Shown: positions 1-64,000 of the stretch, in pieces
Position numbering within the stretch: position 1 is the stretch's first letter
Layout: every line of letters starts with the position of its first letter
Assembly: GCF_000971275.1 (NCBI RefSeq)
Contig: NZ_LAPV01000129.1
Span: 62,001 to 126,000 of the forward strand
Origin: Devosia psychrophila
GTDB taxonomy: Bacteria; Pseudomonadota; Alphaproteobacteria; Rhizobiales; Devosiaceae
Direction: 5' to 3'
Length of the DNA stretch: 64,000 nucleotides
Notes under the pieces: model-generated
Told to the model about the DNA's origin: nothing
The model's database searches: none
What the model saw: only the letters and a program-made list of their open reading frames with translations
Program-made: the position numbers and the translations under genes

Positions 1-6
1 GCAGTG

Positions 7-20
7 CTGGTCAGGACCAG
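7..20. promoter_or_regulatory. Palindrome upstream of the XRE regulator gene
   Basis: CTGGTC-AG-GACCAG is a perfect 6+2+6 palindrome ending two bases before the ATG at 23. It also contains the likely ribosome-binding site (AGGA at 13-16). This placement suggests an operator for autoregulation, where bound repressor would block transcription or initiation; that role is inferred. Confidence 0.5.
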
Positions 21-22
21 TT

Positions 23-262
23 ATGCGAAAATCCATTCGTTCAAAGCGCCATGAGATGGTGGCTCAAGCCATCGGCGAGCAGCGGATACGCGCTGGTTTT
101 ACCCAGTATGAGGTAGCTAGACGGCTAGACCGACACCAACCTTTTATGGCGAACATCGAAAGTGGCGATCGCCGTATCGACGTGGTTGAATTGCTAGATA
201 TTGCGGAGATTATTGATCTCGACGTTCCGGCCCTTATCGGGCGTTTGCGCGCAACTCGCTAA
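23..262 (+). CDS. XRE-family helix-turn-helix regulator
   Basis: A 79-residue protein that is almost entirely one Cro/C1-type helix-turn-helix. The segment RAGFTQYEVARRL (residues about 24-36) is helices 1-2 and HQPFMANIESGDRRID the recognition helix and following turn. It has no oligomerisation or sensor domain. The ATG at 23 is preceded by AGGA at good spacing, inside a palindrome that may be its operator. The gene converges with the integrase and the two stop codons overlap by 4 bases (259-262). Short XRE proteins of this kind commonly control excision or stability of integrative elements; here that role is inferred from context. Confidence 0.8.
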   Translation: MRKSIRSKRHEMVAQAIGEQRIRAGFTQYEVARRLDRHQPFMANIESGDRRIDVVELLDIAEIIDLDVPALIGRLRATR

Positions 263-1191
263 AGAACTGCGCCCGCCGCATTGCCGACCCACATTTCACC
301 ATCTCGGATATACCGCGCCAGCATGGCGTCTGAAGCATGTCCGGTCTGGCTTCTAATCTTCCAACTGGGAACACCGGCACGCGCCGCACTCGTTGCCAAT
401 CCGGCCCGTAGACTATGTCCCGAATATATTGAGGGCTCTAAACAAGCGGTGACGGCATGTTGACGGACAACTTCACAAACGGCTTCTCCAGACAGCCGGT
501 GAGGTGAGATATTTCCGTGGCGATCTATTCGTCGGAAAGCGGGCCCGGTGCCATGTTCTAATAAAGCCTTCCAGGCCAGGAACGCTCTCACTGGACACAG
601 CGTGGGGCGACCATATGGAATACCTATTTTGCGCCCCTCCCCGAACTGGTCGGTCTTGGAACGTCTGATGGTTATGATCAGGCCTTCCTCCACGAGGACA
701 ATATCCTCGTGGTCCAGTCCAACCAATTCAGAGCGGCGAAACCCACCAGCGAAGCCGATCAGCAACAACGCCTTGTCGCGCACCTGCTTAGGCCGATCCG
801 TGAACGCCCCAGTCATTGCGAGCAGGTTGGCGCGTGTGATTGGCGTAGCTCGTCGCTGATCGCTCCCATATGTGCGCCGAATGCCGCGCATTGTCGCTCG
901 AACAAGCTCACTAGAAGTAGGACTATCGTAACCTCCTATGCGGTGAGCTTTTGATATTGACGCAGTCCAGCGAGCCAAAGTAGCCGGCTTATGGGTTGTT
1001 GCGTGTGCGGCCAGAAAGTCAGCGATTATACCTGCTGTTGCAGGGACCGTCCCACCCCAGGCGAAGAACTGATCAAGATCAGAGCGAAATGCGCGCTGAG
1101 ATGCCTCTGCCATTGAACTTCTGACAAAATCTTGGGTGGTCCGCGCGACCACAGGGATTTGGTCTTGCAATTGTGGAGCTAGGATGGACAT
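259..1191 (-). CDS. Tyrosine recombinase / site-specific integrase
   Basis: A DNA strand-exchange enzyme of the lambda-integrase family, 310 residues. The N-terminal part (residues about 20-115) is the SAM-like core-binding domain. The catalytic domain follows, with the first Arg in GGFRRSELVGL, the beta-hairpin Lys in RRSKTDQ, HSLR for the His/Arg box, and TGHASDAMLARYI giving the second His and the nucleophilic Tyr. The ATG at 1191 is preferred over a longer reading frame to 1308 because it lies just after the stop of the upstream gene (1193-1195), which implies translational coupling. That partner is the RarA-like protein. It may mobilise a subelement of the island or resolve dimers. Confidence 0.88.
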   Translation of the reverse strand: MSILAPQLQDQIPVVARTTQDFVRSSMAEASQRAFRSDLDQFFAWGGTVPATAGIIADFLAAHATTHKPATLARWTASISKAHRIGGYDSPTSSELVRATMRGIRRTYGSDQRRATPITRANLLAMTGAFTDRPKQVRDKALLLIGFAGGFRRSELVGLDHEDIVLVEEGLIITIRRSKTDQFGEGRKIGIPYGRPTLCPVRAFLAWKALLEHGTGPAFRRIDRHGNISPHRLSGEAVCEVVRQHAVTACLEPSIYSGHSLRAGLATSAARAGVPSWKIRSQTGHASDAMLARYIRDGEMWVGNAAGAVL

Positions 1192-1192
1192 T

Positions 1193-2281
1193 TTACCGGT
1201 TACAGGCATTGAAACGCACCTCCTGGAAGGACTTGAAATCGGCCTTGAGAAGCCGAAGTGGTTCACTTGCATCCGCGCAGTCGCCGCCATTTCCACCAAG
1301 TTCTGCAAGTGATTTCAGCAAGTCACCGGTTGCCCATCGCAGGCGGCGGTCAACTGCACCGCCTTCTACGCGAAAGAGAAGATTGCCAAGAAACGACAGC
1401 CGATCACCTTCAGCGATCTCCTCTCTTATCCATCGGGCTATGTCGGTAGAGCCACCTAGGAACGACCGAAGAGCTGCCTTTCCCTCCCGAGAGTACTGGT
1501 CAAAGGCCCATGCAGGAACACCACTAATCAGCTGCTCGTCTGCAAGCTCGTCGGGAACGATCGTGGAGACTTGGTTGGCTATGTCCCTGGACAGCAGCAG
1601 CACGAAGGGGGCCAATACCTCTCCAGTCCGTTTGAAGCCCACCCTACATACTTCGACTAGCGTGTTTGGCCAACCAGCCTCGAATAGGGTGTTGAAGACT
1701 GCGTCCGGGTTACCACGTTGATAGGTAAGGTGTTTCGACGGTCGGCGGTCTGTCCCGAGCGCGTACCACATCGCCAACGCTCGAATTTGAACTGGGTCCG
1801 TGCCAATCACCACGTCTAGCAACTGGGGTATCGACAACTCTACCAGCACGGTACGAACCTGGATAAATTCGGGGTGAGTGTCGGCGGTCATCAGCAGGTC
1901 ATCAGCAGCGCGGCATTTAACCGATTGGCAGAGCTGCTCCACCAGATAGCTTGCCACCTGCCACTCGCCACCGAATGTTTGACGGACACGCTTGCCAGCC
2001 ATGGCGGCGGTCACAAGTGGCAACAGCGAGAGATTTCCAAGACCAATATCTTCGAAAGCTGCGCCACCCAAACGTCGCCAGAGTTTATCGGGAGCGTCTC
2101 GTAAGAGGGTCGCGGCAGCGGCAAGCGCAAAATCTGTGCGGCCTCTACGAATGGCCTTGTGAAGTAGGCTCATTGCGATCCAAGGCGATACTGCTGTTGG
2201 ACTGGGTATGGGTACCGTTCGCATAAGCGTCTGGTCTGCAAGGTCGCGGTAGATGTGTTGGAATATTTCGGGCGTGTTCAT
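1193..2281 (-). CDS. Uncharacterised protein resembling the RarA/MgsA C-terminal region
   Basis: A 362-residue soluble protein of unknown function. Residues about 36-85 contain LLHKAIRRG, then D.AL, then RRL and FEDIGLGN. This order matches the C-terminal replication-factor-C-like and tetramerisation region of RarA/MgsA AAA+ proteins, where the pattern is L.KSIRG..D.AL....RRL..A.EDIG.A. There is no Walker A or B motif, so the ATPase module is absent. The ATG at 2281 is preceded by AGGAG at six bases. The stop lies one base before the start of the integrase gene, so the two are probably translated together. The resemblance was noticed by eye; the rest of the protein matches nothing I recognise. 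Confidence 0.6.
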   Translation of the reverse strand: MNTPEIFQHIYRDLADQTLMRTVPIPSPTAVSPWIAMSLLHKAIRRGRTDFALAAAATLLRDAPDKLWRRLGGAAFEDIGLGNLSLLPLVTAAMAGKRVRQTFGGEWQVASYLVEQLCQSVKCRAADDLLMTADTHPEFIQVRTVLVELSIPQLLDVVIGTDPVQIRALAMWYALGTDRRPSKHLTYQRGNPDAVFNTLFEAGWPNTLVEVCRVGFKRTGEVLAPFVLLLSRDIANQVSTIVPDELADEQLISGVPAWAFDQYSREGKAALRSFLGGSTDIARWIREEIAEGDRLSFLGNLLFRVEGGAVDRRLRWATGDLLKSLAELGGNGGDCADASEPLRLLKADFKSFQEVRFNACNR

Positions 2282-2287
2282 CGACAA

Positions 2288-2761
2288 CTCCTAGTTGTGG
2301 GAGCCGCAGAACTTCTTGCCTCTTATAGAATAGCCCAGACACCGGCGCAGTAAAGAGAATTAGCATTTATACCGGAGGTTTGCGTCGATTTGACCATCTC
2401 AAATACTTCCCCGCCTCTTACGACCTCAGTTACTGAATGCGCTGCGTTTATTCACGCGTTCTCGTCGCCAATTTTCCACCAATTTTTTCCGTGCTAGGCA
2501 GCGTTTTCAATGGCCCAATGCGGAGCCGGAAACAGAATTCACACGGCAATTCCTGGTCATCAAAAATGGTCTGCGTTACGCATCGAGCATGACGGGTGCA
2601 ATGCCGGGTACCTCTTGAAATGGAGCATTCTACTATCCCCCGCGAACCTGGTGGGGAGGTGGGCTATGGCAGCATCTCTTGGAGCTTTGATAGTGCAACC
2701 GAGTTGCATCACGTGTGTCCCCACCACTGTCCCTAAGACCCGATGGGACACTTTTTTGTCT
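2288..2761. other. Non-coding island segment downstream of the Rep-like gene
   Basis: No convincing gene. Short open frames here lack family features and plausible start signals. The segment has a near-direct repeat of CCAATTTT around 2471-2488. Near its right end GTGTCCC (2715-2721) pairs with GGGACAC (2745-2751) and is followed by six T's. This could be a plus-strand terminator or part of a rolling-circle origin next to the initiator gene; the sequence does not decide. Confidence 0.4.
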
Positions 2762-3736
2762 CTACGGCAGTAATAACTCTGAGCCGTCAAGGTAGGCAGC
2801 CCACCCCGACCAGTTGCTAGAGAGGGACCACCAGCCGGGCGGGTTGGCTGCCAGTTGCTTCTTGTACTTTGGGCGTGCCGTACCCGCTTCTAGCAGCATC
2901 AGCGCGCCTTGAACCCCGCGCACCTGACAACTGTCCATGAACATATCCCACTTGCGTTGCTCCACGCCGGGCGGCGGCCCGCAGCGAGTGGAAATTGTGA
3001 CTGCGGGGAACGGGTCATCCATGTCATATAGCGCTGAGATTGGAAGCCCATTCAATTTATTCATGCGCCGTTCGATGCGAACTGTTGGCGGGTCATTCCA
3101 TATATGTCCTTTGGCGACACGCTCGTTGCCCTTGTCGTAAATGATGCTGCGGTTCGTTTTGCCTGTTCCGAAAGTCAGCGTCTCCAGATTTGAGCCTCTG
3201 CCAAACTCCCGCATCCAGGACAGATTAGTCGGGAAAGTAAGGAAATCGCTCATCGTTACTCCTTGAACGTCAATGGCGATGTCCACACGGGTCAGATGGC
3301 CATTTTTTAGGGCATACTCCCACCCCTCCATCATAGTGCCCACCCACGACTTGAGTTCGGTCAGGCCACTCGCCCCGAGGTGGGTTGGATTGAACTCTAG
3401 GCGCAGTCTAACAGCCTCGTTTCCCGAAAACCGATATGAGAACCGGGGGCTGTCTTGTTCAAAGCCACTGATGTTCAGCCACTTTGACACCTGGAAGCCC
3501 ATCGTGTTGGTTTTTGCAGTTTGAAACTCGGGTTGGTCGAACGCCGAGCATATGCCCTTATGCATTGCCAGGGCATCACCCTTGGTATGAGGCTTCACAA
3601 TGAGCGTGAGTTTGTCGATGAAGGGATTGGATGCTGTGATTAGCTTAGGCTGACTGACGGAGCTTGGAGAGGGGATGTCATCAAAATTAGGGGCTTTAGG
3701 GGACTTGTTAGAACCAAGCGGGATTTTAATGAGCAT
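2762..3736 (-). CDS. Putative Rep_trans-type replication initiation protein
   Basis: A 324-residue protein with hallmarks of the rolling-circle initiator family Rep_trans (replication initiation factor). HLTRVDIAIDVQG at about residues 147-159 matches the conserved TRID.A.D strand. SIIYDKGNE and VRIERRMN (about 194-225) match the (I/V)Y.KG and (V)RIE blocks, where the Tyr is a candidate nicking residue. It starts at an ATG preceded by AGGTAGAG. The gene sits within the island, upstream of a 470-base non-coding stretch that could hold the origin. Such initiators let integrative elements replicate after excision. The family call rests on motif recognition only; a diverged phage orphan is the alternative. 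Confidence 0.6.
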   Translation of the reverse strand: MLIKIPLGSNKSPKAPNFDDIPSPSSVSQPKLITASNPFIDKLTLIVKPHTKGDALAMHKGICSAFDQPEFQTAKTNTMGFQVSKWLNISGFEQDSPRFSYRFSGNEAVRLRLEFNPTHLGASGLTELKSWVGTMMEGWEYALKNGHLTRVDIAIDVQGVTMSDFLTFPTNLSWMREFGRGSNLETLTFGTGKTNRSIIYDKGNERVAKGHIWNDPPTVRIERRMNKLNGLPISALYDMDDPFPAVTISTRCGPPPGVEQRKWDMFMDSCQVRGVQGALMLLEAGTARPKYKKQLAANPPGWWSLSSNWSGWAAYLDGSELLLP

Positions 3737-3747
3737 TGCTCTACCTG

Positions 3748-4017
3748 CTATCGGGCCTTACGACCGTGAAACCGGGACATTTCTATCCAAATGTGGACTT
3801 GCTCGCTGCGGTAGAAAAACTGCCGGTGACGCCAGTAACGAGGTGGTAGCAGGCCCTTAGCTTGGTCACGACGCAGCGTCTTGACGTTCACACCTGCTAG
3901 GTCGGCGAATTCTTCTATGGTGATGAACTCAACCCCCCTGGCGCGGAGCACCGCCATACTGCCTTCGACAAATGATATGGGCAGGTCGCAAAGAGACTTG
4001 ATGTGCACGATGTCCAT
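3748..4017 (-). CDS. MerR/excisionase-type DNA-binding protein
   Basis: An 89-residue protein whose core FITIEEFADLAGVNVKTLRR (residues about 31-50) is a winged helix-turn-helix of the MerR/excisionase type. It is followed by GLLPPRYWRHRQFFYRSEQV, the wing with the usual Y/F-x-x-E/S-x-V ending. It has no effector domain. It lies 11 bases upstream of the Rep-like gene on the same strand, so it probably shares its transcript. A role as a recombination directionality factor or element regulator is likely but inferred. Confidence 0.65.
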   Translation of the reverse strand: MDIVHIKSLCDLPISFVEGSMAVLRARGVEFITIEEFADLAGVNVKTLRRDQAKGLLPPRYWRHRQFFYRSEQVHIWIEMSRFHGRKAR

Positions 4018-4060
4018 CCTCGGAACTTAATGGCATTCGTTTGGATCAAATGGCGGAAAG

Positions 4061-4261
4061 TCAGTCGGAAGTGCTACTGTGCCGGTTGTGCGCCGCCCAC
4101 TCGATGAGCTCCACCTCGCCATAAATCACTCGACGCCCCAACTTTATGAACTTCGGTCCCCCACCGCGGACGCGGAGCTTGTTCAGCCAACTCGCGCTTA
4201 CGCCCAGACGAGCTGCTGCATCGTTGACGTTCAGGAACTGAATGGGAATGGAAGAATTCAT
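4061..4261 (-). CDS. AlpA-like helix-turn-helix protein
   Basis: A 66-residue protein: residues about 8-30 (FLNVNDAAARLGVSASWLNK) form the helix-turn-helix, followed by KLGRRVIYGEVELIEW, the typical AlpA/excisionase wing (R.V.Y...(D/E)L..W). The ATG at 4261 is preferred over an upstream ATG at 4354 because GAGG lies just upstream of it and the domain begins directly after. AlpA-type proteins act as excisionases or as activators of integrase genes in tRNA-integrated islands. Its place next to the integrase cluster fits that. Confidence 0.72.
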   Translation of the reverse strand: MNSSIPIQFLNVNDAAARLGVSASWLNKLRVRGGGPKFIKLGRRVIYGEVELIEWAAHNRHSSTSD

Positions 4262-4363
4262 GGTTGCCTCGTGGTATCGGCGCTGACCAGCGCGGGTGAA
4301 CGAGGCTCTTATAAATAGCCATAAATGGCCGGCGTAAACCAGATTTTGGCGCACCTAATTCGG

Positions 4364-4813
4364 CTATTTGGTATGCTTCTTTTTCTGGAAAAGCAGCTTT
4401 TTGCCGGCGCGCCGGTAGGCCTTCTCTACCGAAGCGTCAGATACCCCTCGCTGCTGCGCTACTAGGTAGATTGCGGTCTTGCGGTTCTTACCGGCGGCTT
4501 CCCAACCCCTGACAGCGTTGCGAACAGCCAGGTCTTCCTCAAGACGAGAGAATGCCGGTAGGCGTGGTTTACCCGCGCCAGCGCGAGACACAACCTCGAG
4601 ACGATAAGGGTGCATCGACGAATACGATTTATCCTCATCGAGCAAGTCGCGGAGGAGAACAACGTCCTGCGGCCCCAGGAACTGCACATCATTAAGAAGT
4701 TTTAACGCGGCCGCACGATCTCCTTGGTCAATGGCCTCGACTACAGCAACAAATTTGCTCGACTGTACTACCGTTCCACTCTCCTCAAATTCTTCATCGG
4801 CATCATCAGCCAT
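4364..4813 (-). CDS. Hypothetical acidic-N, basic-C island protein
   Basis: A 149-residue protein of no family I recognise. The first 12 residues are strongly acidic and the last 20 strongly basic (ending KKLLFQKKKHTK). Residues about 105-140 (GWEAAGKNRKTAIYLVAQQRGVSDASVEKAYRRAGKK) could be a small helix-turn-helix, with VSDASVEKAY as recognition helix. It lies 22 bases downstream of the second integrase on the same strand, so co-transcription is likely. It may be a DNA-binding accessory protein of the element, but that is a guess from charge and context. Confidence 0.5.
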   Translation of the reverse strand: MADDADEEFEESGTVVQSSKFVAVVEAIDQGDRAAALKLLNDVQFLGPQDVVLLRDLLDEDKSYSSMHPYRLEVVSRAGAGKPRLPAFSRLEEDLAVRNAVRGWEAAGKNRKTAIYLVAQQRGVSDASVEKAYRRAGKKLLFQKKKHTK

Positions 4814-4835
4814 TCAATTCGACCTAATAGTGACG

Positions 4836-6551
4836 CTACAAAACCGTCGATTTCGGTGACTTCGGGTACAGCTTGGTCAAATCGACGCCAGGGTAGGAAA
4901 CCTGATCAATCCATTTGGACTGGTAGTCTGGATTGGTTCTGTCCCCGTAGTCGCTGCTGGTTTCCGAATGATCTGCCCAGCCTCCCAACGCGCGAAGGGT
5001 ATCGTTTGGGGCGTCGATCTGTCGGAGAGCGTCTCTGAAAGAATGGCGAAGACTATAGAGGGCCTGGTCTTCTGCGAGTTCCATGGCGTCGGGCAGAAAC
5101 CGCTCGTTGAAGCGCCTGGCGGGATAAGTTGCGTAGTTTCCGTATGCCTTGGGTGCGAGAGTAGGGAACAGCTGCAAGTCACCAGCCTTGCGTCTATCTT
5201 CGACCAACTCCAGCAGACCCATTTTAATCAGGACAGGATGCACCGGCACCTTCCGGATGCTGTTGCGCGTTTTCACGCTTTTTTGCGCCAACTGATCCGC
5301 GTTGTCGCCGCTCTCTTCACTGGTCACGTCAATATACTGGACACCGTTCTTCGTGGCCTTGAAGTCCGCCAGGCGCAGTTGGCACACTTCGTTCGGACGC
5401 ATGCCGGCGAACAGCATGATTAGCGGCAGCCAGAAACGCCAACCGCCGTTGGTGTCACCACGGTATGGCACTGGCAGCGTCGCACAGTGCAAGTAGAAGG
5501 CCCCGGAGAAAAGCTGCCTTATTTGATCGGGAGAGAATGGTTTACGGCGATCGCCATCGCTGACGGTGTCTGCCTTCAATGGCTTTAAGTCATTCGCAAA
5601 ATTGTGACTGATGATCCGCTTCTTGACCGCCAAATCCAGGATTAATCGAAGCTGAGACGCATAGTCATATTGTGAGAGATAGGAGAGGCGAGCCTTGTTG
5701 GCCTTCCGAGCCAGCTCAATCGCTTGGTCGATGGATTTGCCAGGAAAGAGCTTGTTTCGATTAGCGGGGAGGCGGTCTAGCGTGAGCTGAAAGCCTTTCA
5801 CTGTATCGAACGAAATGGCATCCACACGCGTATCGCCGCCAATCATTTCTATGACGGTGGCGACCAGCGCTGCCTTCTTCTCTGAGGTGTGGCGGCGGCG
5901 GTTGTTAGCTTCCGCCTCATCGGCGTCGTACTTTAGGTACAAGTCTGCGACTTGTTTGAATGTTGTCTGGTGTTCCAAAACTGGGCCAAACGCCGGATCG
6001 AAATAGGGTCGGGCATATCCGTGATGGATACGGTCGAGCTTTCGATTTCTGATCTCGATAAGTGCACGCTGCACAAGGTCGGCAGCCCTTGGATGCGGCT
6101 GCGTTAATCCCGTGGCGGTAGGATAAGCTCTGCTGATCAGCTCCTGCCCGAACGGATCATCGGTAGTTGCAAGGTTCTGGATCTCAATCTCGATGTTCTC
6201 AATGGCGTCGCCCCGTTCCTGCTCGGTATAGTCAGACACAAACTCATCGTTTGCTTTAGCGTCCCGCATCATCACGAACTCCCGGACCCGAGCTCGAACT
6301 TCAGCTTCTAGGATACCAGTTTCGGCACTGGTCGGCGCTGGGGTCGGTTGCTCATTAGCCCGTGCGGCGTCGACGCGCGCATGAAACATGATGTCCTGGA
6401 GTGCTCGCTTGCCTTCCGCCTCTTTAAGACTGCGGGTTTCTAAAGACACCTGATACATGCCACCGCCAAACGCCTCTTGGGCGAAAGACGGAACGCGGCG
6501 CTTGTAGTAATAAACGCCCTTTCGGACGATCAAATGGAGGGTCTTTGACAT
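4836..6551 (-). CDS. Phage-type tyrosine recombinase of the island
   Basis: A 571-residue integrase, longer than the usual 350-450. The N-terminal part starts with a short beta segment (LIVRKGVYYYKRRVP) typical of large phage integrases. A core-binding domain lies around residues 200-310 and the catalytic domain at about 340-550. Catalytic signatures are AGMRPNEVCQLRL (first Arg), KVPVHP (beta-hairpin region), YSLRHSFRD (HxxR variant with R-H order) and LGGWADHSETSSDYGD (final His, Tyr nucleophile). The start at 6551 is chosen among close ATGs (6551, 6560). The gene begins about 100 bases from the tRNA-Ala 3' end and reads away from it, so this is the enzyme most likely to have integrated the island. 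Confidence 0.9.
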   Translation of the reverse strand: MSKTLHLIVRKGVYYYKRRVPSFAQEAFGGGMYQVSLETRSLKEAEGKRALQDIMFHARVDAARANEQPTPAPTSAETGILEAEVRARVREFVMMRDAKANDEFVSDYTEQERGDAIENIEIEIQNLATTDDPFGQELISRAYPTATGLTQPHPRAADLVQRALIEIRNRKLDRIHHGYARPYFDPAFGPVLEHQTTFKQVADLYLKYDADEAEANNRRRHTSEKKAALVATVIEMIGGDTRVDAISFDTVKGFQLTLDRLPANRNKLFPGKSIDQAIELARKANKARLSYLSQYDYASQLRLILDLAVKKRIISHNFANDLKPLKADTVSDGDRRKPFSPDQIRQLFSGAFYLHCATLPVPYRGDTNGGWRFWLPLIMLFAGMRPNEVCQLRLADFKATKNGVQYIDVTSEESGDNADQLAQKSVKTRNSIRKVPVHPVLIKMGLLELVEDRRKAGDLQLFPTLAPKAYGNYATYPARRFNERFLPDAMELAEDQALYSLRHSFRDALRQIDAPNDTLRALGGWADHSETSSDYGDRTNPDYQSKWIDQVSYPGVDLTKLYPKSPKSTVL

Positions 6552-6653
6552 GTCGGCCATCCTCAAAGTGTAACATTGATGTGTGACACCGGGAAGATCC
6601 TAAGCACCTGCAAAATATGAAGCTTATAAAATTTAAGCCCTTAGATCGGCTAA

Positions 6654-6729
<76 letters not shown>

Positions 6730-6783
6730 CCGTTCCGGTACTTTAGATATGGCGATATCCGGGGGCTGCAGCAAGGGGCCGGA

Positions 6784-7797
6784 TCAGACCAGTTTGTGCT
6801 CGACGAGGCTATGGCCGGTAGCGATGGCGGCGTCGCTGGCAGTGATGAGGGGGCGACCGAGGCGCTCTGCGCCGCGGTGGCCGTCGAGCCGTTTCATGGC
6901 GCCCATTTCGTGCATGTTGTCGCGCACATCGCGGTCGAACAGAGCAACGACCCGCAGCAGCAGGGTGGGAAGTTCAGCGGTGGGGATGCGGCGATGCGGG
7001 AAGGCCGGGCGCAGCATGCGGCCCATGTCGCTCATCCAATAGGTCCCCTCCGAAGCGATGCAGCGCTGGCCGGCTGCGGCGGAGTTGGTCATGGCGTCGA
7101 CCTGGAGGGCCGCGACATCGCGGACATCGACCACCGACATTGCCAGCTTGGGAACGGCGGGCAACTTGCCGTCAAGCAGGCGCCGGACCAGCATCGAGGA
7201 AGTACCGGGATCCTCGTCGAGCAAGGGGCCGAAGATGCCTGCGGGGTTGATGACGGCAAGGTCGTCGTGGCGACCCGCCTGGTCCACCAGCCGCCAGGCT
7301 TCGTGCTCGGCGAGCGTCTTGGATCTGGGGTAGGCGCCGGTAGAGGGGCTGTCGAGATTGGTCCAGTCGGCCTCTGTCAGCGCCCGGGAATAATCGGCAT
7401 GGCCATATTGGATGGCGGCAATCGAGGAGGTCAGCACGATCCGCTCGACCTGGCTGGCCAGCGCCGCAGTGATGGCGCGACGGGTGCCGTCGACGGCGGG
7501 GCGGATGAAATCATCGGGATCCTTGGGCGTTTCGAGGGCGAAAGGAGAAGCGGTATGCTGCAGATAACGCACGCCGTCCATTGCTTCGGACCAGCCGGCG
7601 TCGTCGAGCAGGTCGAGGGCAACGAATTCGACGCGGGAAATGTCTGCGCCAGCCTTGCCAAGCGTGTCGCGAACCTTGTCGGCCTTGCCGAGGTTGCGCA
7701 CACTACCGCGAACGGTGTAGCCAGCACTGAGCAATTGCAGGGCGACGTGGCCGCCGAGAAAGCCGGATATTCCGGTGACGAGGACGCGGTCGGACAC
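6784..7797 (-). CDS. NAD(P)-dependent extended SDR (dihydroflavonol-reductase-like)
   Basis: A 337-residue extended short-chain dehydrogenase. VTGISGFLGGHVA (residues about 7-19) is the Rossmann glycine motif. LTSSIAAI gives the active-site Ser region and YPRSK the catalytic Y-x-x-x-K. INPAGIFGP is the conserved substrate-side segment of dihydroflavonol-4-reductase/aldehyde-reductase-like enzymes. It likely reduces a small carbonyl compound with NADPH; the substrate cannot be read from the sequence. The GTG start at 7797 has GGAG six bases upstream. It is divergent from a TetR gene, with a palindrome between them, so it is probably that regulator's main target. Confidence 0.85.
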   Translation of the reverse strand: MSDRVLVTGISGFLGGHVALQLLSAGYTVRGSVRNLGKADKVRDTLGKAGADISRVEFVALDLLDDAGWSEAMDGVRYLQHTASPFALETPKDPDDFIRPAVDGTRRAITAALASQVERIVLTSSIAAIQYGHADYSRALTEADWTNLDSPSTGAYPRSKTLAEHEAWRLVDQAGRHDDLAVINPAGIFGPLLDEDPGTSSMLVRRLLDGKLPAVPKLAMSVVDVRDVAALQVDAMTNSAAAGQRCIASEGTYWMSDMGRMLRPAFPHRRIPTAELPTLLLRVVALFDRDVRDNMHEMGAMKRLDGHRGAERLGRPLITASDAAIATGHSLVEHKLV

Positions 7798-7815
7798 GGT
7801 GATCTCCTTTACGAA

Positions 7816-7843
7816 TTGAACGATAGATATTATATTCGTTCAA
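7816..7843. promoter_or_regulatory. Inverted repeat, likely TetR operator
   Basis: TTGAACGA-N12-TCGTTCAA, a perfect 8-base inverted repeat with an A+T-rich centre, lies in the 69-base gap between the divergent reductase and TetR genes. Position and symmetry fit an operator controlling both directions. Confidence 0.75.
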
Positions 7844-7866
7844 CTGCTTCAAGGTGGATTGAAAAT

Positions 7867-8430
7867 TTGAGCGACACAGCCGACGACAGGACCCGTGAAA
7901 AGCGGCGGCGCATTGTCGAGGCAGCGCGTTTTCTCGTGCTGCGCAATGGTTTGCGCGGCACCACGATGGAAGCTATCGCCCGCGAAGCGCGGATCGCCAA
8001 GCCAACGCTCTATGCCCAGTTCCCCGATAAGGATGCCATTTTTGTCGGCATCGTCGATGCCATGATGGACGATTTGCTTGCCGCTTACGATAGCGGCATG
8101 CGCGGGGACGGAAATATCTCCGAGCGTGTCGGCAATGCCCTGGCCGGGCAATATGCGGTGCTGGCGCAGACCCTGGCGGGATCGCCGCATGCCACCGAGC
8201 TGATGAGCGAGCACAAGCGGGTCGGAGCGCGGTTCCGCGAGAAGGACCTGCGGGCGGAAACCGAGATTGCCGCGGAGTTGCGGGCATCCGGCGTTGCAGA
8301 GCCCGAGGCGCTGACCAAGGTTATCTGCGCGGCAGCCTATGGCGTGGCGCTCAAGATCACCGATGAGGCGGAGATGGTGGCGGGCGTCAGATTGCTGTGC
8401 CGGCGGATGATTGAGTCTGAGATCAAATAG
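7867..8430 (+). CDS. TetR-family transcriptional repressor
   Basis: A 187-residue regulator. Residues about 10-56 form the TetR DNA-binding domain, with IVEAARFLVLRNGLRGTTME (helix 1 and turn) and IAREARIAKPTLYAQFPDKD (helix-turn-helix ending in the typical LY.(H/Q)F..K). The rest is a helical ligand-binding and dimerisation domain. The reading frame is open far upstream, but the family N-terminus and the sequence AAGGTGG ten bases upstream place the start at TTG 7867. It is divergent from the SDR gene across a perfect inverted repeat, so it probably represses both in the absence of an inducer that may be the reductase's substrate. Confidence 0.88.
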   Translation: MSDTADDRTREKRRRIVEAARFLVLRNGLRGTTMEAIAREARIAKPTLYAQFPDKDAIFVGIVDAMMDDLLAAYDSGMRGDGNISERVGNALAGQYAVLAQTLAGSPHATELMSEHKRVGARFREKDLRAETEIAAELRASGVAEPEALTKVICAAAYGVALKITDEAEMVAGVRLLCRRMIESEIK

Positions 8431-8542
8431 GTCGCACCACTAACGCGCCCTTTCTCGAAGTCATGCCCCGCGAAAGCGCAAACCCCGGCCTTGGGGAGCG
8501 AGGGGGCGCCTTGCGGCGTGGCTGAGATGCAGGCGCTGCCTC

Positions 8543-9349
8543 TCAGTGTGGTTGTTCCACGTCGGCGACGCCGTGGAGCCAGTAGCCGGCGGCTCGGATG
8601 TAGTCAGGGTTGAAGCTGCGGGTTTCGATGAGGTGGGCTTTGACGGCTTTGCTCATGGAGCTTTCGCCCGCGATGTAGGCGTGGGCGACGCCTGCGGGGA
8701 AGCTGGCGGATTTGATGGCGTCGAGGATGAGGCTGGTGGTGCCGGCGGGGCGACCGTCGCGGTAGAGGTAGGTCAGCGACAGGTTGGCTTTGGTCTCGAA
8801 AGCTTGTCCCTCGGCGAAGCTGTCGACTTCGATGATGGCCAGGACTTTGCTGCCGGCGGGGAGTTCCTCGATGCGGCGGCCGAGGGCGGGCAGGGCGGTT
8901 TCGTCGCCGGCCAGCAGATACCAGTCATAGGTGGGTGGGACGACGAGCGAGCCGCGCGGGCCGGCGATGAGGAGCTTTTGGCCGGCGGCGGCCTGCGCGG
9001 CCCAGCTTGAGGCGGGGCCATCGCCGTGCAGCACGAAGTCGAGGTCGATCCAGCCTTCGGCGATGCTCCAGAAGCGGGGCGTGTAGTCGCGCATTTCGGG
9101 GCGTTCGCCATCGGTAAATTCGGCGCCGCGCTCGCCGATGGGGACGATTTTCGGCTCGACGTTGTCGGGGAAGATGAAGACCTTGATGTGATCGGCGTGG
9201 CCGACGGAGGCGAAGCCCTCCATGTCGCCCTTGAGGCGGATGCGGCGCATCAGGGGGGTGATGTCGGTGACCGAGATGACCTGGAGCAGGCGCATGCGGG
9301 TTTCGTGACGGACGCGTTGCGCGGCGCGGGGATCGAGGGTTTCGGACAT
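8543..9349 (-). CDS. Siderophore-interacting protein (FAD-dependent ferric reductase)
   Basis: A 268-residue cytoplasmic flavin reductase of the ViuB/YqjH family, which releases iron from ferric siderophores by reduction. The N-terminal FAD-binding barrel has MRDYTPRFW (the R-x-Y-T-x-R FAD motif) at about residues 81-89 and GPRGS. The C-terminal SIP domain has WYLLAGDETALPA, the family signature, and ends with AGESS and the RAAGYW block. The ATG at 9349 is chosen because family homology starts after it. A TGA-N9-TCA iron box lies 14 bases upstream, suggesting induction under iron limitation. Confidence 0.9.
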   Translation of the reverse strand: MSETLDPRAAQRVRHETRMRLLQVISVTDITPLMRRIRLKGDMEGFASVGHADHIKVFIFPDNVEPKIVPIGERGAEFTDGERPEMRDYTPRFWSIAEGWIDLDFVLHGDGPASSWAAQAAAGQKLLIAGPRGSLVVPPTYDWYLLAGDETALPALGRRIEELPAGSKVLAIIEVDSFAEGQAFETKANLSLTYLYRDGRPAGTTSLILDAIKSASFPAGVAHAYIAGESSMSKAVKAHLIETRSFNPDYIRAAGYWLHGVADVEQPH

Positions 9350-9362
9350 GGCTGGGTATTCC

Positions 9363-9377
9363 TGATTGGTTTGATCA
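9363..9377. promoter_or_regulatory. Putative iron-responsive (RirA-type) box
   Basis: TGA-N9-TCA is the consensus reported for RirA iron-responsive operators in rhizobia. Here it is embedded in a longer inverted repeat CCTGAT-N7-ATCAGG (9361-9379), immediately upstream of a siderophore-interacting reductase. The motif is short, but the combination with an iron gene is specific. Confidence 0.6.
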
Positions 9378-9454
9378 GGAATTAATGCGGCTGGGGGAAG
9401 ATTGCAAGTTACGGGGTGGTAAGGTCGCCAACTGATGAAACACACAAACGCAAA

Positions 9455-9552
9455 GTCATTCCGGAGAAGGCCGGAATCCATTTTGAGAGGACTGGGCTGT
9501 CAGTGTCGTGGGGTCTATCTCAGGATGGGTTCCGGCCTTCGCCGGGATGACA
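9455..9552. repeat. Large imperfect inverted repeat (hairpin repeat)
   Basis: The left arm starts GTCATTCCGGAGAAGGCCGGAA and the right arm (about 9521-9552) is its near complement, ending CCGGGATGAC, with roughly 35 bases between. It occupies most of the gap between two minus-strand genes. It looks like a dispersed chromosomal palindromic repeat rather than a simple terminator, as there is no T-run. Confidence 0.65.
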
Positions 9553-9576
9553 TCGTGAGCGGGTGAGTATCGCGCC

Positions 9577-10896
9577 CTACACCACCAGGCCGAGCATTTT
9601 GTCCTGCTCGCGCCTGATGGCCCAGAGGCGGGTGGAGGTGTCGGGTTGGCTGTTGGCTGTGGTGAGGAGCTCGCCCTTTTTGATCGGACCGGTCACCTTG
9701 CCGCCTTCGAGCAGGCCGACGGGGACGGCGTGGGCGGCGCGGCTGTCCACAATGGTCATGGTGTAGCTGCGATAGCAGGTTTCGCCGATGGCATCGAAGG
9801 TTTCGCCGGGGAGCATGTCGCGCTTGGCGACGGCGCAGACTTCGGCGACGGGGCGCGGCAGCGGCACCATGTCGGGCTTGCCATAGAGCATGATGCGCGC
9901 GGCGGTCAGCGGCACTTCGAGGCTGGTGAGGTGGTAGGGGCGGAAAAAGCTATAATAGGGGCCGTGGCCGATATGGAGGTCATCCATGCGCTCGATGATG
10001 CGCGGGTGTTCGGCCTTGACGATGACGAAGACGCCGGGGGCGACGCCCTTGCCGACGGTGAAATCGACGACGCCCATCTTGTTGAGGATGCCGCCGTCTT
10101 GCTTGGGGATGAGGATCTTGGCCATGTCGTCGCGGTCGGCCTTGGGGCCGTGCATGCCGGGCACGTCGGGGACGAGGCCGGTGGCATTGGCGATGGCGCA
10201 CATTTCGACCATTGTCTTGGACCCGTCGACGAACTCGACGAGCATGCGCGGGTTCATGTTGCGGCGCGTGGCTTCCTCGCGATAGTCGTCGGGGACGGCG
10301 TCGTGCCAGAGCGGGTTGTTCTTGCCTTTGCCGGCGGCAACGATGGGCAGGCCGAGGGCCGAGACGAACTCGATCAGTTCCATGCAGGAGCTTGGCTCGT
10401 CGCCAGCGCCGACGGAATAGATCACGCCAAGCCGGTCGGCCTGGGCCTTGAGATAGGGGCCGATCGTGACGTCGGCTTCGACATTCATCATCACCACGTG
10501 CTTGCCATGCTCCATGGCGGTAAGCACGAAATCGGCGGCCACGCCGGGCTTGCCGGTGGCGTCGATGACGACGTCGATATTAGGCGTGGTGACCAGGGTT
10601 TCGGCAGAGGTGATGGCGATCCTGCCGGCTTCGATAGCGGCGGTGGCCTGACCAGGCGTATGGGCTTCGCGACCGTGGCTGTCGTCGCCATAGGCGATGG
10701 TCATGGCGGCGAGCGCGGTCTGGGGCCGGCGGGTGGCGATGGCGGCCATTTCAATGCCAGCCATCAGCGACATCTGCGTCACCAGATCGGTGCCCATTTC
10801 GCCCGAGCCGATGACCCCGACGCGGATCGGCTTGCCGCTTTCGGCGCGGGCAGCGAGGTCGCGGGCGATGCCGGTCAGGGCGATGGAAGGGGGCAT
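9577..10896 (-). CDS. SAF-domain NAD(P)-dependent oxidoreductase, DRL-like
   Basis: A 439-residue protein with an N-terminal Rossmann domain (VGVIGSGEMGTDL, residues about 27-39) and homoserine-dehydrogenase-like middle. DATGKPG and VVMMNVEADVTIGPYL flank the active site. The C-terminal part (from about residue 340) is a SAF domain. This architecture matches enzymes usually annotated as homoserine-dehydrogenase-like or SAF-domain proteins. The family includes DRL, the alternative 1-deoxy-D-xylulose-5-phosphate reductoisomerase described in Brucella. Whether this copy makes methylerythritol phosphate or acts on a sugar acid cannot be told from sequence. It stands alone, convergent with nothing and upstream of the chemotaxis locus. 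Confidence 0.7.
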   Translation of the reverse strand: MPPSIALTGIARDLAARAESGKPIRVGVIGSGEMGTDLVTQMSLMAGIEMAAIATRRPQTALAAMTIAYGDDSHGREAHTPGQATAAIEAGRIAITSAETLVTTPNIDVVIDATGKPGVAADFVLTAMEHGKHVVMMNVEADVTIGPYLKAQADRLGVIYSVGAGDEPSSCMELIEFVSALGLPIVAAGKGKNNPLWHDAVPDDYREEATRRNMNPRMLVEFVDGSKTMVEMCAIANATGLVPDVPGMHGPKADRDDMAKILIPKQDGGILNKMGVVDFTVGKGVAPGVFVIVKAEHPRIIERMDDLHIGHGPYYSFFRPYHLTSLEVPLTAARIMLYGKPDMVPLPRPVAEVCAVAKRDMLPGETFDAIGETCYRSYTMTIVDSRAAHAVPVGLLEGGKVTGPIKKGELLTTANSQPDTSTRLWAIRREQDKMLGLVV

Positions 10897-11106
10897 GGAT
10901 GGGTCCGATCAAATATGCTCAATGGGGGTTATCCCTCCCCCCGCCTATCCTGCAAGAGGGCAAGCGCCAGATCGTTCCAGCTAAAAAAGAAAAGCTTCGA
11001 AGTCATGCAACGCGAAGTATTGCAGAAGCTGATCAAGGTTAGCACTTCTTAAACCGTTCCCATGGAGACTGGCGCCTGGAGAAAACTCCGGGGGCACGCA
11101 TTCGTC

Positions 11107-11397
11107 ATGGTCACCAAGACCAAGAAATCAGTCGCACTACCAGCGATCATCGATCTCGACTCACTAGACAATATTCGCGACAGCCTGATCGACTTGGTCG
11201 AGGAAGGCCCGGTCACCGTGACTGCGGATGCCGTGGAGCGCGTGTCGACCAATGCGCTGTTCATGCTGATCAGCGCTGCCGATAGCGCCCGGAAAAACCA
11301 ATTTGAATTTGCTATCGAGCAGCCGAGCGCGGCGATGACGTCGGCGATCGAGCGACTGGGTCTGGCCGCCCAGTTTTCGGGGATGATGAGAGGATGA
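11107..11397 (+). CDS. STAS-domain chemotaxis accessory protein
   Basis: A 96-residue protein that is a single STAS (anti-anti-sigma-like) domain. VALPAIIDLDSLDNIRDSL is the first strand and helix. The segment VTADAVERVSTNALFMLISA (about residues 39-58) is the conserved strand-loop-helix, with S/T at the position phosphorylated in SpoIIAA. It overlaps cheY by the ATGA junction at 11394, so translation is coupled and a chemotaxis role is likely. Small STAS proteins at the head of cheY-cheA operons are common in rhizobia; their mechanism is not settled. ATG 11062 is an alternative start without a visible ribosome-binding site. Confidence 0.75.
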   Translation: MVTKTKKSVALPAIIDLDSLDNIRDSLIDLVEEGPVTVTADAVERVSTNALFMLISAADSARKNQFEFAIEQPSAAMTSAIERLGLAAQFSGMMRG

Positions 11398-11762
11398 CGA
11401 TCTTGCGGGTTCTGACGGTGGACGATTCGAGGACCATCCTCGCCATGCTGCACCACACGTTGAGCAATGCCGGATTCGAGGTGCTGCAGGCCGAGGACGG
11501 CAAGCAGGGGCTCGAGGTGCTCAAGACCGAGCATGTCGATGTGGTGATCACCGACATCAACATGCCGGTGATGGACGGTATCGAATTCATCAAGAATGTG
11601 CGGGCAACCGGTAATCACCAGAGCCTGCCGATCCTGATCCTGACCACCGAAACCAGCCAGGACAAGCGCGACCAAGGCAAGGCCGCTGGTGGCACGGGCT
11701 GGATCGTCAAGCCATTCGACCCCGAAAAACTGATCTCCGTCATCCACCGGGTCGTGCATTAA
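11394..11762 (+). CDS. cheY: Chemotaxis response regulator CheY (first copy)
   Basis: A 122-residue single-domain receiver with no output domain. The acidic pocket is D10-D11 (LTVDDSRT), the phospho-acceptor D54 (ITDINMP), the switch Thr at about 84-85 (LTTETS) and the conserved Lys106 (WIVKPFDP). It accepts phosphate from CheA and, by analogy, binds the flagellar switch or acts as a phosphate sink. It overlaps the STAS gene by four bases and lies 35 bases before cheA. With a second CheY at 20151, one may drive the motor and the other drain phosphate, as in rhizobia. Confidence 0.93.
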   Translation: MTILRVLTVDDSRTILAMLHHTLSNAGFEVLQAEDGKQGLEVLKTEHVDVVITDINMPVMDGIEFIKNVRATGNHQSLPILILTTETSQDKRDQGKAAGGTGWIVKPFDPEKLISVIHRVVH

Positions 11763-11797
11763 GCCTCAGTAAGCCCAGAAGGGTTAGACGTGTCCGC

Positions 11798-14203
11798 ATG
11801 AGCGATCTCGACGATTTCAAAGCTACCTATTTCGACGAGTGCTCCGAGCTTCTCAACGAGCTGGAAGAACAGTTCGCGGCGATCGAGGCGGGCGAGCGCG
11901 ATGCGGACCGGCTCAATGCCGTGTTCCGCGCCATCCATTCGGTCAAGGGCGGCGCCGGTGCCTTCGGGTTCTCGGCGCTGGTCGGCTTTGCCCATGCCTA
12001 TGAGACGCTGCTCGACTATGTGCGCGACGGGCGCATCGAGATGAGCGACGACGTGGTCAACCTGTGCATCCGCGCCAACGATATCGTGGCCGATCACGTC
12101 AAGGCGGCCCAGACGGGCGACGCCCTGCCGGCCGATTATGGCATGGAAGAAAAAGACCGCTTCGACGCGCTGGCCCGTGGCGAGCGTGACGACTCCGACG
12201 ACGACGAAGGCGGCGACCCGATCGACGATTTCGATATCGAATTCGTGCCGGTGATGGTCAATCTGGGTGGGTACCAGCCCGCTGCAGAGACCTCAAGCGG
12301 CGTAGAGGCCGACGATGTGTTCGACGCGCTGCCGATGCAGGTGGAGCCCGGGCACTGGGAAATCCGTTTCACGCCGCACCGGGCGCTGTATGCCCGTGCG
12401 AATGACCCGTTGCTGCTGTTCCGCGAACTGGCGGTGCTGGGCGACATGCATGTGCGCGCCGTGCTCGAAGAAATCCCGGCCCTGGTCGACTTCGAGCCTT
12501 TCGCGGTTTATTGCTCTTGGGAAATTACGTTGGTTTCGCCTTCGATCACCGAGGCGATGATCCGCGAAGTGTTCGAATTCGTCGATGGCGACTGCGATAT
12601 CGCAATTGCCCAGCTCGGCAATTCGATCGCCTTTGACATTCCTGCCCCGGCACCGGCCGTTGCCAAGCCTGCGCCGAAGCCGGCAAAGCTGACCGCCGAA
12701 TCCGATCGGGCTGACCTGCTTGCCCTGGCCGATGACGAAGTGGCCGATTTGCTCGACTTCAGCCGTGATAGCGACGTGGCCGTGGTGCCTGCATTGACTG
12801 CAGAAAAGCCCAGCTTCACACCCGAGCCGGAAGCGCCGGCCATTACCGTGCAGGACACGTTCGACGAGGCGCCGAGCCTGAGTTTTGCCGAACTGGCCGA
12901 AACCATTGCGCCAAGCCCGATCCCGAAGCGCGCGGCATCAACCGCGGTGACGCCATTGCGCGCCCCAGCGCCGGCCGCGTCGAGTGACGGCGAAGAGAGC
13001 AGCAGCGGTGGCAACCGCAGCGTTGGCGTGCAGTCGATCCGCGTCGATCTCGACAAGGTGGACCGAGTGGTCAACATGGTGGGCGAGCTGGTGATTACCC
13101 AGTCGATGCTCACCCAGCAGATGGATGAGACGCTGCGCGCCCGCTACACCGAACTGGTGCGCGGCCTCGAAGTGCTGGCGCAGACCACGCGCGGACTGCA
13201 GGATTCGGTGATGGCGATCCGCGCCCAACCGGTCAAGACTGTATTCTCCAGATTGCCGCGCCTGGTGCGCGAACTGGCGACCAAGACCGGCAAGAAGATC
13301 AAGCTCGAAACCGTGGGCGAGAACACCGAAATCGACAAGACGGTGATCGAGCAATTGTCCGACCCGCTGACCCACATGGTCCGCAACTCGGCCGATCACG
13401 GCATCGAAAGCCCGGAAACGCGCCTGGCGCGTGGCAAGCCGGAAATCGGCACTATTCGTTTGTCGGCCGAACAGGCAGGCGGCAATATCCTGATCATCGT
13501 CGAGGATGATGGCGGTGGCATCAACCGCGAGCGCGTGCTGCAGGTAGCGCGCGACAAGGGCGTGGTAGCGCCGGACGTCAATCCGACCGACGAGCAGATC
13601 GACCAGTTGATCTTTGCGCCGGGCTTTTCGACGGCTTCGGAAGTCAGCGACATTTCCGGCCGCGGCGTTGGCATGGACGTGGTGCTGAGCAACATCAAGA
13701 AGATCGGCGGCTCGGTGCATGTCCGTTCTTGGACCGGCAAGGGCACGCGCATGACCTTGCGCCTGCCACTGACGCTGGCAGTGCTGGACGTCATGCTGGT
13801 GAAGGTTGGTGTGTCGCCCTATGTGGTGCCGCTTTCTTCGATCGTCGAGACCATCCAGTGTTCGCGCGCCAGCTTCGAGCGGGTGCCGAGCGGTGGCCAG
13901 GTACTGCAGGTGCGTGGCGAATATGTGCAGGTCATCGACTTGGCACAGCGCTTCGAAATGGTCAGCGAGACCGAGCCGGAAAACCGCTTCGTGGTGCTGT
14001 GCGAGGCCGAAGGCTCGGCCAAGGTGGCGTTGATCGTCGATGACATTATTGGCCAGCAGCAGGTCGTGATCAAATCGCTGGAAGAGAATTTCGAACGTGT
14101 CGAAGGCATTGCCGGCGGTACGATCCTGGGCGACGGCAATGTCGCGCTGATCGTCGACGTGCAGAGCCTCAAGACCACGATCGTCCATAAAAACGCGGCC
14201 TGA
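11798..14203 (+). CDS. cheA: Chemotaxis histidine kinase CheA
   Basis: A complete 801-residue kinase that phosphorylates CheY and CheB in response to receptors. P1 has the phospho-His47 in AIHSVKGGAG. A region at about residues 185-270 (WEIRF.P......NDPLLLFREL..LG) is the CheY/CheB-docking P2-like domain of alphaproteobacterial CheAs. A long acidic Ala/Pro linker follows. The dimerisation domain begins at RVDLDKVDRVVNMVGEL. The ATPase has the N box HMVRNSADHGIE (about 525), DDGGGIN and GRGVGMDVV (about 622). The C-terminus is a CheW-like P5 domain. It is followed by cheW 80 bases later. Confidence 0.96.
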   Translation: MSDLDDFKATYFDECSELLNELEEQFAAIEAGERDADRLNAVFRAIHSVKGGAGAFGFSALVGFAHAYETLLDYVRDGRIEMSDDVVNLCIRANDIVADHVKAAQTGDALPADYGMEEKDRFDALARGERDDSDDDEGGDPIDDFDIEFVPVMVNLGGYQPAAETSSGVEADDVFDALPMQVEPGHWEIRFTPHRALYARANDPLLLFRELAVLGDMHVRAVLEEIPALVDFEPFAVYCSWEITLVSPSITEAMIREVFEFVDGDCDIAIAQLGNSIAFDIPAPAPAVAKPAPKPAKLTAESDRADLLALADDEVADLLDFSRDSDVAVVPALTAEKPSFTPEPEAPAITVQDTFDEAPSLSFAELAETIAPSPIPKRAASTAVTPLRAPAPAASSDGEESSSGGNRSVGVQSIRVDLDKVDRVVNMVGELVITQSMLTQQMDETLRARYTELVRGLEVLAQTTRGLQDSVMAIRAQPVKTVFSRLPRLVRELATKTGKKIKLETVGENTEIDKTVIEQLSDPLTHMVRNSADHGIESPETRLARGKPEIGTIRLSAEQAGGNILIIVEDDGGGINRERVLQVARDKGVVAPDVNPTDEQIDQLIFAPGFSTASEVSDISGRGVGMDVVLSNIKKIGGSVHVRSWTGKGTRMTLRLPLTLAVLDVMLVKVGVSPYVVPLSSIVETIQCSRASFERVPSGGQVLQVRGEYVQVIDLAQRFEMVSETEPENRFVVLCEAEGSAKVALIVDDIIGQQQVVIKSLEENFERVEGIAGGTILGDGNVALIVDVQSLKTTIVHKNAA

Positions 14204-14283
14204 ACGTTGCGTGCTTAAGAATGCCGCGTCGCGGCCTGTAGTTTTGCGTAGCCGCCCAGAACAGGCGGAAAGAAAGGCATAGA

Positions 14284-14772
14284 ATGGAAGCGCTCGGTTT
14301 TCGCGACGATATGGCCGACAAGTCCGCCGTCGCCGCCCAGAATTCACTGCAGTTGATCGCTTTTTCGATCGGCGAGCAGACTTATGGGGTGGAGATCACC
14401 ACAGTGCGCGAAATCCGCGCCTGGAACGGTGCGACGCCGCTGCCCAACACCCGCGAGTTCGTGCGCGGCGTGATCAACCTGCGCGGCACCATCGTGCCGA
14501 TCTTTGACCTGCGCGCCCGTTTCGGCGATGGCCCGACCTCGCCCACCAAGAACCACGTCGTGGTGGTGATGAGCGTGGGCGACAAATGGGTTGGAATCCT
14601 GGTCGATGCGGTGAGCGACATTCTAACGGTGTCGCGCGACGACATCCACAATGTACCGGAAGGCAATTCGATCGATACCGAACTGCTCAACGGCATCGTG
14701 ACCCACGAAAGTCGCATGGTCGGGCTGATTGACCTGCATGCCGTAGTTTCCGGCGCGAAAATGGACTCCTAA
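14284..14772 (+). CDS. cheW: Chemotaxis coupling protein CheW
   Basis: A 162-residue adaptor linking receptors to CheA. It has the paired beta-barrel signature: LIAFSIGEQTYGVEITTVREI (first SH3-like barrel), FVRGVINLRGTIVPIFDLR (the NLRG.I.P..DLR motif at about residues 60-78) and VGILVDAVSDIL. The start at 14284 has GAAAGG seven bases upstream; an inner ATG (14311) lacks one. It ends the STAS-cheY-cheA-cheW transcript, with a terminator hairpin about 140 bases downstream. Confidence 0.95.
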   Translation: MEALGFRDDMADKSAVAAQNSLQLIAFSIGEQTYGVEITTVREIRAWNGATPLPNTREFVRGVINLRGTIVPIFDLRARFGDGPTSPTKNHVVVVMSVGDKWVGILVDAVSDILTVSRDDIHNVPEGNSIDTELLNGIVTHESRMVGLIDLHAVVSGAKMDS

Positions 14773-14911
14773 GGACCGACCAGCCGATATCAACTGATGT
14801 TGGGATGCAATGCCTGTCTTCTGCGTACGCTCCGGCTCGTGAAGCCAAGCATTTTCGTCTCAGCCCGCGTTGAATCTCGACCGGTCTGGAGCACTGCAAT
14901 ATTTCAAGTCA

Positions 14912-14935
14912 AGGGCGCCGCGAGGCGCCTTTTTA
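14912..14935 (+). terminator. Rho-independent terminator after cheW
   Basis: An AGGGCGCC / GGCGCCTT stem around a GCGA tetraloop is followed by a T-run. It probably ends the STAS-cheY-cheA-cheW transcript. Confidence 0.8.
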
Positions 14936-15131
14936 TTTGCCGAGGTCTCGTTGCAACCGGATGGGCTCCGACGCATTTTGCCAGGCGGCCTTGCATGTAC
15001 CTGCCCCGCCATTGGACGATGCAGTGGTCGATGACGTTGTCTTTGACGTGAACCAGACGCCGCGCGCCGATTGGGTGCGTAAATAAAAAAGACGCCCTGT
15101 GGCGCCTTTGGGTCGTTCATCGGTCGAGACA
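14936..15131. other. Intergenic stretch between two facing terminators
   Basis: Lies between cheW and the reverse-strand CheZ-like gene. Apart from the minus-strand terminator near its right end I see no gene; short open frames here lack family features. Confidence 0.5.
15085..15109 (-). terminator. Rho-independent terminator of the CheZ-like gene
   Basis: Read on the minus strand: GGCGCC, a four-base loop, GGCGTC, then a run of T's. It follows the stop of the reverse-strand gene at 15132, so this gene is a separate transcription unit inside the chemotaxis cluster. Confidence 0.75.
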
Positions 15132-15485
15132 TTAGAATAGGTCGACGTCGCCGTGGCTTTGGTGGGCTGCGATGCCGGACAACGATGGGACGCGGAGTTC
15201 GTCGAGCGTCAAGCTGGACCAGATTTCGTCATAGACACTGTCTGGTGCCGAATGGGGCAGCAAGGCAAACTGGCGGACAGCGAGTGCCATATTGTGGCAG
15301 CGCTGCTCGATGCGATCCTGGCCCTGCAGGGCTGTCACGATCATCTGCACGGCTTCGCGGATGGTCGGGTCCTTGCTCAGATTTCTTTCGGCCAGGATTT
15401 GAAGCGCTTCCGTGATGCCTTCTAGCATCGAAGATGTTTGGCGCGCCGTCTCATCGAGTTCTCTCGCGAGTTTCTGCAGTGACAT
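15132..15485 (-). CDS. Small chemotaxis-locus protein, CheZ-like phosphatase candidate
   Basis: A 117-residue, mostly helical protein, the only gene on the reverse strand within the che cluster. Residues 55-63 read GQDRIEQRC. The D57-x-x-x-Q61 pair followed by R matches the catalytic Asp/Gln spacing of CheZ (D-x-x-G-Q-R/V in the usual QD.TGQ motif). The gene ends in HGDVDLF, an acidic-hydrophobic tail like the CheY-P-binding tail of CheZ and the N-terminus of FliM (DID.LF). CheZ is normally over 200 residues, so this would be a minimal version. The function is inferred from two short motifs and context; an uncharacterised conserved chemotaxis protein is the alternative. Confidence 0.5.
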   Translation of the reverse strand: MSLQKLARELDETARQTSSMLEGITEALQILAERNLSKDPTIREAVQMIVTALQGQDRIEQRCHNMALAVRQFALLPHSAPDSVYDEIWSSLTLDELRVPSLSGIAAHQSHGDVDLF

Positions 15486-15584
15486 TTAGTATGAAATCCT
15501 AGTCCCGTTCAAAACACCCTATCTGACTATTTCTAAAGCTCTTCTTGCTGTTTCCGGACCGTGTAACGTCCCTCGCGCATCGTG

Positions 15585-15601
15585 GTTAGCAATTGGCTAA
15601 C
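15585..15601. promoter_or_regulatory. Inverted repeat upstream of cheD
   Basis: GTTAGC-AATTG-GCTAAC sits 53 bases upstream of the likely cheD start. It resembles the TTAA-type half sites seen before other motility genes here and may be a regulator site. It also argues that translation begins downstream at 15654. Confidence 0.4.
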
Positions 15602-15653
15602 GAGTTCTCCGATACCCTCTGGTTTAGTGGCGCTCCAGAGTTCGAGACTATTG

Positions 15654-16244
15654 ATGGGACTGCAGAATTCTCTACCGCCCGAGTTTGATCGCGGAGTGGT
15701 TACAACCGTGCATCAAGGTGACTGCCACGTTTCCAACGAAAGCGACCTGACGTATTCGACAGTGCTCGGATCGTGCGTCTCGGCCTGCGTCCGCGACCGG
15801 GTGGCCAATGTAGGCGGCATGAACCATTTCCTGCTCGCCGAACAGTCAGGTTCCGCCAAGGATCGCTATGGTGCATCGGCGCGCTATGGCGCCTTCGCCA
15901 TGGAGCAGTTGATCAACAAGGTGCTGACCAAGGGCACCGGCAAGAAATCCAACCTCGAAATCAAGGTGTTTGGCGGCGGCAAGATCAATTCGGCTCTCGA
16001 CGATGTGGGCCTCAAGAATATCGAGTTCGTCCGGCAGTTCCTGGCTGATGAAGGCTATGTCGCCACCAGCGAAGACCTGGGCGGCAACTATGCGCGGCGC
16101 GTGCTGTTCAAGCCGCATTCCGGGCGTGCCTTCGTCAAGCGCCTGGATAGCGATGTCGGTGCCAATGTGGCGCGTGACGAAGCCGCCTTTGCCAAGCGCC
16201 GCGTCGTAATACCAGCGCCAATCGACGATATCGAACTCTTCTAG
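15654..16244 (+). CDS. cheD: Chemoreceptor glutamine deamidase CheD
   Basis: A 196-residue enzyme that deamidates receptor glutamines. VLGSCVSACVRD contains the catalytic Cys41, GGMNHFLL the His58, and YGAFAMEQLINK and EIKVFGGGKI are family blocks. The ATG at 15654 is chosen because the inverted repeat at 15585-15601 overlaps the longer frame and conservation starts after it. The C-terminus is extended and ends PIDDIELF, similar to the tail of the CheZ-like neighbour, possibly a shared docking motif. It is followed by a 330-base gap before the next receptor gene. Confidence 0.92.
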   Translation: MGLQNSLPPEFDRGVVTTVHQGDCHVSNESDLTYSTVLGSCVSACVRDRVANVGGMNHFLLAEQSGSAKDRYGASARYGAFAMEQLINKVLTKGTGKKSNLEIKVFGGGKINSALDDVGLKNIEFVRQFLADEGYVATSEDLGGNYARRVLFKPHSGRAFVKRLDSDVGANVARDEAAFAKRRVVIPAPIDDIELF

Positions 16245-16577
16245 AATTTGCTTCGGTGATCGTCGTGGGCTGGCCTGCAAGCCGGCATTGCTCTCTGCTC
16301 CGATGCTCACCTGCATTGGCAGGCTGCGCTTCGGTGCTCGAGCGCTACTGCCTTTCGACTCAGCTCATGACGACCACCTTCGCAAATTGCGGTGGTCTCA
16401 AAAGATAGGCGGCTGCGTTAAATGTTGTTCCAGATGGGGACTGTTGTTCATTATTTGACAACAAGGCTTATCAAAGTCTTACCCGACTCTCGCCGTTTAT
16501 AGATTTGGTTAACCATTGTCGGGCAGTGTTCCGGTTATGTTGAACTCTCTCCTGCTGATTTGCGGATCAGGCGCTCC
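16245..16577. other. Intergenic region with hairpin and CtrA-like site
   Basis: No gene. GACCACC (16372-16378) pairs with GGTGGTC (16391-16397) without a T-run. The 16260-16345 stretch resembles a dispersed repeat seen again near 63750. The octamer TTAACCAT lies at 16509-16516. Confidence 0.5.
16509..16516. promoter_or_regulatory. CtrA-like half site upstream of PAS receptor
   Basis: TTAACCAT is one of the motifs assigned to the cell-cycle regulator CtrA in alphaproteobacteria. It lies about 62 bases upstream of the start at 16578. The same octamer recurs upstream of another receptor at 28029. Confidence 0.4.
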
Positions 16578-18098
16578 ATGCCCAATCTGCGGCTAGCACT
16601 GATCGCCGCTATTCCCTGGCTTGGCGCCGTCGCGCTGGCGGCCGGCCTGCTGCCCGCCCTCGGTTCGGGCATGGTCTGGCTGGCAAGCGTTGCCGCGCTG
16701 ATGCTGATCGCGCTGTCGGTCATGTTGGCGATGGCAGTCCGACGCAGCCGGCAGGACGGCGAAATGCTGGCCGCGCTGGCCCTGGCAGCCGGATTGAGCG
16801 AGCGGGCCGGGGAAGCGCTGACCATCGACGCCATTATCATCCGGCTCGAAAGACGGCTGGAAAAGGCGCATCTTTTCAAAAGTACCATAGCGAGCCTGAA
16901 CCAGCCGGCGCTGCTGGTGGATGGGCAGGGCAGCATTTTGGCCGTGAGCCAGGGCGCGACCACGCTTGCCAAGGGCGCGGTCGAAGGCGCGACGCTCGAT
17001 GCATTGTTTGGTCCCGGCTATCTCAGTAGCGGCGGCGGGGCGGCCAAGGAAACGATGATGACACTGGGCGATGCCCGTTTCATCGTGAAACGCCAGGACG
17101 TAGCACAGGGTCGCTACCTGCTCGAACTGGTGCCGGCGGGGATGTATATCGAGGATGACGATCTCGATGCTTTTGCCGCGGCCTTGGCGGGTGGGCAGAC
17201 GGGTTTCCGTTTTACGACGGCGCTTGCAGCGACGCGTCCGGTGCTGGCTGCGCTCAACAAGGGCATGGCATCGATCGACCAGGGGTTGCGCCAGCTCGAG
17301 GGCGTGGCGGCGGGCGATGGCGATTTGCCCGACGCACTGGATGGGCCGCTGGGCGCGCTGGCTGTGCGGCTCGATGACTTTACGCGCGCTATGGCCGAAC
17401 AGCTGGAAGACGAGCGCGACCTGCGCGGCAGTCTTGAGCAGCGGCTGGGCAAGGTTGGGCAACTGCTGGACAATTTCGAGCAGCGGGCGGCGCATTTCGG
17501 ATCCCAGAGCGATGCCAATCGCGCTGACGCAGGCATGACCGGAAAGGCGCTGGCGGATGGCACCGGACGGCTGCGTCAGACCCGGGTGATCGGACGCGCG
17601 GCGCAGGACCTCGCGGGCGAGCTGGATCTGGCGGCGCGACGTACCCACACATTGGTAGACGAAATCGACCGGATGACCCAGGAAATCGACCAGATGGTGC
17701 AGGCCATCGAGGATGTTTCCTTCCGCACCAATCTGTTGGCGCTGAATGCTGCAGTTGAGGCGGCGCGGGCCGGCGAGAAGGGGGCAGGCTTTGCCGTGGT
17801 GGCCGATGAAGTGCGCCAACTGGCACAGATTACCAACCGTTCGGCTAAGGATATCCGTGCCGTCGTCAAGCGCGGACGGGCGCAGTCCGAGACCGGCGCA
17901 GTGGAAGCAATGATGCTGCAAAAAATGATTGCGGGTCTCGACAGTCATTTACGCAATCTAAGCAATGAAACCGATACCATTGCTTTGACACTGGACGAAG
18001 GTGAAGTAGCGCTGCGGCGTCTCACCGGGCGGATGGCGTCGTTCGGCGATGTGGTGGAGCGCAAACCAGCTCCCCTGACGAAGCGTGCGACGGCCTGA
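16578..18098 (+). CDS. PAS-domain methyl-accepting chemotaxis-like protein
   Basis: A 506-residue receptor with unusual layout. Two membrane segments lie close together (about residues 8-30 and 33-55) with almost no periplasmic loop. A cytoplasmic PAS-like domain follows (about 100-190, [15 protein letters not shown]). A long helical region leads to the signalling tip [20 protein letters not shown] (from about 377) and [12 protein letters not shown]. There is no HAMP domain and no terminal W-x-x-F tether. It should sense an intracellular cue such as redox or a small molecule. The start at 16578 is the first ATG; a TTG at 16560 is possible. It lies 40 bases upstream of cheR, so the two are probably co-transcribed. 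Confidence 0.85.
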
Positions 18099-18138
18099 TT
18101 CCCAGTCTTCGGAGCAGTTGGGAATTGGGGTGCATCGT

Positions 18139-18987
18139 ATGGAACAGGGAGAAATTTCCCTCAGCGACCGCGAGTTTTCGCGGATCAAGAGCCGGGTCTA
18201 CACTGTAGCCGGCATTTCGCTGAGCGATGCAAAACGAACATTGGTGATTTCGCGTCTGAGCAAGATCGTGCGGGCCCTCGGCCTGCCGGGCTTTGACGCC
18301 TATGTCGATTATCTCGAGCGCGGCGGCAGTGCCAGCGACGGGCAGGACTTCGTCAACGCGCTGACCACCAACCTGACGCGTTTTTATCGCGAAGATCATC
18401 ATTTCGAGCATCTGCGCAGCTATGTCGGCGCGCTGATGGTCGAAAAACCGCGGGGCACCCGCCTGCGCATCTGGTCGGCGGGTTGCTCGACGGGGCAGGA
18501 GCCCTATACGATCGGCATGGACCTGCTGGCCGCATTTCCAGAACTCAAGCGCTGGGACTTCAAGATCCTGGCGACCGATATCGATACGGCGGTGATCGCC
18601 AAGGCGTCAGCTGGTGTCTACACCGAAAATGAACTCAATGGGCTGAGTGCCGACCGGGCGCGGCGGCTCGAAAAGGCCGACGACGGCTCGATCCGCATTC
18701 CCACGGCGGTGCGCGAACTGGTGTCGTTCAAGCCATTGAACCTGATCGGGCCTAGCTGGCCAATGAAGGGTCCGTTCGACGCCGTGTTCTGTCGCAATGT
18801 GGCAATCTATTTCGACAAGCCCACGCAGGGCGAGGTGTTCTCGCGGCTTGGCAAGATGCTGGCGCCGGAAGCCTTTCTCTATATCGGGCATTCCGAAAAT
18901 CTCGGCGCTGGCGGTGACGGATTCCGCCTGGTCGGCAAGACGGTCTACCAATCCAAGCAGAAACTGAACAAACGGGAAGCAGCATGA
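18139..18987 (+). CDS. cheR: Chemoreceptor methyltransferase CheR
   Basis: A 282-residue SAM-dependent enzyme that methylates receptor glutamates. An N-terminal helical domain (LSDREFSRIKSRVYTVAGISL) is followed by TNLTRFYRE, the linker. The catalytic domain has IWSAGCSTGQEPYT (SAM motif I, about residues 111-124), ATDID, and VFCRNVAIYF and HSEN at the end. The ATG at 18139 has GGGG at eight bases. It overlaps cheB by ATGA at 18984, so the opposing methyltransferase and methylesterase are translationally coupled. Several receptors here carry the W-x-x-F tail to which CheR binds. Confidence 0.95.
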   Translation: MEQGEISLSDREFSRIKSRVYTVAGISLSDAKRTLVISRLSKIVRALGLPGFDAYVDYLERGGSASDGQDFVNALTTNLTRFYREDHHFEHLRSYVGALMVEKPRGTRLRIWSAGCSTGQEPYTIGMDLLAAFPELKRWDFKILATDIDTAVIAKASAGVYTENELNGLSADRARRLEKADDGSIRIPTAVRELVSFKPLNLIGPSWPMKGPFDAVFCRNVAIYFDKPTQGEVFSRLGKMLAPEAFLYIGHSENLGAGGDGFRLVGKTVYQSKQKLNKREAA

Positions 18988-20033
18988 GCATCAAGGTCCT
19001 GGTGGTCGACGATTCGGCGCTGATCCGAGAAGTCCTGTCACGCATGCTGACGCGAGACGGCGATATCGATGTGGTGGGCACGGCCAAAGATCCGATAGAT
19101 GCGCGCGAGAAGATCAAGACGCTGAACCCCGATGTCGTGACGCTCGACATCGAAATGCCCAATATGAACGGGCTGCAATTCCTTGAGAAGCTGATGCGGC
19201 TGCGGCCCACGCCGGTGGTGATGGTGTCGACGCTGACCAAGAAGGGCGCCAGCGAAACGCTCCTGGCACTCGAACTGGGCGCGGTTGATTTCGTGGCCAA
19301 GCCGAGCGCGGAATTCGAAGGCGGACTCGATGGTTTCGGCGCAAACCTGCGCGACAAGATCCGCGCGGCGGCCAAGTCTGACGTGCGTGGCCGCTCGGCC
19401 GGGCGCGCCGATGCACCCAAGGTGCCGCTGAAGACGGCGGCCGCACCAAGCGGTGCGCTGATTGCGATCGGCGCTTCGACCGGCGGGGTCGAGGCGATCC
19501 GCACCGTGCTGAGCCTGATGCCGACAGATTGCCCGCCGATCGTCATCGCGCAGCATATGCCGCCGGGCTTTACCGCGCGCTTTGCCGCGCGCCTCGATGA
19601 GGTGTGTGACCTGACAGTGGTAGAAGCGGACGACCGCATGGTGCTGTTGCCGGGACATGCCTATGTTGCCAAGGGCGATTATCACCTGCGGGTGGAGCGC
19701 TCCTCGGGCCAGCTCAAGACCCGGCTGACCCATGACGAACTGGAAAGCGGACATCGTCCCAGCGTCGATGTGTTGTTTGAATCGGTCGCCAGGACAGTCG
19801 GTGCGATGGCCGTCGGGGCGATTCTGACCGGCATGGGGCGCGACGGTGCGCGCGGTCTCAAGATGATGCGCGATGCCGGTGCCTACACGGTTGGACAGAG
19901 CCAGGGCTCGGCCCTGGTGTATGGAATGCCGCGCGTTGCCTTCGAAGAGGGGGCCGTGGTGGAACAGGCGCCCATCGAAGCCATCGCAGGCCGCCTGGCC
20001 AATGCGTTGGTCCGCCTTAAATCTGCGGCCTGA
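18984..20033 (+). CDS. cheB: Protein-glutamate methylesterase CheB
   Basis: A 349-residue two-domain enzyme. The receiver has D9-D10 and phospho-acceptor D55 (LDIEMP). The esterase domain has Ser165 in IGASTGG, His191 in AQHMPPGF and Asp287 in TGMGRDGA, forming the catalytic triad. Phosphorylation by CheA activates removal of methyl groups (and deamidation) on receptors. It is coupled to cheR through a four-base overlap and followed after 117 bases by a second cheY. Confidence 0.96.
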   Translation: MSIKVLVVDDSALIREVLSRMLTRDGDIDVVGTAKDPIDAREKIKTLNPDVVTLDIEMPNMNGLQFLEKLMRLRPTPVVMVSTLTKKGASETLLALELGAVDFVAKPSAEFEGGLDGFGANLRDKIRAAAKSDVRGRSAGRADAPKVPLKTAAAPSGALIAIGASTGGVEAIRTVLSLMPTDCPPIVIAQHMPPGFTARFAARLDEVCDLTVVEADDRMVLLPGHAYVAKGDYHLRVERSSGQLKTRLTHDELESGHRPSVDVLFESVARTVGAMAVGAILTGMGRDGARGLKMMRDAGAYTVGQSQGSALVYGMPRVAFEEGAVVEQAPIEAIAGRLANALVRLKSAA

Positions 20034-20150
20034 AGCACGGTCACAGACAATGCAGGGCAGCAGGTTGAGAGATTTGTAACCCTTGCCCGCTTAGTGTTCC
20101 AGCGAAGTCCGTGGTCAGAAGACCTCGAGCGCCAAGAAGGTAAATACGAC

Positions 20151-20540
20151 ATGCCAAAAGCCAGCGCTGTCAGCGTCCTCATCGTTGATGACCAGCAGTC
20201 CATGCGTGGTATCTGCAAGTACATCCTGACCCAGCTTGGATTCAAGGACATCATCGAAGCCAAGAGTGGCCGCGATGCACTCGGGAAGCTGGAAAAGGCC
20301 AATGTCGATCTGATCATTTCCGACTGGAACATGGAAGATATCGACGGGTTGACCCTGCTCAAGGTGATCCGCAAGCACCCGCGCACCCAGGCCATGCCGT
20401 TCATAATGGCGACCGGCCGTTCCGACAAGGAACAGGTCAAGGAAGCCATTTCCTTCGGCGTTAACAACTACATCATCAAGCCGTTCGACGCTTCCACCAT
20501 GAAGAAGCGTATCGAGGCGGTGATTGGCGCGCTGAGCTAA
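20151..20540 (+). CDS. cheY: Chemotaxis response regulator CheY (second copy)
   Basis: A 129-residue receiver with D13-D14, phospho-acceptor D58 (IISDWNMEDIDGL), switch Thr88 (MATGRSD) and Lys110 (IIKPFDA). SDWNM is closer to enterobacterial motor-binding CheY than the first copy. The ATG at 20151 has AAGAAGG well placed upstream; longer frames lack one. A strong terminator follows at once, closing the adaptation gene block. It is probably the flagellar-motor CheY, but that assignment is inferred. Confidence 0.93.
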   Translation: MPKASAVSVLIVDDQQSMRGICKYILTQLGFKDIIEAKSGRDALGKLEKANVDLIISDWNMEDIDGLTLLKVIRKHPRTQAMPFIMATGRSDKEQVKEAISFGVNNYIIKPFDASTMKKRIEAVIGALS

Positions 20541-20564
20541 AGCAAGCGACGCCAAGCAGTTTCA

Positions 20565-20595
20565 AAAGGGCCACTTTCGAGTGGCCCTTTTTGTT
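20565..20595 (+). terminator. Rho-independent terminator after cheY
   Basis: An 11-base-pair stem AAAGGGCCACT / AGTGGCCCTTT closes a TTCG tetraloop, and the T's continue after the stem. A strong terminator. Confidence 0.9.
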
Positions 20596-20787
20596 TGTGG
20601 CGACGAAAATATTACAGCCGGCATTCATCCGTAAGGAGTAGTTAATCGGCCGGATGTATCGTTTGCACTGCTGGTTCATTCCGGCAGCTTGGGAGGGCGA
20701 TCGCTGCGAGCCGCGCTGTAAAGAGCGCGGCGTTCTCATGCCGTCGACAGATGGCATCGCGGCGATCCGGGAAGGTTGGAGGACCTT

Positions 20788-23301
20788 ATGGTATTTCGGT
20801 TGAAGATTGCTCAGAAGCTGCCTTTGGCGCTGGTGGGCTCGGCGCTGCTTGTCAGCGCGGGCGTGGGCATTGCCAGCTACCTGATCGGGTTGAGTACCGT
20901 GCAGGAGCAGCGCAACCAGTCGATGGCCGCCTCCCTCACTACTGCCGTGGCTCTGGTCAGCGACTATTACTCCAGCGCAGAGGTCGATCTCAGGCTGTTC
21001 GTGCAGCGCTCCGATACCGTGACCGCCATGAAGAACTTGACGCGATCGCTTGACGAGCTGCGGATGGGACTGGCCGAGCGCGCCGCGCTGCAACTGCAAA
21101 CAGCCTATGTGACGGAAAATCCCGATCAGACAGATCGTGCGGCGCTCGACAGCGCCAATGGCAAGGGCGCGACCTATGACGCGCCGCACAAGCGGTTCCA
21201 TCCCGGTTTCCGTACGCTGGTGCAGGAACGCCATTATTCGGACGTGCTGTTGATCAGCACCGCCGGCGACGTCGTCTATTCGGTGGCCAAGAACTCTGAC
21301 TTTGCGACCAATGTCATGACCGATGCGACAGCGGCATCGGGCGGGCTGGGCCAGGCCTTTGCCGCAGCCAAGGACCTGCCGGAAGGGCAGGCCGTGTTCA
21401 TCGACTATTCCAGCTACGCACCCACTGGCATTGCCGAAAGCTTCATGGCCATGCCGGTGTTTGAAAAGGAAGAAAGCACCGGCGTGATGGTGCTTTCCAT
21501 TCCCACCGACGTGCTTAGTGCCCGGGTTTCGGCGCTGTCTGGCCTCGGGCTGACGGGTGAAGTGGTGGTGGTGGGCTCCGATGGCCTGCTGCGCACTGAA
21601 TCGCCGCGCACCGAGGCGCCCGATGTGTTGCAGTCCACACTGACCTCGGACGTACTGACGCGCGCCTTTGCCGGCGAGACCGGCGAGGGCATCAGTACCG
21701 ACTATCGGGCTGCGCCCATGGTGGTGCGCGCTGGCCCGGTCAGCGTCGGTGGCGTCAACTGGGCAGTCGCGGCCGTGCAGCCGGAAGCCGAAGTCTTCGC
21801 GCCGGTCAACAATATGCGCAACATGACGCTGCTGGTTGGTGGGGCATTGCTCGCCGTCGCGGCCGTGGCCGGGTATTTCTTTGCCCGCTCGGTGAGCCGC
21901 CCGATCAGCCGCCTGACGTCGACGATGGAAGCGTTGGCCGATGGCGATCTAGATGTCGAGGTGCGCGGCGCCGATGGCAGGGACGAACTTGGTGCCATGG
22001 CGCGCGCCGTCGAAGTGTTCCGCGAAAACGGTCTCAAGGTGGCGCAGATGACCGAAGCGGAAGCGGCCCAGATCATCCGCAACCAGGGCGAACGCGCCGC
22101 CATGATGCAGGATTTGCAGCGGGCATTCGGTGCGGTGGTCGATGCGGCGATTGCCGGCGATTTCAGCCGCCGAGTCGAAGCCGAATTTCCCGATGATGAA
22201 CTCAACACGCTGGCCCGCTCGGTCAATAACCTCGTGGCGACGGTGGATCGCGGCGTCAGCGACACGGGCACGGTGCTAGCCTCGCTGGCCGATACCGACC
22301 TGACCAAGCGCATGGAAGGCCAGTATCACGGTGCCTTCGCCCAGCTGCAGGCCGACACCAATGCGGTGGCCGAAAAGTTGACCGATATCGTCGGACAGCT
22401 CAAGGATACCTCCGGTACGCTGAAGACCGCGACGGGAGAAATTCTCAGCGGCGCCAACGATCTGAGCGAGCGCACTACCAAGCAGGCGGCGACGATCGAA
22501 GAGACCTCAGCAGCGATGGAGCAGCTTGCTTCGACGGTGCTGCAGAATGCCGAACGCGCGAGGGAAGCTAGTGCGGCTGCCTCGACGGTGACGCGAACGG
22601 CGGAAGAGGGCGGGCAGGTGATGCTGCAGGCGACGGAAGCCATGGAGCGCATTACCCAGTCTTCGGGCAAGATCTCCAATATCATCGGGCTGATCGACGA
22701 TATCGCCTTCCAGACCAACCTGCTGGCACTGAATGCCTCGGTCGAGGCGGCCCGGGCTGGCGATGCAGGCAAGGGCTTTGCCGTGGTGGCTGTCGAAGTG
22801 CGGCGGCTGGCACAGTCGGCCGCCAATGCCTCTTCGGAGGTCAAGGTGCTGATCGAGCAGTCGGCGGGCGAGGTCAAGGGCGGCTCGCGCCTGGTGCTCG
22901 ATGCGGCGGCCAAACTTGAATCCATGGTTGCGGCCGCGCGCTCGTCGAACGAGTTAATGAACGGCATTGCCAAGGAGAGCCGTGAGCAGGCCGGGGCCAT
23001 CGAAGAGGTCAATACGGCCGTTCGCACCATGGACGAAATGACCCAGCACAATGCGGCGCTGGTCGAGGAGATCAATGCGGCGATCGAGCAGACTGAAGCC
23101 CAGGCGACCGAGCTCGACCGCATCGTCGATATCTTTGCTATTGGCGGCGGCCCGACAGCTGCACGCCAACCCCGCCTAATCGCATTGGCGCCCGTCAAGG
23201 CGGTTGGGGCGCGCGGCCTGCAAAGCAAGCTCCAGACAGTCGCTAAATCCTATCTCAGCCGGGGCAATGCCGCGGTGGATAAGGACTGGAGCGAATTCTA
23301 G
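20788..23301 (+). CDS. Methyl-accepting chemotaxis protein (Cache-type, poly-HAMP)
   Basis: An 837-residue transmembrane receptor. TM1 is at about residues 12-35 and TM2 at about 345-367, enclosing a periplasmic double-Cache-like domain of about 300 residues. A HAMP domain ([20 protein letters not shown]) and at least one further HAMP-like unit ([15 protein letters not shown]) follow. The MA signalling tip starts at about residue 637 ([20 protein letters not shown]). It ends KDWSEF, the W-x-x-F tether for CheR/CheB. The ATG at 20788 has GGAGG six bases upstream. It is a single-gene unit between terminators. The ligand is unknown. Confidence 0.93.
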
Positions 23302-23326
23302 TCGCACTCGTCGTCTCGAACATCAG

Positions 23327-23349
23327 AGGACGCCTTTTGGCGTCCTTTT
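23327..23349 (+). terminator. Rho-independent terminator after first large receptor
   Basis: AGGACGCC / GGCGTCCT stem with a TTTT loop and trailing T's, about 25 bases after the receptor stop. Confidence 0.88.
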
Positions 23350-23514
23350 CTCCATCAGTTCAAAATAGCCGCAGTCATGCCGTTAATCGCTCGTGCGGGC
23401 GATTTCGATGCCGTCATGCACAAGAGTCGGTTAACTGCTCTACCGTAAATTCTTCCCGAATAGTCCAATGGCGCGCGCTGAGTCAGTGCGCCCGGACTTC
23501 TGGGGGAACAATTC

Positions 23515-25587
23515 ATGCACAAGCTCGCCGCCGTCTTCGGCAATATCAGAATGACCACGTCGATTGCCGCGCTGGTCCTGGTTTCCATTATCGGGTCCAT
23601 CGCCGCCGTGTCCGGCGCGATCTACATGAACCTGCATGCCCGCTCGATGGCGGACAGCACAGTGCAGCAGGGAACCAACCTGGCAGTTGCGGCGACGATC
23701 CTCGAACGCCGCATTTCCGGTTCGGTACTGAACTGGACTCCCGAGGGCACTATGGATGCCTTCCAGAGCTGGGCGGTGCCGCCCTTCTACGATACCGAAA
23801 TAATCGACTCGGTGACCCGGGTTACCAAGCAGGATGCGACGATCTATGTGCTGGACAATGCCACCCAGACGCTGGTGGGCAAGACCACCAGTATCGCCGC
23901 GGCAGACGGGACCCGAGTAGCGGACCTGGCGATCGATGCCAGCAGCCCGGTGTTTGAGTCGCTGATGGAGGGCGAAGCCTATATGGGATCGCTGCCGATC
24001 AATGGCGTCGACTATTTCGGGGCGTTCCAGCCGATCGAGAAGATGAGCGGCGAAGTCATGGGCGCCATTTTCGTCGGCACGCCCATGGCCGACATCGAGG
24101 CCGCAGCTAATGGCGTGGTCGGACTGATCCTGGTGGTGGGTGGTGCCGTGGTTGTGGCGCTGGGCCTCGTGGGCCTGTTTCTGTCGCGGCTTATTACCAA
24201 GCCGATCCCAAAGCTTGCTCATTCGATGGAGACGATTTCCGAGGGCAATTTCGATACCGAAGTGCCCTATACCAGCCTCGGCAATGAAGTGGGCGGCATG
24301 GCGCGCGCCGTGGAAGTGTTCCGCCAGAACGGGCTGCGTGTCAGCCAGATGACCGAGGCGGAGGCGGCGCGCATCATCGGCGATCAGGAAGATCGCCAGA
24401 AGATGATGAGCGAGTTGCAGTCGGCATTCGGCGAAGTGGTCGATGCGGCGGTGGCTGGCGACTTCACCAAGCAGGTGATGGTAGAATTCCCCGACCCCGA
24501 GCTGAATGCCCTGGCGGCCGGCATCAACAACCTGGTCTCGACGTTTAACCGCGGCGTGACCGAAATCGGCCAGGTGCTGGGCGCAATGGCCGACACCGAC
24601 CTGACGCAGCGCATGGAAGGCGACTATGAAGGGGCTTTCGCGACGCTCAAATCCGACATCAATGCGGTTGCTGATAAGCTGACCGAAGTGATCGGCCAGT
24701 TGCGCCATACTTCGGGCTCGCTGAAGACCGCGACCGGGGAAATCTTGTCGGGCGCCAACGATCTTTCCGAGCGCACCACCAAGCAAGCCGCGACCATCGA
24801 AGAGACATCGGCGGCCATGGAACAACTGGCTTCGACCGTGCTGCAGAACGCCCAGCGCGCCAAGGATGCCAGCGTTGGCGCCATGCAGGTGACCCGAACT
24901 GCAGAAGAGGGCGGGCAGGTGATGGATGCTGCAACGGCGGCGATGGAGCGGATCACACAGTCATCCGCCAAGATATCCAACATCATCGGCATGATCGACG
25001 ACATCGCCTTCCAGACTAACCTCCTGGCACTGAACGCTTCGGTCGAAGCGGCGCGTGCTGGCGATGCAGGCAAGGGCTTTGCCGTGGTTGCCGTCGAAGT
25101 GCGGCGCCTGGCTCAATCGGCGGCGCAGGCATCAAGTGAAGTGAAGGTGCTGATCGAGCAGTCGGCCGTCGAGGTCAAGACCGGCTCCAAGCTGGTTGGC
25201 GACGCCGCCGGCAAGCTCAAGGTGATGCTGGAGGCGGCGCGCGGCAATAACGGCCTGCTCGAATCCATCGCCAATGACAGCCGCGAACAGTCGTCGGCGA
25301 TCGATGAAGTCACCATTGCCGTGCGCACCATGGACGAAATGACCCAGCATAATGCGGCGCTGGTGGAACAGACCAACGCGGCCATCGAGCAGACCGAAGC
25401 ACAGGCCAGCGAGCTTGACCGCATCGTCGAAGTGTTCCGCATCAATCAGCAGGAGGCGCCGGCCCGCTTCGAACGGGCGCCCGTGCGCCCGGCGACCGCA
25501 CGCGGCTTGCAGCAAAGGTTGGCCTCGGCGACCGCCAGTCGGACCCATGGCAATGCCGCCGTGGCAGTAGACTGGAATGAATTTTAG
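23515..25587 (+). CDS. Methyl-accepting chemotaxis protein (single Cache_3-like)
   Basis: A 690-residue receptor. TM1 is at about 14-38 and TM2 at about 199-225; the 160-residue periplasmic domain between them has VTKQDATIYVLDN and GVDYFGAFQPI, typical of single-Cache domains of the Cache_3 group that often bind carboxylates or small organic acids. HAMP and a second HAMP-like unit precede the MA domain, tip at about 497. The C-terminus VDWNEF is a CheR/CheB tether. The start has GGGGGAA upstream. The MA domain is nearly identical to those of the two following receptors. Confidence 0.93.
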   Translation: MHKLAAVFGNIRMTTSIAALVLVSIIGSIAAVSGAIYMNLHARSMADSTVQQGTNLAVAATILERRISGSVLNWTPEGTMDAFQSWAVPPFYDTEIIDSVTRVTKQDATIYVLDNATQTLVGKTTSIAAADGTRVADLAIDASSPVFESLMEGEAYMGSLPINGVDYFGAFQPIEKMSGEVMGAIFVGTPMADIEAAANGVVGLILVVGGAVVVALGLVGLFLSRLITKPIPKLAHSMETISEGNFDTEVPYTSLGNEVGGMARAVEVFRQNGLRVSQMTEAEAARIIGDQEDRQKMMSELQSAFGEVVDAAVAGDFTKQVMVEFPDPELNALAAGINNLVSTFNRGVTEIGQVLGAMADTDLTQRMEGDYEGAFATLKSDINAVADKLTEVIGQLRHTSGSLKTATGEILSGANDLSERTTKQAATIEETSAAMEQLASTVLQNAQRAKDASVGAMQVTRTAEEGGQVMDAATAAMERITQSSAKISNIIGMIDDIAFQTNLLALNASVEAARAGDAGKGFAVVAVEVRRLAQSAAQASSEVKVLIEQSAVEVKTGSKLVGDAAGKLKVMLEAARGNNGLLESIANDSREQSSAIDEVTIAVRTMDEMTQHNAALVEQTNAAIEQTEAQASELDRIVEVFRINQQEAPARFERAPVRPATARGLQQRLASATASRTHGNAAVAVDWNEF

Positions 25588-25658
25588 CGGCCAATAGGCC
25601 GCTTGCTCGCGGCCGACTGGTTTGAATTCAGGCATTCGCAGGTAAATACTAGAAGTAA

Positions 25659-25685
25659 AAGGGCGCCGGGCGGCGCCCTTTTTTA
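25659..25685 (+). terminator. Rho-independent terminator after second large receptor
   Basis: AAGGGCGCC / GGCGCCCTT stem and a T-run (with one A), about 70 bases after the receptor stop. Confidence 0.88.
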
Positions 25686-25718
25686 TTTGTAGTCAGCAGT
25701 TTAGTATTTTACCGCAGA

Positions 25719-25726
25719 TTAACCAA
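25719..25726. promoter_or_regulatory. CtrA-like site variant upstream of third receptor
   Basis: TTAACCAA, one base different from the TTAACCAT octamer. The 20 bases from here agree at 15 positions with those starting at 16509 before the PAS receptor. This suggests a shared regulatory or promoter element, lying about 207 bases before the start at 25933. The rest of the 25588-25932 gap shows only the terminator. Confidence 0.35.
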
Positions 25727-25932
25727 CATCGGACAATGTCCATCTCGGACGCATCAGTAAATACGTTGGCCACGCCGGGAATCGGGGTCGTTCGGGGGTG
25801 TCGTGTCGTCCATCAATCCATTCTTCTGGCTATTCATGGCCGCGGAGCGGGGCAGTCCTTGCCTGCCGCAACGTCTGTTGCGCGCGTGCCATCTTTGTCA
25901 GATCAACTCGAAGCGTCGTTTGGAGCTCTGCC

Positions 25933-27957
25933 GTGACTAACCTTTTCACCGGCAGCATAGCCCGGCGCCTCTATGCATTGATCGTCATCTTCGCCATCGG
26001 CTTTGCCAGCGTGCTGGCCTTTCAGCTGTATACTCTGCGCGAGAACCTCGACAGCTTCAAGCGTACGGAACTGCAGAGCGTGGTGCAGGCCGCGACCAGC
26101 ATCGTGCAGAACTACTATGAGCGCTCTCAGGCAGGCGAGTTCACCGAGGAACACGCAAAGTCGCTGTCGCTGGAATCGCTGCGGGGCCTCCGCTACCAAG
26201 GCGGCGAATATGTGTTCATCGACACCTATGACATGATCAATCTGATGCATCCGACCAAGCCGGAAAAACAGGGCAGCGACCGTGGGGTCGAGGCGGACGG
26301 CCGCGGCAAATTCTACATCAAGGAAATGGTCACCAATGCCAGGGCGAATGGATCGACTTTCGTCCAATATCTGTTCAAGACGCCGGATGGTGGCGACTTC
26401 GACAAGATCAGCTATGCGCAGGCCTTCGAGCCATGGGGCTGGACTATCGCTTCGGGTGTCTTGACCACGCAGGTGGACGCGATCTTTGCAAAGGCTGCCA
26501 TGATCAGCGGCGCGATTGCTTTCGGCGTGACGCTGCTGCTGCTGCTCGTCGGCGTGCTTATCGCACGCTCGATCAGCAAGCCGATTGCCAAGCTGAACAA
26601 TGACATGGACCGCATCGCGGCCAATGACTTCGACGTGGTGCCGCAGGGCATGGCGCGTCGCGACGAAATCGGCGACATGGCACGCTCGGTGGAAGTTTTC
26701 CGCGAGAACGGGCTCAAGGTCAGCCAGATGACCGAGGCGGAAGCCGCTCGCATCATCGCCGATCAGGCCGCTCGCCAGCAGATGATGAGTGAATTGCAGG
26801 GTGCGTTCGGGCAGGTGGTGGATGCGGCGATTGCCGGTGACTTTACCCGCCGGGTGGAGACCGAATTCCCTGATGCCGAACTCAACGGCTTGGCGCAGAG
26901 CGTCAATAGCCTCGTGGCTACCGTGGATCGTGGTCTCGATGAAACCGGCCGGGTACTGACCGCGCTGGCGAACACCGACCTGACCAAGCGCATGGAGGGC
27001 GAGTATCACGGTGCCTTCGCCGGCCTCCAGGCCAATACCAATGCGGTGGGTAACAAACTGAGCGAAGTGGTGACGCAGTTGCGCGACACGTCGCGTTCGT
27101 TGCGGCTCGCAACCGGCGAAATTCTGGCTGGAGCCAATGACCTGAGCGAACGCACGACCAAGCAGGCCGCGACGATCGAAGAGACATCGGCGACCATGGA
27201 ACAACTGGCGACTACCGTGCTGCAGAACTCGCAGCGCGCCAAGGATGCCAGCGTCAATGCGGCCCAAGTTACCCGCACCGCCGAAGAAGGTGGCCAGGTG
27301 ATGGAAAAGGCCAATGCTGCGATGGCCGCGATCGAAATGAGCTCGGGCAAGATTTCCAATATCATTGGCATGATCGACGATATCGCATTCCAGACCAATC
27401 TGCTGGCACTGAACGCTTCGGTGGAAGCGGCGCGGGCTGGCGATGCCGGCAAGGGCTTTGCCGTGGTGGCCGTGGAAGTGCGGCGCCTGGCGCAGTCGGC
27501 GGCGTCGGCATCGGCAGACGTCAAGGTCCTGATCGAGCAGTCGGCTGGCGAAGTGGGCCTTGGCTCGCGTCTGGTGTCGGATGCGGCGGCACGCCTTGCC
27601 GCCATGCTCGACGCCGCTCGTGCCAATAACCAGTTGATGGACGGCATTGCCCGCGAAAGCCAGGAGCAGGCCTCGGCTATCGAAGAGGTCAATATCGCGG
27701 TCCGACAGATGGACGAGATGACCCAGCATAACGCGGCTCTGGTCGAGGAAATGAATGCCTCCATCGAACAGACCGAGGCTCAGGCCGGCGCGCTGGACGA
27801 CATCGTGACCGTGTTCAATACCGGCAGCCAGCGCGTTGTCGCCCCATCCCGCGCCAGCCATGTCGCTTCGGCGCCCAAGCCGGCCGTGAAACGCGCGGCG
27901 CAGGCCTATCTCAGCCACGGCAATGCCGCGGTTTCGACCGACTGGAACGAGTTCTAA
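25933..27957 (+). CDS. Methyl-accepting chemotaxis protein (single Cache_2 type)
   Basis: A 674-residue receptor. The GTG start at 25933 has GGAG seven bases upstream and places TM1 at about 13-35 as expected; a longer in-frame ATG would add an unrelated N-terminus. The periplasmic domain (about 36-187) has [18 protein letters not shown], the signature of sCache_2 domains. TM2 is at about 188-211. HAMP, a second HAMP-like unit and an MA domain (tip about 483) follow. The C-terminal TDWNEF is a CheR/CheB tether. It stands alone, with no good terminator visible after it. Confidence 0.93.
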
Positions 27958-28028
27958 GCTGAAATTACGTTCGGGGGCCCGCTTCGGTGGGCCGCTGTTA
28001 CTTCCTCTAGAGCGTCGGAAGCGGTTCA

Positions 28029-28036
28029 TTAACCAT
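28029..28036. promoter_or_regulatory. CtrA-like half site upstream of fourth receptor
   Basis: TTAACCAT about 96 bases upstream of the start at 28132, identical to the octamer before the PAS receptor. Confidence 0.4.
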
Positions 28037-28131
28037 ATGCTTTCTATGCTGGCTGCGCACATGACCGCGGAACAGGGGCTGCGGGCATGCCTTGTCAAAA
28101 GGCTGTAGTGCCTCAACTCCGAAAGCCGAGC

Positions 28132-30582
28132 ATGACCAGCCAGCTCAAACTTGCCTTCAAACTGCCAGCCATGGTGGTCGCAATTGCGCTGGTCACTGGG
28201 GCGAGCCTGGCGCTTGCAGCCTATTTCGCCAGCAGCAGCATCGTTACCCGACAGGCCGAACAGCGGCTGACCGCAGCGGCGGCCAATGCCACCTCAACGT
28301 TGAATGCCTATCTCGGCGAGGTCGCCGAAGACCTGACGCTATTTGCCGGGCGCTCTGAAATCGCCAGCGCAATCGGCGTCTTGTCGGTCGCAATGCGCTC
28401 GATGAAGGAGCAGGGCGATCCGACTGAGCTGATGCAGGACGCCTATATCACGCAAAATCCGAATCCGGCCGGCGAGCGCTTGTTGCTCGATACGTCCGAC
28501 AAGTTGCCGGCGTATGACCTGCACCACCGGACATTGCACGCGGACTTCCGGGACCTGTTGATGAAGCGCGGCTATTACGACATCTTCCTGTTCGATGCCG
28601 ATTTCAACAATGTCTACACGGTGTTCAAGGAAGCCGATTTCGCAACCAATTTTGCCCAAGGCGGCGGGCCGTGGGCCGATACCGACCTCGGCAAGGTGGT
28701 GCGTTCGGCCATGGCGGCGAAAGAGGGGGAGCTGTTTCTGTCCGACTTTGCCGCCTATGGCCCGAGCGCCGGCGCTCCGGCTAGTTTCATTGCCGCACCA
28801 GTTTATGACCAAGGCCTCGTGATCGGCGTGCTGGCCTTCCAGATGCCGACGGCACTAATCGGGGAAGTGCTCGACCGGACCCAGGGGCTGGGCGACAGCG
28901 GCGAAACCTATCTGGTGGGCCAGGATGGCCTCGTTCGCAATGACTCCCCCAAAACCTCCGACAATGACGTGCTGAACCTGTCGCTGCAGGGCGAGGCCGT
29001 GACGGCGGCGCTGGCCGGCACTGCCGGGCTTGATCGCCTGTCTCATCACGACGGCGAGGACTACGTCGCCGCTAGTGAACCGCTGTCGTTTGGCGGTGTC
29101 GACTGGGCCGTGGTTGCCCTCGAAAGCGAAGCTGATATCTCCGCGCCTTCAGCCGGCCTACGCAATACTTTGCTGATCATCGGCGCCATCTTGCTGGCTT
29201 TGGCGGCAGTGGTCAGCGTGCTGATCGCGCGGACCATTACGCGGCCAATTTCGCGGCTGACCGATGCTATGGCCGAAATTGCCGGCGACCGGCTCGACCT
29301 GACTGTGCCGGGCCTAGAGCGCTCGGATGAGCTGGGGTACATGGCTGAAGCCGTGGAAGTGTTCCGCAGCAATGGGCTGAAGATGCGTGATCTGCGCGCC
29401 GCCGAGCTCGACATGAGTGCCGAGCGCGCCAGCCAGGTCAGCGTGATCGAGGGGTTGCAGAGGGACATCGGCAGTGTGGTTGGGGCCGCTATCGAAGGCG
29501 ACTTCACGGGCCGGGTCGGGACCAACCTCCACGATCCCGAATTGCGCCATCTGGCGCAGAACGTCAACGACCTGGTGGAATCGGTCGATCGCGGGTTGAC
29601 CGAGACCGGCAGCGTGCTGGCGGCACTGGCGCGGGCCGATCTCAGCCAGCGCATGCAGGGTGACTACAAGGGTGCCTTTGCCCAGCTCAAAGCCAATACC
29701 AATAGCGTGGCCGAGCAGCTCGGGCAGATCGTGACGCAGTTGCGCGGCACCTCGGGTGCGTTGAAGACCGCAACCAGCGAAATTCTCTCCGGCGCCAACG
29801 ATCTCAGCGAACGCACGACGCGACAGGCGGCGACGATCGAGCAGACCAGCGCGGCCATCGAGCAGCTCAGCCGCACCGTCGTCGAAAATGCCGGTCATGC
29901 CGAGCAGGCCAGCCAGAAGGCGCGTGCGGTATCAACCGAGGCTGAGGCCAGTGGCGCGGTGATGGTCGAGGCGACGGCTGCGATGGACCGGATCACCGCG
30001 TCGTCGTCCAAGATTTCCAACATCATCGGGCTGATCGACGATATCGCCTTCCAGACCAACCTGCTGGCGCTGAACGCCTCGGTGGAAGCCGCGCGGGCTG
30101 GCGATGCCGGCAAGGGCTTTGCCGTCGTTGCTGTCGAAGTCCGGCGCCTGGCGCAATCGGCGGCTTCGGCTTCGGCCGATGTGAAGGCGCTGGTCGAGCA
30201 GAGCGCCAATGAAGTACAGGGCGGCACGCGGCTGGTGGCCGACGCCGCCGAGCGTATCGCTGGCGTGCAGACGGCAATCCGGGGCAATGCCAGCATGCTG
30301 GATGGCATTGCCCGGGCCAGCCGCGAGCAGGCGGCCTCGATCGACGAGGTGACTGTCGCGGTGCGCCAGATGGATGAGATGACCCAGCACAATGCGGCGC
30401 TGGTCGAACAGACCAATGCCGCCATCGAGCAGACCGAGGCACAAGCCAGTGAACTCGACCGGGTGATTGGCGTGTTCACGCTCGGCTCGTTCGAGGCGAT
30501 GGCGACGGATCGGGCGACGGGTGAACGCGGCATGATCGACGGGTTGCGGTCGATGGCAGGCGCTTATTTGAAGCGGGCCTAA
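28132..30582 (+). CDS. Methyl-accepting chemotaxis protein without tether peptide
   Basis: An 816-residue receptor with the same plan as the first: TM1 about 12-37, a 300-residue double-Cache-like periplasmic domain, TM2 about 345-366, HAMP units and MA domain (tip about 637). Its sensor domain is related to the first receptor's ([19 protein letters not shown] against [19 protein letters not shown]). Unlike the other intact large receptors it ends MAGAYLKRA with no W-x-x-F pentapeptide. It should therefore depend on neighbouring receptors for methylation and demethylation. The start at 28132 is chosen because the signal-anchor begins just after it. Confidence 0.92.
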
Positions 30583-30708
30583 AGCGGCGGTGAATTAACT
30601 GCGCGTTCACCATGCTTCGGTCTCGGTGCGCGTAGTTTGATCCATGTCGCGGCCCGGCTATCGGGAGAGTGGTCAACACCCTTTCCGCCTGTAGCCGTGG
30701 GCGTCCTT

Positions 30709-32028
30709 ATGTCCCCGCCGAATTCCGCCGATCTGCAATCGCGCCTCGATTTCATCGGCCTCGACGACACTGCACGGCAGCGGCAGGCGCGGCTGAAGGG
30801 CCATGTCGACAAGCATCTGGGCAAGAAGGCAGCTTCCCCAGAAGATGTCCTGGCGGCGGCTGACGAGATGGCGCTGGCGCTCGGCAGCCTGATCAAATCG
30901 ACCTTGCTCGACATCGATATTGGCGTTTCGGCCTAGTTCGACAAGCTGACATCCGATCCCAAGGCGGCCGATGAGGTGGCCAAGGAGAAGATTACCCGTG
31001 CGGTGACGCTGACCGGCGACGTGCTCAAGGAAATGGCAGACGGCAATCTCACCAGCCGGATCACTGCGGAGTTTGAGCCGGAATTCGACCAGATCAAGCG
31101 GGATACCAATGCGGTGGCGGATCGGCTGAACGGCATTATCGGCCAGTTGCGGCAGACGTCGCGCTCGCTCAAGACGGCGACGGGAGAAATCCTTGCCGGT
31201 GCCAATGACCTGGCCGATCGCACCACAAGGCAGGCGGCGACCATCGAGCAGACGTCGGCTTCGGTCGAGCAGTTGGCGACGACCGTGGTCGAGAATGCGC
31301 AGCGCGCGGCGACGGCCAGCGGCAAGGCAAACAGCGTGGCGCAGAGTGCCATGCAGGGCGGCATGGTGATGGCAGAGGCCAATGAAGCGATGTCAGAGGC
31401 CAATGAAGCGATGTCAGCCATCCAGACCAGCTCGGCCAAGATTTCCAATATTATCGGGCTGATCGACGATATCGGGTTCCAGACCAACCTGTTGGCGCTC
31501 AACGCCTCGGTGGAAGCGGCGCGGGCGGGAGACGCCGGCAAGGGCTTTGCCGTGGTGGCAGTGGAAGTGCTGCGGCTGGCGCAGTCGGCGGCGCAGGCCT
31601 CGAGCGAGGTCAAGGTGCTGATTGAAGCCAGTGCCAATGAGGTCACGGCGGGCTCGCGGCTGGTCGGGCAGGTGGCCAGCAGGCTGCAGGATATTTTGGC
31701 CGGTGCGCAGGAGAGTTCGACGCTGATTGAGGCGATTGCGCAGGCCAACAGGGAATCCTCGTCGTCGCTCGAAGAGGTATCGGTCGCGGTGCGATTGATG
31801 GACGAGATGACCCAGCACAATGGGGCGCTGGTGGAGCAAACCAATGCGGCCATCGAGCAGACCGAGGCGCAGGCGAGCGAGCTCGATCATATCGTCGACA
31901 TCTTCAAGATCGAGGCGGCGGTTGCAGTATCGGTTGCCAAGCGACGGGCCGTGCCGCCAAAGCCAAGGCGGCCGGCACTGCGGGCGGTTAGCAGCGCCGC
32001 GGTGGCGCAGGACTGGGCAGAGTTCTAG
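30709..32028 (+). pseudogene. Broken globin-coupled (HemAT-like) chemoreceptor
   Basis: The N-terminal piece (30709-30936) begins LQSRLDFIGLDD, the hallmark start of protoglobin sensor domains, and resumes with the last globin helix (LLDIDIGVSA). About 90 residues that hold the heme pocket and proximal His are missing. An in-frame TAG at 30934 then interrupts it, where relatives have Tyr in SAYF. The same frame continues through HAMP-like and MA domains to QDWAEF. A GTG at 30976 could start a 350-residue soluble fragment with intact signalling tip and tether. The MA coiled coil also carries a perfect 21-base tandem duplication (31373-31414). So it is a decayed oxygen or redox receptor, possibly leaving a sensorless soluble signalling protein. 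Confidence 0.8.
31373..31414 (+). repeat. Perfect 21-bp tandem duplication in receptor gene
   Basis: CAGAGGCCAATGAAGCGATG plus T is repeated twice back to back. It inserts exactly seven residues (EANEAMS twice) into one arm of the MA coiled coil, preserving frame and heptad phase. The paralogues have 12 residues between GG.VM and SSAKIS; this one has 19. Confidence 0.95.
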
Positions 32029-32160
32029 GGCGGATGGCTTCCCCTGACCGGTTCGGGCAAGAGGTTCCTCCCCTCGCTGTCCGGAGCATGCGGGTTCTCC
32101 TGACTCCTCCTGTCAGCAGAACCGGAGATGGTGGCGCTGCGTAAAAGCGGGGCCACCATC

Positions 32161-32541
32161 ATGCTCATTTCAGTCGTCGATCCAGTTTATTCTAAAACCT
32201 TCGCGGAGCTGATCGCGCCGTTTCCCCCGCCGGTGCGGGAGCTCACGGCGCGGCTGGTGGCCCTGGTCGCAGCGCATCCGGGCATTAGCGGCAAGGGGAT
32301 GACCGGCTGGAAGTCGGTCAATTTCCGCCATGCCAGCGCCGGCCATGTCTGCTCGGTGTTTCCACAGCAGGACCGGGCCTTGCTATATTTCGAGCATGGG
32401 CTGCGGCTGGTGCATGGCGAAGGGCTGTTGCAGGGCGAAGGTCTCAAGCGGGGGCGCTACCTGCGGGTGCAGCCGGGCGACGATATTCCGCTTGATCGGA
32501 TCGGCATGCTGTTGGGCGAGGCGATTGCCCTGTTTGCCTGA
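32161..32541 (+). CDS. DUF1801-like small protein
   Basis: A 126-residue soluble protein resembling the DUF1801/YdhG group. The order is FPPPVRELTARLVALV, then GMTGWKSVNFRH, then CSVFPQQDRALLYFEHGLRLVHGEGLL and GRYLRVQPGDDI, matching the conserved G-x-x-x-F-R-H and L-x-F-x-x-G blocks. No enzymatic function is established for the family. The start at 32161 is preferred, as the upstream ATG at 32128 has its purine-rich stretch too close. It is 36 bases upstream of mgsA and may be co-transcribed. Confidence 0.6.
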   Translation: MLISVVDPVYSKTFAELIAPFPPPVRELTARLVALVAAHPGISGKGMTGWKSVNFRHASAGHVCSVFPQQDRALLYFEHGLRLVHGEGLLQGEGLKRGRYLRVQPGDDIPLDRIGMLLGEAIALFA

Positions 32542-32577
32542 CCATGCTTGAAAGCCATGGAGAACGGGGAGGGTAGC

Positions 32578-32940
32578 ATGGCGCGCATCGGGCTGGTGGC
32601 TCACGACGACAAGAAGGACGAGCTGTGCATCTGGGCCGAGCACCACAAGCACAAGCTGGGCCAGCATGAACTCTGGGGTACTGGAACCACCGGCAGCCGG
32701 GTCATGGCTGCGACCGGCATGGAAGTGACGCGGCTCAAGAGCGGTCCGCTGGGCGGCGACCAGCAGCTGGGCGCGATGATCGCCGAGGGAAAGCTCGACG
32801 TGCTGATCTTCTTCATCGATCCGCTTTCGGCGCAGCCGCATGATGTGGACGTCAAGGCGCTGACCCGGCTGGCGACGCTTTATGACGTGCTCTTTGCCAA
32901 CAACAAATCCACAGCTGACGCGGTGCTTGCCTACCTTTGA
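32578..32940 (+). CDS. mgsA: Methylglyoxal synthase
   Basis: A 120-residue enzyme converting dihydroxyacetone phosphate to methylglyoxal and phosphate, a bypass of lower glycolysis. HDDKKDEL near the N-terminus, TGTTGS (phosphate binding), SGPLGGDQQLGA with catalytic Asp61, and FFIDPL with Asp81 are all present. The ATG at 32578 has GGGGAGGG upstream. Length is slightly shorter than the E. coli enzyme (152) but complete for the family. Its toxic product could be cleared by the gloB gene at 58028. Confidence 0.95.
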   Translation: MARIGLVAHDDKKDELCIWAEHHKHKLGQHELWGTGTTGSRVMAATGMEVTRLKSGPLGGDQQLGAMIAEGKLDVLIFFIDPLSAQPHDVDVKALTRLATLYDVLFANNKSTADAVLAYL

Positions 32941-32999
32941 CCGTGCCATTCTCAGCGCCGGTTGCCATTCGAGCGCAGCTCTCATGGCCTTCTCCCCTA

Positions 33000-33022
33000 A
33001 AATTGCTCCACCGGAGCAATTT
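33000..33022. repeat. Perfect 10-bp hairpin between mgsA and livG
   Basis: AAATTGCTCC-ACC-GGAGCAATTT. It lies 60 bases after the mgsA stop and 90 before livG. There is no long T-run, though it could still act as a terminator or processing site. Confidence 0.7.
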
Positions 33023-33112
33023 GCGCCGAGGGGCGCCGGGTCGAAGAGTTGACCCTTGCGTCACCTTATGAGCAGATGCCTCAAAATAGCCCGGATAATG
33101 AACCGGGCATAA

Positions 33113-33922
33113 ATGGCATTAGGAAACGGGACAGCTTTGGTCTCCTCTGACTTGGTTATCGACGTTCGCAACGTCAGCAAACGCTTTGGCGGTCTTACCG
33201 CCGTCAACAATTGCTCGCTCTCGGTGCGACGCGGCTCCGTCACGGGGTTGATCGGACCGAATGGCGCGGGCAAGTCCACGCTGTTCAACATCGTGGCCGG
33301 CAATATCGTGCCCGACGAGGGTGCGGTTATTTTCGACGGCAAGGACGTGACCGGCTTCAAGCCGCATCAACTGTTCCGCACAGGCATGCTGCGGACCTTC
33401 CAGATCGCGCATGAATTCTCCAACATGACGGCGCTGGAAAACCTGATGATGGTGCCGGGCGACCAGCCGGGCGAAGATCTCGGCAATGCCTGGTTTCGGC
33501 CCGGGCTGGCGAAATCGCGCGAGACCGAGGTGCGCAAGAAGGCGCTGGACGTCATCGACTTCCTGAAGCTCGGCCATGTGCGCAACGAGCTGGCCGGCAA
33601 TCTTTCGGGCGGCCAGAAGAAGCTGCTCGAACTCGGCCGCACTATGATGGTCGATGCCAAGGTGGTGCTGCTCGACGAGGTGGCGGCGGGCGTCAACAAG
33701 ACGCTGCTCAACGACCTGGCCTCCAATATCGAGCGGATGAACACCGAGCTGGGCTACACGTTCTTCGTCATCGAGCATGACATGGACCTGATCGGCCGGC
33801 TGTGCGATCCGGTTATTGTGATGGCGCAGGGGGAAAAGATCGCCGAAGGCTCGATGGAAGAAATCCGGGCCAATCCTCAAATCGTCGAAGCCTATTTCGG
33901 CACCCCGGTCGAGGTGGCTTAG
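33113..33922 (+). CDS. livG: Branched-chain amino-acid ABC transporter ATPase LivG
   Basis: A 269-residue ABC ATPase of the HAAT (LivG) group. Walker A is GPNGAGKST (about residues 49-57), the signature LSGGQKKLLELGR and Walker B VVLLDEVAAGVN, where the D-E is followed by the LivG-type (V/P)..G.N. The switch His is in VIEHDMD. It powers uptake together with LivF. The start at 33113 is the first in-frame ATG; the ribosome-binding site is weak. It begins the livGFHM operon; the gap to livF holds a structured repeat. Confidence 0.93.
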   Translation: MALGNGTALVSSDLVIDVRNVSKRFGGLTAVNNCSLSVRRGSVTGLIGPNGAGKSTLFNIVAGNIVPDEGAVIFDGKDVTGFKPHQLFRTGMLRTFQIAHEFSNMTALENLMMVPGDQPGEDLGNAWFRPGLAKSRETEVRKKALDVIDFLKLGHVRNELAGNLSGGQKKLLELGRTMMVDAKVVLLDEVAAGVNKTLLNDLASNIERMNTELGYTFFVIEHDMDLIGRLCDPVIVMAQGEKIAEGSMEEIRANPQIVEAYFGTPVEVA

Positions 33923-33926
33923 ATGC

Positions 33927-33971
33927 GGGTCTCCTTGTCCAAAAACCGGCTTCCACTTTTTGGGGAGACCC
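33927..33971 (+). repeat. Bulged hairpin element between livG and livF
   Basis: GGGTCTCC, bulge TTGT, CCAAAAA, an 11-base loop CCGGCTTCCAC, TTTTTGG, GGAGACCC: two stems of 8 and 7 pairs. Its 3' arm contains GGGGAGA, the likely ribosome-binding site of livF, so folding could mask it. A second copy with the same architecture and compensatory changes is at 59257-59301. Confidence 0.85.
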
Positions 33972-33975
33972 AATA

Positions 33976-34680
33976 ATGGCGTTGCTTGAACTGAAACACG
34001 TCGTTGCCGGTTATGGCGGCGCACCGATCCTCAATGGCGTCAATATGGCCATTGACCAAAGCGATATCGGCGTCATCGTCGGGCCGAATGGCGCCGGCAA
34101 GTCGACGACGCTGAAGGCCATTTTCGGCCTGCTCAAGGTGACCGGCGGCACGGTGGAATTTCTTGGCGAAAGCATAGCCAATTCGCTGCCCGACAAGCTG
34201 GTACCCAAGGGCCTCAGCTTCGTACCGCAGGAAAAGAACGTCTTCACCTCGATGACCGTCGAGGAAAACCTGGAAATGGGTGCCTTCACGCGGCGCGATG
34301 ATTTTTCCGAGACCATGCAATGGGTCTATGAAATGTTTCCCGTGCTGGCCGAGAAGCGCCGGCAGCCGACAGGTGAGCTTTCCGGCGGCCAGCGCCAGAT
34401 GGTCGCTATGGGCCGCGCGCTGATGAGCAAGCCAAAGCTGCTGATGCTGGACGAGCCCTCAGCCGGCCTGTCGCCGCGCTATGTGATCGAGATTTTCGAG
34501 ACCATCGTGCGTGTTAACCAGGAGGGCGTCGGTGTGCTCATGGTCGAGCAGAACGCACGCCAGGCGCTAGCGTTTGCCTCCAAGGGCTTTGTGCTTGCAC
34601 AGGGCCAAAACCGCTTCACCGGCACGGGCGCCGAGCTCATCGCCGATCCCGAAGTCGCCAAAAGTTTCCTCGGGGGCTGA
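33976..34680 (+). CDS. livF: Branched-chain amino-acid ABC transporter ATPase LivF
   Basis: A 234-residue ABC ATPase of the LivF type. Walker A GPNGAGKST (about 36-44), Q-loop VPQEKNVFTSMTVEENLEMG, signature LSGGQRQMVAMGRALM and Walker B LLMLDEPSAGLSP are canonical. It pairs with LivG as the nucleotide-binding dimer of the importer. The ATG at 33976 follows GGGGAGA, which lies in a hairpin arm. The gene ends three bases before livH. Confidence 0.94.
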   Translation: MALLELKHVVAGYGGAPILNGVNMAIDQSDIGVIVGPNGAGKSTTLKAIFGLLKVTGGTVEFLGESIANSLPDKLVPKGLSFVPQEKNVFTSMTVEENLEMGAFTRRDDFSETMQWVYEMFPVLAEKRRQPTGELSGGQRQMVAMGRALMSKPKLLMLDEPSAGLSPRYVIEIFETIVRVNQEGVGVLMVEQNARQALAFASKGFVLAQGQNRFTGTGAELIADPEVAKSFLGG

Positions 34681-34683
34681 GCC

Positions 34684-35688
34684 GTGACCGAACTCGTATT
34701 TTTCATCAACCAGGTGGTCATTTCCGGCGCGGTGCTGGGGTGCATTTATGCGCTCGGCGCGGTCGGCATCACGCTGATTTTCGGCATCCTGCGCTTTGCG
34801 CATTTCGCCCATTCCGAGCTGATGACTTCGGGCGCGTTCTTTGCCTTCATGTTGGCCGCACTTTTTGCCAGCTGGGGCATCGTGACGCCGATTCCGCTGG
34901 GCTTCGTGGTGCTGCCACTCGCCATGGTGATGTCGGCGATCTTTGCGCTGGGTATCGACAAGGGCTTTTACGCGCCACTGCGCAAGCGTGGCGCCAAGCC
35001 GGTTATCCTGCTGATCGCCTCGATCGGCGTGACGCTGATGGTGCAGGGGCTGATCCGGCTGTTCTTCGGCGCCGGCAGCTATTCGTTCTTCGAGAATGAG
35101 ACCAAGGACATTTTCCGCATCGACCTGGCCTTCCTTGGCTCGACGCGGCCGCTGGTAATCACCGAGCCACAACTACTGATGATCATCGTGACAGTGGTGT
35201 CGGTGCTGGCGCTGCACTTCTTCCTGACGCGGTCGCGGCTGGGCAAGGCGATGCGTGCCATGGCTGACAATCCAGACCTGGCGCAGGTCTCGGGCATCAA
35301 CACGGCACTGGTGGTGCGGGTGACCTGGATCGTTGCCGGCGCACTGGCATGCATGGCGGGCACCATGCTGGCGCTGGACGTGACGCTGAAGCCAGACTTG
35401 GCGTTCAATATCATCATTCCCATTTTTGCCGCGGCCATCGTCGGTGGCCTGGGTCAGGCCTATGGCGCCATCGCCGGTGGGCTGCTGATCGGCTTCGCGG
35501 AATCGCTGGCGGTGTTCAACTGGACCATGGTGCTGCGGCCGCTCAATGCGGTGCTGCCGGAATTTGCACAGTTGCCGGCGACGCTGTCGCTGGTTCCGAC
35601 CGAATACAAGCTCACCGTGGCTTTCGTCATCCTCGTGGTGGTGCTGCTGGTTCGGCCTACTGGTATCTTCAAGGGAGCTTCGTCATGA
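34684..35688 (+). CDS. livH: Branched-chain amino-acid ABC transporter permease LivH
   Basis: A 334-residue inner-membrane permease with about eight hydrophobic segments. GCIYALGAVGITLIFGILRFAHFAH is the LivH-type N-terminal helix (the family G.I..L.A.G..L..G..(N/R)(F/L)AHG), and MADNPDLAQVSGIN is the cytoplasmic ATPase-contacting EAA-like loop. Its translation starts at GTG 34684, three bases after the livF stop. It overlaps livM by ATGA at 35685, keeping the two permeases coupled. Confidence 0.92.
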   Translation: MTELVFFINQVVISGAVLGCIYALGAVGITLIFGILRFAHFAHSELMTSGAFFAFMLAALFASWGIVTPIPLGFVVLPLAMVMSAIFALGIDKGFYAPLRKRGAKPVILLIASIGVTLMVQGLIRLFFGAGSYSFFENETKDIFRIDLAFLGSTRPLVITEPQLLMIIVTVVSVLALHFFLTRSRLGKAMRAMADNPDLAQVSGINTALVVRVTWIVAGALACMAGTMLALDVTLKPDLAFNIIIPIFAAAIVGGLGQAYGAIAGGLLIGFAESLAVFNWTMVLRPLNAVLPEFAQLPATLSLVPTEYKLTVAFVILVVVLLVRPTGIFKGASS

Positions 35689-36968
35689 TCCGACGCTCTT
35701 TGACGCTGTTTGCCGGCCTGTTCGTGCTGATCCTCGTGATGGGCTGGGCCATGGGCCTGCCGTTCACCTCGTCGCGCCTCGTCGAAGCGACGGCCTATGC
35801 GCTAATCGCGCTGGGGCTGAATATTCAGTGGGGCTACGGCGGGTTGTTCAACTTCGGCATCATGGGCTTCCTGATGCTGGGCGGCTTTGCCGTGACATTC
35901 ATTTCCTATCCGGTCAATCCGCAGTTCTGGGGCTCGGATGGTCCCTGGATGCTGGGGCGGGCGCTGATCGCTTTTGGGGCGGGTGCGCTGCTGGTTTATG
36001 GCGCGCGCAACAGCGACAAAATCGGCATTCGCGGTGGCTGGAAGACCTTTGTCACCGTGCTCGCCTGGTTCGTGGGATACTGCGTCTATCGCAGCCAGAT
36101 CGACCCGGCGGCGGCCTATATCGAGGCTAATGCGGGATTTGTCGGTGGTCTCGGGGGGCATCCGGTACTGGGCTGGCTGTTCGGCGGTGTGCTGGCGGCA
36201 GGCGTCGCCTTCATCGTCGGCAAGATCGCGCTCGGCCTGCGCACCGACTATCTGGCTATTGCGACGATCGGCATCTCAGAAATCATCCGTGCGTTGATCA
36301 AGAACATGGACTGGCTGACCCGCGGTACGCTGACGGTGTCGCCAATCCCGTGGCCGACGCCACTGCCGCAGGCCTATCAGGCGAGCGGCTCCGACCAGTT
36401 TTCGTCGCTGCTGCTGGCGCGCGGTGGTTTCCTGCTACTGGCGCTCCTGGTGCTTGGCATTGCCCTGTGGCTGATTTCGCGCGCCTATGCCGGACCATGG
36501 GGCCGCATGATGCGCTCGATCCGGGACAATCACATCGCGGCGGCCTCGATGGGCAAGAACGTCACCGCGCGGCAGCTGGAAATCTTCGTCTTCGGCTCGG
36601 TGCTGATGGGCATTGGCGGCGCCATGCTGGTCAGCTTCACGCAGATTTTCGATCCGTCGAGCTACCAGCCGATCAACCACACCTTCCTGATCTGGGTGAT
36701 GATCATCGTCGGCGGCGCTGGCAACAATTGGGGCGCCGTGTTCGGCGCCGTGCTGATCTGGCTGGTCTGGGTGGTCAGCGAACCGCTGGCCCGGGTGATC
36801 TTCGACTTCGCCAGCAACTGGTCGACCAATTTCGGCTGGGGCGCCATTCCCGAGATCGAGTCAAGATCGGCGCAGATGCGAGTGTTCGTGCTGGGCCTCG
36901 TGATCACCATAGCGCTTCGATACGCGCCCAAGGGACTGCTGCCCGAAGTGGTGCGGCGCGACGCCTAG
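35685..36968 (+). CDS. livM: Branched-chain amino-acid ABC transporter permease LivM
   Basis: A 427-residue permease, longer than the usual 300-360 because of an insertion around residues 85-150 that carries extra hydrophobic segments. LIALGLNIQWGYGGLFNFG (family L.LN...G..G.L.(S/N)(F/L)G) and MMRSIRDNHIAAASMGKN (EAA-like loop) identify it. MLVSFTQIFDPSSYQP precedes the last helices. AAGGGAG lies upstream of the ATG. It ends the operon; the substrate could be branched-chain amino acids, amides or urea, as HAAT transporters vary. The nearest binding protein gene is at 39308, on the opposite strand. Confidence 0.92.
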   Translation: MIRRSLTLFAGLFVLILVMGWAMGLPFTSSRLVEATAYALIALGLNIQWGYGGLFNFGIMGFLMLGGFAVTFISYPVNPQFWGSDGPWMLGRALIAFGAGALLVYGARNSDKIGIRGGWKTFVTVLAWFVGYCVYRSQIDPAAAYIEANAGFVGGLGGHPVLGWLFGGVLAAGVAFIVGKIALGLRTDYLAIATIGISEIIRALIKNMDWLTRGTLTVSPIPWPTPLPQAYQASGSDQFSSLLLARGGFLLLALLVLGIALWLISRAYAGPWGRMMRSIRDNHIAAASMGKNVTARQLEIFVFGSVLMGIGGAMLVSFTQIFDPSSYQPINHTFLIWVMIIVGGAGNNWGAVFGAVLIWLVWVVSEPLARVIFDFASNWSTNFGWGAIPEIESRSAQMRVFVLGLVITIALRYAPKGLLPEVVRRDA

Positions 36969-36973
36969 ACGGG

Positions 36974-37612
36974 TTACGCGATACTCGCCAGCAATGCTTT
37001 GACCGTCCGCGCGAGATCGCGGGCGGGGTCGATGCGCAGGTGGGCAAATTCGGGGCGGGCCAGCACTGCCTGAGCGGCGGGCGACGAATGTACGCTGGGC
37101 CACAGCCCGGCGATCAGTGACCCGGTCATGGCGATGGCCCAGCCGCAATCGGCAGGTGTCGTGCCGGGCAGCCGGACCAGCAGGGCGGCGACGATGTGCT
37201 CGTTCTGCGCGCTCAGATGGGCCTTCAATTCACAGATCTTGGCTTCCGACACATTCTGCTCCAGTGTGCTGGAGAGGATGGCAATCAACTGGCAGCAGCG
37301 GGGGCGCGCCAGGAACCCCGCGGTAATTGCCTCGGACAGCGCCGAGACGTCCCCCGTTGGTTGTGCGGTTATTGCGGCCTCGAGGCTATCCACCAGCCCG
37401 ACGAACTCGTCGCGGAACAATGCCAGCAGCACGTCTTCGCGGCTTTCGAAATAGCGATAGACGTTGGATTTGGTGAAGCCGGCCTTGGCAGCAATGGCGT
37501 TGAGACCGGCGCCGGTTGGGCCTTCGGCATCGAACAGCTCAGCCGCCGCCGCGAGCAGTTGTTCGCGGCGGAGATTGATTTGCTCGGGCTGGCGGGCACG
37601 CAGGAACGTCAT
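36974..37612 (-). CDS. TetR-family transcriptional regulator
   Basis: A 212-residue regulator. The DNA-binding domain is at about residues 15-60, with LLAAAAELFDAEGPTGAGLN and IAAKAGFTKSNVYRYFESREDV (the VYRYF..(K/R)(E/D) ending is diagnostic). The C-terminal domain resembles the TetR group with CCQLIAILSSTLEQNVS. The ATG at 37612 starts the family N-terminus. It lies 32 bases downstream of the SDR gene on the same strand, so both are probably one transcript controlled at the palindrome 38591-38625. It converges with livM, only five bases apart. Confidence 0.88.
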   Translation of the reverse strand: MTFLRARQPEQINLRREQLLAAAAELFDAEGPTGAGLNAIAAKAGFTKSNVYRYFESREDVLLALFRDEFVGLVDSLEAAITAQPTGDVSALSEAITAGFLARPRCCQLIAILSSTLEQNVSEAKICELKAHLSAQNEHIVAALLVRLPGTTPADCGWAIAMTGSLIAGLWPSVHSSPAAQAVLARPEFAHLRIDPARDLARTVKALLASIA

Positions 37613-37644
37613 GCGGCAACAGGTGTCCGAGGCGCCCCTGCGTG

Positions 37645-38583
37645 TCAAGCCAGCGCCTTCTGGGCGGCATAGGTGACGCCGGTTAGTTTCTCGGAAACCT
37701 CCCACAGGCGGCGGGCCACATCGTCGTCCTTGGCGCGGCGCGGGAAGCGGGCGGGCTTGGGCGGCCCCCTCATCTCCATCATCTTGCTGGGACCATAATA
37801 GTCCAGCTTTTGCACGTAGGGCGCTGTCGCCACCAACACGGTGGGGATGGCGCCGCCGGTGGCGTCGTGTGAGGCGAAATTTTCAAGCAGCGCGCTGCCG
37901 ATGCCAGCAAAGCCCGTCATGGTGCCGGGGCCATTGGCGATCAGGTCGGTTTGGGCGAAGCCGGGATGGGCGGTCGCCGAGAGCAGGTTCCAGCCCTGCA
38001 GGTCGCTGCGGCGCTGCAACTCGCGGGCAAAAAGCAGGTTGGACAGCTTGGAAGCGCCATACGAGCGCATTGGGCGATAGGCCTGCTCAGACTGCAGGTT
38101 GTCGAAGTCGATCTTGCCGATGTGCGCGGCGCCCGATGAAATGGTCACCACGCGCGGCGCTCTGGCGGCGGTGAGCAGGGGCAGCAGTTCACCGGTCAGC
38201 GCAAAGTGGCCGAGGTGATTGGTGCCGAACTGCAGCTCGAAACCATCGCTAGTGGTCTTACGCGTCGGCGGAGTCATGACGCCGGCATTGTTGACCAGGA
38301 TGTCGATAGGAGTGCCAGCAGCGCGCATTCGGCTGCCGAAAGCGGCAATGGAGGCGAGGCTGCCCAGATCGACCAGTTCGAATTCGATGTTGGCGGCGGA
38401 GGCCTTGGCGCGAATGCGGTTGAGGGCGCTTGCACCCTTGTCGGCATTGCGGCCGGCCAAGATGACACGGGCGCCGTGCTCGGCCAGCATGCGGGCCGTT
38501 TCAAAGCCCAGGCCGCCGGTTGCGCCGGTGACAATGGCAGTTTTGCCGGAAAGATCGGGAATGTCGCGTTCGGTGAAGCTCAT
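37645..38583 (-). CDS. Short-chain dehydrogenase/reductase
   Basis: A 312-residue [16 protein letters not shown] is the cofactor motif (T-G-x-x-x-G-x-G, about residues 19-31), AGRN favours [13 protein letters not shown] (NNAG) and the catalytic Ser in TISSGAAH with Y-x-x-x-K in YGASKLSN complete it. [12 protein letters not shown] places it near the retinol-dehydrogenase/WW-oxidoreductase-like SDRs. The substrate is unknown. GGAG lies seven bases before the ATG and belongs to the right arm of a 35-base palindrome. A TetR gene follows directly. Confidence 0.87.
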
Positions 38584-38590
38584 GGCGCAT

Positions 38591-38625
38591 CTCCTAATTA
38601 GAAACCAATGGTCTCTAATTAGGAG
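38591..38625. promoter_or_regulatory. 35-bp palindrome, likely TetR operator
   Basis: Two 17-base arms with one mismatch around a single centre base. The left arm begins CTCCTAATTAGA and the right arm ends TCTAATTAGGAG. It sits eight bases upstream of the SDR start and overlaps its ribosome-binding site. The adjacent TetR protein is the natural binder. Confidence 0.8.
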
Positions 38626-38640
38626 AACGATGGTCTGCTG

Positions 38641-39240
38641 TCAAGGTACGGCAGGTTTTTGAGCGTGAAGCCAAAGCCAGCGCGTTGGCTGGTTGTCGTA
38701 GCCGGAGCCTTCGTGCTGCGTGATTTCGACTGTCGCCCATGCAGCCGCGTCATTCACATGTGCCCGTAGTTCATCGGCGTCGGGGTAGTTGTAATAACGC
38801 CCCAGAGCATCACGACCTTCGCTGTCACCGGCCTTGAAGCTGGCCATCAGGTGCCCGCCAGGACGCAAGGCGCGGAAGATATGTTCGAGGTCGTCGGTCA
38901 GCTCGTCGCGCGGGGCATGGAGCAGCGCCGCGCAGGCCCAGACGCCGTCAAAAAGCGCGACGTCGTCGAGTTCGTGGAAGGCCATGATGCGGACGGGAAG
39001 TCCAAGGCGCGCTTGTGCTTCGGCGGCGAGTTCCGGCGAGGCGTCGGAGGGGGTGACTTCAAAGCCTGCGGCCAGCATCGCCGCTGCATCGCGACCGTTG
39101 CCGGTGCCCAGTTCAAGCACAGTGCCGCCCGGCGGCAGATGTGCCAGAAATGCTTGGAGCTGCCGCGATGGCTTTTGCGCATGCAGGACGTAGTCAGCGG
39201 CGTTGTCGGCATAGAATTTGAGCGTGGCGGCATCGGGCAT
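38641..39240 (-). CDS. SAM-dependent methyltransferase (class I)
   Basis: A 199-residue Rossmann methyltransferase. Motif I is VLELGTGNGRDA (about residues 41-52), motif II the acidic SDASPELAAEA, FDGVWACAALLHAPRDEL motif IV, and ALRPGGHLMASFK post-motif strand. It resembles TehB-like and other small-molecule methyltransferases; the substrate is not readable. It is separated from the livK-like gene upstream by a terminator, so it has its own promoter, and from the SDR gene downstream by an operator. Confidence 0.82.
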   Translation of the reverse strand: MPDAATLKFYADNAADYVLHAQKPSRQLQAFLAHLPPGGTVLELGTGNGRDAAAMLAAGFEVTPSDASPELAAEAQARLGLPVRIMAFHELDDVALFDGVWACAALLHAPRDELTDDLEHIFRALRPGGHLMASFKAGDSEGRDALGRYYNYPDADELRAHVNDAAAWATVEITQHEGSGYDNQPTRWLWLHAQKPAVP

Positions 39241-39257
39241 GGCGTCCTCGAATGAAA

Positions 39258-39283
39258 AAGGCCCGGGATTGCTCCCGGGCCTT
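39258..39283 (-). terminator. Rho-independent terminator after livK-like gene
   Basis: An 11-base-pair stem AAGGCCCGGGA / TCCCGGGCCTT with a four-base loop, followed on the minus strand by a T-run. It ends the binding-protein transcript. Confidence 0.9.
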
Positions 39284-39307
39284 CATATTATCCGGAGCTG
39301 ACAAGCG

Positions 39308-40513
39308 TTACTTGATCAGGCCCTTTTCGACGAACTTGCCGCCTTCGACGGCGAGTTCGACGATGATGCCGTCAACGTCGCCGGCTGCGTCGAAGTCGAG
39401 AGCACCACCGGCGCCTTCATAGTCGATGTCGGTGCCAGCCTTGATCAGCTCGACAGCCTTGGTCCATTCGCCGGGCAGGATCTTCTCGCCGGGAGCGGAA
39501 GAAACGTCACGCAGGGCAGCCGAGAGGCCGTCACGCGAGGCCGAACCGTTTTTCTCGATGGCCAGAGCCAGCAGGAAGGCGGCGTCATACGCCTGAGGGG
39601 CGTAGGTGGCAGTGGCTTCAAGACCAGCAGCCGTAGCCAGATCGGTGTATGTGGTGGTTGCAGCGCCTTCAGGAGCGCCGGCGCGGGTGGCGATCAGGCC
39701 TTCCACGGCAGCAGCGTCGATGCCGGAAAGCAGATCGTCGCCAACCATGCCATCACCGCCAACGTAGGTGGTGAAGTTGCCGCTTTCGACGGCCTGGCGC
39801 AGGATGGTATTGCCCGAAGCATTGGCATAGGCCAGCACGACGAGGTTCTGCGAAGCGGTCAGGTTGCCCAGCTCGGCGCGGTAGTCGGCCTTGCCTTCTT
39901 CATGAGCGACATTGGCAGCAATGGTGCCGCCGCCAGCAGTGTAGGCAGCCGACAGTGCGTCGGCGAAGCCTTTGCCATAGTCGTTGTTTACATAGGTGAT
40001 GGCGATGTCCTTGAGGCCCTTGGAGAGCAGCAGGTCAGCCAGCTTGACGCCCTGGAGCGCGTCGGACGGGGTGGTGCGGTAGACGAGGTCATTGTCTTCG
40101 AGTGTGGTCAGGGTCGGGGCTGACGAAGCTGGGGAGATGAACACAACATTGCCCGACAGGCCCGAGCCGTTGAAAGCGCCGATGGTTTCGCCGGTGCAGA
40201 GTGCGCCGACCACGGCCGTGACGTTGTCGGAGTTGATGACCTTGTCGGCAGCGGCAGCAGCAGCCGTCGCGTCGCAGGCGCCGTCAGCGGAGATGAGCTT
40301 GAGCTCGCCGCCCAGAATGCCGCCCTGCTCGTTGACCTGCTTCACGACCAGCTCGGCGCCGGCAAAGATTGGCGGGGTCAGGGATTCGATCGGACCGGTG
40401 AAGCCGCCGATGAAGCCGATGGTAGCGCCGGTATCCTGAGCGATGGCGGGCGCTGCGACGACGAGCGTCGAAACGGCAACGGCCAGAGCCAAGGTGTTCT
40501 TGAGATTGAGCAT
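39308..40513 (-). CDS. livK: Branched-chain amino-acid ABC transporter substrate-binding protein
   Basis: A 401-residue periplasmic binding protein of the LivJ/LivK (peripla_BP_6) family. The signal peptide spans about residues 1-26 (hydrophobic ALAVAVSTLVVAAPAIA, cleavage after AIA-Q). The mature start IGFIGGFTGPIESL, GAELVVKQVNEQGGILG and SPASSAPTLT (ligand serines/threonines) are canonical. The ATG at 40513 has AGAGGGA upstream. It is transcribed toward the liv operon on the opposite strand but alone, with its own terminator, which allows much higher expression than the membrane components. It is the likely partner of LivGFHM. Confidence 0.9.
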   Translation of the reverse strand: MLNLKNTLALAVAVSTLVVAAPAIAQDTGATIGFIGGFTGPIESLTPPIFAGAELVVKQVNEQGGILGGELKLISADGACDATAAAAAADKVINSDNVTAVVGALCTGETIGAFNGSGLSGNVVFISPASSAPTLTTLEDNDLVYRTTPSDALQGVKLADLLLSKGLKDIAITYVNNDYGKGFADALSAAYTAGGGTIAANVAHEEGKADYRAELGNLTASQNLVVLAYANASGNTILRQAVESGNFTTYVGGDGMVGDDLLSGIDAAAVEGLIATRAGAPEGAATTTYTDLATAAGLEATATYAPQAYDAAFLLALAIEKNGSASRDGLSAALRDVSSAPGEKILPGEWTKAVELIKAGTDIDYEGAGGALDFDAAGDVDGIIVELAVEGGKFVEKGLIK

Positions 40514-40742
40514 GTATGTCCCTCTGCTGGGTCGCACCGTCGAGAGGCCCTTGCCCGAGCCAGTCTTTCGTACGATACGACACGATATGGAGGCGCAACC
40601 CGCGCCTCGCTGGACGGGACTGTTGCACATTTGTCAGGCCGGAGTCACCGGGAATTGATATGGAAATCAGGCCTCCGCTGCTGTTGCTTAACGCCGGGGT
40701 GTTTTGCATAGATTGGGTGCGGTTGATGAGGAGAAACGGGCC

Positions 40743-41777
40743 ATGACGGCAAGACTTTGGCGCTTGGCGGCGATGATGGCCGTGGCTCTTTCGGTCGGGC
40801 CGGCTGTCGCCCAGTTCACCGTGCTGGATCAGACCCAGGACGGAGAGACCGCGCAAAGACAGGAGACTGCGCCACCGCCACCGATCTGCGGCACGCAGCC
40901 AGTGACTGTAGCCAAAATGGCTTGGCCGTCGGCCGAACTGCTGGCTGAAATCCATGTTCGGCTGTTGCGCCAGGAGTTTGGCTGCGACGTTAGCATTACG
41001 CCGGGCGACCTGGCCGCGACTGGCTCGTCGATGGGGTCGACTGGCCAGCCTGCCGTGGCGCCGGAAATGTGGGTCACCCGGATTGCCGATGTGTGGAACG
41101 CGGGGATCGAGGCGCAGATGCTGCGACCGGCAGCGTCGAGCTATGTCGAGAGCCAGTTCGAAGGCTGGTTCATGCCGGACTATCTGGCGGCCGAGCACCC
41201 GGAACTAAGGGTAGCCAGCAATTTAGCGGACGGACTGTCGGCTGTCGCTGCCAAGGAAAAGCTGCGGTTCATTTCCTGCCCTGTGGACTGGGCCTGTGCG
41301 GTGATCAACCGCAACCTTATCACGGCTTTGGGGCTGACCGACCTAGTCGAGCTGGTCGAGCCGGCCAATCGCTTCGAGATGGACACGCTGATAGCCGAAG
41401 CTGTGAACCTGCGGCAGGCGGTGCTGTTGTATTACTGGCAGCCCAATGCGGTGCTGGCGCAGCTCAACTTCGTGCCGCTCGATATGGGCGCCTATGACCA
41501 AGAGGCGGCGCGGTGTCTTGCGCAAGTGGTGTGTGCCAGTCCCAAGCCAAGCGCCTTTGCCAGCGAGACTGTGGTCGTGGCCCTTGCCGAATGGGTGTTC
41601 ACCGACATTCCCGCCATCGCAGCTTACTTCCAGCGCAGCAGCATGCCGCTGGAGGTGATGAATGGCTTGCTCGCCAAGCTCAGCGAGCCGGGCGCCACGG
41701 CCGAGGGCGTGGCGGAGCGGTTCGTAGCGGGTCAAGAAACTGTATGGCGAGCGTGGGTCGGTGCAGGCGCCGGCTGA
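40743..41777 (+). CDS. Orphan glycine-betaine-type ABC substrate-binding protein
   Basis: A 344-residue secreted protein of the ProX/OpuAC family. A signal peptide (about 1-23, ending VAQ) is followed by a Pro-rich linker. Then VTVAKMAWPSAELLAEI and later VEPANRFEMDTLIAEAV and LLYYWQPNAVLAQLNFVPLDM form the two lobes, with Trp and Tyr residues that could build the aromatic cage for a quaternary amine. No permease or ATPase of that family is adjacent, so it is an orphan that may serve a transporter elsewhere or a chemoreceptor. The ATG at 40743 has GAGGAG upstream. Ligand assignment is inferred. Confidence 0.78.
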   Translation: MTARLWRLAAMMAVALSVGPAVAQFTVLDQTQDGETAQRQETAPPPPICGTQPVTVAKMAWPSAELLAEIHVRLLRQEFGCDVSITPGDLAATGSSMGSTGQPAVAPEMWVTRIADVWNAGIEAQMLRPAASSYVESQFEGWFMPDYLAAEHPELRVASNLADGLSAVAAKEKLRFISCPVDWACAVINRNLITALGLTDLVELVEPANRFEMDTLIAEAVNLRQAVLLYYWQPNAVLAQLNFVPLDMGAYDQEAARCLAQVVCASPKPSAFASETVVVALAEWVFTDIPAIAAYFQRSSMPLEVMNGLLAKLSEPGATAEGVAERFVAGQETVWRAWVGAGAG

Positions 41778-41970
41778 ACCGCAACAGATGATTAACCCTT
41801 CAGCGAAAAGCCAGAGCCGGTGTCACGTGCCTGTCATATCGGATGGATAGCCGGGCCTCGATCAAACCTCTCCTAAGCGATTGTTTAATATGAAGTTTCG
41901 CATGACGTTTACGCCACGTTCAGAATTTTGAGCGCTAGAGTGTAAGCATAGTCACTGACCTGAGCGAAGC

Positions 41971-43482
41971 ATGCGCCGCGATCCAAACTTTGCGTCGATC
42001 CTCGATGGCTACCGCCGCATAGCGACTGCGCTGGTGGTGCTGGTGCTTTTAACCGTCACCTTCAGATTGCTGGCGTTTTTCAACATGTTGGGCGCGGAAG
42101 CGCTGGCGGCCATGCCGGCGGCGGCCCTTATCGTGGGTTTCCTGCTGTTGGCAATTCTGGCCTATGGCCACCGCTGGTTGTCGCAGCGACTGAAGGTAAT
42201 TTCCAAGGAAGCCCGGCAGGCGCGGGACAAATCGGACCGCGACGCGCTGACTGGCGTTTATAACCGGGCCTATTTCCTCGAAGCGCTGTCCGACGAGGTG
42301 TTCCATGGTGCAGAGCGACCGGTGGGCTACCTGCAGCTCGACATGGACAACCTCAAGGTACTCAACGACAGCGCAGGCCATGCGGCAGGCGACGCGGCGC
42401 TGGTGCATCTGGCACGCACCATCGAGACGGTGATTCCCGGCGGCATTCTGGGCCGGCTGGGTGGCGACGAGTTTGGCGTGATCATCCTCGGGCATGACAA
42501 CAAGCCCGCCTTGCGCCGACTTGGGGAAGAATTGCTGCGGCAGTTGGATCGGCCGGTCAATATCCTGGGACGTTCGGTGCGACTTTCCGCCTCGATCGGG
42601 GTGGCGATATCGCCGCTGGATACGGTGGATGCGACGGACCTGATCTCGAAGGCCGACCTGGCGCTCTATACCGGCAAGAAAAATGGCCGCCACGCGGTGG
42701 TGTGCTTTGATGCCGACATGCTGGGCGACGAGCGGCATCGACGCTTCGTTGAGCGAGACCTGCGCGCCGCGTTGATGATGAACGAGCTGGAACTGCATTA
42801 TCAGCCGGTGTTCGGCAGCGACCTGCAAATCCGGTCCTATGAAGCGCTGGTGCGCTGGCGCCATCAGGTGCGCGGCATGATCTCGCCAGCCCACTTCGTG
42901 CCGATCGCCGAGGAAAGCGATCTGATCGACAAGCTGGGCGAATGGGTGCTGCGCCGGGCCTGCGCCGATCTGTGCGATCTTGGCGGCAAGCCGGTGGCGA
43001 TCAACGTCTCGCCCATGCAGTTGCGGCATGTCGATTTTGCCAAGCGCTTTGCGGCGACACTTGTGGAACTACATGTCGATCCGCGGAGGATCATCGTCGA
43101 GATCACCGAGACGGTGCCGCTCAACGCGCGGGCTGCTGAGCTGGATAATCTCGATGCCCTGCGGGCCCTCGGTGTGCGCATTGCGATCGACGATTTCGGC
43201 GCCGGGCATGCGAGCCTGCAATATCTGCGCGGCTTTGCCTTCGACATCATCAAGATCGACCGCAGCTATGTGATGAATCTGGGCGAAAGTCGGATCGACG
43301 GCATGATCGTGACGGCGATCTGCGATATCGCGCGTTCGCTGCCAGTGGATGTGATCGCCGAGGGTGTCGAAACGCAGGAACAATTCCGGCACTTGAAGCT
43401 GGCCGGCTGCACCGGCTTCCAGGGCTTTCTGCTTGGGCGGCCAGAGCCATTGCGCAAGATGGAAGCGATCGCTGCTGCATGA
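41971..43482 (+). CDS. Bifunctional GGDEF-EAL cyclic-di-GMP protein
   Basis: A 503-residue inner-membrane protein with two N-terminal membrane segments (about 17-38 and 46-67). The diguanylate cyclase domain has GGDEF at residues 165-169. The phosphodiesterase domain has EAL at about 291-293 (YEALVRWRH), AINVSP, EITET, IDDFGAGHASL, IKIDRSYV, AEGVET and GFQGFLLGRP, so all metal and catalytic residues appear intact. Either or both activities are possible. It has no recognisable sensor domain beyond the membrane anchor. Cyclic-di-GMP typically governs the switch between swimming and attachment, relevant beside a chemotaxis locus. Confidence 0.93.
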   Translation: MRRDPNFASILDGYRRIATALVVLVLLTVTFRLLAFFNMLGAEALAAMPAAALIVGFLLLAILAYGHRWLSQRLKVISKEARQARDKSDRDALTGVYNRAYFLEALSDEVFHGAERPVGYLQLDMDNLKVLNDSAGHAAGDAALVHLARTIETVIPGGILGRLGGDEFGVIILGHDNKPALRRLGEELLRQLDRPVNILGRSVRLSASIGVAISPLDTVDATDLISKADLALYTGKKNGRHAVVCFDADMLGDERHRRFVERDLRAALMMNELELHYQPVFGSDLQIRSYEALVRWRHQVRGMISPAHFVPIAEESDLIDKLGEWVLRRACADLCDLGGKPVAINVSPMQLRHVDFAKRFAATLVELHVDPRRIIVEITETVPLNARAAELDNLDALRALGVRIAIDDFGAGHASLQYLRGFAFDIIKIDRSYVMNLGESRIDGMIVTAICDIARSLPVDVIAEGVETQEQFRHLKLAGCTGFQGFLLGRPEPLRKMEAIAAA

Positions 43483-43583
43483 CAGACTGGTGACAGCTAT
43501 TCGTCAGTCGCAGTTGCGTCCGGCGTGACCGGACGGATATAAGAGTCCCTGGGAAGCCAGTTTGTGGCAGCGGGAGTAGTGAC

Positions 43584-43997
43584 TTGGATTTGAAGCGGAT
43601 CAACGAACACGTCAGCGTTTCGGGGCAAATTCAGCCTGAGGACATTGCCGCGCTCAAAGAGGCCGGCTTTACCGCCATCATCAACAATCGCCCCGATGAC
43701 GAATCGCCTGACCAGCCAGCGAGCGCCGAAATCGAAGTCGCGGCCAAAGCAGCCGGGCTTGATTACTATGCCATTCCACTGGGCCGTGAAGGGGTTTCTC
43801 CCGACATGGTCGAAAAGACCAAATCGGTGCTCGAGGGGAGCGCCGGTCCGGTCTTCTGCTTCTGCCGTTCGGGGGCGCGCTCGACAACCTTATGGGCGCT
43901 GAGCCAGGCAGGAGACATGGATGCAAGCGAGATCATTTCGCAGGCGGCAGAGGCCGGCTACGACATGAGCCATCTCGCAGGCCATCTCAGCCGCTAG
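43584..43997 (+). CDS. TIGR01244-type phosphatase/sulfurtransferase-like protein
   Basis: A 137-residue protein of the DUF442/TIGR01244 group related to dual-specificity phosphatases. ISVSGQI-like start (HVSVSGQIQPEDI), GFTAIINNRPDDE (the conserved NNRPD.E) and YYAIPL precede the active-site loop FCRSGARS, with Cys and Arg in a C-x4-R arrangement. In BLH-type proteins this domain precedes a metallo-beta-lactamase involved in sulfide detoxification; here it stands alone. The start is TTG at 43584 with GGGAG seven bases upstream. Substrate unknown. Confidence 0.78.
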   Translation: MDLKRINEHVSVSGQIQPEDIAALKEAGFTAIINNRPDDESPDQPASAEIEVAAKAAGLDYYAIPLGREGVSPDMVEKTKSVLEGSAGPVFCFCRSGARSTTLWALSQAGDMDASEIISQAAEAGYDMSHLAGHLSR

Positions 43998-44103
43998 TTA
44001 TTGATTTGGACGGTTGGGCGGGCAACCGCCTCATCCGTTGCCGACCACCTGAGCCGGACCCTCCACAAGGGTCCCCACTCCCTCCTGCTCGGATATGCAA
44101 TCG

Positions 44104-47100
44104 ATGCCAATCAAGAAAATCCTCGTCGCCAATCGCAGCGAAATCGCCATTCGCGTATTTAGGGCGGCCAATGAGCTGGGGCTCAAGACGGTGGCGGCAT
44201 ATGCCGAAGAAGACAAGCTGGCGCTGCATCGGTTCAAGGCCGACGAGGCCTATCTGATCGGCAAGGGCAAGGGTCCGGTCGAGGCCTATCTGCAGATCGA
44301 CGAGTATATCCGCATCGCTCGCATTTCGGGCGCCGATGCGATTCATCCCGGCTATGGCCTGCTGTCGGAAAGTCCGGAATTCGTCGATGCCTGCGAGGAT
44401 GCGGGGCTGATCTTTATCGGCCCCCGCGCACAGACCATGCGCGACCTCGGCAACAAGGTTGCCGCGCGCAACATGGCGATCGCCAACAATGTCCCTGTGG
44501 TTCCCGCCACCGACGCACTGCCCGACGATCCCGAGCAGATCAAAAAGCTGGCGGCCGAGGTTGGCTATCCGCTGATGCTCAAGGCAAGCTGGGGCGGCGG
44601 CGGGCGCGGCATGCGTCGCATCATGGACGAAAGCACGCTGCTATCGGAAGTGTCGGAAGGCAAGCGCGAGGCCAAGGCGGCGTTCGGCAAGGACGAGATG
44701 TATCTCGAAAAGCTGGTCGAGCGGGCCCGCCATGTCGAAGTGCAACTGATCGGCGACGACCACGGCAACCTGGTGCATCTATATGAACGCGACTGCTCGG
44801 TTCAGCGCCGCAACCAGAAGGTAGTGGAGCGCGCTCCGGCGCCCTACCTGTCGGCCGAAGTGCGCAAGGAGCTGACTGACGCCGCGGTTCGCCTCGGCAA
44901 TGCCGCCAACTATCGTGGTGCCGGCACCGTCGAATTCCTGATGGATGCCGATACCGATAAATTCTATTTCATCGAGGTCAATCCGCGCATCCAGGTGGAG
45001 CATACCGTCACCGAGGAAGTGACCGGCATCGACATCGTCAAGGCGCAGATCCATCTGCTCGACGGCGCTGTCATCGGCACTCCGGAATCCGGCGTGCCGC
45101 TGCAGGAAGATATCCATCTCAACGGCAATGCAATCCAGTGCCGGGTGACCACGGAAGACCCCGAACAGAACTTCATTCCGGACTATGGCCGCATCACCGC
45201 CTATCGCGGTGCGACCGGCTTTGGCGTGCGGCTCGATGGCGGCACGGCTTATGCAGGCGCGGTGATCACGAGGTTTTATGATCCGCTGCTGGAGAAAGTC
45301 ACCTGCTGGGCGCCGAGTGCCGAGGAAGCCATCGCCCGCATGCACCGCGCCTTGCGCGAGTTCCGCATTCGCGGCGTCTCGACCAATCTTGCATTCCTCG
45401 AGAACATCATCACCCATCCCGACTTCGTGCAGAACCGCTATACGACGCGGTTTATCGACACGACGCCGGAGCTGTTCAACTTCAAGCCTCGCAAGGATCG
45501 TGCGACCAAGCTGCTCAGCTATATCGCCGACGTGACCGTCAATGGTCATCCCGAAGTGCGCGACCGGCCACGGCCGCCAGCGGCCGCCGCAGCGCCAGTG
45601 GTGCCGGAATTCCCGGCGCTCAGCGTCATCGAAGGCAGCCGTCAGGTTCTTGAGCGTGAAGGCGCTGCCGGGCTGGCGCGCTGGATGAAGCAGCAGAAGC
45701 GCGTGCTGTTTACCGACACGACGATGCGCGATGCGCATCAATCGCTGCTGGCGACGCGGATGCGCTCGTTCGACATTACCCGCATAGCGCAGGCCTATAG
45801 CCGCGGCCTGCCGAACCTCTTCTCGCTCGAATGCTGGGGTGGCGCGACGTTCGACGTGTCGATGCGCTTCCTCAACGAGGACCCGTGGGAGCGGCTGGCC
45901 AAGGTGCGCGAAGGCGCGCCGAACATCCTAACGCAAATGCTGCTGCGCGGCAGCAACGGCGTTGGCTACACCAATTATGCCGACAATGTCGTCAAGTTCT
46001 TCGTCAAGCAGGCCGCAGCCGGCGGCGTCGATGTGTTCCGCGTCTTCGATTGCCTGAACTGGGTCGAGAACATGCGCGTCTCGCTCGATGCGGTGATCGA
46101 GGAGGGCAAGGTCGCCGAGGGCGTCATCTGCTACACCGGCGACCTGTTCGATCCCGACCGCGCCAAATATGACCTGAAATACTATGTCGGACTGGCGCAG
46201 GAGCTGGAAAAGGCTGGTGCGCATGTGCTGGGCCTCAAGGACATGGCGGGGCTGCTGAAGCCTTCCGCGGCCAAGAAGCTGATTGCCACGCTGCGCAACG
46301 AGACCAACTTGCCGATCCACCTCCATACCCACGACACCTCGGGCGTTGCTTCGGCCACCGTGCTGGCGGCCGTCGAAGCCGGCGTCGATGCCGTTGATGC
46401 GGCCATGGATGCGCTGAGCGGCACCACCAGCCAGCCGACGCTGGGCTCCATCGTGGCCGCGCTGCAGGGCGATGAGCGCGATCCGGGGCTTGATGCCAAG
46501 GCGATCCGCCAGATTTCGTTCTATTGGGAAGCGGTGCGGACGCAATATCGCGCCTTCGAGAGCGATCTCAAGGGCGGTGCATCCGAAGTCTACCTGCACG
46601 AAATGCCGGGCGGCCAGTTCACCAATCTCAAGGAACAGGCGCGCTCGCTGGGGCTGGAAACCCGCTGGCACGAGGTCGCGCAGACCTATGCCGACGTCAA
46701 CCAGATGTTCGGTGATATCGTCAAGGTGACGCCGTCGTCCAAGGTGGTCGGCGACATGGCACTGGCCATGGTTTCGGCAGGCCTGACGCGGGCCGACGTA
46801 GAAGACCCCAAGCGCGACATCGCCTTCCCGGACTCGGTGGTCGGCTTCTTTGCCGGCGATCTGGGCCAGCCGCCCGGCGGTTTCCCCAAGGCACTGCAGG
46901 CCAAGGTTCTCAAGGGCAAGACGCCGCTGACCGAACGGCCGGGCTCTTATCTCCAGCCGGTTGACCTGGAAGCCGAACGCAAGAAGATCGCCGACGAAGT
47001 CGGGCATGAGATCGACGATCTCCGGCTCGCGTCCTACCTGATGTATCCCAAGGTCTATTCGGATTTCGAAAAGACCCAGGAGCGCTACGGCCCGACCGAA

Positions 47101-47544
47101 GTGCTGCCGACGCCGGTGTATTTCTATGGCCTGTCGGAAGGCGATGAACTGTTCGTCGACATAGAGAAGGGCAAGACGCTGGTGCTGCAATATCTCGGCC
47201 GCGCCCCAACCAATGAAAAGGGCGAAGTGCGGGTGTTCTTCGATCTCAATGGCCAGCCACGCACAATTCTCGTTCCGGATCGCCTAAAGGTCGGCGAGAT
47301 CAAGGTTCGCGCCAAGGCAGCGCTCGGCGATGCCAAGCAGGTCGGCGCGCCAATGCCGGGGGTGATCTCGACGCTCAACGTCAAGCAAGGCCAGAAGGTC
47401 AGCGCCGGCGACGTGATCTGCTCGATCGAAGCGATGAAGATGGAGACGGCAATCCACGCCGAAGCCGATGGCGTGATCGCGGAGCTCTTGATCAAGCCGG
47501 GCGACCAGATCGACGCCAAGGATTTGCTGGTCCGGTTCGAATAG
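44104..47544 (+). CDS. pyc: Pyruvate carboxylase
   Basis: A complete 1146-residue biotin enzyme carboxylating pyruvate to oxaloacetate. The N-terminal biotin carboxylase has KILVANRSEIAIRVFRAA, the ATP-grasp glycine loop GGGGRGMR and EVNPRIQVEHTVTE. The carboxyltransferase starts near LFTDTTMRDAHQSL, with metal-binding HLHTHDTSG. The C-terminal biotinyl domain has EAMKMET, where Lys carries biotin. ATG 44104 is chosen by comparison with the usual family start (an ATG at 44095 adds three residues). It is monocistronic, with a strong terminator. It supplies oxaloacetate to the TCA cycle, together with fumC in this window. Confidence 0.97.
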   Translation: MPIKKILVANRSEIAIRVFRAANELGLKTVAAYAEEDKLALHRFKADEAYLIGKGKGPVEAYLQIDEYIRIARISGADAIHPGYGLLSESPEFVDACEDAGLIFIGPRAQTMRDLGNKVAARNMAIANNVPVVPATDALPDDPEQIKKLAAEVGYPLMLKASWGGGGRGMRRIMDESTLLSEVSEGKREAKAAFGKDEMYLEKLVERARHVEVQLIGDDHGNLVHLYERDCSVQRRNQKVVERAPAPYLSAEVRKELTDAAVRLGNAANYRGAGTVEFLMDADTDKFYFIEVNPRIQVEHTVTEEVTGIDIVKAQIHLLDGAVIGTPESGVPLQEDIHLNGNAIQCRVTTEDPEQNFIPDYGRITAYRGATGFGVRLDGGTAYAGAVITRFYDPLLEKVTCWAPSAEEAIARMHRALREFRIRGVSTNLAFLENIITHPDFVQNRYTTRFIDTTPELFNFKPRKDRATKLLSYIADVTVNGHPEVRDRPRPPAAAAAPVVPEFPALSVIEGSRQVLEREGAAGLARWMKQQKRVLFTDTTMRDAHQSLLATRMRSFDITRIAQAYSRGLPNLFSLECWGGATFDVSMRFLNEDPWERLAKVREGAPNILTQMLLRGSNGVGYTNYADNVVKFFVKQAAAGGVDVFRVFDCLNWVENMRVSLDAVIEEGKVAEGVICYTGDLFDPDRAKYDLKYYVGLAQELEKAGAHVLGLKDMAGLLKPSAAKKLIATLRNETNLPIHLHTHDTSGVASATVLAAVEAGVDAVDAAMDALSGTTSQPTLGSIVAALQGDERDPGLDAKAIRQISFYWEAVRTQYRAFESDLKGGASEVYLHEMPGGQFTNLKEQARSLGLETRWHEVAQTYADVNQMFGDIVKVTPSSKVVGDMALAMVSAGLTRADVEDPKRDIAFPDSVVGFFAGDLGQPPGGFPKALQAKVLKGKTPLTERPGSYLQPVDLEAERKKIADEVGHEIDDLRLASYLMYPKVYSDFEKTQERYGPTEVLPTPVYFYGLSEGDELFVDIEKGKTLVLQYLGRAPTNEKGEVRVFFDLNGQPRTILVPDRLKVGEIKVRAKAALGDAKQVGAPMPGVISTLNVKQGQKVSAGDVICSIEAMKMETAIHAEADGVIAELLIKPGDQIDAKDLLVRFE

Positions 47545-47545
47545 C

Positions 47546-47573
47546 AAAAGGCCCGGAGCGATCCGGGCCTTTT
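47546..47573. terminator. Bidirectional terminator after pyc
   Basis: A 12-base-pair stem AAAAGGCCCGGA / TCCGGGCCTTTT with GCGA loop, T-runs in both directions. It serves pyc and the convergent YkvA-like gene (stop at 47581). Confidence 0.92.
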
Positions 47574-47580
47574 GTTTCCG

Positions 47581-47883
47581 CTACACGCGGCGCGCGCGGC
47601 CGTCGATGGTTTGGCCGTTGCGTTCGCGCATGTCGGCTCTGACGGGGACCGGCAGGCGGCTGACGATCCAGCCTACCATCATGGGGACCAGCACGATGTC
47701 ATCGATCCAGCCCGCAAGCGGGATGAAATCTGGAATGATGTCGATCGGGTTGACCAGATAGAAAGCCACAAACAGCGTTGCGGCCTTCAACATGATTGGC
47801 GTTTCCGGCGCGAAGAATGCCTTCCAGAGCTGGACGACTTCTTTGCGGAAGAGGACGAGGCGGGGGAGGAGCATCTTTATCAT
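47581..47883 (-). CDS. YkvA family membrane protein (DUF1232)
   Basis: A 100-residue protein whose core AATLFVAFYLVNPIDIIPDFIPLAGWIDDIVLVP (residues about 34-67) is the DUF1232/YkvA signature with the PIDIIPD.IP..G..DD motif and one or two membrane-associated helices. The family function is unknown. It converges with pyc and has a separate small gene upstream (47938-48147). Confidence 0.87.
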   Translation of the reverse strand: MIKMLLPRLVLFRKEVVQLWKAFFAPETPIMLKAATLFVAFYLVNPIDIIPDFIPLAGWIDDIVLVPMMVGWIVSRLPVPVRADMRERNGQTIDGRARRV

Positions 47884-47937
47884 GGACGAGAGATGGCCCC
47901 TATCTCGCCAGGTTCAAGAGGCCACCCATCACAATCT

Positions 47938-48147
47938 CTAGTCAAGCGCACTGCGTTCGCGCAGCAGTTTGACGATGGCCATGGCGTGGCCGTGACCCAG
48001 GCCGTAATCGGCCTTTAGCCAGTCGGTGATGGGGGTCGCCTTGGTGCCTGGCTTGGTCAGGCCCTTCTTGGTGGCCAGCCTGACAAATTCGTCCGGGCTG
48101 ACCCCTGTCTGTTTTTCGATATTGGCCAGATAGGCGGCAAAACTCAT
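47938..48147 (-). CDS. DUF4287 domain protein
   Basis: A 69-residue protein matching the DUF4287 pattern: [14 protein letters not shown], then [20 protein letters not shown], then [23 protein letters not shown]. The G-x-G-H-(A/G)-H/N-A segment is typical. Function unknown; it may be translated with the downstream YkvA-like gene, 54 bases away. Confidence 0.82.
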
Positions 48148-48273
48148 GGCAATCCTCCGGTTTCGCGTTTCATGCTACATGACGAACAAGAAGGCGCCAG
48201 TTCGACACAATCGAGAAGCATTGCGCCGGTAGTGTGGGAGGACTATTTCTCCCTCAATGGTTCGAGGTGTTTG

Positions 48274-49512
48274 ATGGCCGGTGCTCTGGCGCGTAGAAAT
48301 TCGGTGGGTGTGAGCGTCGGCGGCGTGATGGTCGGCGGTGGGGCGCCCGTCGTCGTGCAGTCGATGACCAATACCGACACCGCCGATATCGACGCGACGG
48401 TGAAACAGGTCATGCAACTGGCGCGGGCCGGCTCTGAAATCGTGCGCATCACGGTGGATCGCGACGAGAGCGCCGCCGCCGTACCGATCATCCGCGATCG
48501 GCTGGCCTTTATGGGTTATGACGTGCCGCTGGTTGGTGACTTCCACTACATTGGCCACAAGCTTCTGACCGATCATCCGGCCTGTGCAGAGGCTTTGGCG
48601 AAATATCGCATCAATCCGGGCAATGTTGGCTTCAAGGCCAAGCGCGATACGCAGTTTTCAACGCTGATCGAGATTGCCAACAGGTACAATAAGCCGGTGC
48701 GTATCGGGGTGAACTGGGGTTCTCTCGACGAGGAACTGCTCACCAGATTGATGGATGAGAACGCCGTGTCGGCCGCGCCGATTTCGGCTGCCGCGGTGCA
48801 GCGCGAGGCGATCATCCAGTCCGCTTTGCTCAGTGCCCGCCGTGCCGAAGAACTCGGCATGGGGCGCGACAAGATCATCCTCTCGACCAAGGTGTCGGAT
48901 GTGCAGCATCTGATCGCGGTCTATCAGGACTTGGCGGCGCGCTGCGATTATGCGCTGCATCTGGGGCTGACCGAGGCGGGCATGGGCACCAAGGGTGTCG
49001 TCGCCTCGTCGGCGGCCATGGGCATTTTGCTGCAGCAGGGCATTGGCGACACCATCCGGATTTCATTGACGCCCGAGCCGGGTGGCGATCGCACCACCGA
49101 GGTCAAGGTGGCGCAGGAACTGCTTCAGACTATGGGCTTCCGCCAGTTCCTGCCGGTGGTCGCCGCCTGCCCCGGTTGCGGCCGCACGACGTCCGACACG
49201 TTCCAGCATCTGGCCAAGGATATCCAGGATCACCTGACGGCCTCGATGCCGGACTGGAAAGAGCGCTATCCCGGCGTCGAAACGCTGACGGTGGCCGTAA
49301 TGGGCTGCATCGTCAACGGCCCCGGCGAGAGCAAGCATGCCAATATCGGGATATCACTGCCAGGCACGGGAGAGTCACCGGCCGCGCCTGTGTTCATCGA
49401 TGGCCAAAAAGCAGTGACGCTGCGCGGGGCCGATGTAGCCGACCAGTTCAAGGTGATGGTGGCGGATTACATCGAGCGGAAATTCGGGCAGGGGCAGAAG
49501 GCGGCGGAGTGA
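48274..49512 (+). CDS. ispG: 4-hydroxy-3-methylbut-2-enyl diphosphate synthase IspG
   Basis: A 412-residue [4Fe-4S] enzyme of the MEP isoprenoid pathway (GcpE) that reduces MEcPP to [46 protein letters not shown] and IGVNWGSL are conserved TIM-barrel segments. The cluster ligands are in ACPGCGRTT and [11 protein letters not shown]. The ATG at 48274 has GAGG eight bases before; the longer frame to 48172 is unrelated. A toxin-antitoxin pair follows after 50 bases. Confidence 0.96.
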
Positions 49513-49563
49513 GCGGGCGCAGTAACACTTGTGCCTTGCACCGGACGACAGCATATTAAGTCC

Positions 49564-49791
49564 ATGACCACACTTTTGGATGAAGCGATTGAACGCGCGC
49601 GTGCCCTGCCACAGCGTGCCCAGGACGATCTTGCACGCGTCGTCCTGCAGCTGACCGAAGCAGAGCAGTCGATCTACCAGTTGTCTGTGGACGAGCTTGC
49701 AGCGTTGGCGCCGTCCATGATCGAGGCCGATGCGGGCGTCTATGCCAGCGATGCACAAGTTGCAGCCGTCTGGGCCAAGCACAGCCAGTGA
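49564..49791 (+). CDS. Putative antitoxin of a ParE/RelE system
   Basis: A 75-residue helical protein (MTTLLDEAIERARALPQRAQ...). It has the layout of antitoxins with a short N-terminal helical region (LP.RAQDDLARVVLQL) and an acidic C-terminal arm that would wrap the toxin (DAGVYASDAQVAAVW). There is no obvious DNA-binding fold. Its stop overlaps the toxin start by four bases (GTGA), so translation is coupled. Identification rests mainly on the toxin. Confidence 0.75.
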   Translation: MTTLLDEAIERARALPQRAQDDLARVVLQLTEAEQSIYQLSVDELAALAPSMIEADAGVYASDAQVAAVWAKHSQ

Positions 49792-50072
49792 AGGTTCGCT
49801 TCACGCCGCGGGCCTTGGCCGAGCTCGCTGCAATACTGGATTTCGTGGCGGAGCGGTCGCCAACGGGCGCTCGCCGCATACAATATCGCATCAGGACCCT
49901 GATCGAATTGCTGCCGGACTTCCCGCATTCCGGGCAGCTGACCAGCGTAGAGCGGCTTCGGCGCCTCGTGGTGATCCCGTTTCCCTACGTGATTTTCTAT
50001 CGGCCTGATGCAGACGATATTGTCATCGTTTCCTTGCGTCATACGGCTCGTGAGCCAGAGCTGCGTCCGTGA
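49788..50072 (+). CDS. RelE/ParE-family toxin
   Basis: A 94-residue protein with the RelE/ParE fold signature. MKVRFTPRALAELAAILDFV is strand 1 and the first helix with the (F/Y)....A...(L/I). The end has RRLVVIPFPYVIFYRPDADDIVIVSLRHTAREP, with the conserved P(Y/F).(I/V).Y... and H.(A/R). The start is GTG 49788. ParE-type toxins inhibit gyrase and RelE-type ones cleave mRNA; the sequence resembles ParE slightly more. It is a plausible stabilisation module. Confidence 0.85.
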   Translation: MKVRFTPRALAELAAILDFVAERSPTGARRIQYRIRTLIELLPDFPHSGQLTSVERLRRLVVIPFPYVIFYRPDADDIVIVSLRHTAREPELRP

Positions 50073-50081
50073 CGATGCAGT

Positions 50082-50567
50082 TCAGGGAAACTGGATCACC
50101 TCGCCCGGCGGTACACACGCATCGACCCATTTGTTGCCGCAGAGTTCGGCGAGGCGAGTGACGCTGAGGCGGACCGAGGCGTGGGTGTCGCCGCCAGCCG
50201 GGATCATTAGTTCATACACCTTGATCGAAACGTCGAGATAGATCGGCAGGGGAGACGGCAGGCCGAAGGGGCAGACGCCGCCGACCTGATGGCTGGTGAG
50301 GCGCAGCACGTCTTCGGCGCCAAGCATGCGCGGGCGGCCACCGAAGGCAATCTTGGATTTCTGGTTGTCGAGCCGGGCATCGCCGCGGGTCACCAGCAGG
50401 ATTTCCTCATCTCTGACGCGAATGCACAGCGTCTTGGCGATCTGACCGGGCTCGACGCCATGCACTGCGGCGGCCAGTTGCACCGTGGCGGTCGAGGCGT
50501 CGGTGACCTCGACGGCAAGATCAGGCGCGCGGGCGGCGAGGTCGGCTTGGACGGACGCGAGGGACAT
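50082..50567 (-). CDS. YbaK/EbsC-family aminoacyl-tRNA deacylase
   Basis: A 161-residue protein of the YbaK/ProX editing family, which hydrolyses mischarged Cys/Ala-tRNAPro and similar. PGQIAKTLCIRV (with the conserved Lys), LVTRGDARLD, GAEDVLRLTSHQVGGVCPFGLP (the G.(P/S)PFG signature at about residues 95-103) and IPAGG are present. It ends at position 50082, nine bases after the toxin's stop, convergently. The substrate specificity is not readable. A MOSC gene follows upstream on the same strand (9-base gap). Confidence 0.87.
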   Translation of the reverse strand: MSLASVQADLAARAPDLAVEVTDASTATVQLAAAVHGVEPGQIAKTLCIRVRDEEILLVTRGDARLDNQKSKIAFGGRPRMLGAEDVLRLTSHQVGGVCPFGLPSPLPIYLDVSIKVYELMIPAGGDTHASVRLSVTRLAELCGNKWVDACVPPGEVIQFP

Positions 50568-50576
50568 GGATCGCTT

Positions 50577-51209
50577 TCAGATCAGGCTGGCGAGGTTGTC
50601 TTCGTATTTGAAGCGTGTCTTCTCGCGGATGGGTGTGGTCAGCGCGCGGCGCATGAAGCCGGGGTCGATGTCGCGCTTGCCATCGAGCGCCATCAATTCG
50701 CTGACGGTGACGCGTTCACCGGCAAAGTGGGTGTAGGTGAGCGCCATGCCGGGTTCGACCGTGCCCGGGGTTAGCACGCGGCAATAGGCCCCGGGGCGGC
50801 CGGCGCGGTGGAATTTTTTCACCCACATCGGGTCGCTCATCAGCGCCGAAAAAGTCATGCAGGGGGTGCGGTGGTAGGTGACCTCGAGCAAGATCTGGCC
50901 AATGGCGAAGCGATCACCGATAGCAACACTGCGGCCTTCGACGCCACTGATGGTGAGGTTGTCACCGAACCAACCCGGTTCGATGCGCTTGCCGAGCTGG
51001 TCGGCCCAGAACTGATAGTCATCGGCAAAATAGATGTAGATGGCCTGGTCGACGCCACCATGATGCTTGCGGTCGCAGACGGCGTCATTGGCCAGGCCCA
51101 TGCGGTCGATCTGGGCATTTGGCACGGGCGTCTTGATGATGCCAGTGAGCGGCTTGTAGCCGGGGATATGCCGGCCTGTACCCTGGTTGACGCTGAGCAG
51201 GCTCGGCAT
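50577..51209 (-). CDS. MOSC-domain protein
   Basis: A 210-residue protein of the MOSC (molybdenum cofactor sulfurase C-terminal) superfamily, YiiM-like. KTPV near the start, DAVCDRKHHGGVDQAIYIY (the family D.Q.D...HGG.D.AV..Y block), GWFGDNLTISG, IGDRFAIGQILLEVTYHRTPC with the conserved Cys, and GAYCRVLTPGTV are present. YiiM uses such a fold to reduce N-hydroxylated compounds with Mo-cofactor. The ATG at 51209 has GGGAGAA upstream. It starts within two bases of the ispA stop, so the three genes ispA-MOSC-YbaK form one transcript. Confidence 0.88.
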   Translation of the reverse strand: MPSLLSVNQGTGRHIPGYKPLTGIIKTPVPNAQIDRMGLANDAVCDRKHHGGVDQAIYIYFADDYQFWADQLGKRIEPGWFGDNLTISGVEGRSVAIGDRFAIGQILLEVTYHRTPCMTFSALMSDPMWVKKFHRAGRPGAYCRVLTPGTVEPGMALTYTHFAGERVTVSELMALDGKRDIDPGFMRRALTTPIREKTRFKYEDNLASLI

Positions 51210-51210
51210 T

Positions 51211-52113
51211 TCAGTTCTCCCGGCTGGCAAAATAACGGGCGGTGGCGCGCAATCCGTCAGCCTTGGGGCCGAAGGTGCGGAGGGCCGAGAGCGCGTCATT
51301 GACGGTCTGGGCGAGGCGGACCTTGGCGCCGTCGAGGCCGAGCTGGGCGACGAGGGTCTGCTTGCCGGCGTTCGCATCCTTGCCGGTGGCCTTGCCCATG
51401 GCTTCAGGCGTGGCGGTGACGTCGAGGATATCGTCGGCAAGCTGGAAGGCGCGGCCGGCAGCCTCGGCATAAGCGGTGACCACGGAGAGCGCGCGGGCAT
51501 CGGCGCCGCCGAGGATAGCGCCCATGCGGACGCTGGCGCGGATCAGGGCGCCGGTTTTCATCGCTTGCATGGTGGAAATCTGGTCGCCGGAAAATCCGCC
51601 CTGTTCGCCTTCGATATCGCGCATCTGGCCGCCGACCATGCCGCCCGCGCCGGAGCCGGCGACCAGTTCGGTGACAAGGGCAATGCGCACCGACGGATCG
51701 GGGTGGCAGATTGGGTCGGCGAGCAGGCCGAAGGCGTGCGTCAGCAGCGCGTCGCCGGCAAGGATTGCGGAGGCTTCGTCGAAGGCCTTGTGCACGGTGA
51801 GTCGGCCACGGCGCAGGTCATCGTCGTCCATGGCGGGCAGGTCGTCGTGGATCAGCGAATAGCAGTGCACCATTTCGACGGCGAGGCCGGCGGTCAGGGC
51901 GTTGGCCGGAGATACATTGAAGATGGCGGCGGCCTGGCGCACCAGCAGCGGGCGCAGGCGCTTGCCGCCATCGAGTGCCCCATGCCGCATGGCTGCAACG
52001 ACACGCTCGGCGGCGGGGCCGGGGCCCGACAGACGCGCGACATCGAGATGCTGCGCGAGACCCGCTTCCACGTCTTTGGCACAAGCGGCAATGTCGGCGG
52101 CGAAATCATGCAT
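51211..52113 (-). CDS. ispA: Polyprenyl (farnesyl) diphosphate synthase
   Basis: A 300-residue trans-prenyltransferase condensing IPP with allylic diphosphates. The first Asp-rich motif is HDDLPAMDDDDLRRG (about residues 90-104, preceded by YSLI) and the second is QLADDILD (about 227-234). GGKRLRP binds IPP. The short length and the residues before the first motif fit a C15 farnesyl enzyme of bacterial type. It heads an operon with the MOSC and YbaK genes. It uses HMBPP-derived precursors from the MEP pathway, whose ispG lies 2.6 kb away. Confidence 0.94.
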   Translation of the reverse strand: MHDFAADIAACAKDVEAGLAQHLDVARLSGPGPAAERVVAAMRHGALDGGKRLRPLLVRQAAAIFNVSPANALTAGLAVEMVHCYSLIHDDLPAMDDDDLRRGRLTVHKAFDEASAILAGDALLTHAFGLLADPICHPDPSVRIALVTELVAGSGAGGMVGGQMRDIEGEQGGFSGDQISTMQAMKTGALIRASVRMGAILGGADARALSVVTAYAEAAGRAFQLADDILDVTATPEAMGKATGKDANAGKQTLVAQLGLDGAKVRLAQTVNDALSALRTFGPKADGLRATARYFASREN

Positions 52114-52188
52114 ATGTCGTTGCTAGCCGGTTTGAGGCAGTGGCGGCAAGAACTAGCTTTAGAGCTACCAAACCCATCCCTACAGATC

Positions 52189-52267
52189 GTCACCCTCGGG
52201 CTTGACCCGCGGGATCATGCCAAAGGTTCAGCTAGAGTAACGCCCTCGGGTCAAGCGTGAGGGTGAC
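52189..52267. repeat. Imperfect inverted repeat upstream of ispA and mtgA
   Basis: The left arm is GTCACCCTC plus GGGCTTGACCCG; the right arm is CGGGTCAAGC plus GAGGGTGAC, with about 37 bases between. It sits between divergent ispA and mtgA. It resembles the hairpin repeat type at 9455-9552 in size and GTCA/TGAC ends. Confidence 0.75.
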
Positions 52268-52309
52268 GCGTGGTGGACGTGATGCTGTTGGTTGGCTATT
52301 GAGCCTGCC

Positions 52310-53026
52310 ATGGCACGACGCAGCACAGCAAAAGGCATCTGGCGGATCATCCGCTCCATCGCGCTGGTGCTTGGCGTGCTGATCGCCATTCCGGTGGTGC
52401 TGACGCCGATCTATCTGGTGGTGCACCCGGTCTCGGTGCCGATGCTGGAGCGTTATGTCACCGGGCGTCCGGTCGATCGGCAATGGCGCGATATCGGGCA
52501 GATTTCGGATCGCCTGAAAGCCTCGGTGATCCTGTCGGAAGACGGGCAGTTCTGCCGGCATTGGGGCGTCGATTTCGGCGCATTGCGTGAAGAGGTCGAG
52601 CGCTACATGGATGGCGAGGATGCGCGCGGCGCCTCGACCATCACCATGCAGGTGGCGCGAAACCTATTCCTGTGGAACCAGCAGAGCGTGGTGCGCAAGG
52701 TTCTCGAAGTGCCGCTGGCGCTCTATATCGACCTGATCATGCCCAAGCGGCGGATTATGGAAATTTATCTCAACATCGCCGAGTGGGGTCCGGAGGGGCA
52801 GTTCGGGATTGGGGCCGGGGCGCAACGGGCGTTTGGCTTCGAGCCGCAACATTTGGACTGGCGCAGGGCGACGCTGCTTGTGACGGCTCTGCCCAATCCG
52901 ATGTTGCGGCAGCCGGGGCGGCCATCGCAGGGCATGCTGCGTATCGCTGGGATCATCGAGGGGCGGGTCGGCGAGTTTGGCCAGCGGGCGAGTTGTGTCG
53001 GAGAGAGTGGGCGGCTGTCGCTCTAG
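52310..53026 (+). CDS. mtgA: Monofunctional biosynthetic peptidoglycan transglycosylase
   Basis: A 238-residue glycosyltransferase-51 enzyme polymerising lipid II. One membrane anchor lies at about residues 12-38. The catalytic Glu is in ILSEDGQFCRHWGVD (about residue 76), followed by GASTITMQVARNLFLW, KVLEVPLALYIDL.(M)PKRRIMEIYLNIAEWG and FGIGAGAQRAFG, all family blocks. The ATG at 52310 is used; a TTG at 52292 would add six residues. Its end overlaps the convergent ChaC-like gene by four bases. Confidence 0.95.
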   Translation: MARRSTAKGIWRIIRSIALVLGVLIAIPVVLTPIYLVVHPVSVPMLERYVTGRPVDRQWRDIGQISDRLKASVILSEDGQFCRHWGVDFGALREEVERYMDGEDARGASTITMQVARNLFLWNQQSVVRKVLEVPLALYIDLIMPKRRIMEIYLNIAEWGPEGQFGIGAGAQRAFGFEPQHLDWRRATLLVTALPNPMLRQPGRPSQGMLRIAGIIEGRVGEFGQRASCVGESGRLSL

Positions 53027-53571
53027 GCCGCTTCGTCCTTGGCCAGCAGATCGGCCAAGGCCATCAATTGCCGATCGCGAATGCCCAACTCGCTCAGATG
53101 TTTGGCGGTATTCAGTACATAGTCGATATTGCGGCCGGACAGGCCTACGCCGGCACGGACCATAGCGAGTTGCTGGTCGAGATCGAGGCGGCCGGCGAAT
53201 TGTTCGTGGCGTTCGTCGACGAGGAAGGCCAACGCGCTGATGGTCCTGCCATCGGCGAGACGGACCGGGCGCATCACGTCGCGATAAACCGCGGTGACCT
53301 GTTCGCGCTGCTGCAGGTATGCGCGAACCTGGGCCCAATGGCTATCTGCGACTTCGAACACCATGCCGCGGCAGGAGCCGCCGCGCGCCAGCCCGAACAC
53401 CAGCCCCGGTTGCTCGACAGTGCCGCGATGATGATGCGAGACGATGGAGAGGCTGCGATGGGCGCCTTTGAGCAAGCCCTGCTGCGCTGAAACATGGGCA
53501 AAGCCGGGGTTCCAGATCAGTGATCCATAACCGAAGACCCAATGGGTCACTGTATTTTCCAAATCGTGCAT
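53023..53571 (-). CDS. ChaC-like gamma-glutamylcyclotransferase
   Basis: A 182-residue enzyme of the ChaC family that degrades glutathione to 5-oxoproline and Cys-Gly. WVFGYGSLIWNPGF is the diagnostic N-terminal loop (V.GYGSL.W). RGGSCRGMVFEV leads to YLQQREQV, where the catalytic Glu is expected (the L..RE box). It ends with NIDYVLNTAKHLSELGI, the conserved Y....H....LG. The gene's 3' end overlaps mtgA by four bases. Glutathione turnover connects with GloB elsewhere in the window. Confidence 0.92.
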   Translation of the reverse strand: MHDLENTVTHWVFGYGSLIWNPGFAHVSAQQGLLKGAHRSLSIVSHHHRGTVEQPGLVFGLARGGSCRGMVFEVADSHWAQVRAYLQQREQVTAVYRDVMRPVRLADGRTISALAFLVDERHEQFAGRLDLDQQLAMVRAGVGLSGRNIDYVLNTAKHLSELGIRDRQLMALADLLAKDEAA

Positions 53572-53734
53572 CGCCTCAACCTGAACAGAAACCTAGGCAA
53601 GCCTGCGGCGGCAAGCAATCGCCTGCCTTGGGTATGAGCCTTGCGATCCTAAAGCCACCCGAATTTACCCGTGATGAATGACGGGGCCGCCACCCCTCTT
53701 TAGTCCGCCTGCCGGGAAAGGTAAGACTGCGGCC

Positions 53735-54706
53735 ATGAAGAAACGAATCATCATACTCGGCTCGGTTGTCGTTGCGCTCATCGTGCTGTGGAGCACGGCC
53801 TGGTTTGTGCTGGCTGGCGTGGTCAAGCAGAACATCGAGGCACTGGCTTTTGCCGATGGAGTCACGACGCCTAGCCTCTCCTGCGAGACGCTCAGTGTCG
53901 GCGGTTATCCGTTCCGCTTCGATGCCGATTGCGTCAACGCGAGGATCGTCAGCGGCGATGTGCTTGCCGAAGTCCCGGGCATTCGCGCCAGCATTCGTGT
54001 CTATGCACCAACCCATCTGCTGGCATCGGCGCTGGGGCCGGTGCAGCTCAATGATAATTTTACCGGCACGCGCAATAGCGTGACCTGGTCGACGCTGGAA
54101 GCCAGCCTGCGGCTCGATGACTGGCGCATTGCGCGGGCTTCGATCTCAGGCAAGGACGTGGTGTGGAGCGATACGCTGTTTGGCGATGCGGTGATCGCGC
54201 AAAGCCCGCTGGTAGAGCTGCATCTGTTCGATATTCCCGAGCAGCTCGATGCCGAGCGGCAGACCGCGGCGCTGGCGCTCTATGGGCGGGCGCAAACCCT
54301 CGCGTGGCCGGGCCTGACGCTGACCGATGCCAATGCCGAGGTCCAGCTCGAGATGAGCGGCCTGCCCGACGATGTGCGGGCTTGGGGTGATCCGACAGTG
54401 CTGGCTAGCATCCAGCAAGCCGGCGGCAAGCTCAACGTGGTCTCCATCCATGCGACCGACGCAGATGCGACGCTGGATGCGTCTGGCGAGCTGATGATCG
54501 ACCCGCAGGCTTTGCTGGAAGGCCAGGTTTCGGTCAATTCGAGCGGCGTCGCCGAGCGGATCGGCCCGATGATCGAAGAGCCATGGCGCACCCTGGTGCT
54601 GGGCACGCCGGGACCTGATGGCTTGCACACCAACCAGCTCAATTTCAGGGCCGGGGCAGTGTTTTCGGGGCTAGTACCAATCGCAGCGGTGCCGCCGCTG
54701 TATTGA
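53735..54706 (+). CDS. DUF2125 periplasmic/membrane-anchored protein
   Basis: A 323-residue protein with an N-terminal signal anchor (about residues 5-26, MKKRIIILGSVVVALIVLW) and a beta-rich remainder. SVGGYPFRFDADC (about 55-67) is the DUF2125 signature found in alphaproteobacteria (the (G)YPFR.... block). The family function is unknown. ATG 53735 is chosen because the hydrophobic anchor begins there. It is divergent from ChaC and followed by a palindromic repeat cluster. Confidence 0.82.
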   Translation: MKKRIIILGSVVVALIVLWSTAWFVLAGVVKQNIEALAFADGVTTPSLSCETLSVGGYPFRFDADCVNARIVSGDVLAEVPGIRASIRVYAPTHLLASALGPVQLNDNFTGTRNSVTWSTLEASLRLDDWRIARASISGKDVVWSDTLFGDAVIAQSPLVELHLFDIPEQLDAERQTAALALYGRAQTLAWPGLTLTDANAEVQLEMSGLPDDVRAWGDPTVLASIQQAGGKLNVVSIHATDADATLDASGELMIDPQALLEGQVSVNSSGVAERIGPMIEEPWRTLVLGTPGPDGLHTNQLNFRAGAVFSGLVPIAAVPPLY

Positions 54707-54728
54707 TAGGCTGGGTGTCCGCTATTCA

Positions 54729-54853
54729 CCTCTCCCCTGAGGGGAGAGGTCGGCGCGAACGCGCCGGGTGAGGGGTTCAGCGCCTGGTTTGACCATATTT
54801 CCGCAACCGGTCTCTGAACCCCTCACCCCACCCTCTCCCCTCAAGGGAGAGGG
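54729..54853. repeat. Cluster of palindromic repeats
   Basis: Hairpins CCTCTCCCC-TGA-GGGGAGAGG (54729-54749) and CCCTCTCCCC-TCAA-GGGAGAGGG (54831-54853) flank a larger pair, GGTGAGGGGTTCAG (54767-54780) with CTGAACCCCTCACC (54814-54827). It separates the convergent DUF2125 and tyrC genes and belongs to a dispersed family also seen at 57061, 60141 and 62172. Confidence 0.85.
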
Positions 54854-54893
54854 GGAGATAGAGCTTCTGGGTCAGTGGCAATCTCAATCCGCC

Positions 54894-55865
54894 TTAAGCG
54901 TCTTCGCCGCCATCGTGCTCGCGCACAAATGCAATATCCGGCACTGGTGCTGTTTCATGCGGGCGGCCAAAGTCGGCGGCGGCGGTTTCCTGGCCGGCGG
55001 AGATGATCGAGCGGCGGATGGCGCGGGTGCGGGTGAACATGGCTTCAAGCGCTGGGCCGTCCCCCGTGCGCACGGAGCGCTGTAAGGCCGACAAATCCTC
55101 GGAAAAGCGGCCCAGCATTTCCAGCACGGCATCGCGATTGGTCAAGAAAATGTCGCGCCACATTACCGGATCGGAGGCAGCAATACGGGTGAAATCGCGG
55201 AAGCCCGAGGCCGAGAACTTGATGACTTCGGACTGGGTGGCGGCTTCCAGATCAGCCACGGTGCCCACGATGTTATAGGCAACGAGATGGGGAATATGGC
55301 TGGTGATGGCCAGCACCATGTCGTGATGGGTCGCGTCCATGCATTCGACCTGGCTGCCCATGGCACGCCAGAAGCTTGCAAGTTTTTCGGTCTTTGCCGG
55401 CTCGACCTCGGGACCCGGCGTCAGCACGCACCAGCGGCCGGTGAACAGTTCGGGGAAGCCTGCAGATGGACCGGAATGCTCGGTGCCGGCCAGCGGGTGG
55501 CCGGGAATGAGGCTAATGCCGGCTGGAACCAATGGGGTCAGGGTCTTGACCACATGGCCCTTGACCGAGCCCACGTCGGAGAGGATCGCGCCCGGCTCCA
55601 ACGCTGAAGCAATGCTCTTCATGACGCTTTCATAGGCGCCAATCGGGGTGCAGATAATTACCAGGTCGGCGCCGCGCACGGCTTCGGCGGCCTCGAGCGT
55701 ATAGATGTCACCCAGCTTGAGGTCGCGGGCTTCGTCCAACGTTTCCTGCTTGCGGGTGGCGATGGAAATGACATCCACCAGACCCTGCCGCTTGGCGGCC
55801 AGCGCGATGGACGAGCCGATCAGGCCGATACCGATCAGGGCCAGCTTGCGAAAGTGAACGCTCAT
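54894..55865 (-). CDS. tyrC: Prephenate/arogenate (cyclohexadienyl) dehydrogenase
   Basis: A 323-residue NAD(P) enzyme of tyrosine synthesis. LALIGIGLIGSSIALAAK is the N-terminal Rossmann motif (residues about 8-25). SDVGSVKG, IPGHPLAGTEHSGP (catalytic His region) and HIPHLVAY complete the TyrA fold. There is no chorismate mutase or ACT domain. The ATG at 55865 overlaps the hisC stop by four bases, so the pair hisC-tyrC is translationally coupled. That fits a dehydrogenase and aminotransferase working in aromatic amino-acid synthesis. Confidence 0.94.
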   Translation of the reverse strand: MSVHFRKLALIGIGLIGSSIALAAKRQGLVDVISIATRKQETLDEARDLKLGDIYTLEAAEAVRGADLVIICTPIGAYESVMKSIASALEPGAILSDVGSVKGHVVKTLTPLVPAGISLIPGHPLAGTEHSGPSAGFPELFTGRWCVLTPGPEVEPAKTEKLASFWRAMGSQVECMDATHHDMVLAITSHIPHLVAYNIVGTVADLEAATQSEVIKFSASGFRDFTRIAASDPVMWRDIFLTNRDAVLEMLGRFSEDLSALQRSVRTGDGPALEAMFTRTRAIRRSIISAGQETAAADFGRPHETAPVPDIAFVREHDGGEDA

Positions 55866-56962
55866 GCGACTTTGACCAATGCGTTGAGAATGCCGGCGAC
55901 GCCGCGCATCGCCTGCTCGGAACCGATCGAAATGCGCAACCCATCCGGGATGCCATAGGAGGCGCCGATCTCGCGCACGATCAAGCCGCGATCGCGCAGC
56001 GTCTCGAAGGCCAGTGTTGCATGTTCGGCATCGGGAAACAGCACCATGACGAAATTGGCCTGGCTGGGAATGACGCGGAAATGGTTCGAGGCGTCGAGCT
56101 CCGCGGTGATCCAGTCGCGCCACTGGGCGTTGTGCGCCTTGAGCCTGTCGTTGAATTCGCTGTCGCGCGCTGCGGCGGCACCGGCCAATTGGGCGGGCAG
56201 GTTAACGTTGAACGGGCCGCGGATGCGGTTGATGGCATCGACGACGTGATCGGGGCCGACCATCCAGCCGATGCGGGCCGCAGCCAGGCCCATCTTGGAG
56301 AAGGTGCGAACCATGACGACGTTGCTGGCCTCGCGTACGAGGTTGGCGCCGGTGGTGAAGTCCTCGGCCGTGACATATTCCGCGTAGGCATTGTCGATGA
56401 CCAGCATGATATCCTGGCGCAGGCCGGCATGCAGGCGGCGGATTTCGGCGTCCGGCAGGTAGGTGCCGGTCGGGTTGTTCGGATTGGCCAGCCAGATGAT
56501 TTTGGTCCTGGGCGTTACCGTGGCAAGGATCGCATCGACATCGGCGGTGTAGTCATCCTCGTCGACCATGACGATGCTGGCGCCGGCCGCCTTGGTGATG
56601 ATCGGATAGACCGAAAAGCCATAGCGGCTCATGATCGCCTCGTCGCCCTGGCCCAGATAGCATTGGGCGAGCAGGTGCAGCAGATCGTCCGAGCCGTTGC
56701 CGCAGACGATCAGTTCGGGATCAATGCCATGCACTTCGCCTAGCGCAGTGCGCAGGATTTTCGAGGTGCCTTCGGGATAGATGTCCAGCGTATCGGCTAC
56801 GGAGCGAAAGGCCGCGATGGCCTTGGGGCTGGCGCCAAGCGGGGACTCGTTGGATGACAGCTTAATATAGCTGCTGCCCGGCGCGCCGGACTTGCCGGGC
56901 ACGTAGGGCGCAATATCGAGAATACCGGGCTGCGGAATAGGGCGGATAGGAGCGTCGGACAT
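55862..56962 (-). CDS. hisC: Histidinol-phosphate (or aromatic) aminotransferase
   Basis: A 366-residue class-I/II PLP aminotransferase. KLSSNESPLGASP (N-terminal substrate loop), NPNNPTGTYL, DNAYAEYV and FSKMGLAAARIGW, with the PLP Lys in FSK, are HisC features. Coupling to tyrC suggests a role in transaminating aromatic or arogenate precursors, as HisC2-type paralogues do, instead of or beside histidine synthesis. The ATG at 56962 begins the conserved N-terminus. Palindromic repeats lie upstream. Confidence 0.93.
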   Translation of the reverse strand: MSDAPIRPIPQPGILDIAPYVPGKSGAPGSSYIKLSSNESPLGASPKAIAAFRSVADTLDIYPEGTSKILRTALGEVHGIDPELIVCGNGSDDLLHLLAQCYLGQGDEAIMSRYGFSVYPIITKAAGASIVMVDEDDYTADVDAILATVTPRTKIIWLANPNNPTGTYLPDAEIRRLHAGLRQDIMLVIDNAYAEYVTAEDFTTGANLVREASNVVMVRTFSKMGLAAARIGWMVGPDHVVDAINRIRGPFNVNLPAQLAGAAAARDSEFNDRLKAHNAQWRDWITAELDASNHFRVIPSQANFVMVLFPDAEHATLAFETLRDRGLIVREIGASYGIPDGLRISIGSEQAMRGVAGILNALVKVA

Positions 56963-57060
56963 GATGCCATTTCTGGGCGGAAAAACCGCGCGGACCATAG
57001 TCAAAGTAAGACGGGAAGGCAAAGCGGATGTTGGAAAGACCGCTGGCGATCCAGTTGACA

Positions 57061-57157
57061 CCCTCCCCCTTGCGGGGAGGGTCAGGGAGGGGGATGTTTA
57101 GCACCCTATGTAGGGGCCAGCCGCCACCCCCACCTAGCCTCCCCCGTCAAGGGGGAG
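57061..57157. repeat. Pair of CCTCCCC palindromes
   Basis: CCCTCCCC-CTTGC-GGGGAGGG (57061-57081) and CCTCCCCC-GTCAA-GGGGGAGG (57138-57157) in the gap between hisC and the methyltransferase gene. Same family as at 54729, 60141 and 62172. Confidence 0.85.
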
Positions 57158-57191
57158 GTACCGTGCGGTGGTACAACAGAAGTCTGCGATT

Positions 57192-57923
57192 TCAGACCTG
57201 CCGGGCAGTCGCGGTGTTCATGCTGGGGACGCGGACGAAGCGTTCTTCGCGTTTGCGGCGGGCGATGGCCGGGAAGGCCTCCTTGCGGGCGCGGACGCAG
57301 ATGACCCCGCTCATGGCGGGGGCCAAGATGCGGCCGGCGCGCTCGAACAGGCGGGTTGATTTGAGCACCAGCGAGGACTGCACCGGTGGCAGGAACAGAC
57401 CATCGCGCCAAGCCTCTGGCACGAAGCTGTGGTCGCGCAACAGCTTGTCGAGCTGGCCGCCGGAATAGGGATTGCCCTGGCCGAAGGGGGTGTTGTCGCG
57501 CTGGGCCCAGATACCGCGACGACGCGGCACGACGACGATCAACTGGCCATTCGGCGCGGTGATGCGCCAGAGTTCGCGCATCAGCTCCTCGGCATCGGCG
57601 ACATGCTCGAAGGCATGAATGGCGATGGTCAAGTCGACGGCCGCGTCGGTCAGTGGCATTTCCAGCGGATCGCACAGCACGGTGTGGGATGGACCCTCGC
57701 GCGGCCAGGCCGATGCGCCTTGGCGGGCCGGCATGAAGGCCAGCACGCGTTCGGCTTTTTCCAGCGTGAAGCGCAGATAGGGCGTGGCGAAGCCGAGGCC
57801 CAGCACGCGCTTGCCGGAAACGTCGTCGGCCAGGCCCATGACCTGTTCGCGCACGAGGGTGCGCGAAATGCGGCCCAGCGGCGATTTGTAGTAGGCGATG
57901 AGGCGCGTGACGTCGGCTGTCAT
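57192..57923 (-). CDS. SAM-dependent methyltransferase (class I, atypical motif I)
   Basis: A 243-residue protein resembling Methyltransf_11. VLGLGFATPYLRFTL (about residues 40-54) stands where motif I (usually GxGxG) is expected, with the second and third glycines replaced. LCDPLEMPLTDAAVDLTIAIHAFEHVAD gives acidic loop and motif IV, and ELWRITAPNGQLIVVVPRRRGIWA motif V/VI. The weakened SAM loop suggests altered cofactor binding, but relatives with the same GFATPYL motif are common in rhizobia. It is divergent from gloB. Confidence 0.82.
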   Translation of the reverse strand: MTADVTRLIAYYKSPLGRISRTLVREQVMGLADDVSGKRVLGLGFATPYLRFTLEKAERVLAFMPARQGASAWPREGPSHTVLCDPLEMPLTDAAVDLTIAIHAFEHVADAEELMRELWRITAPNGQLIVVVPRRRGIWAQRDNTPFGQGNPYSGGQLDKLLRDHSFVPEAWRDGLFLPPVQSSLVLKSTRLFERAGRILAPAMSGVICVRARKEAFPAIARRKREERFVRVPSMNTATARQV

Positions 57924-58027
57924 GACTTCAACTCTGCCGGTTTCCCAGAGACTTGTCCAACTGGCTGGTTGTCATGTGGAACCTGCACCCCTAGCTATCA
58001 AGTTCTGCAGTTTGAAGGAGCATTGCC

Positions 58028-58795
58028 GTGAGTCTGATCGTCGACGTATTTCCCGCGCGCAGCGATAATTTCGGTTACCTGGTGCATGACACTGCAACGG
58101 GCCGCACTGCCGCCATCGACGCGCCCGAGGCCGCTGCGATCAAGACTGCGCTGCTGCATCGCGGCTGGACGCTGAGCGATATCTTCATAACGCATCACCA
58201 TATCGACCATGTCGAAGGCATTGCCGAGCTCAAGGCCGAGTTTGGCGTACGTGTCGTCGGGCCGCGTGCCGAGGCCGACAAGATCGCCGATCTCGATGAG
58301 CTGGTGGCCGGTGGCGATACTGTGATGCTGGGCGAAACGACGTTCAAGGTTTATGACGCGCCGGGCCATACGCTGGGGCACATCGTGTTCCACGACAAGG
58401 CGGGCAAGCACCTGTTTACCGCCGATGCGCTGTTCTCGCTCGGCGTAGGCCGCATGTTCGAAGGCACGCCGGGTCCAATGTGGGAAGGCGTCAAGGCCTT
58501 ACGCGATTTGCCGGACGATACGCTGGTGTATTGCGGGCACGAATATACCCAGAGCAATGCGAAGTTCGCCCTGTCGGTGGATCCGGACAATGTGGCGCTG
58601 CAGAAGCGGGCAGCCGAGGTAGATGCGCTGCGGACTGCGGGCAAGGCGACGGTCCCGTTCCTGCTGGGCGAGGACAAGGCTGCTAACCCATTTTTGCGAG
58701 CCGACGATGTGGGGCTAGCCAAGCATTTTGGACTGGAAGGCGCATCGCCTGCCGAGGTGTTCGCGGTGATCCGCAAGGACAAGGATACGTTCTGA
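58028..58795 (+). CDS. gloB: Hydroxyacylglutathione hydrolase (glyoxalase II)
   Basis: A 255-residue metallo-beta-lactamase-fold hydrolase turning S-lactoylglutathione into lactate and glutathione. FITHHHIDHVEG is the metal motif T-H-x-H-x-D-H (residues about 56-67). PGHTLGHIVF, LFTADALFSLGVGR(M)FEG and YCGHEYTQSNAKF are glyoxalase II signatures. The start is GTG 58028 with GAAGGAG upstream. It completes detoxification of methylglyoxal, whose synthase mgsA lies in the same window. Confidence 0.95.
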   Translation: MSLIVDVFPARSDNFGYLVHDTATGRTAAIDAPEAAAIKTALLHRGWTLSDIFITHHHIDHVEGIAELKAEFGVRVVGPRAEADKIADLDELVAGGDTVMLGETTFKVYDAPGHTLGHIVFHDKAGKHLFTADALFSLGVGRMFEGTPGPMWEGVKALRDLPDDTLVYCGHEYTQSNAKFALSVDPDNVALQKRAAEVDALRTAGKATVPFLLGEDKAANPFLRADDVGLAKHFGLEGASPAEVFAVIRKDKDTF

Positions 58796-58902
58796 CCGCC
58801 CGCCTGCGGTAACCATTTCGCGCTTTTGGGAGCTTATACGTTAACAAAACGTTAGCATCTGGCACACGGATTGCCCCTTATAGGGCATAGGGCCAGATGA
58901 TT

Positions 58903-58919
58903 TGTCTCGTTTCGAGACA
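58903..58919. promoter_or_regulatory. TGTCTCG-ttt-CGAGACA inverted repeat
   Basis: A perfect 7+3+7 inverted repeat. The half site TTTxGAGACA recurs at 58931-58939 and 58961-58970, at steps of 20 and 31 bases, close to whole helical turns. It lies at the start of a small hypothetical gene; a near match to the CtrA full site (TTAA-N7-TTAG) is at 58841-58855. This looks like an operator cluster. Confidence 0.5.
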
Positions 58920-58952
58920 GGCTGGCCCGCTTTGAGACAGAGCGAGGCGAAG

Positions 58953-59204
58953 ATGGCCGATTTCGAGACAAAGCCAATGGCGCAATTGGTGCCGATCACG
59001 GCGCCGGGTGGCAAACCGTCACTGTTGCGCAATCCGACCGCCGCTGCCTTCGTCAGCCAGTTGCTGGCCGAGCGCGCCAACCTGGCGCCACAGCGCGCAC
59101 GGCGGCGCGGCACTGCGGAGGGTGCCATTGGCGCTTATTCCGCAGGCGCGCGCGTTGCGATCAAGCGTATGCCTATAGGGTATCGGACGTCGATCGTCGC
59201 CTAA
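58953..59204 (+). CDS. Small hypothetical protein
   Basis: An 83-residue basic protein of no known family (ending YRTSIVA). The central part has NPTAAAFVSQLLAERANLAPQRARRRG, a short amphipathic helix followed by an Arg cluster, then GAYSAGARVAIKRMPIGY. Proteins of this shape are recurrent small conserved orphans in Hyphomicrobiales, to my recollection. ATG 58953 has GAGGCGA upstream; a TTG at 58902 would add 17 residues but overlaps the inverted repeat. It appears to be controlled by the repeats just upstream. Confidence 0.6.
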   Translation: MADFETKPMAQLVPITAPGGKPSLLRNPTAAAFVSQLLAERANLAPQRARRRGTAEGAIGAYSAGARVAIKRMPIGYRTSIVA

Positions 59205-59256
59205 CGCTCGTCGCGAACGTTCAGATCGCTCGCTGCGCGTTAGATCTTTGTTTGAC

Positions 59257-59301
59257 GCATGTCTTTGTCCCGAAACCGGCGGCCACTTTCGGGAGACATG
59301 C
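59257..59301. repeat. Bulged hairpin element, second copy
   Basis: GCATGTCT, bulge TTGT, CCCGAAA, an 11-base loop CCGGCGGCCAC, TTTCGGG, AGACATGC. It has the same plan (8-bp stem, 4-base bulge on one side, 7-bp stem, 11-base loop) as the element at 33927-33971, with paired substitutions. It lies between two convergent genes. Confidence 0.85.
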
Positions 59302-59302
59302 T

Positions 59303-59755
59303 TTAGCTCATCGTGACGTCGCGGCCGGCGCTGGTGATGGAGACGGTGAAACCGGCGACGACGTCGATCAGCGACATGACCATGAGCAGGAAGAATACCG
59401 AGCTGGCGGCGGCTCCGGCGAGCAGGAACTCGATCAGGAAAGCCACGAACAGGCCCATCGAGAGCATGTGCTCGATGATCGAGGTACGGCTGCTGTTAGT
59501 CGATTTCAGCACTTCGATAAACAGGCAGACAATGCCGATGACCAGCAGAAAGTCGCCGGCCGTGATGGCCCAGGGCGTGCCGGAAACCATGGGAATGGTG
59601 AAGAGGCCATTGGACCAGCCCAAGGGCGAGCCGCCAAAGAATAGAAACGCTGCGATATTGTAGAGCACGAAGGGCACGACCAACAGCGGCGGAATGAACA
59701 GGCCACGCTGGCTGACGCGATTGCCATGCGGTGGGATGTAAACGGTCTCGGTCAT
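59303..59755 (-). CDS. Four-helix hypothetical membrane protein
   Basis: A 150-residue integral membrane protein with about four hydrophobic segments (residues about 22-42, 62-80, 95-115 and 118-140). The cytoplasmic loop between helices 2 and 3 has NSSRTSIIEHMLSMG. I recognise no domain beyond a resemblance to small alphaproteobacterial inner-membrane proteins of unknown function. It ends at the bulged hairpin repeat and is divergent from the IS30 remnant. Confidence 0.75.
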   Translation of the reverse strand: MTETVYIPPHGNRVSQRGLFIPPLLVVPFVLYNIAAFLFFGGSPLGWSNGLFTIPMVSGTPWAITAGDFLLVIGIVCLFIEVLKSTNSSRTSIIEHMLSMGLFVAFLIEFLLAGAAASSVFFLLMVMSLIDVVAGFTVSITSAGRDVTMS

Positions 59756-59871
59756 GGCACGGCTCCAGTGTGGTTGGGCGCACCATGCCAGAGCGGGAAG
59801 TGGCCGGGAAGGCCTGGTGAGTTCAACCGGTCATTGCAACACCATTAATCTGGAAGGATTGGAGGTGTAGC

Positions 59872-60276
59872 ATGGTGACGTCACGGATCCGGTTTACTTC
59901 AGCGCAGAAGGCCGAGCTGTCGGAGCGATGGAAGCAAGGTCAGAGCATTTCATCGGTCTCGCGGTCACTGGATCGCCGGACCAAGGGCGGCGTTCAGCGG
60001 ATCGTATCCTTGCATGGTGGCATTGCTCCGCCAGCAAGGCGTAGAGCGGCCTCAGCGCTGGAACTGGGGGAGCGCGAAGAGATCTCTCGCGGGATTGTGG
60101 CGGGCATTGCCATCCGTGCTATTGCACGAAGCTTGGGGCGACCCGACCCCTTCGGGGCCACCCTCCCCACAAGGGGGAGGGATAAGGAAGTGCTGGGTCA
60201 TTTGGTCTGGCGCCTCCCTCCCCTGAATGGGGAGGGATCGAGGGTGGGTGATGGGGGCCACAAAGGCCCGTGGTAA
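59872..60276 (+). pseudogene. IS30-family transposase remnant
   Basis: Residues 1 to about 90 are the N-terminal DNA-binding region of an IS30-type transposase: FTSAQKAELSERWKQGQSIS, SRSLDR, GGVQRIVSLHGGIAP, then EREEISRGIVAG and AIRAIARSLGR, a pair of helix-turn-helix segments. After about 60141 homology stops and the frame runs into palindromic repeat DNA, ending at 60276. The catalytic DDE domain is missing. The transposase was therefore truncated, possibly by insertion of the repeat or deletion next to it. Confidence 0.88.
60141..60237. repeat. Palindromic repeat cluster truncating the IS30 gene
   Basis: CCCC-TTCG-GGGG (about 60147-60158), CCCTCCCC-ACAA-GGGGGAGGG and CCTCCCC-TGAAT-GGGGAGG hairpins. 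The first begins right where transposase similarity ends. Same family as at 54729, 57061 and 62172. Confidence 0.8.
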
Positions 60277-60313
60277 ACACTGACCTCGACGGGCGAGGGT
60301 TAGAAGTGCGGAG

Positions 60314-61714
60314 CTATTTTTTGAGCTTGAGCGGGCCGACCATTTGTTCGGGCTTTACCTCGGCATCGAATTCTTCGCCGGTGAGGAGGCCGAGCTTGAC
60401 GGCTTCTTCGCGGAGGGTGGTGCCGTTCTTGTGGGCGGTCTTGGCGATTTTGGCGGCGTTGTCATAGCCGATCTTGCGGTTGAGCGCGGTGACCAGCATC
60501 AGCGACTTGTCGACCAGTTCCTTGATGCGGGCGCGGTCTGGCTCAATGCCGATGGCGCAGTTGTCGTTGAACGACTTGGCCGAATCGGCCAGCAAGCGGA
60601 CCGACTGGAGAAAGTTGTAAGCGATGACCGGTTTGAAGACGTTAAGCTCGAAATTGCCCTGGCTTGCCGCAAAGCCGATAGCGGCATCGTTGCCCATGAC
60701 CTGAGCGACAACCATGGTCATGGCTTCGGACTGGGTCGGGTTGACCTTGCCCGGCATGATCGATGAGCCGGGCTCGTTTTCGGGGATGGTGATTTCGCCG
60801 AGGCCGGAACGGGGGCCGGACGCCAGCCAGCGCACGTCATTGGCAATCTTCATGAAGGCCACGGAAAGCTGCTTTAGCGCGCCCGAGGTGCCGACAAAGG
60901 CGTCGTGGCCGGCCAGCAGGGCGAACTTGTTGGGGCCGGTGACGAACTCGTGGCTGGTGAGGCCTGCGATTTCCTTGGCGACGGCGACCGCGTAGTCGGG
61001 ATGGGCATTGAGGCCAGTGCCGACGGCGGTGCCACCGAGTGCGAGTTCCCGAAGCTGGGGCAAGCTGACCTTGATGGCGGAGACGGCGTAATCGATCTGG
61101 GCGACCCAGCCGGAGATTTCCTGACCCAGGGTCAGCGGGGTCGCGTCCTGCAGGTGGGTGCGGCCGATCTTGACCACATCCATGAACTGTTCGGACTTGG
61201 CATGCAGCGTGTCGCGCAGCAGCTTTACGCGCGGGAACAGATAGTTCTCCAGTGCCTCGACGGCGGCGATATGCATGGCCGTGGGATAGGTGTCGTTGGA
61301 CGACTGGCTCATGTTGACGTGGTCGTTGGGATGCACGGGCTTCTTGGAGCCCATGGTGCTGCCGGCCATCTCGATGGCGCGGTTGGAGATGACCTCGTTG
61401 ACGTTCATGTTGGACTGGGTGCCCGAACCAGTCTGCCAGACGACGAGCGGAAAGTGGTCGGCCAGCTTGCCGGCAATCACCTCGTCGGCGGCGGCGATGA
61501 TCAGGTCGCGGGTGGTTTCATCGAGTAGGCCGAGCTTGTGGTTGGCAAGCGCCGCGGCCTTTTTCAGCACGCCGAATGCGGTGATGATCTCGGTCGGCAT
61601 CTTCTCGCCGCCGATATCGAAGTTCATCAGGCTACGGGCAGTCTGCGCGCCGTAATATTTGTCGGTGGGCACTTCGATGGTGCCCATGGTGTCCGATTCA
61701 ACGCGCATGCTCAT
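60314..61714 (-). CDS. fumC: Fumarate hydratase class II
   Basis: A 466-residue iron-independent fumarase interconverting fumarate and malate in the TCA cycle. [11 protein letters not shown] near the start, [29 protein letters not shown] (catalytic His region), and the fumarase/aspartase signature [15 protein letters not shown] (about residues 317-331) are intact. Length matches the family. The ATG at 61714 has GGGAG upstream. It lies downstream of rpmF with a terminator between. Confidence 0.97.
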
Positions 61715-61757
61715 AAAGTCACTCCCGGATTGGCCGCGTCACAAGCGGCGAACAAAG

Positions 61758-61791
61758 CAAAACGGCCAACCCTGGTTAGAGGATCGGCCGT
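61758..61791 (-). terminator. Terminator of rpmF
   Basis: On the minus strand ACGGCC pairs with GGCCGT, extended by CCT/AGG inside, and is followed by TTTT. It ends the rpmF transcript before fumC. Confidence 0.75.
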
Positions 61792-61834
61792 CGCAATAGC
61801 AGAAAGCAGGGCAGAGCGCGCCCCGTCTTTCGAA

Positions 61835-62014
61835 TTACTTCTTGACGTTCAGGACCTGACGACCGCCGTACATGCCGGTCTTAAGGTCGATGTGGTGCGG
61901 ACGGCGCAGTTCGCCCGAATCCTTGTCTTCGACAAAGGATCCTGCAGCGAGTGCATCGTGCGAACGGCGGAAGCCGCGCTTCATTGGCGAGGTCTTGCGT
62001 TTTGGCACTGCCAT
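61835..62014 (-). CDS. rpmF: 50S ribosomal protein L32
   Basis: A 59-residue ribosomal protein. [22 protein letters not shown] is the conserved basic N-terminus, followed by [20 protein letters not shown]. It has no cysteines, so this is the zinc-independent form typical of alphaproteobacteria. ATG 62014 fits the family start; longer frames are not supported. Confidence 0.97.
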
Positions 62015-62171
62015 GGTCGGTACTCCGAATTCAATATCGTTGCGCCGCCGAAAGCGGCCCAGAGAGTTCATCTCTGAAGGGGTTGACGGGGTCTATAGAG
62101 GAAGAGACAGAGCTTGGCTAGGGGATTTTGAAAGAGTCGAGGCCGGCAATTTCCGGCGATCCGGCCGAGTA

Positions 62172-62306
62172 CCTCCCCCTTGTGGGAGGGATCAAGGGGT
62201 GGGCTAATCTTCCCGCACTACATGTGAAGAAATACCCCCGCCCTGCTCGATCACGGACTTGGCACGCTAAGTCCTGTCTCGCGTCCCTCTCCACAAGGGG
62301 GAGGGA
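62172..62306. repeat. Palindromic repeats between rpmF and the next gene
   Basis: CCTCCC-CCTTGT-GGGAGG near 62172-62189 and CCCTCTCC-ACAA-GGGGGAGGG near 62284-62305. The whole 62015-62354 gap contains no convincing gene. The repeats belong to the same family as the other three loci. Confidence 0.8.
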
Positions 62307-62354
62307 GCTTGACTGCAATTTCAGTAGAATCCAAAGGACAGTTCAGAAAAGACA

Positions 62355-62693
62355 TCAGGCCGCTTGCGCGTGCAGGGGTTCGGCCCCTTCAAGATCCCAA
62401 ATGATGCTGAGCCGCTCGGCAGTGCCGACGGAAAGCACGCGAAAGACGCGGTCGGCGCAATCGAGCGCCAGCCGGAAACGCGTGCGGCTCATCGGATCGG
62501 CGACCAGTTCAGCGGCCGAGCCAACCCACATGACGTGGCTACCCTTGGCGAGGAGGAACAAGTGCGGATCGCTCATGCCGAAATGCTCGAGATTTTCGCT
62601 GAGCAGATCATAGGTCTGGCCCGAGCGTCCCTGCCAGTTGCTGTGACGGCCAAAGCCGTGAACCAGAACGTTGTTTTCTACAATTCCAGTCAT
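62355..62693 (-). CDS. Uncharacterised protein, putatively SOS-regulated
   Basis: A 112-residue soluble protein that I cannot assign to a family. It starts NNVLVHGFGRHSNWQGRSGQ and continues with a helix DLLSENLEHFGMSDPHLFLL, then LVADPMSRTRFRLALDCADRVFRV and a hydrophobic strand ERLSIIWDLEG. Trp and His are frequent, without an obvious metal motif. ATG 62693 is favoured by GGGGCG upstream; an ATG at 62714 is possible. The putative promoter has GAAC-N7-GAAC, which is the reverse complement of the alphaproteobacterial LexA box, so it may be induced by DNA damage. It is isolated from other genes. Confidence 0.7.
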   Translation of the reverse strand: MTGIVENNVLVHGFGRHSNWQGRSGQTYDLLSENLEHFGMSDPHLFLLAKGSHVMWVGSAAELVADPMSRTRFRLALDCADRVFRVLSVGTAERLSIIWDLEGAEPLHAQAA

Positions 62694-62725
62694 TTCACGC
62701 CCCGTCCCCGACATGTGTCTAATGA

Positions 62726-62740
62726 GAACAAAATTAGAAC
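62726..62740. promoter_or_regulatory. LexA-like SOS box
   Basis: GAAC-N7-GAAC on the plus strand reads GTTC-N7-GTTC on the minus strand, the direct-repeat LexA box known in alphaproteobacteria, with a T-rich spacer as usual. It lies 33 bases upstream of the start at 62693. Confidence 0.6.
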
Positions 62741-62822
62741 AAAACACGATGGGTGTCAAGTGCCACACTAGACAACATCTAGATGTATGTTCCCGTTCGC
62801 CATTCACGTCAACATGTAGTGG

Positions 62823-63632
62823 TTATTGGCGGGTAGCCCTCGCTTGGCGGACCGCGTCAACTCTCGCCTGAAACTCGGGACTCAACGGGTGGCCAAGGCC
62901 GCGATCGACGGCGTCTAGAATCATGTCATTTGAATTGTCTTCGATGGCGGATTTGAGGCGTTCCATGAAAACATCGGCGGTAAGGCCGGCTTCGATTGGG
63001 GGCAAGAACTTGCCCTCAGCAGTGCCTGGCCAGATCAACAGGCTGTTGCGGCCCCAGAACAGCCCCGAGTTCAGTGCGACCGGCACGACAGGAACATTGA
63101 GCTCCAAATAGAGCCGCACGATGCCCTGACGGTAGTCGGGCTTTGCCAAGGCCGCCTTGCGGGTACCTTCGGGGAAAATGACGATGCGGCAACCGCGGTC
63201 GACGGCGGCGTGGGCCTGGGCCATCATCAGCGGAATGGCCTCGGCGCCCTTGCGGCGGTCAACCTCGATGCAGTCGAGCGACCTGGCGGCCCAGCCAAAG
63301 AAGGGAATGCGCATCAGTTCCTTCTTGACGATATAGGCAGGACGACCTGCATGGGGAAAAATGGCGAAGACGTCCCAGTCGCTCTGATGCTTGCTGGCGA
63401 TGATACAGCCGCCCTCGGGGATGTTTTCCTGGCCCGTCATTTTCGTTTTAACGCCGGCCAAATAGCGAACAAGTTTCAGGCTGGAGCGGCACCAGTATCT
63501 GGCAATGGCCGAGCTGAGCGGCGTACGGCCGCTAATGAGCGCAATAGTGCCAAGGGTGATCGCCACGAGTGCGGTCTGGCCGATGAAGAAAATATAGAAA
63601 ACCGCGGTGCGCAGGGCTTGCAGGACTGCCAT
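62823..63632 (-). CDS. plsC: 1-acyl-sn-glycerol-3-phosphate acyltransferase
   Basis: A 269-residue inner-membrane lysophosphatidate acyltransferase. An N-terminal membrane helix (about residues 8-34) is followed by the H-x4-D catalytic box SKHQSDWD (His81/Asp86 approximately), VKKELMRIPFFGWAAR, FPEGTRKAAL for glycerol-phosphate binding and VPVVPVALNSG. It makes phosphatidic acid for phospholipids. It lies beside an ftsX-like gene on the same strand, a recurrent arrangement in Hyphomicrobiales. Confidence 0.95.
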   Translation of the reverse strand: MAVLQALRTAVFYIFFIGQTALVAITLGTIALISGRTPLSSAIARYWCRSSLKLVRYLAGVKTKMTGQENIPEGGCIIASKHQSDWDVFAIFPHAGRPAYIVKKELMRIPFFGWAARSLDCIEVDRRKGAEAIPLMMAQAHAAVDRGCRIVIFPEGTRKAALAKPDYRQGIVRLYLELNVPVVPVALNSGLFWGRNSLLIWPGTAEGKFLPPIEAGLTADVFMERLKSAIEDNSNDMILDAVDRGLGHPLSPEFQARVDAVRQARATRQ

Positions 63633-63852
63633 GAACCTCTCCAGCGACGGGGCGCCGCATCCTGCCTCTTAATAGGCAAACGGCAACTTGGCGAGGGTGT
63701 TCCCGGTTCAGAGCCCGTTTTGAAATTCTACTCTGTCGGCCATCTGCCGCGGTCTTCTGCGCTTCCGGTGCTCACCTACCTAACGTACGCTGCGCTCCGG
63801 TTCTCGAAAACCACGGCATCTGACTCGCCACAGCGAATTTCCAAACAGGCTC

Positions 63853-64000
63853 TCAGGAGGTTTCGGCGAGAAAGCGGCGCACGGTGACACGGGAGGTGAT
63901 GGCGGTCAGTCCGGCAATAACCGGAACGACCGCCGCAATGCCGATAATGCCGGCGAGCCCAAGGGCGAAGCGGCCAAACAGCACGCCGACCTGGGCTCCG
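63853..64000 (-). CDS. ftsX: Partial FtsX-like protein (C-terminus only)
   Basis: The reverse strand reads open from the window edge to a TGA at 63853. The last 48 residues hold a membrane helix (FALGLAGIIGIAAVVPVIAGLTAI) followed by TSRVTVRRFLAETS, the ending typical of FtsX permease-like cell-division proteins. The start and most of the gene lie outside. The neighbouring plsC supports the assignment, as ftsE-ftsX are near plsC in this group. Other membrane proteins are possible. Confidence 0.55.
   Translation of the reverse strand, partial: GAQVGVLFGRFALGLAGIIGIAAVVPVIAGLTAITSRVTVRRFLAETS

Follow-up and report, generated by a model that had tools for sequence, protein, structure and literature searches.

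The locus

The window, by which is meant the entire 64,000-nucleotide stretch of DNA that was analysed, comes from a 4.52-Mb genome whose nearest named relatives are Devosia. Close to its far end, on the minus strand, lies a gene for a protein of 112 amino acids (62355-62693; ATG start, stop codon included in the span), which is entered here, with the reservations developed below, as a putative degenerate GIY-YIG-like SOS protein. An in-frame ATG at 62714 is an alternative start that would generate a protein of 119 amino acids; the start at 62693 is preferred because it matches the start chosen in most orthologues. The minus-strand gene order is ftsE, ftsX, plsC, the 112-amino acid gene, rpmF, fumC (ftsE and ftsX being named by reading the sequence): the 3' end of ftsX occupies 63853-64000 (minus strand), and the gene continues past the window; the plsC-type acyltransferase gene (Pfam PF01553), which is the upstream syntenic neighbour, spans 62823-63632 (minus strand); rpmF, which encodes ribosomal protein L32 and lies outside the system under consideration, is the downstream neighbour (61835-62014, minus strand). 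A preliminary description of this DNA had singled out a solitary 112-residue reading frame with no known SOS gene adjoining it, and both points are borne out, the neighbours being plsC, rpmF and fumC.

The predicted LexA box, GTTCTAATTTTGTTC, is a perfect GTTC-N7-GTTC (62726-62740, minus strand); it is located upstream of the gene, as had been claimed, and is separated from the ATG by 32 rather than 33 bases. A -35-like TTGACA (62754-62759, minus strand) stands 17 bp from a candidate -10-like hexamer, TAATTT (62731-62736, minus strand), that is placed inside the box. The hexamer matches the consensus at 3 of 6 positions in the window and reads TATTTT in many orthologues; a scan for consensus promoters reported no sigma-70 site at the 112-amino acid gene.

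LexA boxes in the source genome

The window holds one GTTC-N7-GTTC versus 1.48 expected by chance: taken by itself, its lone box is not significant. The genome-wide scan that the preliminary description had recommended finds the pattern in excess, even with the window count at chance level. The excess is modest for the general pattern (131 occurrences of GTTCN7GTTC versus 86 of the reversed pattern) and clearer for the T-ended form (35 occurrences of GTTCN6TGTTC versus 11 of the reversed pattern). A box of the T-ended form is found just upstream of lexA itself (identified by its match to PF01726), and T-ended boxes, surveyed at 30 loci, adjoin genes read as recA, ssb, radA, imuA and comM (named by reading); several other T-ended sites among the same 30 loci fall within genes and look random.

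Two side observations concern other genes of this genome. A second uncharacterised small open reading frame, of 77 amino acids (L122), has a perfect box, GTTCTATTTTTGTTC, approximately 65 bases from its start (box at G000:C61:42849-42863), and perfect boxes also lie beside helicase-like and radical-SAM-like genes (L120 and L132, named by reading only).

Conservation of the box in Devosia and its family

Since the lone box of the window is at chance level, it is conservation, and not the window count, that supplies the non-chance evidence. A search of 61 relatives finds the 112-amino acid protein in 37, which are all the genomes of the genus, and in 0 of the 24 from other families. (A technical note: there is one match per Devosia genome; the match in genome G017 is a contig-edge fragment and was left out, leaving 36 loci.) Each of the 36 Devosia loci has a perfect box 0-32 bases before the nearest in-frame start codon (the start as taken by script), and in every case the box is preceded by a -35-like motif. 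A wider Devosia set yields the box in 81 of 83 loci, as against 10 boxes in all the rest of the sequence of these loci, 405,071 bp; the 83 loci are not independent, because some contigs are common to the two sets (L001-L036 and L061-L107) that compose them. The boxless rows, both in the second set, are L073, with 13 bases of upstream sequence, and L107. When the boxes are filtered for the usual spacer shape, which keeps 81 of 91 and leaves out 10, a -35-like motif is found 18-20 bases before each of the 81. The commonest forms of the box are GTTCTATTTTTGTTC (35 occurrences) and GTTCTAATTTTGTTC (22). In 82 of the 83 loci the gene directly follows a plsC gene of the same orientation. In the other genera of the family a perfect box is found no more than 250 bases from the match in 9 of 9 orthologues.

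Locus L107 is that of Candidatus Devosia symbiotica, where the reading frame of the gene appears to be interrupted and the search for a box came up empty; this suggests that the SOS function of the gene has been lost in a symbiont.

The gene beyond the family

At E <= 0.01, a profile built with the other genera of the family has matches in 74 of 297 genomes searched within the order, among them some short matches judged to be false; it also finds the gene in 9 of the 11 genomes of one other family. (Another technical note: the weak matches L057, L059 and L060, together with several from the order-wide search, are short segments of open reading frames of 280-520 amino acids; they were judged false and set aside.) A class-wide search matched 10 of 385 genomes, the source genome included.

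The box extends with the gene. Outside the family it is perfect in 13 of 18 loci, and in 21 of 30 loci of a second sample, where boxes were accepted within approximately 400 bases and in either orientation, some of them in unusual positions; simple arithmetic from the genome-wide density of the pattern leads one to expect approximately 0.4 boxes in 30. The group of more distant "bridging" relatives introduced below has it in 16 of 30 loci. Locus L185, whose match starts inside the gene, has no box.

A plsC relative precedes the gene, in the same orientation, in 34 of 48 loci of other families (for the 14 without a plsC match, the upstream sequence covered amounts to 0.85-1.5 kb), and many of these genes are therefore orthologues at one locus. 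In one genus, g38, the position after plsC is kept in 10 loci and there is no box within 300 bases of the conserved Trp. The orthologues of this genus (L166, L171-L174, L179, L180, L185, L195 and L196) end in a Ser/Thr-rich C-terminal extension rather than in Ala-Ala. The best reading is that this is an old gene of the Hyphomicrobiales, usually located just downstream of plsC.

The proposal that this is an SOS-box gene is thus upheld, by conservation of the box (it is perfect in each of the 36 Devosia loci, in all nine orthologues from the family's other genera, and in a majority of the loci of both samples drawn outside the family) and by the box upstream of lexA; what had been named beforehand as telling against it, namely orthologues without the box or boxes at chance frequency, was examined and leaves it standing. 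Judged from sequence, the 112-amino acid gene is almost certainly under SOS (LexA) control.

Fold and ancestry

The window protein matches no family in Pfam, NCBIfam or PHROGs above cut-off, and PF01541, the GIY-YIG model, matches neither it nor any of 35 members of its subfamily. PF22039, Imm75 and other scattered matches are weak and inconsistent across the family, and were rejected. The statement that the protein belongs to no recognisable family accordingly holds for these three libraries; fold and distant relatives are more informative.

The AlphaFold2 model of the window protein (made with 45 sequences; pLDDT 81.9, pTM 0.74) consists of an N-terminal hairpin followed by strand-strand-helix-strand-helix. 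Its best three Foldseek matches in the PDB are all the GIY-YIG domain of UvrC (probability 0.93-0.87, E 0.15-0.28, TM 0.39). A second model, of the protein of another species (pLDDT 81.4), has UvrC GIY-YIG as its best five matches (probability 0.80-0.60, E 0.51-0.91); TM for the UvrC matches is 0.39-0.40 across the two models, and the non-UvrC entries listed have probabilities of at most 0.12. The two models are not independent, because most of the alignment is common to both. The VIA alignment to the UvrC domain, over residues 34-106, gives Z = 3.9 and is tied with that to an unrelated pilin, TcpB, at 4.1. Taken alone, these model-based matches to UvrC are weak. In the GIY...YIG register, two strands and the start of a helix would fall in residues 45-65 (L45-F46 and W56-V57-G58), encoded by 62499-62561 (minus strand).

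A second line of evidence runs through intermediates. A relative encoded by plasmid pCC829_3 of Bradyrhizobium barranii, WP_231146028.1, is annotated as a "GIY-YIG nuclease family protein". Searching with it yields matches in 98 of 249 genomes of the order, some of them members of the SOS family themselves; 30 of the relatives found in this way constitute the bridging group. By hhalign the bridging group matches the order-wide profile of the SOS family (A4) with a probability of 99.6, and the Devosiaceae profile (A3) with a probability of 94.5 over 96 columns. PF01541 matches two of nine relatives tested, below cut-off (E 0.0074 and 0.057) and in the GIY...YIG register. When hhalign is used to compare the family directly with canonical GIY-YIG sequences, no significant match results (probability at most 9.3, and at most 0.1 with -glob 0).

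Is the resemblance to UvrC merely that of a common beta-beta-alpha-beta-alpha arrangement, adopted by an SOS-controlled protein that is unrelated to GIY-YIG and has its function elsewhere? Foldseek E-values above 0.1, a Z-score of about 3.9 and the non-significant direct profile match are what such a reading would lead one to expect; what speaks against it is that the top family is the same for both (non-independent) models and that the bridging relatives and the GIY...YIG register agree with it. Such an unrelated fold is considered unlikely, and GIY-YIG ancestry, which is supported rather than proven, is considered probable.

One bridging relative, L252 (G159:C6:911954-912259), is worth noting separately. 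It has near-complete GIY-YIG motifs (FIGET, ER, IESDL and PPLN) and a LexA box approximately 118 bases upstream of the match; it is possibly a catalytic SOS paralogue.

Catalytic residues

The residues that occupy the catalytic columns can be read off in the register assigned by hhalign, and the comparison involves four sets: 29 canonical sequences (L202 was left out, as there is a stop inside the stretch taken), the 30 bridging relatives, 40 order-wide rows, and 45 rows from Devosia and near relatives (A2). In this register the column of the YIG tyrosine has Y in all but one of the 29 canonical sequences and in 0 of 30 bridging relatives (A or F in 20); W predominates there in the order-wide rows (32 of 40) and is universal in the A2 rows (45 of 45), where it is W56 of the window protein. 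The column of the catalytic metal-binding glutamate has E in every one of the 29 canonical sequences, in 18 of 30 bridging relatives, in 3 of 40 order-wide rows and in 0 of 45 A2 rows; I or V takes its place in 43 of the 45, I98 in the window protein. The balance of this evidence tilts toward loss of the canonical GIY-YIG chemistry.

Other positions are retained. D100 does not vary among the 40 order-wide rows, nor do R70 and E102 among the 45 A2 rows; the invariant R70 is a candidate for the helix arginine that follows YIG, with a spacing that differs from the canonical one. The most conserved part of the protein is the added hairpin, W-x-G-x-S-G-x-x-Y, five positions of which are kept in 38-40 of the 40 order-wide rows. 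D100, R70 and E102 could constitute another active site, and their fixation therefore leaves another activity possible.

Carried to its conclusion, that thought yields an active SOS-induced small endonuclease of the kind of E. coli Cho or Caulobacter CC3518, its active site rebuilt around W56, R70, D100 and E102. The GIY-YIG-like fold of the models is in its favour, as are the fixed residues just enumerated and the precedents on record for a small UvrC-like gene with an SOS box and for damage-inducible Cho (PMC1839093). Against it is the absence from all 45 A2 rows of the YIG tyrosine and the metal-binding glutamate that 28 and 29 of the 29 canonical sequences, respectively, retain; an active endonuclease is regarded as improbable.

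The C-terminus

The protein ends in Ala-Ala in 36 of 36 Devosia proteins, after a linker that varies; the background frequency of this ending is 6 in 92 open reading frames of at least 200 amino acids in stretches of the same genome. Among the other genera of the family one of nine orthologues (L048) is without it, and outside the family the ending is patchy by clade (18 of 48). Ala-Ala C-terminal ends are recognised by ClpX, and the tmRNA tag of the same genome, ANDNNKAPVALAA, ends in ALAA. By analogy, the protein is probably short-lived and degraded through its Ala-Ala end.

A small protein with a LexA box and an Ala-Ala end in 36 of 36 cases also brings to mind the SOS-induced, rapidly degraded inhibitors of cell division, such as SulA, YneA or SidA, as does the location of the gene downstream of plsC and, in the source genome, also downstream of ftsE-ftsX. 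The gene seems, however, to have its own promoter, and its position need not therefore reflect its function. SidA and YneA have a transmembrane segment; none is seen by eye in the sequence or the model of the window protein, the model looking like that of a soluble protein, and the protein also matches no division inhibitor in the Pfam and NCBIfam libraries. A role as division inhibitor is judged distinctly unlikely.

What might the protein do?

The preferred reading is of a degenerate GIY-YIG protein, repressed by LexA and probably short-lived, that acts on DNA or on a repair complex; as a whole it is evenly poised between right and wrong. The gene would be a core member of the Devosia LexA (SOS) regulon. 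LexA bound to GTTC-N7-GTTC would, from the placement of the site, cover the -10 region and block transcription; upon DNA damage, RecA-driven cleavage of LexA would free the promoter and the gene would be expressed. The product would be a compact, single-domain derivative of a GIY-YIG nuclease to which an N-terminal hairpin has been added and in which the catalytic Tyr and Glu have been replaced (W56 and I98), so that cutting of DNA by the GIY-YIG mechanism would be lost. During the response it may bind DNA that is damaged or branched, or else a complex of repair nucleases, for instance UvrBC, after which ClpXP would remove it through the C-terminal Ala-Ala. That the product binds DNA or a repair nuclease without cutting is a tentative proposal, somewhat short of an even bet. 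More speculative still is the general form of the idea, that an ancestral SOS gene of the Hyphomicrobiales, located after plsC, specifies a regulatory or structural pseudo-nuclease, produced upon DNA damage, that either binds intermediates of repair or holds cutting of the UvrBC type in check and is disposed of by proteolysis once the damage has been dealt with.

Two further explanations can be dealt with briefly. That the box arose by chance and SOS regulation does not extend to the gene is a view that draws on the window count of one against 1.48 and has next to no probability, being contradicted by conservation (each of the 36 loci has a perfect box close to its start codon, preceded by a -35-like motif). 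A phage origin was also considered and rejected: scanning viral contigs with profile A1 (from which L007 was left out as a near-duplicate) produced 17 pattern matches, none of which was confirmed as a relative; searching phage records with a bridging protein found no relatives; and the gene sits at a fixed chromosomal locus.

With a LexA box that is kept in much of a large order, a constant genomic position, and a fold that is probably derived from a nuclease and altered in its catalytic residues, this gene is a concrete and probable new component of the alphaproteobacterial SOS response. If the preferred reading is true, SOS control can persist over a GIY-YIG domain from which the catalytic residues have gone. 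Three features go beyond the preliminary description: the protein probably descends from GIY-YIG nucleases, the gene keeps its position behind plsC, and the protein ends in Ala-Ala. No description of the family was found in the literature searched, the scope of which takes in few subscription papers, and an earlier listing as an unnamed SOS gene is possible.

Comparison with known systems

The LexA motif of Caulobacter is given as GTTCN7GTTC (PMC12700426), and an SOS-linked GIY-YIG domain exonuclease of Bacteroidetes is mentioned in PMC8565304. E. coli Cho, a damage-inducible UvrC homologue, is related to the N-terminal part of UvrC (PMC1839093), and damage induction is likewise what the Devosia box predicts. 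The two differ in that Cho is described in the same account (PMC1839093) as larger and as making a 3' incision, whereas the Devosia protein is known from sequence and models alone.

The N-terminal GIY-YIG domain of UvrC itself (PDB 1ycz and mutants) is the best Foldseek match of both models, and the VIA alignment to it covers residues 34-106; identity in the structure alignments is 8-17%, and the Devosia protein is without the catalytic Tyr and Glu. For most of its length WP_231146028.1 is related to the order-wide family, and it shares the W-x-G-x-SG hairpin; it differs in retaining YVGQS and an E-x-D motif, and has no perfect box in the 400 bases upstream of the match.

Caulobacter crescentus has small UvrC-like (COG2827) genes, among them CC3518, which has an SOS box (PMC1839093). 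Compared by description, CC3518 is a putative endonuclease of known domain, whereas in the Devosia protein the canonical Tyr and Glu are missing, an N-terminal hairpin has been added, and no GIY-YIG model matches. CC3518, with its UvrC N-terminal-like domain (PMC1839093), is, like the Devosia protein, a small, single-domain alphaproteobacterial protein whose gene has an SOS box.
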